This document shows, one piece after another, positions 1 to 64,000 of a DNA stretch of 64,000 nt. The notes beneath the pieces are model-generated. The model was given only the letters and a program-made list of their open reading frames with translations. It did not search any database and was not told where the DNA came from. The stretch comes from Sanderia malayensis (Eukaryota; Cnidaria; Scyphozoa; Semaeostomeae; Pelagiidae). The DNA lies in assembly GCA_013076295.1 (NCBI GenBank), contig RQOL01000531.1, forward strand, positions 1,984,001 through 2,048,000, written 5' to 3'. The translations under genes and the position numbers were made by a program. Within the stretch, counting starts at the first letter, position 1. Each line of letters opens with the position of its first letter.

Positions 1-340
1 GGTTCATAATGTGCAGAGGGGGGCTATGGTACTCTTTTGGTAAACTTGGGAAAATAAACAACTTTTAAAAATAGTGACTGACACAACTGAACTGACGCAA
101 CCTCGGTTCCTGGTGCGTCAGAACTTTCAATTATATAGGTCCCTCGAAATAAATATTATCACAGCTTAGAGAAAGCTGGTTGAAGTTCGAGTTGGTGCTG
201 ATAGTAAAGGGTAAAGATGTGCGCATGACATCTCTCTCATGAAAAAATCAGACATTACAAAGGTAGTCGTTCCCGCCCCGCCCACTCGCTGGTGGGAACA
301 AAACAACACAGAGTCTAGAAACCAAATAGATATAACATAC

Positions 341-486
341 CTTGACCTTAACTTGTTGAGAAATCCCAGGACTTTCCTGTATCCATCCGATTTTTCTCTC
401 GGTGTAGAATCATCACGGTCAATGCGTGTATTTAAGTCTTGCCAGTATGCTGATAAAAAACTGTTCTCTTTGTTGTCGTGTTCCAT
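341..486 (-). CDS. Putative 5' coding exon of an unrecognised gene (partial, runs off the left edge)
   Basis: Reading the minus strand, an ATG at 486-484 in a good context (AAATGG) opens about 48 codons, starting MEHDNKENSFLSAYW and ending in a canonical GTATGT donor just left of position 341. The peptide is charged and hydrophilic and I recognise no family. No convincing downstream exon is visible in the first 340 bases, so the rest of the gene would lie outside the window. The call rests only on an open frame that ends exactly at a splice donor. It could be a chance ORF. Confidence 0.35.
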
Positions 487-1010
487 TTAAAATTCTTATC
501 GTCAAGTTAAGTGTCTGTCTACCTATTTTCTGTACAGTTCCAAGCTTCTGTACATCACTGGAGCAAGTATTTTCATTGAATAGTTGATAACTTTTGGAAT
601 GTAAAATTCAATATAACTCGAAAGGACAAATTCAGACAAAATATTGAAAGTTTTTCACGCAGCAATTTATCTAGGCCAGTTAGGCCATACATTGAAAAAT
701 ACCGCGAAACTCAACGCATGAAAGTAAACACAGGGAACCAAGATAACTCAGAAAAATATTAGTTGCAAATGCAGTGTTTTTAATTGTGAAATTCATAATT
801 AATTACATTCTAACTGATATGCTAATAGCATGAATTAATTTTAAGCTGTGGAAAATGAGGAAATATGCACACATACACAAAGAGTTTTATATAAGAAATA
901 TACACAAACTTATAATACATAAGCAAATAAACATTGCGGGTTGGCAAATGGGCAAATAAACATTGCTAAAATCTAAAATGTGATTTGTTTTGCCATGTTC
1001 AGCTAGTAGC
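487..1010. other. Intergenic, AT-rich
   Basis: This stretch lies between the possible first exon at 341-486 and the 3' end of the Ras-like gene. It holds the presumed promoter of the former and the 3' untranslated region of the latter. I see no coding or structured element in it. Confidence 0.5.
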
Positions 1011-2456
1011 TCAGAAGATTGATGATCTCCTGGTTCTGTTCTTGCTAACTTTATCATTATTATTAATATCATTATTATTGTTATTATTATTAATAGATTG
1101 GCACAACCTTTCTTCAAGCTGGTTGGCGATTATCTTTCTCATTACACTATGAAAGCACTCCGATATCCCGATATCCAATGCAGCCGACACTTCAAAGTAT
1201 GCGCAGTTGTGCTCACGAGCCAATTGCTGTGCTGTCGATTTTTTAACGCATCTTTTGTCTCTGAGATCGTCTTTAGCGCCCACAACTACCACTGGTCCAG
1301 TTAGGCGTCGACCAATCGAATCGAACAAATGTTGGATGTAATAGAATGACGTCAGGTCCACAACTGAATAGACTAGTAATACACCAGTGTTCTTTTCAAG
1401 CATCCTTTCATCAAATGCTCTTACCTGGAAAATAAATAATGGCTATGTAATGATATTGAATTTGCGGAGGAGTTTTGCTGTACCCAAAGGTAGTCAGCAT
1501 GTGCAGTAGCAAGTTTATCGTTGCTGTAAAGGAACGTAAGTGACGTAATCTTGTTATGGATGTTAGAATATGCAGTACTTCAACATTATTAGCAGTAGAA
1601 CGGACTTTTGGTTTCAAAGGCAACACAGCATTGCCAATATCACACTAAAATAGGCCTTGAAATTGTCAGAAATTTATATATACCTTCTGAGCAATGCTTG
1701 TAAGCTCTAGAGCTATGCTCCTTCCATCCATGTCCACAGTTCGGCGATATGTCTCTTCTGAAAAATTAGAAAGATTTGATACTTTATCAAAGTATTGTAT
1801 GTAGTATCAGAGTATTTTAGTGGATTTAGCAACGCATTAGAAAAATGCAACATGGAATAGATTAGGATAATTATCTAAACATCTCTCCATGGAAGTGCAC
1901 GTTTTCAATTTTGAAGCTTTTTCAATTCTAATGATATAAAATTTCATACCTTGTGAAGATTCATATTCATGGATATATCTGCCAGTTAAAAATCTGACCA
2001 CAGCAGCTATAAAGAAAATTAATTAACCATTAACATTTCCCCTGGTTGTTCGACTTAATTACATCCAATTTCAAATTATAAGAATTAAGGTAGAACAGAT
2101 AAAAAAGGGCAAAATAAAATTTCAATGACAATACTACCTGTCTTTCCGACCCCAGAAAAGCCGAGAAGCATTATCCGGCATGAAGTGAAGAGTAATTTTT
2201 CGTTTGTCAAACTGGAGATGCGATTCTTTCTCTTTCGCCAAGAAAACGTTCTGCGAAGGGCTTTACGAATTGTCACCGATGATCCCGACGAGCTTTTAAC
2301 ATCTGGAGAGTCGTCAGATTCGGCACGACAGTGTTGCCTCGGGGTTCCCGTCGGACTGTTCGGAAGGCTGTCGTCCGACTCCGACCATCCGACAAAGACT
2401 TCGGCGAAATCCGAGGAGAAGGAATGATTGCTTTTGCTTGATGGCAACTTGTTCAT
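1011..2456 (-). CDS. Ras-like small GTPase (RERG/RASL type) with degenerate G3 motif, 4 exons
   Basis: Exons are 2138-2456, 1950-2006, 1684-1757 and 1011-1424, all with GT..AG junctions, giving about 288 residues. An N-terminal Ser-rich, basic extension of roughly 90 residues precedes the GTPase fold. G1 is GFSGVGKTAA, a normal P-loop. The switch I region reads EYESSQEETYRR, with Ser where Ras proteins have Thr35. The G3 DTAGQ motif is absent: the aligned segment reads ELTSIAQK. G4 is GAKDDL in place of NKxD, and G5 is SAA. The tail has an Asn-rich run encoded by a trinucleotide repeat and ends RRSSIF, with no CaaX cysteine. The family is inferred from overall similarity to RERG/RASL proteins, which also lack prenylation. 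Loss of the catalytic G3 Gln suggests slow or no GTP hydrolysis, or a pseudo-GTPase. It stands alone, with intergenic DNA on both sides. Confidence 0.82.
1045..1098. repeat. ATT/AAT trinucleotide microsatellite inside coding sequence
   Basis: An imperfect (ATT)n tract in the last exon of the Ras-like gene. On the minus strand it encodes the run of asparagines with occasional Asp and Ile in the C-terminal tail, so its length is likely to vary between individuals. Confidence 0.8.
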
Positions 2457-3321
2457 TATGAAAAATGCTTGAAGTTGAGCAAACTTGAGCCGAGAACGTC
2501 GATAATGCTGTAATACACTGCAAAACAGGTAATCAATAAAGGTAAGTTTACAAGACGCTATTGGGGAAATATGTACATTTAAATCAAGTAAAATTATGTT
2601 AAATGAAACCAGCAAATCCTATGGTAAATCTTAACAGTAGATCAGTAAATAGCTTAGATTTCTAAATATTAAAAATCATGAAACAAAATTGTTTCATGGT
2701 TCACAACATTCATGTTTTGTTAATATTATATGCATACCTGTATATGCAATAATTCTTGGTGTAATCAGTGTTACGAAATTACAAAACATAAGCAGAGGTA
2801 TCGCTGTGTGATTCTCTTTCCAAGTCTCCAATATACTTTAGAATAAAAGAATACTTGGAGAGAAAATGTTAGTCTAAGCCAACAACGACGTAAATGATGA
2901 TAACTGCGATTCAATGAAATCAGACAGACAGTAGAAGGCAGTTTGCAGTATTGAGATGGAGGTGGCTAATTTGTCATATTATGGTTGAACTTTCAAAAGC
3001 ACAAGTGTGACTTTTATGAAATAACCTGTGAAGCACATGGGAGGTGAACATAAAAGAACGTCGACATATTGCATTGATGACCAGACTACCTACAAACAAC
3101 GCATGATAAAACCAGATTGCGTGCGTTCAATTATAAACACTGCTGCACACAAGGGCTGTCGGACTGAGGGTCCCACTGAGACACGAGGATAAAAGAAATA
3201 CGTGTTAAACTGAAGCTTTACTTTGCTGTTGAACTGCAAAAGAAGGTGGTCACACGACACCCACGGGACTTCCAAACAGTACAATTTGCGCGATGGAGCG
3301 CCGCACTAACTATTTGCAAGC

Positions 3322-3532
3322 GCGGCGCTTAATCGAAGCACCGTTACAATCGGTGAAAACCCTGATATAATAACAAATCTTAAATTAATACCGGGGATTT
3401 ATTTTCTTGTATAACAACGCCTCTAGTTTGAAAGTGAATGCACCTTAAAGCCCGTCTATTCAACTTTCAAAGTTCTTCTCATTCATAAATGATAGACTTC
3501 TTTAAAACGCGCCGCCTTCGATTAAGCGCCGC
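3322..3532. repeat. Foldback with perfect 17-bp GC-rich arms
   Basis: The segment at 3322-3338 (GCGGCGCTTAATCGAAG) is exactly reverse-complementary to 3516-3532. Flanking both arms is a direct similarity, GCGCCGCACT followed three bases later by TATTT (near 3299 and near 3551). The GC-rich arms stand out from the AT-rich surroundings. This looks like a decayed MITE-type element, but no coding remnant or target duplication is clear. Confidence 0.5.
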
Positions 3533-4872
3533 CCCCTCCCAGAATGCGCGCCGCACTGGGTATTTATGCAAAACGAAACGAAAATAATGAAGCAATCACA
3601 AGTTGACATTTTCGTAAACATATTTTCCTTAGAATTGAGAAAACTTGACGTTATAACAATATACATAACTCCCACCTTTCACAGATATATATCGCGTTTA
3701 AATGACTGTATTCAAGATATGAAACGAAATTAAACAAAAAGTCTACAGTGAAACATTAAATTATTACTAATATTTTTAAGCTATTATTGTGTCGGATTTT
3801 AGTTGCCATATTTTTGAAAAATACACTATTCTTCCAAGAACAGGAACATCCAAAATCATTACTGCTAATCCTATGTAGAACAGTGACGGGTATATAGAAT
3901 TTATGTACACTAGTGTATGCATGGGAGACAGATTCTGTTTTAAGATATTTACGAATACTATCAAAGACTAACTGTAGTTATTACCAAGATAATATGACAG
4001 ACAATTCTATTATATTATCTTGTTATTACAGAACATATGTATGAAACGATCTCCTTTTGAACTCGTCCGAACATTTTAAACACAGTGGAATCGGGCAAAA
4101 CGAAAATTAAAGTATGCCTCGTTATGAAAAAACCTCGCACTGGTAAATAAGAACTTCTCAATTGTTAAACCAAAAGTTAATTTAAAGTTGCGTATTGCAA
4201 GATACAAGATACAAGATGTTTAGGCTTGTTACTTTCAGGGCGAGTTTGTCGAAATTCCACTTGATTATAATCCTGAACTTCCACAGGAGCTGCATTAAAT
4301 TCAAATATATTTCTGACCGATTTAAATCCATATTCTTATGCAATTGTTATTCTTATGTATTAACAAAACTTGCTTATGTGTTACGTGTGTATTCTAATGT
4401 GCTAAAGAAATACAAGTCCTTAACTATTACATTTATGTACCAAAATCCATGCTCGTATTGTCCGAAACTTCTATAGTAATTCTATAACAACAAATCTGAT
4501 ATTACCAAATTGAATATTAGAAGTAGAAGAAATAGTAACTAATAACGTTAGTTTTAGTAGCAGTAGCAACAGTAAAAAAATTGCTTTGCCTTTACTAAGA
4601 GTAAAGAATGGCTACAGTAATGAACATTTTCCTTGGCGTTCAGTTTATTTAAAACTTCAAGATCCGATCGAGTCGCAAAAATAGATTTCACTTCTCGGGA
4701 CGTTCGCAAATTTTTTTTCAATCATTAGCCTCAAGCATTTCCCAATTGATAAGACTTCAATGATAGATGCTACGGTCATGTGTGGCAGAAAGGCAACGAT
4801 GTGTAGATACCAGGTCGGCTCCATTACGATGTTGTATGATTATAAAAAGCAACAAACCTTGCTGATGATGAT

Positions 4873-4878
4873 TTTATT
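4873..4878 (-). terminator. Polyadenylation signal AATAAA for the RING-finger gene
   Basis: TTTATT on the plus strand is AATAAA on the minus strand, about 50 bases downstream of the stop codon at 4929-4931. This is a normal distance for an animal poly(A) signal. Confidence 0.5.
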
Positions 4879-4928
4879 AAAATTTAAGAGGGAATTATAA
4901 CCAACTTCTCCTGCCTGCTTACGATATA

Positions 4929-7744
<2,816 letters not shown>

Positions 7745-9214
7745 GTTGTTTTTCTTTATTTACTCGTCCTTGTGTGTGTATCTGAAAAGTGAAGCATGAA
7801 ACTTATTTTAAGTCATAAGATCATCAAAATCGACCGCTGAAACAAAATAGCAGCAAATTCCCTATCTTGATATTAACATCGTCATTTTTCAATGGCTTAC
7901 TGTAAAACATTAATCATCTAATGATGTAAAAACAAAATTGAATATTTGCTGGGTTCGAAGACTTTTCTATTCTATCGCATCCCGTCCTTTATTAACCCTG
8001 CCACAAAAAGCACGTTCTTCAAAGTCAGGGTAAGGGAATTAGTATATATATCTATCAACTAACCCACAACAAATCTACGTGGATGTACTATTTGGAAATA
8101 TTGTTTTTCATTCGATTAATAACTAGAAATTCACGTTCCTCTTCTGATATTTAATCTAGGCCGCTTTGGCATTCAATACAACATTTAGGCGTCAGGCCAT
8201 GTTGATCACATTTCAGCATCACGGCAGAGGTTTACGGCAATCATTATAGATAAATAAGTTGACTAACACGAAGAACAATTACTGGAAAAACTAAAAAGGT
8301 AAAATACAAAAACTATTGAGCATTTTGAGAGCTTTGGTAAGCCAGTTTAGAAACCCAGATAACATGGTGTTCCACTTCATTACACAAAACTTATACGAAC
8401 AGCACGGATGGATGGCTCTGGTATTGAACAACTTCAAGACTAAAAATGTGGCTTTACACAGGTCTAAAATACTCACACATACCTTTAATAGATACAGATA
8501 GCTTCGACAAAATCGGTAAAGATGCAGTATGAAACAAATCCAGGAATTAAAAAACAAGAACCACCGTGCTTCTCACAACTCTGTATGAAACCCTTCTATT
8601 GATAATATTCAACAATCCCATTTGCCCTCTGCGCAGATGTCAACGCATCACCGGAAACGGATGTGACGTAGCAGGGCACAAATGGCTTCATCATCACCGA
8701 CCATCTTGACCGACTTGAAAAGCAACGCAACGTTTGAAAGCTAAAAAAGCTGGCGATTCCCTGATGTCATTTGTATAACTAAAAACTCAAAGATGACTTA
8801 ATATTCTTAGAGAATAATAGTGTCGAGAGTGGTAGCCCTATCGTTGATAGCACAGCACACTACCTCCCTTAATTTTCATGTCGAGACGCTAGGCCAGTAT
8901 ATTCATCGATCGCCACATGACGTAATTTACGCCTTCGAAACTCAAATAGCAAGGCGACTAAGGCTTTGAATTACGACCATAAAACTCCTTCACAAATCAA
9001 GTAATTTAGTATAAATCTGTTGGGTCCACGCCAAATTCTTCAGCATTGCCCGAGGCCAACAAACCCAGAGAAGAGAACTAGCCTCTGACACAAACAATAA
9101 TCAACAGAAAGAGACCTTCCTTATCTGCACTCTTTTTTTACAAGAACCAGGTAATTTTTGATGAGGCTCAATGTTCTTAATATTTTCATAGGCTCCAATT
9201 TTCCAATGTTCTTA
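7745..9214. other. Upstream region of the RING-finger gene
   Basis: The bases upstream of the ATG at 7744 are AT-rich with no supported exon. Short open frames near 8290-8557 show no splice structure or recognisable family. This is the likely promoter and 5' untranslated region. Confidence 0.5.
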
Positions 9215-10408
9215 AGGCCGGATTACACTATCATCTTTAGGTAATTGTTGCTTCAATTTTTTCCGTGATCACGGACAACACGAGAAAATGATAGTGTAAC
9301 TGCACCTTCAAGTTCCTTGTTGCTGCTTGTTTTCGGGGATTACGCAGTAGGTGTTAATTCATCTTTCTGAAATTTCTTTTGATCGTCGTTCAAATTGTTC
9401 CTTCAGAATTTTAATCCCTTCAAACGCACCGACAGATTTCGTGACAATTTTCTTGATGGTACATGGGTATTTTAACACTGAACTCACTTGCCGTTGTTCG
9501 TGTGTTTGTGTTTTCTTAGTTTTACATCATATTCAGGGTTGCCATATTGGCCTTTTTAAGGCCAAATTGCTCGATTTTGGCCTCTTTTCATGTTGATTTG
9601 CCTGAAAAAATAACATTTGGCCTGACACTAAAATTTGGCCTTTTTTGGCCTGTTTTCTGGAATATCTTGAAATTCTTAACTCTCGGATTTTTCCTTGTTT
9701 ATCGTTGTTTATCGTTGATAATAATTCAGTTATTTTCGGTTCTTGAGGTTCACGTTCTTTCCTAAATATACATCTACGCATGCGCAAAACGACATTTTGT
9801 GACGTCAATTTAGTTTGGCCTATTTTTGACCACTTTGGCCTCTTTTTGAAGCTGGTTTGGCCTGCTCGTTCCGAGACAATCTGGCAACCCTGATCATATT
9901 AGTGTTGTAAAACTGCGATCAAGTGTGAATTTGTATGAAAATGGACCATTCTGAGGAATGAATTTAAAAACAATTTCACGAGTTCTTGCAAAGCAGGCAG
10001 ATTGCTGGGGAAGGTGAAGAAGTCGTAGAGATCGAAGTAGTCGAAGACCACAGACAAGTAGAATAGCTGCAGCAGCAGCGCTTTTTCGTTCTTTTTCGTT
10101 GTTGTTCCATTTTAATACTAAAATCGTGCGCGCTCAAATCTTGAATTCAAACTTATTCATGTACCATCAAGAAAATTGTCACGAAATCTGTCGGTGCGTT
10201 TGAAGGGATTAAAATTCTGAAGGAACAATTTGAACGACGATCAAAAGAAATTTCAGAAAGATGAATTAACACCTACTGCGTAATCCCCGAAAACAAGCAG
10301 CAACAAGGAACTTGAAGGTGCAGTTACACTATCATTTTCTCGTGTTGTCCGTGATCACGGAAAAAATTGAAGCAACAATTACCTAAAGATGATAGTGTAA
10401 TCCGGCCT
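9215..10408. mobile_element. Foldback DNA transposon with perfect 251-bp terminal inverted repeats
   Basis: The left arm 9215-9465 and the right arm 10158-10408 are reverse complements with no mismatch that I can find over 251 bases. The outermost bases are AGGCCGGATTACACTATC. The element is flanked by TTA at 9212-9214 and at 10409-10411, which fits a three-base target duplication of the TWA kind made by PIF/Harbinger elements. A TTAA target cannot be excluded because the left flank reads TTAA. The interior encodes no transposase, so this is a non-autonomous element. Each arm holds a short palindrome (CCGTGATCACGG). Arm identity implies recent insertion or recent conversion between arms. It is interrupted by the hAT MITE at 9534-9892. 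Confidence 0.85.
9534..9892. mobile_element. Nested hAT-type MITE (359 bp) with 8-bp target duplication
   Basis: The element begins CAGGGTTGCCA and ends TGGCAACCCTG, perfect 11-bp inverted ends of hAT type. The 8-bp direct repeat ATCATATT at 9526-9533 and 9893-9900 is a textbook hAT target duplication. The interior repeats TTGGCCT in both orientations at least eight times, typical of subterminal transposase-binding motifs. No transposase is encoded. It sits inside the larger foldback element, so it inserted later. Confidence 0.9.
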
Positions 10409-11622
10409 TTAAATATGTTCTCATTGCAGGAGTGACTTATGGGAAATATATGGAAAACTGCATACTATATACAGCTTAGATCAGTGGACAAGCGTCACAA
10501 CCTGCTAAAATTCATTGCCCCAGGGTATTGCGTTGTTTCAAACCGAGTTATATCAGCTGGTACATTTGGAGACCCTGAAGAGGGTCAAGTCAATGTTGTT
10601 TCTGTATTTCTGTCTTCTTTTGCATTTAAAGTTTATTTCTTCGTTCTTCTGTGTTGTTGATTTCTTCATCGTTCTTCGTTGTCTTCGTTGTAATATTTTA
10701 AGCAATACATAGTTATAAATCTTAAAAGCCTAACAGCATCTATTACAACTTCAATTCTACAACAAATATCCCTTGCAAGCTCGACCTCTGCAATAAGGAA
10801 AAAGCTGATAGACTAATACTTTTGTGGTTTTGATCTTTTGTGTCCGAAATATTCACGAAAGTGAAGTCATGTTTACGTCTTTTATCAATCAGCTGTTCCT
10901 TGCCTGCAAAAACCAAGTTTCTCATAATAAACAATACTTTAAATGCAAGTTGAAAATGTATCGTAAACGTATCACAGTTCAGTCTAAAAACTGTCATTAT
11001 TTCATTCCTCGTTTACCCCTAAAAATAAGTCTGTTCGTTCAAGCGAATGCGGTTAAGTATACACACCGGTCTGAAAGAACTTTAAAAGTTCTCAAAAAGA
11101 AATAAGTTTTGTAGTGGAAAAATCAAAACTGATTGCGTCAAGTAAACCGTCAAATCTCTTATATACAAGTATGGTAGTCATTTCCGAGTTGACAGCCATA
11201 ATAACGAGAAAAGAAAATGTCTTATCATCAACTAGGAAGTGGTTGTGTTTTAAAATTGTTGTGATGCTTTGGCAAAACAACGGGCCGAAAAACCAAATTT
11301 TAAAAGCTGTCTTCTCGGAAAAGCCTAAACGTATCTGTAAAATCATATCCTAATATTATGCCTATAGCTTAAACACATAGACAGATATTAGTATACATAT
11401 ATTTACATACACAATTTACAAATACAAGACGTAAACCTATATGCATCCCTTCCCTCCCACCCACAATCATCCCCGTCAGTTATTCAGTAAAATTCAAATC
11501 TAATATACATGAGCACATCTGTACAGCAGTAACAAACAAGAAAAATCTTAATCGTAAAATGATAATGTAAAGGCACTTTCAGTTTCGTAGATATATATCT
11601 TCCATATAAAATTTTGCTCAGC
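10409..11622. other. Intergenic, AT-rich
   Basis: Between the foldback transposon and the PNRC-like gene. Several open frames of 60-90 codons occur on both strands but none has splice partners or recognisable sequence. The last 250 bases are the probable 3' untranslated region of the PNRC-like gene. Confidence 0.5.
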
Positions 11623-11961
11623 TTACGAAGCGGAGACTTTCAACATCTGTCGAAGGTGAACTGTCATGGCGTCCAAGCTCATCCTTTCGAAAGATTCACC
11701 GTGACAAGAAGATATCCACGTTGATGGCGGCTTTGGAAGCACGTTGGCAGGCGGTGGACTATTAAATTTTGGTCCAGCATAACGCTTGTCTTTACTTTGT
11801 GAAATCGATATCGGTGATGTTGTCTTTCGACGTTCTTCGGTTGATGTTGTTGTCTTTCTTTCATCCACGGCGAAGGCGGTGGCTTGGCTGTTTTGTATCG
11901 GCGAAAGACGACTGGAAGGACTTCTCCGAGGCGATTGAGAATACGCTCTGTGTCTTCCCAT
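11623..11961 (-). CDS. PNRC: PNRC-type (proline-rich nuclear receptor coactivator / decapping cofactor) protein, single exon
   Basis: An intronless frame of 112 residues from ATG 11961 to the stop at 11623. The C-terminal half matches the PNRC1/PNRC2 signature: RYAGPKFNSPPPANVLPKPP followed by STW, then a final helix LRQMLKV. In PNRC2 the LPKPPSHW stretch binds the EVH1 domain of DCP1A and helps decapping during nonsense-mediated decay, and the terminal LxxLL-like helix resembles a nuclear-receptor box. Both elements are kept here (LPKPPSTW and LRQML). The N-terminal part is basic, Ser/Pro-rich and divergent. Length is close to the 139 residues of PNRC2. The frame stays open nine codons further up to a TTG, but 11961 is the first ATG. 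Function by homology. Confidence 0.82.
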   Translation of the reverse strand: MGRHRAYSQSPRRSPSSRLSPIQNSQATAFAVDERKTTTSTEERRKTTSPISISQSKDKRYAGPKFNSPPPANVLPKPPSTWISSCHGESFERMSLDAMTVHLRQMLKVSAS

Positions 11962-13314
11962 CACCCTTATCGTTAAACAGTTCTCCAACTTTAAATAAAC
12001 TCAGTATAAACAGCGAAAAATATTCGCAAACTTTCTAGAAAAACTCCGCTAACTCCTCCTCGACTTGGTAACTCAAAAAATTAAAGTCCTTCGAAAAAAG
12101 TCGTCGAACCTTATTGTTTGTCGCAGTCTTGTACAGCCAATCAAAAGTTGTGATTTGAATCACATGACATTATGAACCAATCACAAACAAGAAAATTAAC
12201 TCACATGATTAACATGTGTGACGCAAGTGCTTTTTCTTTGTTTTGTTATTTATTTTCGTCGGTTTCGGAAAGTATAATGGTGCCATTGTGCAAAAAACGT
12301 GGCTTGTTAAGGCCTATCCTGTTTATTGCTTTGTTTGAGTTGGCTCCGTTCATTTCAAACAATGACATTGCGGCCCATTTCATCAGCAATGATCATCGGT
12401 TTGGGATTTTTTCCGACGTTTCATATCCCCCTCGGTTACGCACGGTGTTAAAAATAGATTAGGAAAAAGGAGAGTTCTTTTGTTGTTTGGTTGCCTTCGT
12501 CGAATATTGGCGGCCAATTCTGAGAAGCCCGAAAACGACAGCTGCACCAGTAATTCTGCATTTTAGCATTTTCGACAACAAAATAGCATCATAACAAATA
12601 ATATAGCAGCAAATTTAAAGTTCAAAGCTCCTGTTCCTTGTCATTTTCTCGCAAAATTGAAATGAGAACAAGTTTAATGCATTGAGAAAATTTATTATCA
12701 GTTCGTCAAGTGACACCTTAGTGGATAAAATTTGAGTAAGAGTAAGCATGAACGATTAACTATGATAATATGAAATTTTTATTTTCATTGGAAAGCACAG
12801 TCAGCGGTTAAAGTATATTAAAACAAATTGACGATCCAAAATATCTTGAAATTCATTCACTTTTCATGTTATTTTGTAACGCCTTCAACAATAATAATAC
12901 GAAAGAAATAAATGTATAAAATAATACCTTAAACAAATATAAAATCCAAAGCAGTGTGAATATTAATTATTAGAAAATAAATGAAAACAATTGTAAATGT
13001 CTCTTATGTGGCTTGAAGCAGAAAAATTGTTTCTTTTCGCATTAGACTTTGAAAATCTTCTTGACAGTGTAACCCTGAAAAAAAAATTGTTTTTAATTCT
13101 AAAATTCGAGCTCCATATACTTATTTCTTCTGTAAAAATGATTAACATAACGAGACAAATACTGTGCCAAAATTTATTATGAATTTAAATTAAAAAACTA
13201 GAAGCCCGTTGTGCAAAGATTTTCTTAAAGTGGCCCACTTCGAAATTATAAACATTTTTGAAATGGGCAAAAATGGAATAAACTTCGAAAAAGTTATTCT
13301 CTTATGTACCATCA
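11962..13314. other. Intergenic between PNRC-like gene and ferlin 3' end
   Basis: This stretch holds the 5' flank of the PNRC-like gene and the 3' flank of the ferlin gene. A poly(A) signal (TTTATT on the plus strand) lies at 13173-13178, about 140 bases downstream of the ferlin stop. I see no other gene. Confidence 0.5.
12137..12181. promoter_or_regulatory. Paired CCAAT boxes upstream of the PNRC-like gene
   Basis: CCAAT occurs at 12137-12141 and 12177-12181, 176 and 216 bases upstream of the PNRC-like start codon. Their spacing of about four helical turns suits NF-Y type promoters. Inferred from motif and position only. Confidence 0.35.
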
Positions 13315-34803
<21,489 letters not shown>

Positions 34804-35769
34804 CTTGGTTGTTTGTCCGAGCCCAATGTCAGCGAAGAAAGTCTTCAACTAGGGCAGGAAGCCACGACCTTTTGATCACGTGGAGAGCCAGCCATGCATG
34901 AAACCATTACACGAGGTGTCTTGTTCCAATGTTAGCATACACAGTGTGACAATCAAGCGTGTCCCAAAGCACATGTATCTGGTCCCACAGTGCTTGCATA
35001 AACAATTGAATCCACGCCAACCTAAAATACCTTGTTTGGTTTGCCATTGAAAAGGACAATATTGGTTCATATCTGAGAGGAAAGACAGTATTGCCCCCTA
35101 AGGACAGTGTGGTATGCAACATGGTCCAAAATAAGAGACAGAACAATAAAAACGCAACTATTGAACGCAATCATTGAATGAAACAACAACTATATTGCAT
35201 AGAAATGAATATATTAATAATTTGAACTATGGATTGAACATTTAAATTTGAACTGAATATATATTAATAAATTTCTGTATAAACTCTATATGTAACAAAC
35301 GAAAAATGCAAACGCAAAAATATTATAAACGTTTATAAAACACTTTTTCAAACAAAACAAAACGATTGTAGTGATGCATATGTAAATATATATGTATATA
35401 TAATATATGACATAACTTGAAAGGATTCAAATTTTCACGAAAAAACAAACAAACAAAAAAACAAAACAATTATAAAGCAAGTAAGCGAATAAATAAATAA
35501 TTAAACGTAGACATAGAAAATATGTTTGAAATCAGAAAGGAGATAGTGGAACACAAAAATAACAAAACGTATGAGCAGAAGAACAAGTGTTGAATGCAAA
35601 CAATTGTGATACTTTAGGATACGAGCAAAGACATCCTTCGGTATTTCACTGCTTGCAAGATTCGGTTCATTCAACAAAACGCAATTATGCAATAAATCAT
35701 CAATATATTTCACCTTAAAGAAGAAAATTAAAAATCATTTCTGACAAACTTCACTTCAGCCAGCCTCAA
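34804..35769. other. Intergenic between ferlin exon 1a and the Tudor gene
   Basis: Very AT-rich, about 970 bases. It holds the ferlin 1a promoter on the left and the 3' untranslated region of the Tudor gene on the right. Nothing else is recognisable. Confidence 0.5.
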
Positions 35770-38700
35770 CTAACGCTCTTTGGTTTTGTTTTGGACTTTC
35801 CTCGGCACAAAAAGCTGTTGATCAGGTTTCTTCAACTTGAAAAGACCTTGACCTTCAGAAGAAGAATCAAGGGACTCATCCGAAGCTTCGCACATCCTTC
35901 CAGCTTGTTCAACATCTTCTCCTGATTCTGCTTTATTCTTCACTTCGCAGACGTTCTTGCTGATCTTTTTTGCATAAGTCTCCTTTACTCTTGTGAGAAA
36001 TTGCCTGGCTTCCTTTGAGCTTTGTGCCTTAGGTCTCTCAACTTCTTCATCTTCAAACAAAAGCTCTATCTTCTCTATCAATGCATGCATACTACCATGC
36101 CTTTCAATGCTAGCACTCTTATTATTTTGATCACAACTTCGCTCAAAATCTTCCGTCTCCAAACCACTATCGATGGAGTTGTTTTGTTTCTCACTCATAC
36201 AACTAGGATCATCTGCGAATTTTTTTGATTTCTTATTATCATCAGCGCCATTGGCCTGGTCAACAGTAATCGAATTGGCAACAGGCGTCAACTGGTCAAC
36301 GGGCATCGAATTGGCAACAGGCATTGAGTTGGCAACAGGCATCGAGTTGGCAACAGGCATCGAGTTGGCAACAGGCGTCGACTGGTCAACAGGCATCGAA
36401 TTGGCAACAGGCATCGAGTTGGCAACAGGCGTCGACTGGTCAACGGGCATCGAATTGGCAACAGGCATTGAGTTGGCAACAGGCATCGACTTGCCATCGG
36501 GCACCAATTGACTAACATTGGCAAATGTCTCCCCCTTACTTAATCCTTTATCACCACAAGATATCGACTCTTTCACATTAGTTCCAACTGACTTGACATC
36601 ACCACAGCAAACCGATTCACCATTATCTACATGTCCATTCTGAACACTGCTCATAAAGAGATCAGCTTCAACGTACTTAACATCGCCGTTACGTTGCAAA
36701 ATTTTCACGCATTTCGCCTTGGTGCTCTCTTCACCAGAACTGCTATTAGCAATCACATGATTTACGCATTCTTGACTTCCTAAATGCGCTACCACTGGCG
36801 CTTGAGTTTGCATAAGGCGTTCATCCCCATCACTCTGCTGTCCAAGTATTTCAATAGACTCCACCACGACATCATCATCGTCCCTGTCCATATCCGATTC
36901 ATCAAAATAAACATGAGCAGCTTGAGACGAATGCACAGTCGACTTCTCCTGAATCGCCTCCAAATCATGGCGACTTTCAATACTACCAGTCCCTTTTGAA
37001 TCACTCACAGGATTTACAATTGATGAACGATCGTTGTATTCAACAGCAGAAATGTCTACATCGATAGCAGAGTCTACATCCTTAATCGCAGCATGCTGGT
37101 TGCTGTAATTGCTGCACTCTTGCTGTACACTCAACGACGCGGGGCACTCATTTCTTGTCCCATCCGCATTGCTGTTCGCCATTGTCTGCGATGGATTCAG
37201 TTCAGCTCTCTTTGTTTCCTCTTTGCCCCCGTTCTGACTTGTAAACTGCTGTTCTGCACTAGACATAGGATGCATACAATGGTGCTTCTCGGCGAATCTT
37301 GGGATGAAAGGAACGTGTTGTCTAGAGAAGCTTTGATGCTCAGGGTGAATTTTCGCATTGGATGTTGAAGATGCTACTGAGTTCTAAAAGTGCGAAATCA
37401 ACATTAGGTTAAAAGAAGCAACTGCTAAAAAATTTATGAATATGGATATGGAAACATTAAGAGCACTTTCCAGGGCCCAATTCAGTTCAGCCTAGCCAGG
37501 CCAAGCCAAGACAACCCCAGCGAAACCCAACCCAACAAAGCTAAACTGAATTAAAAATAGAATGGTACATTTAAAATATTCAACCGAACTATTTTACTTA
37601 CCATTGGTTCATTAAAAACGTCTAAAGGGATCGTTGTGCCTTTAATCAACTCTTGGATGATTTGCTCGATGTATTTGATCCCTTCATTTCTCGAGACAAG
37701 AGCATTCGCTTTTCCCAAAGTCCATTGAGCTTCCAGTTTGGAACAGCTCAAAAACTGAACGTTAGCCTTCAAGAAACAAGTTCTCAGTAAGCACATAAAT
37801 AATTAATGATGATAAATACTTTTAGACGCTGTTCCCTCCCTGTGTAAAAAGCTTCATGGCTTAACAAAGCAAGCATCTGAACTGCCTTTAATTTTGCATC
37901 AAAGCAGAATTTAACCTTACTTGAGCCACTGAAATAATAACAAATGTATTACATATCTTCGAACATATTCCGATGATATTAATTTAGAATAGCGTGTTTC
38001 GTCGAATATTTGTTGTTAAAAATAAAGAAGTTCGACGCTTGTTATATCAGGACTTCTTCCATTGTTAAATCCAGAACAGAAAGGCTAAATTGTACAAACC
38101 TGGTATCTATATTGATTGTGAGGGTCATGACTTTTATAAATCTCAGAGGTTGCAACAGCCACTGCACTTATCCTGAGGTCTTCGTTGCAGCCTCGCCTGT
38201 ATGACTTGATAACGATGAAATATGTTGGCACGTTTGTTGTGCTGAACCTCTTGTTCAACAAATCCTTACACAGCTTGGTCGTCAACGGAATCCGCTTGGT
38301 CTCCACACTTCTTCGTATTATTTGGTAAGAAAAACAGAGAATAATAAACTGTGGATTTGTCTCCAGCAAAATCTGATGTAATCTGCTCATCTCTAATGCC
38401 CTTGGGCTGGTCGGCATTTGTTGTACTGTCTGATGTTGCGTTGAAGAATCTGAAGTACAAGCAAACAAATCATTACATCCACTTCAGTGAGTACTCTAGT
38501 CTTTAAAGCATCAGTAAATTTTAGAACTCAAGTTTCTCAAGAGTTTCTCAGGAATTTTTATCATTTTCTAAAAAATATTACGTGAAAAATACGATAATGA
38601 AAACGGTTAGAATCATTTAAATCAATGCGCTAACTAAATCATTGAAAACACTAACATTAGTAACACTAACATATCCAAAGAACAAAATTAGTCAAATCTA

Positions 38701-41700
38701 TCATATTCTGACGCATGATAGAACGAACTGGCGTGGCATTGTGAGGCGTGTCATGCAGTATTAACTGCGTGTGATATCTTAGTAGTAGTATCGTATCATA
38801 TAATTAAATGTATACTCACTGGGTAAAGTGTTACTTGTGGTCTTAGCTTGGTTAGTTTGCGAATTTGCTGTTTTGTCACTTCCAACTCTCATTGTCATCA
38901 CGTCTGGCTGCTTGGTTCTCTGATATTTCTGCTCAGAAATTGCGTCTTTACTTTTATCCGTCGACTGCTTCTGAGAAAATCAATAATTTATAGGTGTTAA
39001 TAGTCACTAAATACAACAATCGAATTCAGTAGACATTCGTAAAAATATATTTTGTTCATCAAGCAATAACTCGAAGCAACCTATCACAAAGATATGAGCA
39101 AAGAATACTTACTTCCATAGCAAGCATTCTTCTCTCTTTGACTGTGGAAAATATTTTTGCTTCAGTAAGTTTTATTGAAAGCCTATTTTTTTATAAACGA
39201 TAGAAAACAAAACAAGAAAACAGGTTTTTACCTTTAACAAGAACTTCATAGTTAATATCAACAGCTTTATCAGCCGTCCAAACGTCAACTAAATGAACAT
39301 CTTTTCCATCAATTGTATGATTTTTTCTCTTTCGTAGCTTTATTTTAGTATCAAACATCAAGTCATTGAACACCCAAATAGACTGAAATATGGAAAATAT
39401 GTGAAATAATATAGCACTGAGCAATATGCTACTGCGCATTCTGACCACCTTTATTCTCTTTTCATATATACAAGTATGCGAAGAAAACCATGACAATATG
39501 GATTCACTAAGCCCATATACATTTCAATAATAATCTATTTTGACTCACCTCATAAGGCAAATCTTCATCAATGTTATCAAACAGACAGCAGAACATGGCC
39601 TGGAAAAAATGACAGATTATTTAAAAGGCCTCATTACATCAACTTACTTCTGTTTATATTTGAATCCAATAGATAAGATATTAAATTTAGATCTTGATAT
39701 TTACCATAGACGGTATATGTTTTAACTCTTCGTCTAACTCGTACACATAATGAAGCGATACATCGTCAACCTCTCCGGTATCCAAATACCGAACATGAAC
39801 CTAAAACACAAAACAAAAATTATTAGGAAAATTCAAGCACAAATACCAAACTGAAGTTTGAACATCTATAGAAGCAAAAAACTCATTATTGCAAAGGTTC
39901 AGTTAAGATTTCCTGACGTTGTTATCTGAGAAATCCGAATACAACCCACCTCACGTTTACCAGATAATTTGTTTAACTGTAGCTTTTCGATCATAGCTCT
40001 CATCCACGAGTTCGTCTTATTTTCTCTGACTGCAACAAGAAGCCCAGCTTTCAGTGCTACCTCATCACAGTTCTTTCTCTCTTTACAACTTTGAAAAAAG
40101 AAAAAAAATGTAAAATTGCTTCGTATATTGATATTTTATATTTCCACTAGCGAAAGCAGTCAACTCGCATATCCAATGCCTCGAGCATTCATTTTTCTCG
40201 CCTGATTTCGACTTGATGTTTCAAGGATACTTCAAGTATGACCAATAATATTTCAAAACCTCGGTAAATGAAATATATTCTATTCCGTCTGGTAGCTCGA
40301 CAAAACGCGTAGCTTAAACCTTTCCGAATAAAAAAAGTAGCTTGCATTTCAAAACAAAATCTCGCAAGATGAAATAAAATACACAATCCTACTTCTGCCA
40401 CGTTTTAAATCTCCTCATGGTAACTTCTTCATCTTCCAGGCTATCTGGTTTGAACCAGAATCTTCCCTTTTTGTCAAGAGAGCTCACGATTCTTCCAAAC
40501 ACATCTTCATGTTCATCTTCCTCTGCTGCCACGCTTGAAAATGCTATAATCAACAGGATAAACAGCAAGGAATGAAAAGACGGGCATAACCACTGCAGCT
40601 AACAGAACGGCCATAAGAAATAGCAAGCAGAAAGAAAACGATAAAATTGCTGATAATAATACTCCAAAACTCAAATTTCAAGCAACAAACCTTCTTTCTC
40701 CTCAGGTTCACTTCTTTCTGAGCTTTCAGTGGAGGTATTTGCGAGTGTTGTGGAGCTCACATCTCGATCAAAACATTTCACATGCCCTTCTTTATCAGCT
40801 GATTCCACAAGAGTATCTTTGTTGTCACAAACCAATGCATTCAATGCCAATTGTGCCTGCAATATACTCACTAATGAGATTTAACGCATAGCTCAACTTA
40901 AATTATGCATAAGCATCTCAGAGAAGTGGCATTCATAGAAAGGGGTGTATGCTGCAGACAATAACTTAAAGGAGTAGGATACCTGCTGATGACCATACGT
41001 ATTGACCACCTTTAACTTACTACTGACCATGCTTATCATACTATTGACCACCTTCAACATACTATTGGCCACACTTATTATACTATTGACCAACCACCTT
41101 TAACATACTATTGACCACACTTATCATACTATTGACCACCTTCAACACACTATTGACCACCTTTACTATACTATTCCCAAAGAAGTGATTTTCTACAAAT
41201 TGACTATTTTATGAAGAACTACACCCTACATATTTTAGTTTAACAGGGGTCCTGCCCCCTGCCCATATAGTCACTACAGGCCTGGATGTTACATTCACTG
41301 GGCACCGAATCCAGCAGGAAGGCTTCAAACAATAATGAATGAATTGCTAATAAATGTCAAGTGCATACCTTTTCCAAAGCAGTTACGGCAGCCAATAATG
41401 TCTCTCTTATCTTTGAAATATTCATAACATAATTCTGCAGTTCCTGAAACAACAATTCAAATAAAACTACATGAGTATATTCCTACATTGAACAATTGTA
41501 TGCTGTATATGCTAAAAATGACATGACAACAAAGAAGTTGTTTGCAAAACCCAGCGGACAGATAGAAGGGGATTGGCATGGTGCAGATGTGATATAATAA
41601 TGTAATCATGTAATGAATGTAGTAAGCAAATGCAAACTCACGCTGTGACTATGATCCAATGATTCCATCAACACATTGATTCTATATGTAAATAACATTA

Positions 41701-42248
41701 TATTAAGGCACTGATGCTCGCACTACACAACACCATCTCTTCGCATAACAAGACAATCTCTTCCAAATATCATGCATAAGATAAGAACCATTGAAAAAAG
41801 AACACACATCGCTCGAGTAACTTTCGAGGGGAAAGTATTATATATCTGCCACGCCTCCCCCTCTCTCTCTCGTCAAAGGACTGTCAGCTTCAAGATCACG
41901 TGTGTGGTATAAGTACAAACCAAGGATATCTTGAATACGTCGTTTCGTCGGGAGGTATCAAGCGACATACTTTGTAATTTGCATCCATTTTTAGTACAAT
42001 TGAAGTTGCAAAAATACAAAAATTATTAAAATTTCTCTTCCGGGTTTATTGCATCTTGAATCTTGATTCATTCCACCACTGCACTGCATTGTGGCCTAAC
42101 CCTTGGTCAAGAAAATGGCTCATGTTTTGTATCAAAGGATATCCTTGATATGCTTTGATGCAAAAGTACTTATGAAAATAAATAATACGTGACAATACCT
42201 TCTATTTAAAGGTTCTTTTTCTTCAGGTTGACTATTTTCTTCAGTCAT
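35770..42248 (-). CDS. Tudor-domain protein with coiled coil, unrecognised central domain and repetitive tail, 15 exons
   Basis: Exons are 42199-42248, 41642-41681, 41369-41443, 40691-40856, 40393-40543, 39950-40088, 39705-39800, 39549-39599, 39232-39382, 39113-39141, 38820-38970, 38100-38449, 37820-37915, 37602-37766 and 35770-37383; the lengths sum to exactly 1,107 codons plus stop. Residues about 18-62 look coiled-coil. A Tudor domain spans about residues 172-260 (KAGLLVAVRENKTNSWMRA, then VHVRYLDTGEVDDVSLHYVY and MAMFCCLFDN). A central part of about 150 residues (PTYFIVIKSYRRGCNEDLRI onwards) is well ordered in composition but I do not recognise it. The tail is Ser/Glu-rich with hexapeptide repeats. 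Tudor domains of this extended type usually bind dimethylarginine on Piwi proteins, so a germline RNA role is plausible but inferred. One acceptor (37915) is uncertain. Confidence 0.8.
36257..36495. repeat. Coding 18-bp minisatellite in the Tudor gene tail
   Basis: About 13 tandem units encode hexapeptides of the form NSMPVA or QSTPVD (roughly residues 869-945). Units are nearly identical at the DNA level, so copy number is likely polymorphic. Antisense open frames here are by-products. Confidence 0.9.
37479..37552. repeat. Small foldback with AATTCAGTT ends
   Basis: AATTCAGTT at 37479-37487 and AACTGAATT at 37544-37552 bracket a C/A-rich stretch. It is in the intron before the last exon of the Tudor gene. 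Possibly a decayed MITE. Confidence 0.35.
40998..41177. repeat. Tandem repeat of about 40 bp (CTATTGACCACCTT type)
   Basis: Four to five imperfect copies of a unit based on ACTATTGACCACACTTAT lie in the Tudor gene intron between exons 41369-41443 and 40691-40856. Confidence 0.8.
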
Positions 42249-43304
42249 AATTTCGGACTGATATTGTTTTAGAAAAAACCACGTGCAACAAAGTTACACA
42301 TTTGCAGTGCATTGTGGGGTTATAATGCCGCGAAAATTGCATTGGACGATAAATAAGCACTGAATCAACATGAACCAATTTCATTCCAAATAATAACATT
42401 GCAGCCTTTCCATTTTATTTGCACCTGCTCCACGCATTTATTGACCTTCTTATTCCATTACATCGACAACTTCACCCACGTGGGCCACGCCACGCCACGT
42501 GGAGAAGAAATAATGCCATACCATATTTTAACAGCCTCGTATTCATTAAGTAGGAAACGCGTGAATATGACGCGTACATTCCTGTATCCCTGACAACGTT
42601 GTAATTCGCGATTACGTCGTATAAGGTAAACAATCAGAGAACAAGTTGTGATCTGAGGATTGTGAAAATATTATTGTAGAATAAAATTAAAGCAAAATGA
42701 AATAAAAACCAAAAAATTGCATTCATACACCTCGTAGCGCTGGATTCCCGCCCGTAGCAACACCCTAGCTAGACTCTGGGGAATTGTACTACCATGAGCT
42801 CTGCGTTTACATATTAGATGAAGTCTAGTCATTAGCAGTTGTGGACGCATGGGAGGGAGGGTGCAAATGATACCAAAATGTAATGTCATCAGTCATCGCA
42901 AGTTATAATTACTAGATCGAATAATGGTAAATTAACTAATTAAAAGTTCAATGAAAATAAGAAAGTCATACAATAAGTAAAAGTAGGGGGTGCCTAAAAA
43001 AAGATAAATGCCTTGCAAAATTAAAGGCGTAAAGATAAAGTTTTTAACTCGGTTTTAATGTTGCAATGTAAAAATTGTTGAAATTAAAGTTTGTAGCTGA
43101 AGTATTGGAAAATCTCAAAAGTTTTAGCAAACAAAGAAATAATCAACTAGATATTAGTTACTCATGCGACTTATTGCAACTGATCTACCTTTTTATCTTT
43201 TAATAATCTACCTTTCATTATGTCAAATATCAAATAAGTTCAAAAAAAGAGGATTATGAAAATAATATGAAATAAATAAAGCCGAGAGTACTTGCTTCGT
43301 TCGA
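42249..43304. other. Intergenic between Tudor gene start and alpha-catenin stop
   Basis: About 1.05 kb. Near 42470-42510 there are two CACGTG E-boxes about 25 bases apart (CACCCACGTGGG and CCACGTGGAG), 230-260 bases upstream of the Tudor gene start. The part from 42950 to 43304 is AT-rich and is the alpha-catenin 3' untranslated region. No gene seen. Confidence 0.45.
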
Positions 43305-45775
43305 TTAATGCTGAATTTCGCCAAGTTGTTGGATGGGCGAGGGGCCAAGCTGCGCGTGATCTGTACTGCGCACAGTCGCCCGCGAATCAGATATGTCGAC
43401 CTTGATCAGCGGTTTCTTCTCGGGTGCTTTCATCTTCCACTTGACGATTGGGGTCTAAAATGGATTGAAGTGAATGATTCAAACTACGATACACCCAGTA
43501 TATTGTTCAAACAAAATGGGCTATTGTTTCTTCCATAGTTGAAACACAAGTCTATTGTTTTTTCTATTGTTGTGAGAAGAGATTTTATCTCAAAGGTTGT
43601 TATAAACGTGGGTTCGTATCTGCGGGTCTTCACTGTATACAGGTACAACGAGAGGCTTCATAAAGCAGCATAAAAAGCAAAGTGGTTTCTCAAACCTCGG
43701 CAGTTCTTCGTTGTTTTGTCGATGCAACGTAAGACGACTTGACGGTGAGAATAACAGAGTTCATCAGATTCTTAGCAGCTTGGATAAGCGACGTTGCACT
43801 GTCGAGCTAAACAAAGAGAACACATTCTTATCTTATAGCATTGCATAAAGTTATATAAAATAAAACTCGGTACATACAAGTAAGAGGCTTGAGCCCCATA
43901 TTGTATGGTTTATGGCCCTTTATTAGTGGCCCTATATTGTGGCCCTATATTAAAGAACATAACATATCAAATACAGAGTATAGTATAGTGTGTTAGGTTA
44001 GGTATAGCATGCTATAGCATGGTATATGTAGGGTATGATATAGTGTGTTAGGTTTGGCGTAGCATGCTATAGCATGGTATATGTAGAGTATGGTATAGTG
44101 TGTTAGGTTAGGTAGAGCAAGCTACAGCATGGTATACGTAGAGTATGGTATAGTACATGTATGTGTCATGCTCAAATTGAAAGGCACTTACTCCTGAGAC
44201 AACGAGTTCTCCGCTGATCATCTGTACATCAGCCTTAACACGTGCGGTGATGGTAAGCTGATGTGAGTACAATGCGATTCGTTGTAAGTAAGCAAGCAGA
44301 TCGTTCTTCGTTGGACTGTGTGGGCACTGCAATGGCAAGTGGATTTTCAAAGGTTATCTCAAAGGTTAAAGGCTGAAGGGTAAAGTTTAAAGCAGTCAAA
44401 GGATAAAGGAATAATATCAAAACATGCATAATAAAGGTCAGATATATAATAATACAGATACGTTGGTGGACAACACCATTTTTGAGAATGGCGTCAATAA
44501 TTAAGGAATATAACTAGGAATGGTTGACAAATCCAAGACAACAGTTGCTTTGATTTCAAACAATATAAATAATGGTTTTAAAAGCATTTGCTGAAATCAT
44601 ATCAGTAGATGAAACGAAGTAACTGTGGCCTGCAGCAAGAAGAACACACAAAGCACACGATGGACTGTTAGCTCAATACTTAACAGTCACTTCATGAATT
44701 AAAGAAAGAAGAAGTAACTGGCTGGCATAGCTTATCTTATAATACAGGTGCTATCGTACCTTGTCGGCAATTTCACCAGCAAGTTTGTTCAAAGCTTGAC
44801 CGAGCTTGGCAATTCTCTACAGAAAACAAGTGGAAATAATTGGTTAACAGTTGATAATAGAAACATCTACAGACGCTTGCGTGCAAGTAATATATGGAAT
44901 CACATTGCAGTTATCTCTAATGGAAGCAGCTACAAATTAAAAGGTGGTAGATTATCACATAAATACATGCACCTTCATGCAAGCAACATACCATGGGCAT
45001 ATAAGTAATGGTAAGTATATAGTGATGTTGTGAATGGAAAAGACGATGCATAGTTACCTCAGCACCCCGAATTACATCCATTGTTGTCTTCATCGGTCCA
45101 GTTCCTCTGTTGATAAGAATTAAAACAAAAAGTTAATGCTTGTATAACTAATATTATCATTACTTGTAACTAGCAAGATGGAGGTAAGTTTCCAGCAAAA
45201 TAAAATAATGCTTTATGTATTATTCATCTTGTTTACCTATGATGTCAAACCAAGGATCAGAAAGATGCATGAATTACGAAAATTAGTCTCAATATCAGGG
45301 GTTCGTAGCAATGAGATAGATGTACCTGGTACTTAAGTGAGAAATATTCAAAGATGGTAAAAAATATTGACCCTTAGATCGTACCTCGTGAAGTCAGACA
45401 TGTCCATCATGATCATACACATCTTTTTCGCCAATACAATGATGTCATTACTTTGGTCATCCCATTTGCTGACTTCAGTGACGAGTCTGTTCTTCTCCAT
45501 GCGCAGTCCTTCGTTCAACTTGGCAATCTTAGCCTTCTCCTCGGCGGGCAGGGCTCGCATGATCGACTAAAATAATAAACAACAAGCTCAACCGAAGATC
45601 TTCCCAAGCTCCCAACCTTTGTCGATGTATAAGTAAATCTGACTCACTCTGGCGCTGGTCTTTGTGAGTGTTTGGAAATTCTGGTCGAAATCACGCTCGC
45701 CTTTCCTCTCAAAGTCGTCATACTGTGAGAATTCAGCTGGTTCGTAGCCCTGAAAGACATCTTCTTCTCCTTGCG
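43305..45775 (-). CDS. CTNNA: Alpha-catenin exons 19-25: linker end and actin-binding domain
   Basis: Exons are 45648-45775, 45385-45566, 45058-45106, 44760-44816, 44192-44326, 43696-43806 and 43305-43454. The first is an acidic linker (EEDVFQGYEPAEFSQYDDFE). The rest are the five-helix actin-binding domain: ALPAEEKAKIAKLNEGL, VSKWDDQSNDIIVLAKKMCM, DLLAYLQRIALYSHQL, SATSLIQAAKNLMNSV and SSYVASTK, then the tail KWKMKAPEKKPLIK. Length and order match vertebrate alpha-catenin. The last exon ends GEIQH. Confidence 0.95.
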
Positions 45776-48700
45776 CTGATAATGAAATCAAAGCGTTAAT
45801 CGAGGGACAGAAGGACGAAACATGGCAAGACAAACAAAGGTGGAACAAGACAAGGCAAGATAACGATATGGACAATTACATATGCAGCAAATAAAGAAGG
45901 CAATACAGTGGACCCTCGCTATCTCGAACTAAATTCACCCAAATAGAGAATGTTTGAGATAACCGAATTCGAGATTCGACTGTAAACAGAATAAATTATG
46001 AGCTGTAGATCAGATTAGCCAGGTTAAGACCTTCATTTGACATTCAGATTAAGATATTCAATTGGAACCTACTTTTTAACTTTTTAAGTACAAAATTGTA
46101 GTTATATCCTTTTGATTAATTTACGCCGTTATAAAAAACCCTTGTACTAAGGATTAGTGTGCTGTGTTTATACACATATCTACATATATACATATACAAA
46201 GTGATCATGAAAAACTTACCGAGTCTTTCAGCTCCTTCGGGTGTAATGACAAGAGTGATGATCTTGGATGGACCCTGTCCACGTGGTTTAGACACTTGTT
46301 TCAACCAGACGACCTTCTCCTCACCAGTGTAACCAAGCAATGCAAAAGAGCCCTTCTTACTTGCATCAAGATCTTCATCAGCACCAACTCGGATCAAAGC
46401 CTCCTTCACATTTTCCATGCCTTCGCCTATTTCAACAATTAATATCATTATGCATAATATATTCACAATATAGAGAGCACAGTAACGCATTCCGCCGCGA
46501 TAAACTAACCAACTGGTCCCTTAAACTGTTTCATGTTACATATCACCTTCGGTTTAATGGATATTCATACAGCCAAGCTGGATTCGTTGATTAGTTACGT
46601 CGTAAGCACAATCACGCAATGTAGTGAGTATGTAGCCAAGTTAAAGCCCCCTTATTGTTTGCTACATCAAGATTCTATTTTAGCCTTTAAATACATCATG
46701 CAATATCTCAAAGAGAAGACAAAAATTCTACTGACCCAGAGCTTCCAAAGATGCCACACAAACCATTCTCTCGCTTGGCAAATCATCCAAAAATTCTGCC
46801 ATTTTCTGTCCTTCACTCAAGCCTCGTGTTGGGTCAGCCGTGTCAAAGTGTTTCGATACGAGGTAGTTTCCTGCGCTGTCAAGTACGACAACATTGAAAC
46901 CGCGCTGCATTGGGCTTCTTTCGATTCCGTTGATCTTAATCGAAGCAATCCGACTGAATCCAGGATCATCGATTCCTTCCGATGATATTTCAACTTTGAT
47001 TTTTCCTTTATTGAAAAATAAGACAAACAGTAATTACTAAATGGCATCACAAACTCTTAGGATTAAAAGAAGATTAGCAACATTTCACTCAGTCAAATCT
47101 CCAAATTTTAATAATGCTATTTACCTTGGTCGGCAGCAGGAGTGTTGATCATATCTGCAACCATAGCCGGACCATGATAACGAGGCCTTGTTACCTGGGT
47201 AACCCAGTTCTTTGTGTGATGAGCTCCTTTGAAGCCGGCAAATGCCCAGGATCCTTTGTGTCCCGGGTCCACGGGTTCGACGGCTCCGAGTTTCTTCAAG
47301 GCCGCTTCGGCTTTTTCAACTCCTTTTCCTGAAATTTACAATTCACACAAGCCACGTTAGGTTACGTAAATTGCAATTTATGTAACCACGCACTCTTACA
47401 TTTGCAACAATAAAATACCAGAGTTGAAACTCGATACAACACCTTTTCCCCTTGACTTTCACTATCTATTAATAATGCTTCGAGTATAATAGCTACTCTA
47501 TGTATAGAACCCACGCTTACTCATACTAGTCTCAAGATATTATCAAGACTTCACTGTAAACCCTATACATACACTCATAGTAAGTAGCAAAACAAATCTG
47601 GCATACCTGTGGTATCTTGTACGGCAATAAGAGCGATGTATTCATCCGGGATATCATCGAGAAACCTGGCCATTGCCATTCCTTCTTGCGGGTCAGTGGT
47701 ATTGAAAGACCTCGTTGAAACAACATTACCAATCTCATCGAGAACAACAACATTGTGGCCCTTCTTTTTCGGACAGCATTCAATACCGTTGACAATAATC
47801 GATGCCTCCCCTTTCACGCCAGGGTCGTCACCTCCTTCGCTGTGAATCTCAAACTGAACTTTTCCTAAAATGAGTAACAGATGAGTATCAGAATCAGAAT
47901 CAGTATTAGAATCAGAATCAGTATCAGAATCAGAATCAGTATTGGAATCAGAATAAGTATTAGAATCAGAATCAGTATCAGAATCAGAATCAGTATTGGA
48001 AGCAGAATCAGTATTAGGATTAGAATCGGTACAAATTTCAAAGCAACTACTAAATGCTTGTCTCTCGTTGCTAATGCACTCGTGGGTTCGTACCTCCCGC
48101 CTTCAGCTGTTCATACGCAGCCTTTTCTCTCTGCCTCGCTTGGGCATCCGCCAACGAGGCCAAGAGTGTTCCTTGATCAACCTCTTCTTCTTCCTCGTCC
48201 ATTTGTCCATCTTCTTCGTCTGGTTTCTGCAAAACAAATCATTTTATCAAACAACGTCCTCTCGAAATTCGAAATCGTCTCATTTATCCTGGTCTGTGCC
48301 CATTAAAAAACTGGAGACAATCTAATATAGTGAAGCCTCAGAAGACAAAAGCAATGAAGAAATTCACTCAAGCTAATGGTCATATTTAAAGCATACATAA
48401 AGCAAGCGAACATCAAGGAAGATAACAAGCATCTCAGACCTCAACTACTTTAAAGTCAGAAACTTTCGCGAGAAGAAACTTTCGCGAATTTGGCTAAACA
48501 CGCGAAAATCGCGAAAGTTTCTTCCTTTAAAGTATGGCATCACATTAGTTGTTACTTACTCGCTTCATCATAACAGCCTTTCTGATATCCCTGATTCCTT
48601 CGTAGACCTGTGGAAAGACGATGTAAAAAGCATTACACTTGCATTTACAACAACCTGTAGAGGGTACTGGGATAGTGTTTGCCATCGCTTACCAATCTTG

Positions 48701-51700
48701 AGGCATCTATGAATGCGCTATCGTCAAACTTTGCTGACGGATCATTGGTCAATGCATCCACAGAGGCATCCACGTACTCGGCAAATTGGGGCATAACTGA
48801 AAAAACAAACAATAAATGTTTCAAGTATGCTTTAAAATGCACTTGCTCGCGCATGCGTGTGAAACGTACTTGTACACGCTTATTGCTTAATAAATACGAG
48901 GTTGTTAAGCAACAGATTTGCGCCTTCGCACTCATCAGACAATTAGTCTCTCTTCTTGTATACTGAATGCTCCGCACATCTGTGCATTTCAAAAGACAAA
49001 TAAATAAATGATTATTAATTTACTAATTCAACTCACTGCTTTCCCGCATGACGTGAACGGCTCTTTTCACGGTCTCTGTATAGGGTCCTGGTTCATAGTT
49101 TTCCATTTCAGCTGTGACAACATTGTCAACACGTGACACACGACCTCTGACGGCCCCAGCCTTCTGGTCCAGCGTCTCCGGGTCAGAATGCTGCAAAGCT
49201 TCGATGCACTTATTCACATCTTCCAATATGTGCGCCTCTGCGACAAAAGAATAACGCTATCGTTAGCTATCAGTCTATTAATCTTGCTGACATTGGGGAT
49301 GCACGATATTATTCTCTTCATCAGCCTGTGACACAAGCTTTGAAGCGATTTTAGCGTATATTCTATGCAGTCACCATCGTTATACAGGAGATCATAGGTT
49401 TGTTAAACCAAGGGAAAATTAAGGTATCAAAGTGTGGATATCTGTTATGCTAAAAGGCTTGGTATAACAGATTACATCCTCTATTATAACAGGGAGAATT
49501 CTTCAATTATAATAAAATAACAGAGATTATTATTCTATTATCTTATCTTGGCCTTATTGAGTTCCAATTGCACAGTTTCCAAGGCTCTTTAAAGTAATGA
49601 ATAACATGCTGTTTGAAGAAAGGGTTGTATATACAAACATGATTGAAATGCAAACAAATGTTACCAGAAACAGCAAGGAAGTCGTCAATGGTGGTTATAT
49701 CATCAACGGCTTCGGTGAGAACCCTGACTTGGTGAATCCAAGCATCTCTGAACACATCCATGTTCTCTTTGGCAGCCTTGCTGCGTGGCCTGGCAGCCAA
49801 AGTCCTGGCGGCGTTGATAACCTGGAAGGCAACAGGCAAAAATGCTCATCTGAGGAGGCGCATTTGAGAATTAAAGTGGCGGGTGTGATCATGGCACAGG
49901 TGTTCGAGAGGGAAAGCGCCCTGCTGCTCAATTACTGCACCATCTATAAGGTAGAAACAAATCACGCCACCCCTAGGAGGGAGAATTTCTGAGATTCATT
50001 GCTCAGCTTCACAAGTAGCAACATTAGCAATGAACATAAAGAGAGTAGGTGATTTGTTTAGTAGCATGAGTTTCTTAAAAGCACAGAAAAACATTTGATT
50101 ACCTCTAAAAGGAGAGTAAAGAAAAAAGCAGTATGCCTACCTGTGGACACAAAGAATGCAATTGATTGGCAGCAATGCGAACCATTTTGATGCCTTCGTT
50201 GTTATCAGACATTGAACATGCCAAATTAGCAACCTGAAACACAAGGAACTCATCGCATTAGTTTAAGAAAGTGTATATAGCTTAATATATCATTAATATT
50301 TACAACAAAAAAGACAGGCTTTTGGCATATTTTGTCGGGAAAGGCTGTAACACATTGGAGCCCGGTAAGCCTGAACATCAAACCATCATGTATAACAAAC
50401 ACATCGGTGTAGCAAGTGAAATATCTGGTCCTTTAAACCGTCTTATAGAAAAATCAACCCTCCGTTCAACGAGTTCCCAAGATAACAATGAAGGTTCTGG
50501 TCGCCTTCAATAGTCACTGTAGATTTTACAACAGATATAGGAGAGAAGAAAGGGACCAGATACGAAGCAATACCTCTTCAAGCTTGGCGGCGTGCTCAGT
50601 GAAAACAATAGCATACTCTTCAACCTCTTTTTCGTTTCCGGCCTCGGCAGCCTCGATTAGGAGCATGAGTGGAACATTGGTGGCAAGGAATGAGTCCGAG
50701 ACATGGTCTATCACAGCTTTACGTAACTAAATAAAAATTGAGTAAATCGTATAATGGCTTATACATGACTGGGGTGGGAGGGAGAGAGAAAATATTATAC
50801 TAGAGTATATTATTTAGAGAGAAGCAACTAAGCGATAGGCGAGGAGATTAGTTAAAGCTAGGAGTTAGTAAAATCTGCGCGTATAAACCTTATTACCTGA
50901 CGTCCAAGATCCTTGGTTTTCTTTTCAAATTCAGCCTTCGCACTTTCCGCATTATTAGACTTTCCTTTGGCCTGGAAGATACGACCACAATTGCTATACA
51001 TAGATACATATAACACGTATCGATCTACTGGGCTTTCTTTAACAAATTGAGAAAACAAATGAGAAACAAAGCCCGGTAGACATCCTTCAGTTTACGCAAA
51101 ACAAAAACCTCATAGAAACAAAACAAAGTCTTACATGCTTCATGTATTCATCCATCAAATGCTTCAATGCATCTTTCACATTATTGCATTCGGCTAGCAG
51201 CCTTTCACGTGAGTTATCACGTGTGCATGATGAATTGGCCAATCGCTGGGCTCCGGCTAAAATCTCCTCCAATTGCTTTTCAAGGTCAAGACGTGTCTTC
51301 TTCTCCTGATACTCGGCAGGCCTTTTATTGATCATGTCCTACGGTGGATAAATATTTAATTAGTCTCATCTGAAATGTTTCTGTTCTTCGCAACCTCATT
51401 GATAACAACATAAACACAGTAACAACATAAGCACAGTAACAACATAAGCACAGTAACAACATAAACAACATAAAATGACCATTGAAGAACGCTACAGCCA
51501 ATTCCCCTTCTAATGCTAATTCGTTATGTTAGTCGAATGCATTGCACTTCAACTACTTTGTTCTTTAAGCATATTAATCCCTCTTTTCATCACGAAGATC
51601 CCAATACTCCAAAAAATACCATATGCAATGTAAGACTTACCAGTAAGGCTGAGAGAGCTTTGGCCAGAGCACCGGCTTGCTCAAATGGAGATGGCTCACT

Positions 51701-54700
51701 GTCACCGACGGACTGAGCCACGCCAGAAATTGCATTCACAGCATCGTTGATTTGCTTCAGCACGAAATCTCGGTTGTGCTTCGTAGAGGCAATCTCGGGG
51801 TGCTTCACGTAAGCCTATTACAATGACACAGAAAAGACATTAGACTTGCGACGGTTTAGGGATAAACGTCAGCTGCATAAATCTGAAATAGATCACACCC
51901 GTGATAAATCGAATATCCACAAATCTGTATGAGTGGGCGAGGCTTTGAGTTGACACAGTTTGAGGTTGAAGCACGTGGAAAGAAAGTGATTTAAAGAGAC
52001 TTAGAGATGCTTGACACATTGAGGACTCTTTCACTAATGTCTGTCCATTAGTCAAAACTCGCTGTACCGACTCAAGATAAAAAATTAAGAAGTATAACGT
52101 GACTTAAATTATGAGTGCATATTAATTTGCATAAATTATGCAAGCTCTTATTACTTGGAGTAAACCGGATTAAATCTAACGTTTAACCTCATTCTGCATT
52201 TGAGCTTGAAGTATGAGGGTCTTGAAAAATTTCAATCAAGTGTAAATAATTATAGATTATTACCTTTGATGTTGTGAGCAACATTCTGCTTGACTTTTTC
52301 AATGTTGCTCTGGCAGCTGCCATCTCATCTTTCCTTCTTGGATCCTTGAGATCCTGAAAAATAGATGAATTCACCATCAAGAACAACACAGAATTCTGAA
52401 GACATGCTAACACACTTGCTACCGTGTTTACTGTTATTTTGTGACAACAAGCATCCTCTGCAGCAACCAACAAGAAAAAACTTACTGCTTGTCTGAGGCC
52501 TGAGAGCTTGGCAAGTTTCATGAGGTCATCTCCGTAATTCTTGAAGCATTTCAGCAAGTCATCAGTGTTATCGGCATCCTCCAACTCCTTCAATCTCTTT
52601 TCAACCTACAACAAGGCAATTCCTTTGTCAAAGAATTTTTCACACAAAAACGTTGCTGGAATATAAGGAATCAGTAGTTAGATAACATTATAAAGACAAA
52701 CTGTTGAATCCTTTCATTAACTCAGCCTATAGATTGACATTAACCCTCTCATGCCCAGCGTCCCAGTAGGTCCCAGTAGAAGCAAAAATCATTAAAAACC
52801 CAATTTGATTAAAACTGGCTGAAACTCGGTGAAAAGTACAATTTTAGGGCGCTGAATTCGAATATCGAATTTATTTTTTGAAATTTTTATGTTTTGGGGG
52901 CAAAAGATGGGGGTAAAAGGGGGCAATATGCAAATTTTGAAACTCGTCCAATTTGCATCAAATTTGGTGAGAAGTACAATTTTCGGGCGCTGAATTCGAA
53001 TATCGAATTTATTTTTTGAAATTTTTATGTTTTTTGGGGGGGGGAGTGGGGCAAAATTGGTCATCAAGTGTGCAAGCACAGATTGGGCGTGTCATCAAAG
53101 GTCACAGAGTAATAGCGGTTGGCAGCAGACAATCGTAGAAACAGGTCATTTAGTTGGGATATATGGTAGCTTTTAAAAAAGCTGTTTTTGATTCAGTTGA
53201 CGTTGCTTTGACAGTTACAGCAGCTTCTACAATAGCTTAGATCTCTTCTTCGTTTTCCTGAGATTGACTGCTCGGCAGATCGAATTCACGTGCAGCATGA
53301 AACTTATTCCAGCAGTCTCTTCCTCTGGTATTTGAGCAAAGAGCAAAAGGATCGCCAGGACCAGAACACTTTTTGCAACAAAATGATGTTTTCTTGTGGC
53401 AAATTCTGCATTTCAATCTTTTCTCTTTGCTGGAAGATTCCTCTGCTGAAATTCTCTTTTCTTCATGGCGACCCTTTCTTGGTGATGCGAGGGCAGATTC
53501 CAACGATCTTTTCTTTCCACGTGGTTTATCAGATGGATAATGGAGGACTGGCATACGTCCATGATACATCTTGAACTTTGCATACCAGATACGAATTACT
53601 TCGAATCGAAATGAGCTTTGCGAAAGAGCATTTTTCGATAACTGCTCGTGAAAATTAGTGCTGTTGCGCCATAAAGTATGACCGTTGACTAACACGTACA
53701 TCTCACAAAGGCTATCGAAAATTCTGTTTTGCTTCCTCACACTTCTAAATTCAGCATTATAATAAGACAGTTGCTGGTTGGTTCTGTCTACCCATCCATA
53801 CATTTCACGATATAGTGCAGCAACTCTGGGCATATGAATGATGACCTTTTCTCTTCCTTGGTTGACTTCAACAGGTTCCCAGTACTGCTGGCCAGACTTG
53901 ATGTCATTATCCAAGAAGACTACCACATTGTTGTCGTTCCAATATGTGATGTTTAGAAAACCTTTGTGAAGAGATTTAGAGAACCCACGAACAAATTGTC
54001 TTGCTGAACTCAAATTGTCCTTATGGCTGCATGGGAAATGAGCAGTGTTGCCCCTTTGCGTAGCAATTAATCGAGTATGCCATTTGTTCTTTGTATCTTC
54101 CATTAATTTTATTGTGGGAAAGCCACTGTCCATAACAACCAAACGTCCACTGTCTTTAAATTCAGATATGAGTTGCTCAACAATATCATAGTTTTTACCA
54201 TTGCCAGATGTTTTGTACGTTTTCTTCCCCACTTTCACCACATGGTTAGCAACATAATTTCCACCGTTTGCTCCCTTATCACTGACTTTACAAATTGTCC
54301 ATCCCATTCTTATTGGCTTGTCTGGATTTCTTATTTTATAAGGGTTCCTTTTGCTTTTGCTAGTCACTCTTCCTTCATCAACGCACATTTTCCAGCCAAC
54401 CGTCCACTTTGATAATGATTTCTGTCTGAGATATTCAACTCCAGAGTTAATATTCTGCAAAGGATGGTAGTCTGGATGATCTTTAGGTGGCAAGGATGAA
54501 GCTTTGACAACTCGAAAGTGCTTTAGCATCAGACGAAAGACTTCATGGCTCATTGTTTTCTTTATTTCTGGCTGTGATTGCAAGGGGTCCTCACTCCAAG
54601 CCCATCTATATTGCCGATATCCAAGAAGACGAAGATGCCATTTGATTGCAAAGAAACCTCTTACAAAACGTATTCCTGCCTCATCTTTTGAAATCTCCCC

Positions 54701-57039
54701 AATTTTCTCAACGAATGATGGATCTTCAGCGCCATGTTCATTTGTACTTGCAATACATGTCATGATAAATTCGTCGTCCATAACACCTTCAACAATCTCA
54801 TGTGGTTTTGTACCAGCATCAAATATAACAGCAGGTCTCCCATACTCAGGTATTCTTTCTGACGGAGCAATAGAACCTTCAAAATCTGCTTCTGACTCTG
54901 TAGACCAGTGGCAGCAACCAGGTTGATCATCATCGCTTTCAATACCATGAGGGTCATAAACTTCGCTATCATCGTAGGCCATGAGCTCGTCATATTCTTC
55001 AGCTGACAACTCAGACAATGAAGAAATATCACTTATGCTTTCGCTATCAGAAAAATCGCTCTCGGTTTTGATATTCATCGTATTTCAGATAAATGAATCA
55101 GAAGTTCACGATAAGATATTTCTGATTTTGTAATGCAATGTCGGTCTGAACAGTTAAGTTTTTCATTATCGTAATCACTATTTTGAATTTCGCGCCAAAA
55201 CTGTAACAAAATAAAGCTCAGCCCCAGGCCTCTAAATAATAATATAGTCGTAAAAACTCCAATTTTTGCCCCCCAAACATAAAAATTTCACAAAATAAAT
55301 TCAATATTCGAATTCAGCGCCCGAAAATTGTACTTCTCACCAAATTTGATGCAAATTGGACGAGTTTCAAAATTTGCATTTTGCCCCCTTTACCCCATTT
55401 TTTGCCCCCAAAACATCAAAATTTCAAAAAATAAATTCGATATTCGAATTCAGCGCCCCAAAATTGTACTTTTCACCAAATTTGATGGAAATTGGACGAG
55501 TTTCAAAATTTGCATTTTGCCCCCTTTTACCCCATTTTTTGCCCCCAAAACATCAAAATTTCAAAAAATAAATTCGATATTCGAATTCAGCGCCCCAAAA
55601 TTGTACTTTTCACCGAGTTTCAGCCAATTTTAATCAAATTGGGTTTTTCATGATTTTTGCTTCTACTGGGACCTACTGGGACGCTGGGCATGAGAGGGTT
55701 AAGGCGTAAAAACTCAACTAAACTCGGTAGACAGAACACAATGAAATAAGTTGTAGCCTTAAGTTTCACGATCCTCAGACCACTAGTTAAAAGCATGCCG
55801 CTAGTATACGGACTCAGTTGAAAATAGAGCAAAATGAAAAAAGTTTTCACTCACCAATTTCAGAGTGGCAATAAGTCTGTAGACGTCGGCCATATCAGCC
55901 ACACACAGCAATCTTGTTATGGCAGCAAGCAGGGCTCTAGCAGCTCTGATCATCACGCTTCTTTTCGCCGACGAACATGGGTCAGCTGCAAAATCAGTCG
56001 AAGCTGCTCTCATTGTATCTCCCGCAGAACGAGCTTCTTTGCATGCTTCAAGCATAGGTTCCTTGATCTCTGGGAAATCATTTGCAATACTTTCACCAAC
56101 GACAACAAGACGCTCTGTTGCTTCGTCAATCTCTTTAGCAAGCTGACTTGCTTTTTTGGATTTTCCTGATTTGGATTTTCTTTGATGATTCACAAGAGTT
56201 GTCACCTGTGATTGCCAAAACACAAATCAACGTTCTATTCATTAACTTTCAGGCTTGTAAAACTTATAATAAGACTAACCTTATATTCTTAGCCATGTTC
56301 AATGAAACAAGTAGGGATGCAAAGAAGCAAAGGTTCTAGGAGACATAAAAGGGGACATCTCGGGATGGCATTGCTTCAAAGTTTAGTACAATAGCTACAT
56401 TTAAAGCAGTTTCTTTTCACTGATCTAGAATGGGAGTCGGGACGCATTTTTTAAGAAAGTATTTTGTCTAAACCAGTTAGGAAAGGTTCTCAAATGCATG
56501 CAATATGGAAACCATTAAAAAAATTCTCAACTCAGTGTTAAGCAGATATTCTGTCTCGCCATTTACAATAAGCGGATCCACCCAACGAGCCAGACAATCA
56601 ACAAGTGAATGGGTTGAACCAGGTGACGCACACACTACAATTGTTAATCATGATAATCGCAAATCGTAAACAACATGAAGCTTTCTCTACCATGGCGTCT
56701 CAAATACTCCCATCAAAATTTAATTTCCCATCAGTATCTACCTGACAGGGTCTATTTTCTCTTACTCAATCTTCACAATAACCACCATACATAATACGTG
56801 GGTTTTGTATTTATTCAAAATTTAATGAAATGCCATGTTGCCAGAGTCATGCCACTACATTACGTCAGGGTTTAACAGTATTGTCTTGCAAAGGCCTAAG
56901 CAAATGTACAATCTTTTACCTGGTGAACCAAAGGCTCTAAAGTCTTCTCCACTGATCTGGTTCGGATTTCCACAGCTTTGGGGTCCCATTTAACCTTCGA
57001 AGCCTCAACCTTGAAGTCTGTGTAAGTTTTAGTAGACAT
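43305..57039 (-). CDS. CTNNA: Alpha-catenin with two inserted ILEI/PANDER-type domains, 25 exons
   Basis: Twenty-five exons sum to exactly 1,257 codons plus stop; vertebrate alpha-catenins have about 906. The start ATG is 57039-57037. Colinear landmarks include VKWDPKAVEIRTRSVEKTLE (beta-catenin-binding N-terminus), ARALLAAITRLLCVADMADV, SSCTRDNSRERLLAECN, AVDDITTIDDFLAVS, VSKWDDQSNDIIVLAKKMCM, DLLAYLQRIALYSHQL and VKWKMKAPEKKPLIK. Alpha-catenin links the cadherin/beta-catenin complex to actin through N (dimer/beta-catenin), M (vinculin-binding) and C-terminal actin-binding domains. The extra length is almost entirely four exons between M and the actin-binding domain, residues about 675-987, encoding two ILEI-type domains. 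Block entries below give coordinates. Intron 2 hosts a piggyBac element. Orthology is certain; the insertion is the novelty. Confidence 0.95.
43976..44155. repeat. Tandem repeat, three copies of about 60 bp
   Basis: Units share GTATAGTGTGTTAGGTT and ATGCTATAGCATGGTATA, the latter containing a short palindrome. It lies in the alpha-catenin intron between exons 44192-44326 and 43696-43806. Confidence 0.85.
45904..45984. repeat. MITE-like foldback with TACAGTGGACC ends
   Basis: TACAGTGGACCCTCG at the left pairs imperfectly with CGAGATTCGACTGTA at the right. The ends resemble pogo/Tigger-type elements. It lies between alpha-catenin exons 46220-46426 and 45648-45775. Confidence 0.5.
46220..47005 (-). 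CDS. CTNNA: Alpha-catenin exons 17-18: second inserted ILEI/PANDER-type domain
   Basis: Exons are 46736-47005 and 46220-46426, about 159 residues (829-987). It parallels the first module: ASIKINGIERS, then FNVVVLDSAGNYLVSKHFDT, MAEFLDDLPSERMVCVASLE, VKEALIRVGA and SFALLGYTGEEK. The internal intron is at the same place as in the first module (just after the Gly that follows the QDTT or LEAL stretch), and both exons are phase 1-1. The conserved Trp of SWAF is Phe here. The two modules look like a tandem duplication of a two-exon unit. The donor of exon 46736-47005 is GTCAGT, slightly weak. Confidence 0.86.
47125..47864 (-). CDS. CTNNA: Alpha-catenin exons 15-16: first inserted ILEI/PANDER-type domain
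   Basis: Exons are 47607-47864 and 47125-47328, about 154 residues (675-828). The sequence shows the family hallmarks known from FAM3 cytokines, POMGnT1 stem, TMEM2 and CEMIP: GEASIIVNGIE, then HNVVVLDEIGNVVSTRSFNT, then MARFLDDIPDEYIALIAVQD, then AEAALKKLGA and SWAFAGFKGA. Both exons start and end in phase 1 with GT..AG junctions, and neither has a start or stop codon of its own. No signal peptide or membrane segment is near. In known proteins this fold is secreted or lumenal, and in POMGnT1 it binds carbohydrate. Its task in a cytoplasmic catenin is unknown. Confidence 0.88.
47881..48027. repeat. ATCAGA-type microsatellite
   Basis: Repeats of AGAATCAGAATCAGTATC fill the start of the intron between alpha-catenin exons 48094-48226 and 47607-47864. 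The Ile/Arg-rich plus-strand frame across it is an artefact. Confidence 0.9.
48094..48796 (-). CDS. CTNNA: Alpha-catenin exons 12-14: end of M domain and acidic linker
   Basis: Exons are 48693-48796, 48560-48607 and 48094-48226. The first two read MPQFAEYVDASVDALTNDPS and VYEGIRDIRKAVMMKR, matching the end of the human M domain. The third is an acidic/charged linker (DEEDGQMDEEEEEVDQG, then ADAQARQREKAAYEQLKAG) that ends on one base of a Gly codon. It takes the place of the human acidic linker before the actin-binding domain, and it is where the inserted domains attach. Confidence 0.9.
48447..48533. repeat. 87-bp foldback with ACTTTAAAG ends and GAAACTTTCGCGA arms
   Basis: ACTTTAAAG at the left and CTTTAAAGT at the right bracket GAAACTTTCGCGA and its reverse complement TCGCGAAAGTTTC. 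The left arm carries an internal second copy of AACTTTCGCGA. It looks like a very short MITE in an alpha-catenin intron. Confidence 0.65.
49037..57039 (-). CDS. CTNNA: Alpha-catenin exons 1-11: N-terminal and M domains
   Basis: Exons are 56920-57039, 55855-56205, 52486-52605, 52264-52353, 51641-51814, 51135-51338, 50897-50971, 50574-50726, 50141-50233, 49665-49821 and 49037-49237. They encode residues 1-579. Apart from the first exon (start-variable N-terminus) each aligns along its length to human alpha-catenin, for example KDPRRKDEMAAARATLKKSS, DHVSDSFLATNVPLMLLIEA and ILEDVNKCIEAL. Most junctions are phase 0. Confidence 0.95.
51406..51474. repeat. Short tandem repeat, AACAACATAAGCACAGT units
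   Basis: Three to four copies of a 17-18 bp unit in the alpha-catenin intron between exons 51641-51814 and 51135-51338. Confidence 0.8.
52744..55698 (-). mobile_element. piggyBac-type DNA transposon, 2,955 bp, structurally complete
   Basis: The element starts CCCTCTCATGCCCAGCGTCC and ends with its reverse complement GGACGCTGGGCATGAGAGGG. It is flanked on both sides by TTAA (52740-52743 and 55699-55702), the piggyBac target. Terminal repeats continue as near-identical sequence for well over 100 bases and contain repeated units with GAATTCGAATATCGAATTT, two at the left end and three at the right. One uninterrupted transposase frame lies inside on the minus strand. It sits in intron 2 of alpha-catenin in the same orientation as the gene. 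Confidence 0.93.
53237..55078 (-). CDS. piggyBac transposase, 613 residues, intact frame
   Basis: A single exon from ATG 55078-55076 to the stop at 53237. The N-terminal 70 residues are acidic and Ser-rich. The DDE core shows Asp candidates at MCVDEG (D234), VVMDSGFPT (D317) and TYWNDNNVVV (D382), the three positions expected for piggyBac catalysis. The C-terminus has a cysteine-rich domain (CRICHKKTSFCCKKC, then CSNTRGRDCWNKFH), which in piggyBac binds the terminal repeats. The protein would cut at the element ends and paste into TTAA sites without leaving a footprint. No stop or frameshift is visible, and the ends are intact, so the copy may be recent or active. Activity is inferred only from structure. 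Confidence 0.93.
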   Translation of the reverse strand: MNIKTESDFSDSESISDISSLSELSAEEYDELMAYDDSEVYDPHGIESDDDQPGCCHWSTESEADFEGSIAPSERIPEYGRPAVIFDAGTKPHEIVEGVMDDEFIMTCIASTNEHGAEDPSFVEKIGEISKDEAGIRFVRGFFAIKWHLRLLGYRQYRWAWSEDPLQSQPEIKKTMSHEVFRLMLKHFRVVKASSLPPKDHPDYHPLQNINSGVEYLRQKSLSKWTVGWKMCVDEGRVTSKSKRNPYKIRNPDKPIRMGWTICKVSDKGANGGNYVANHVVKVGKKTYKTSGNGKNYDIVEQLISEFKDSGRLVVMDSGFPTIKLMEDTKNKWHTRLIATQRGNTAHFPCSHKDNLSSARQFVRGFSKSLHKGFLNITYWNDNNVVVFLDNDIKSGQQYWEPVEVNQGREKVIIHMPRVAALYREMYGWVDRTNQQLSYYNAEFRSVRKQNRIFDSLCEMYVLVNGHTLWRNSTNFHEQLSKNALSQSSFRFEVIRIWYAKFKMYHGRMPVLHYPSDKPRGKKRSLESALASPRKGRHEEKRISAEESSSKEKRLKCRICHKKTSFCCKKCSGPGDPFALCSNTRGRDCWNKFHAAREFDLPSSQSQENEEEI

Positions 57040-57927
57040 TTTACCGCAATTTTACAACACAAACTTCATAATTTTCAAGCAAGATCAACAATATTTCAAG
57101 CGAAGAAGCAGGGCAGGAAGAGTGGGTGGGGCAGTTTGGAATGTTTTCACAAACCAGCCAATCACAAGCGCTGAACTTGAGTCTTAGCCAATCAAATCAA
57201 ACCATCTCATGGCTTACTCACAGTTGACGAATTTTCGCAAGGTGGGAGGAACTAGGTACATAACCAGTGTCAATGGTAGACATTGAATGAATAATTCCGA
57301 AATTAGATACTTTAAGATAATAAGACAGTTTTTCAATGATTTGTGTGTCATTTATTTTGATTCAGCCAGCTAATAATGCTTTTAGCATTTACAATAATCA
57401 ATCATAATATATCATAAATCTGTTTATATATATACTCAATAAATAACTCATTATGCATAAAACTGTGCCACACACTTCAATAAAATCATATTTTGTCAAC
57501 GAAATAATTTGAAATAAAGTGATGATGAAATCTTAGAATTAACAATGCACCACACGTGTATGTATGAGATTACAATCAGTGGTTATAAATATTTAAGGAA
57601 AAAGTACAACCCAATGTAAATTAAATTGCTACGGCTCCTGAAAACTACTGCACGTCACCCCCATAAATCTGGGTCAACAAGCTTATCAATGTAGAATTCA
57701 GGAGCAATTTGAGAAACCTAAAGGTACACAACAAGTTCGGGGGTCATTTGGCGTTGTACGGTGCAAAAGTGCTATAATAATCGCCAATTTCTAGTCCCGA
57801 TCAAAATTTCAAGAACTTGTGTGCCACAACATAGCTACGTAGCCCAATCAAGACCACCTTCTCTATGCATATTAATAGAAGGTCTAGCCAGTGGCCCTCT
57901 ATCCTCCTTTAATGCTTATTTATTTAT
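57040..57927. other. Intergenic between alpha-catenin start and Emx 3' end
   Basis: About 890 bases, the alpha-catenin promoter on the left and the Emx 3' flank on the right. AATAAA on the minus strand lies immediately after the Emx stop (TTTATT near 57922). No gene. Confidence 0.55.
57158..57192. promoter_or_regulatory. Paired CCAAT boxes upstream of alpha-catenin
   Basis: AGCCAATCA occurs at 57156-57164 and AGCCAATCAA at 57186-57195, a 30-base spacing, 120-155 bases upstream of the alpha-catenin start codon. NF-Y-type CCAAT pairs are common in broadly expressed promoters. Motif and position only. Confidence 0.4.
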
Positions 57928-60900
57928 TTAATGCACCTTGTCTTGTTCGAAGTGAAAGTGAGTATCATCCGAATCGCTGCTACTGCTGGAGCATTGCGCT
58001 TCGCTTGCCTGCGTCTCCATTAGCCATTTTCTGATGTGATGTTCGCCTTTTCTCTTCACAGTTTTACTCTTGCCGAGGTCTTCGAATTCCTTGTCTTGTT
58101 TATACTTTGTGCGCCGATTTTGAAACCATATCTTGACCTGTTTGGTGGCGAAAAGAAACTTTTTAGAACTCTTGTATCTTCGCCAAACAAAGCATGTAAA
58201 CGTCTTAGCTTTCTCTTGCATTGGCTTCGAGCTCCAACTCTAACAAACTCGACCCAGACCCTCCTCTATATCGAACTAATTTTTCTGATTGGATATTTCA
58301 ATAAAAAAACTCTCTCCCCCTCTTTCATCTATCTCTAACGCCTCTATCTATATATCTTAAATTAAGTCTTCATATTATTCAAGATATATAGAACTCCGTA
58401 ATAGAATTGACTATTGGATTGTCTCTATTGCATTGCATAGTCTCCATTATACTGCAACCTTCTGTCAAACTGCATAGTCGCATTGTATTATGCTGTAATT
58501 GTAGCGCACTTTTACCTGGGACTCGTTTAGGCCAAGTTCTTCTGCCAACTGTTTTCGTTCGTCGCCTACAATATAGTGACTGGATTTGAATCGTTTCTCG
58601 AGAACTTTCAACTGGGAGCGAGTGAAGGTCGTGCGTATCCTTCTGCCTCCATGGTGGTGATGTTGATGCGAGGCCATGAGGTCTGGGCGCGAATAGCCAG
58701 CAGAGAAAGCAGGCATCAAACCTAACAGAAAAATAAGCGCAATTTTAGAACATTAGGAATGCAACAGAAAGCTAGGAATGCAAGATGGTCTGCTTAAAAT
58801 GGCTTTCTTCCTCTGCGTGTAAAGGCAATAATATTCAATCTATCCCTCTAGAGCGCTGCATAGGACAGTCCTATAGTTCAAAATATCAGGGCCAATGGGA
58901 AATATGTAAAATAACAAGTTAATTGTACTCCTTCCTGGACAAAAATCAAAGAAAGGTTTTCAAATATTCTTTCTGGCATAGGATGTCCCAGGCTACGGGG
59001 CATAAGTAAGATCACCTGGCTCCCAAAATTCATTCATTCATTCGCTTATTCCTTCATTCATTAATTCATTCATTTTATCATTCATTCATTCATTCATTCG
59101 TAAGCCTTCAGAGAACAGGATAGCCTTATCATTCATCAAAGGTAACATAAATACAACAACGTATCAAGTCAGCAAACATAAATAGGGGGGTGGGATGAGA
59201 GCGGGTGCTGCTGACAGGATGTTCAATGTTCAAGTCCTGACACGTTAAAGTCCAGCCACGTCATGAACAGCAGCCTACTTGTAAGTCAAGAGCTCAGGTG
59301 ACAATCGTAGAATTTGTGAGAGTAAATGATACATTGATACATCCTGATAATTAACGTGGTAATTTGCAACTTCATCATGCATGATTAGCACGTTTAATGG
59401 TTAATCGGGAATATCTTTAGAGCAATATGTAGTGCTTAATTATGTTTTTCAGTGCTCGGAAATTGAGAACAACAAGCAAATTGTTGCATGCCATTCTGAT
59501 GACATCACTAACGATATTATAGGACCAAGGTAACGCTTACGTTCTGGGTTAAACGCTAAAAGGCAGTTTCCATCCACGCCCATAACCTTTGGATCCTGCT
59601 CGCGTGAACAATGCAAATAGTCCATATTGTTTACCATAATTGGTAATAACGTAATTTCGTAGAACATATTTGAAATTGCATTTACAGTAGCAACAAAACT
59701 TATTTTTGTTCTTAATTGGGGTGATTAGAATAATTGATGCAATTAGATTTGATAACTAATTTTCTAATTGTATGTTTGTGGTGAATATTAATTCACACGA
59801 GAATTCTCCAAAAGTAAAAACTCTTTAACATATTGTCCCACTATTGCATGGCCTTTACAACATCTTTCTGAGCCCAATTAGCTATAAATCAATTCATTAG
59901 AGTTGTAGTAAATATATGGGGCTAGCGTTAGAGTGAACGGTAAGAACCTGGTTCTTGTAGAGAACATAGTCAATAGAAAGGGGACAACCCCAAGTGTCCG
60001 CTTTCTCTTGACTATGTAAGAAAACAAACCCAAGTTCCCCATTTTTTCCTTCAAGACCAGTGTATTGTCTAAGTTAATTACAAAACACACCGCAATTTTG
60101 ACTCAGCATATCGAGCATTCACAGATCTAAGAAACCTGTTTGTGTCATCGAAGTCAAGCTCTTTAAGCCAAAAGCATACCATTGAATTGAAGGTTAGAGA
60201 GTCACAGTAAAAACCCGCATATAAGAACCAATGGATTAAGAACTTCCAGGTTGATATTTCTGCTAGAAAACACCCTATCCACCATGGTAACAAATATATC
60301 CTCAAGTAGAAGAAAGAGCACGATATTATAAAAACGCATACCTGATTGCATGATGTATCGAGCAGGGGGCATCTCTGGTGCCACGACGTGGGGATTAAAA
60401 GCAGGGAAATATCGATACTTCTCACTGCCAGCTATCACAGCAACGGCATTATTCATGTGTTGATAATGTGCTTTCATAATTCGGGCATCAATGCCAATCG
60501 ATTTATTAGCAGTAGTGGCAGTAGCTTCTGTCGTTGTGAATCTAGGCACTGCAGGGGCAAGAGGGGACCCTGCTTCACGAGCATGCGCATTACATTGACG
60601 CGTCGGTGAGCTACGATGGTGATGTGAATGACGGCTTTGATGATAATCGCACTTGCGTTGCTGTTGCTCGCAGATCTCACGACTGCCGTTGCTGCCGGCA
60701 CGCAACTGTTGTTGCATTGCCATACCTGTGGCCGCAGTCAATGGAACAGGCATCACTGTGGTGTTAACGAAATCAGCAATAGTAGCAGTTGGTGGCATCA
60801 CGTGATGGTGGGGATACTGCGCAAGCTCAGATGCAGCATCGCAATCCGAAGACATCTTCTTCAACCATTCTTGCTCATTACCACTATCACTACCATCATC

Positions 60901-61311
60901 ATTACCTTCGTTCTTGCACTGTAAATGCTGATAGGGGCATTTCACGTGCTCGCATGAGCATTTCTTGTTCGCTGCTGGCACTGCGGTTGATAGCAATGCG
61001 TCTGGTCTTATAACACCACCAAAATACAACGATGAAGGGTGTTGCAATTGCAGTAGATGTTTCTCGTACCCAACAACTGCATTGGGTTGTTGTCTTCTAT
61101 TGACAGCGTTCGTCACATCTAGAAATCGCCCATTTTCACCGCTCGGTGACAGCGAACCGTGCTTGTGGTGACCATGACGCCGATCGTTGAATCTCACTTC
61201 GATTTCTTCTCGTTTGTCGGCAATGTTGTCCTTATCATTGCCGTTACCTATCAATGACTTGATATCAAAAGCAGTTTTTCGTATCTTCGGCCTGTGTTCT
61301 GCACTTATCAT
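57928..61311 (-). CDS. EMX: Emx (empty spiracles-type) homeobox transcription factor, 3 exons
   Basis: Exons are 60342-61311, 58516-58721 and 57928-58137, summing to exactly 461 codons plus stop. The homeodomain (about residues 349-408) reads [19 protein letters not shown], then [19 protein letters not shown], then [14 protein letters not shown]. The Emx-specific signs are the HYxVGxERKQLA stretch, the downstream [14 protein letters not shown] (vertebrate KGSHHINRWRIATK) and the N-terminal FDIKSLIG (vertebrate FTIESLV). The intron before VKIWFQ is at the usual homeodomain helix-3 site. Emx proteins pattern the anterior head and brain in animals. The N-terminal exon is much longer than in vertebrate EMX (about 250 residues in total) and has a Cys/His cluster at residues 118-132. 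ATG 61311 is the first in frame; an upstream in-frame TTG is less likely. Confidence 0.88.
59030..59100. repeat. TTCA tetranucleotide microsatellite
   Basis: An interrupted (TTCA)n run in Emx intron 1. Confidence 0.9.
59964..60017. repeat. 54-base hairpin, 23-base arms with 2 mismatches
   Basis: 59964-59986 (ACATAGTCAATAGAAAGG and five more bases) pairs with 59995-60017 around an 8-base loop ACCCCAAG. The two unpaired positions are T/C at 59974 and G/G at 59981. It is inside Emx intron 1 and could be a decayed foldback element or a structured RNA. Confidence 0.7.
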
Positions 61312-64000
61312 ATTCAATGTTGTTATACTTCTCGGTTTTGACTGTTGTAACTTGGTCGAACGTGGACCTTCCTTTGCATAAACTGAATAAGAACGTTTCC
61401 TAGTAATGTATCTTCATCGAAACTGAAGCTTCCTTTGCATGTATCCTCACTGAAAACCAAATCTTCTCATACAACACAATCGCAAAATCTTCTACCGACT
61501 GTTCTTTCAAACGCGAAAATAAACTCTTGAATTTCAGTAGCAGATAAATGTTCACGTTGCTCTACCCCTTGCGCTATAACGTTCTCATACTTACTAATGA
61601 TACGAGACGTGGTAACCTCCTCTCTCCAGTGAATTTCACGACTAACTGGTTCATTCATCGAGGTGAGGTGGGCTTTTGATTGGATTTGAATCACACCAAT
61701 GTGATGCTATTAGTAACCCCTCACAAGGACAATAATAATAATGATAATGATGATGACATATATTAACTGTCCATCATTACCACAACTTATGTCGGCAAGC
61801 AATCCACTTGCGTTACATTAACGAGAATAAATTGTCCTCAATTCAGCCTAATTAGGTTGATGTCAGTTCCGTAAACGGCCGCCACAACACAATGATATTG
61901 CGCTAGTAATTTTGCATTGTCATTATTCGATGGGCATTGCCTAGCGTGTGAAATTTCCAACAATATCTGCGAGTACTTGCGCATGACTTGTCCGTAAAGT
62001 GTTGGTGGCTTCGTGTTTAAAATGTGGAATGGGGAATCGTGGAATGCAACACTTGTGTCATGTAATAACTTAAGTTAAATCTTCCATTCTCTCATTAAAA
62101 CAACCATGTACTTTAACGCAAAAGAATTTTATCAGTTCGCTTACTTTTATTATCAACTATTCAACAGAAAATCTTCAAAACAAAAGGTTTATATTGAGAC
62201 CAGGTAATTCTTTCGTACCCCCATTCCCCGTGTTGGTAATTTTTATTCTCAGGACAAAAGGGCGAATTCACAGGGCAAATTTCTACGTTCTCAGCAAGGG
62301 GGAGGCGATCTATATATGGAATGTCTGCAAGGTTATTTATAACACGGTAGATTCGTAAAGAAGTGATAATGGGATTCTAAATGCAAATGTCACAACAGGT
62401 TGGCAAACCAAAGGCCACCATGCTTGGGGAAGCATTATGTACTACTATTCCATGCATGTTATAATGCAACAACGACATTGAAACATTTCTGGCGAGGCGT
62501 TTGAATCTTTTTGCGTCAAAATAAAATAAATTTAATCAGTCAAATAAACCAGCTAATTGAGGCCAATTTCCTTTAAAAAGTATTACAGCAATGTCTACTG
62601 ATACATTATAGTCACAAATTGGCGTAATTGGGGCAGATAAACTAAAATTAACTATCATTTCAATAGATTTAATCACGCAGAAGTATCGGAAGATTGTCCT
62701 TTAACATATGCACATTACAGTTCACTTATATTTTTGGGGCAGGGCTGGTGGAAATAATTATGCAATAAAGTTTACAAAGTATAACTTATTATTTATCCTT
62801 GGCCTGTGTCTGCGAGTCATTACAAAACATAAAAACGAGGCTTTAAAAGATTCCGCAGCAAAAATTTCTACTCAAGTCATTTATTGTCTTTGAAAAGCAT
62901 GTCGAAAAAATGTTTAATCCTATCAGCCCAGAGAAAGAAGTTTCGCCCACCCATACGCAGTCGATGGCGACCGGCAACCCTAGAAACCTTCGGGTCGCCA
63001 TCGACTGTGGTCGGCATGCTTGGTCTGGTCCTGTTAAAAACAAACACTGTTTCTGTCCCGCTTTTTCACCCAGCGCTCAAAACAATACGAAATTCCAATC
63101 TATTCTTAGCATTAGCGTTTGGCATTATAGTTGATCATACTCGAGTAATAGCTTCAAATTGTTTAAATACACACAATAATCGCTCCAAAGCAAATCCACG
63201 CATATTTGATCTTCATAAATCAATCTACGCATTAATCCTATATTGTGAGAGAATATTTGCTGTGGGTCCAGTCCAGCAAAGGTTGAATAGGTAACCTAGT
63301 ACTCCAAATACCCCTAGCGTTAAACTCAACCGGCCTGTGGTCCTTGGACACCGCACAGAATGTCTTCTTATAATTAATTTTCCACTTTTTTTTATAATTC
63401 TAGTATCTTTTATTCTTTATACCAAGGATGAGAATAGTTGCGATAACAGTTCTTTAACATTGTCAAAAGGAAGCTCGCTAGATCAATCTCGGATAATAAG
63501 TCGAGACGTAAAAACGCAAACTGGTGTAGTCCCACGACACGCCTTAACATATTGTCATCGCACTCTTTATTTAACTCTTTGTATCTGTCATTACATTCCC
63601 GACTCATCTGCTTTCTACATATTAGCAAAAGAACATAATCGAGATGGGTTTGGGTAAAGTATTGCTATGAGGTGAAGTTTGTCCAGTTACACAATATTAG
63701 ACTGGGGATTCTTTTTTCAATCTGACTATTCATCTCGAAGAAACATGGAAGTGCTAGAACAAGCTTGACTTCTGCGAGCTATAAAAAATCCCAAGTCGAT
63801 ATAACAACGACCATGCCATAACAATGTTGCAGAACTTTCTTTGAATTAGAAATCTACCAGTTGATTCTTCAATAAAAAGTCAGTTGGTATTGCGTATCAT
63901 TACAAATGAATTCGTATTCATCCTAACTAAAATCATTATTAAATGCAAAGAAAGGTTACAGCAATGAGTAGCAATGGTACAAATAGTAGCCAATAAATGT
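61312..64000. other. Emx upstream region
   Basis: About 2.7 kb with no supported gene. Scattered TAAT-type homeobox-binding words and AT-rich runs are present, as expected in any AT-rich DNA. The only structured element seen is the hairpin near 62895-63021. The plus-strand frames around 62884-63294 and 63337-63657 look like chance ORFs. Confidence 0.5.
62895..63021. repeat. Nested inverted repeat with 15-bp perfect inner arms
   Basis: CAGTCGATGGCGACC at 62958-62972 is the exact reverse complement of 62993-63007, with a 20-base loop. Further out, AGCATGTCGA near 62896 pairs with TCGGCATGCT near 63012 with one mismatch. The GC-rich inner stem contrasts with the surroundings. Confidence 0.6.

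Follow-up and report, generated by a model that had tools for sequence, protein, structure and literature searches.

The window analysed here, a stretch of 64,000 nucleotides from the genome of the scyphozoan Sanderia malayensis, carries on its minus strand an alpha-catenin gene (57039-43305) whose 25 exons join into 1,257 codons and a stop, with GT-AG borders at all introns. Exons 15-18 encode two tandem ILEI domains between the M and actin-binding domains. The initial annotation had drawn the same gene structure, and its exon boundaries proved exact (47864-47607, 47328-47125, 47005-46736 and 46426-46220, with the catenin part ending at 48094 and resuming at 45775), as did its canonical splice sites and frame of 1,257 residues. 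It had also held that the four exons contain no internal start or stop; a stop is indeed absent, whereas in-frame ATG codons are present, for example in GMAMAR. The exons and the basis of each assignment are as follows.

56920..57039, minus strand: exon 1, start codon and alpha-catenin N-terminus (gene model)
55855..56205, minus strand: exon 2, N-terminal (beta-catenin-binding type) domain (gene model, PDB matches)
52486..52605, minus strand: exon 3, N-terminal domain (gene model)
52264..52353, minus strand: exon 4, N-terminal domain (gene model)
51641..51814, minus strand: exon 5, end of N-terminal domain and start of M domain (gene model)
51135..51338, minus strand: exon 6, M domain, first part (gene model, PDB matches)
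50897..50971, minus strand: exon 7, M domain (gene model)
50574..50726, minus strand: exon 8, M domain (gene model)
50141..50233, minus strand: exon 9, M domain (gene model)
49665..49821, minus strand: exon 10, M domain (gene model)
49037..49237, minus strand: exon 11, M domain (gene model)
48693..48796, minus strand: exon 12, M domain (gene model)
48560..48607, minus strand: exon 13, end of M domain (gene model)
48094..48226, minus strand: exon 14, acidic linker 1 followed by a predicted helix running into ILEI domain 1 (gene model, model of the Clytia relative)
47607..47864, minus strand: exon 15, ILEI domain 1, first part, residues 675-760, phase 1 on both sides (Pfam, gene model)
47125..47328, minus strand: exon 16, ILEI domain 1, second part, residues 761-828, phase 1 on both sides (Pfam, gene model)
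46736..47005, minus strand: exon 17, ILEI domain 2, first part, residues 829-918, phase 1 on both sides (Pfam, gene model)
46220..46426, minus strand: exon 18, ILEI domain 2, second part, residues 919-987, phase 1 on both sides (Pfam, gene model)
45648..45775, minus strand: exon 19, linker 2 (acidic, with Tyr) and beginning of actin-binding domain (gene model, model of the Clytia relative)
45385..45566, minus strand: exon 20, actin-binding domain (gene model, PDB matches)
45058..45106, minus strand: exon 21, actin-binding domain (gene model)
44760..44816, minus strand: exon 22, actin-binding domain (gene model)
44192..44326, minus strand: exon 23, actin-binding domain (gene model, PDB matches)
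43696..43806, minus strand: exon 24, actin-binding domain (gene model, PDB matches)
43305..43454, minus strand: exon 25, C-terminal tail and stop codon (gene model)

The cassette of exons 15-18 comprises 939 bases, or 313 codons. At each of the five junctions 14|15, 15|16, 16|17, 17|18 and 18|19 the codon is split after its first base (phase 1), so the cassette is symmetrical and its addition or removal leaves the frame unchanged; removed in silico, it leaves a 944-residue catenin in frame and without an internal stop.

Two introns of the gene hold features of their own. Intron 14, just before the cassette, contains about 20 GATTCT/GATACT-like repeats recognised by eye (47880-48010, minus strand), and intron 2 harbors a 615-residue ORF of a piggyBac-type transposase (53237-55084, minus strand; PF13843, 3.8e-27), adjoined by short repeated stretches, again recognised by eye. 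Elsewhere in the window, all on the minus strand, are the exons of a ferlin-like gene with C2 and FerB domains (21708-23857), an exon of a Ras-family GTPase (1014-1442; PF00071, 2.1e-19) and a 537-residue ORF with a short tandem repeat of the NSMPVA type and a DUF963 match (35773-37383).

Identity of the alpha-catenin and of the inserted domains

Compared with Pfam, the spliced protein matches Vinculin (PF01044, 5.8e-286) and ILEI (PF15711, 2.1e-30), each in two stretches. The ILEI assignment, originally made from the letters alone, was confirmed by the profile, which scores the two domains singly at 64.4 and 49.5 bits (cut-off 27), and the spliced model together with Pfam supports their placement between the M and actin-binding domains. 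A genome-wide profile search run without the gene model likewise recovered exon 15 (C478:2031608-2031760, 35.5 bits) and exon 17 (C478:2030746-2030904, 31.9 bits) above the cut-off. Each ILEI unit spans about 155 residues, compared with 90 in the Pfam core, and the pair is predicted to have the FAM3/POMGnT1-stem fold, matching POMGnT1 stems whose structures were determined in complexes (5ggj, 5ggl, 5ggn). A short secreted protein of the FAM3 type, with a start and signal sequence of its own, was considered for the ILEI part and rejected, since the ILEI exons are internal to a 1,257-residue protein.

The remainder of the protein is that of an alpha-catenin. Its N-terminal and M domains match catenin alpha-1 (PDB 6upv) with 936.7 bits, compared with 215.7 bits for the best vinculin chain; the M domain also matches 1h6g and the actin-binding domain 6dv1, both alpha-catenins, and the N-terminus, MSTKTYTDFKVEASKVKWDPK, is like that of other alpha-catenins. 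At the sequence level, the beta-catenin- and F-actin-binding domains appear similar to those of alpha-catenin. In a tree of 161 alpha-catenins, built without a vinculin or catulin outgroup, the window protein joins 11 other proteins. Ten of the 24 PF01044 exon matches in the genome belong to this gene and the rest to one vinculin-like gene and divergent family members, so that within this exon-by-exon search it seems to be the sole ordinary alpha-catenin. Besides alpha-catenin and vinculin, the divergent vinculin-family genes lie at L027 (C815), L028 (C616) and L029 and L030 (both C478); the last two show the same short actin-binding-domain match and perhaps represent a duplicated assembly stretch.

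A structural model of the relative from Clytia predicts two folds like those of FAM3 and the POMGnT1 stem; a helix leads into them, and a low-confidence acidic linker lies on either side. The helix ahead of ILEI domain 1, of the AEAQARxREKxAYEQL type, was predicted on this relative. The full-length model has a pTM of 0.36 and misses most of the actin-binding domain; its low-confidence stretches 636-659 and 993-1030 separate the ILEI pair from both neighbours, and it contains no confident packing of the pair on neighbouring domains.

Distribution and conservation of the insert

The insert region was searched against 5.8 billion proteins, keeping proteins of 691-2,200 residues at an E-value of 0.01 or better. 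Among the 12 matches, ten carry both PF15711 and PF01044, whereas the other two, P0011 and P0012, are large proteins combining ILEI domains with the Pfam peptidase domain PF01364; P0012 is named as from a bacterium. The M domains of the window protein and of the coral-like P0009 were used as further queries and retrieved 1,644 and 1,586 proteins, the best 120 of each being listed. Together, the insert-region and M-domain searches yielded 11 protein clusters with both Pfam domains besides the window protein, a combination that the initial annotation had proposed to look for. The carriers include the hydrozoans Hydractinia symbiolongicarpus and Clytia hemisphaerica, the octocoral Dendronephthya gigantea, the stony corals Orbicella faveolata and Stylophora pistillata, and the sea anemones Actinostola sp. 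and Actinia tenebrosa, the last added by the P0009 M-domain search. Lineages were looked up for Dendronephthya, Hydractinia and Actinia. All cnidarian-named alpha-catenins among the matches listed (seven species) carry the ILEI pair. The pointer to tunicates in the initial annotation proved wrong, all named relatives with this architecture being cnidarian.

Four of the clusters (P0001, P0008, P0009 and P0010) code for 1,263 to 1,280 residues on contigs of at most 5,112 bases. A 13.7 kb gene with introns would not fit on such contigs, so they are probably transcripts that join ILEI and catenin exons. Three other predictions (P0003, P0005 and P0007) are incomplete, and P0006, at 1,566 residues, is a prediction in which genes were fused; it was left out of alignment A1 and included in the identity comparison and the catenin tree.

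In the best 120 of 1,644 proteins found with the window M domain, PF15711 occurs in P0001 only; in the best 120 of 1,586 found with P0009 it occurs in nine and is absent from 111. The names listed without PF15711 are bilaterian, and none of the bilaterian-named alpha-catenins in these two sets of 120 has an ILEI domain. The same two sets contain no protein named as from a sponge, placozoan or ctenophore, nor one from Nematostella or Hydra, so they narrow the origin of the insert no further than to between the cnidarian ancestor and bilaterians. For the 161-catenin tree, alignment columns were used only if more than 60% of the sequences had a residue there, a rule that leaves out the insert. 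The tree was midpoint-rooted without an outgroup and did not include P0011 and P0012. The 12 carriers stand apart from the other 149 sequences with support of 0.989 and 1.0, and none of the 149 non-carriers is nested among them. In the same alignment the insert measures 313-321 residues in each of the 12 carriers, and none of the other 149 has a stretch longer than 60 residues there.

Between the window protein and its 11 relatives, identity is 61-75% in the N-terminal domain, 53-61% in the M domain, 50-65% in ILEI-1, 43-59% in ILEI-2 and 68-83% in the actin-binding domain (the last with 10 relatives); the flanking linkers reach 30-63% (linker 1) and 20-38% (linker 2, 10 relatives). Across the 12 sequences, of which P0007 and P0008 have one and the same insert, 35 positions in unit 1 and 37 in unit 2 never change. 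Among these residues, C705, H711, R808 and T823-A825 of unit 1 and R858, D886 and R967 of unit 2 are uncommon in ILEI units outside the catenins. Judged from these alignments, the ILEI insert is under constraint. In corals and anemones the linker after ILEI-2, seen in exon 19 and in the relatives P0006-P0010 and P0132, has several copies of acidic motifs with tyrosine (YEP, SDYE), which resemble possible tyrosine-phosphorylation sites.

Origin of the ILEI pair

Both catenin ILEI units consist of two exons, with the internal intron at the same alignment column and in the same phase, and 67 of 153 residues are identical between them; shared intron and identity together point to tandem duplication of a two-exon unit. 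We further compared 24 catenin units (12 sequences, the identical inserts of P0007 and P0008 both being counted) with 11 units from the same genome and six reference units. Of the genome's 27 ILEI exon matches, the catenin gene accounts for two and contigs C809 and C815 for 19; on these two contigs ILEI units are amplified in clusters (L009-L016). The 25 matches outside the catenin gene provided the 11 units; L023 was omitted because its junction is uncertain, and weak or near-duplicate units of L009, L010, L014, L015, L017, L020 and L022 were left out of the unit tree. In this tree the unit 1 sequences form a clade (support 0.993); unit 2, and all catenin units together, are not monophyletic, with a short TMEM2 fragment falling among them. 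The case for duplication therefore rests on the shared intron.

The other ILEI units of this genome differ from the catenin units in context, intron phase and cysteines. On C809, one 9.5-kb stretch carries VWA, SUEL-lectin, ILEI and F5/8C exons on one strand, which makes these ILEI units very likely extracellular. Ten same-genome relatives could be joined into units of a length similar to the catenin units, most of them ending in a GPS/GPA-like motif. Their best-scoring internal intron is in phase 0 in nine of ten and phase 2 in one, never in phase 1 as in the catenin; it lies downstream of the catenin position in eight, whereas in L018 it precedes that position by a few residues and in L023 by more. 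The cysteine pair of the genome's other ILEI units is present in eight of 11 relatives, compared with none of the 24 catenin units, five of which have one of the two cysteines. Extracellular modules that have been shuffled usually show phase-1 introns on both sides, and capture from an extracellular gene is therefore a fair inference. In the scenario that we favor, an ILEI-fold unit would have been captured once, by exon shuffling at phase-1 introns, before the split of Anthozoa and Medusozoa; it would then have been doubled in tandem, and the pair may subsequently have been adapted to the cytosol, without the disulphide pair, and away from GlcNAc binding.

Proposed role of the insert and comparison with known systems

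Cadherin junctions are coupled mechanically to actin through alpha-catenin. Some 40 residues separate the ILEI pair from the stretch SARSIMRALPAEEKAKI, which probably corresponds to H0/H1 of the human sequence. According to PMC7588230 (eLife 2020), tension likely stretches the linker between the M and actin-binding domains of alpha-E-catenin and pulls on H0/H1, which gate strong actin binding; this agrees with the force-bearing linker position that the initial annotation had assigned to the insert. With the predicted chain order M domain, ILEI-1, ILEI-2, actin-binding domain, the pair would be in series within the linker, so that load from cadherin and beta-catenin to F-actin should pass through it, and it would thereby set the length and stiffness of the tether just ahead of the H0/H1 catch-bond elements. 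The pair may also offer a protein-binding surface, for which C705, H711 and R808 in domain 1 and R858, D886 and R967 in domain 2 are candidates. We therefore interpret the ILEI pair as a cytosol-adapted, load-bearing module, likely a folded in-line spacer and docking site under tension, with a probability of roughly 55%. The lower conservation of ILEI-2 than of the M domain counts against this reading, and the conservation of the pair is compatible with a non-mechanical docking role too. A more far-reaching version, in which cnidarian junctions use a different tension gauge, an extracellular-type fold domesticated in the cytosol, placed in series with the catch bond and engaging a stretch-dependent partner, is tentative, and we would sooner bet against it than for it.

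Second in weight after the in-line spacer and docking module comes an autoinhibitory or allosteric lid, in which the pair would cover the M or actin-binding domain and tune actin affinity or dimerisation until load removes it. The pair sits ahead of H0/H1, whose disruption raises the actin affinity of alpha-E-catenin according to PMC7588230, and the pair has invariant residues uncommon in other ILEI units; however, the Clytia model parts the pair from both neighbours by its low-confidence stretches and, at pTM 0.36, contains no confident packing, which leaves the lid unlikely. A regulated cassette, skipped in most transcripts so that the 944-residue form does the usual work, is favored by the 939-base length and the phase-1 ends, with which the frame survives skipping. 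We consider it improbable, because the pair is present in all cnidarian-named proteins listed and in the four transcript-like clusters and none of the 149 pair-less sequences falls among the carriers, although minor forms could be missed in lists of the best 120.

The POMGnT1 stem recognises O-mannosyl glycans through their beta-linked GlcNAc, and the initial annotation had suggested a lectin-like role for the insert; the pair could accordingly be pictured as a cytosolic lectin that reads O-GlcNAc on junction or actin proteins. According to PMC9802357, R129, D179 and R207 of POMGnT1 hold the beta-linked GlcNAc, FAM3C, FAM3A and a worm FAM3-like domain are sugar binders, and a worm FAM3-like domain missing two of the triad residues binds no sugar while its neighbouring domain does. 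The fold match to POMGnT1 stems in complexes, the R129-equivalent arginine present in all 12 domain-2 units and the whole triad in domain 1 of P0001 are on the side of sugar binding. However, this P0001 unit is the only one of the 24 catenin units with a full R/D/R triad; the R207 position is R in two and the D179 position D in four of the 24, and the window's own units have K/D/K (unit 1) and R/E/K (unit 2). In the same alignment, the full triad is found in four of the 11 same-genome relatives and in five of the six reference units, namely POMGnT1 (which defines it), human FAM3B, the N-terminal unit of TMEM2 and two P0011 units; the sixth, a C-terminal TMEM2 fragment, misses the first position and has G and K at the others. 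The pair was accordingly not assigned to the GlcNAc-binding type of the POMGnT1 stem, the lectin-like suggestion is not supported, and a lectin appears still less probable than a skipped cassette. Together with the cysteine counts, the triad results, as far as residues can tell, are in line with a cytosol-adapted module whose role does not involve GlcNAc.

Lower again we place a neutral, mechanically passive spacer fixed by descent. The flanking linkers do tolerate change (20-63% identity), but ILEI-1 is conserved like the M domain, with ILEI-2 not far below, and 35 and 37 residues are invariant in the 12 sequences, counting the P0007/P0008 pair that is identical in the insert. Finally, a gene-model artefact, with an unrelated ILEI gene inside an alpha-catenin intron, is in effect refuted by same-strand GT-AG junctions in frame at both ends and by 11 other clusters in which the fusion recurs at an identical position; these clusters, by carrying both Pfam domains, also exclude chance.

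The combination of this known protein with this known domain is conserved over two main cnidarian branches. We found no mention of ILEI domains in a catenin in the open-licence papers searched, and in this sense the initial claim of a new architecture stands; the proteins themselves were already in public databases, annotated as 'catenin alpha-2-like' and with both Pfam domains precomputed. Alpha-catenin is usually treated as one conserved machine across animals. A conserved extra domain pair at the load entry to the actin-binding domain suggests that this machine was rebuilt in one of two main animal lineages and that a domain from a mostly extracellular family was retained in the cytosol. 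The pair makes it possible to test cleanly whether junctions came to behave differently through linker mechanics or through added partners. Since Cnidaria are the usual outgroup for the origins of bilaterian junctions, the difference in the insert bears directly on such inferences. If the tension-gauge reading is true, cell-cell mechanics would differ at their molecular core between Cnidaria and Bilateria, and cadherin-catenin results from Nematostella and Hydra would not be simply transferable.

Compared with CTNNA1/2, Drosophila alpha-Catenin and C. elegans HMP-1, which have the same order of N-terminal, M and actin-binding domains, the window protein, whose best PDB matches are alpha-catenins, has about 313 extra residues, the two ILEI domains, in the linker between the M and actin-binding domains. 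POMGnT1 is a Golgi glycosyltransferase with a lumenal stem domain, and its GlcNAc-binding triad is incomplete in 23 of the 24 catenin units. FAM3A, FAM3B (PANDER) and FAM3C (ILEI) are secreted single-domain signals, in contrast to the two units within a predicted cytosolic protein described here. The ILEI domains of the TMEM2/CEMIP type are extracellular and belong to hyaluronan-related proteins without a vinculin domain.
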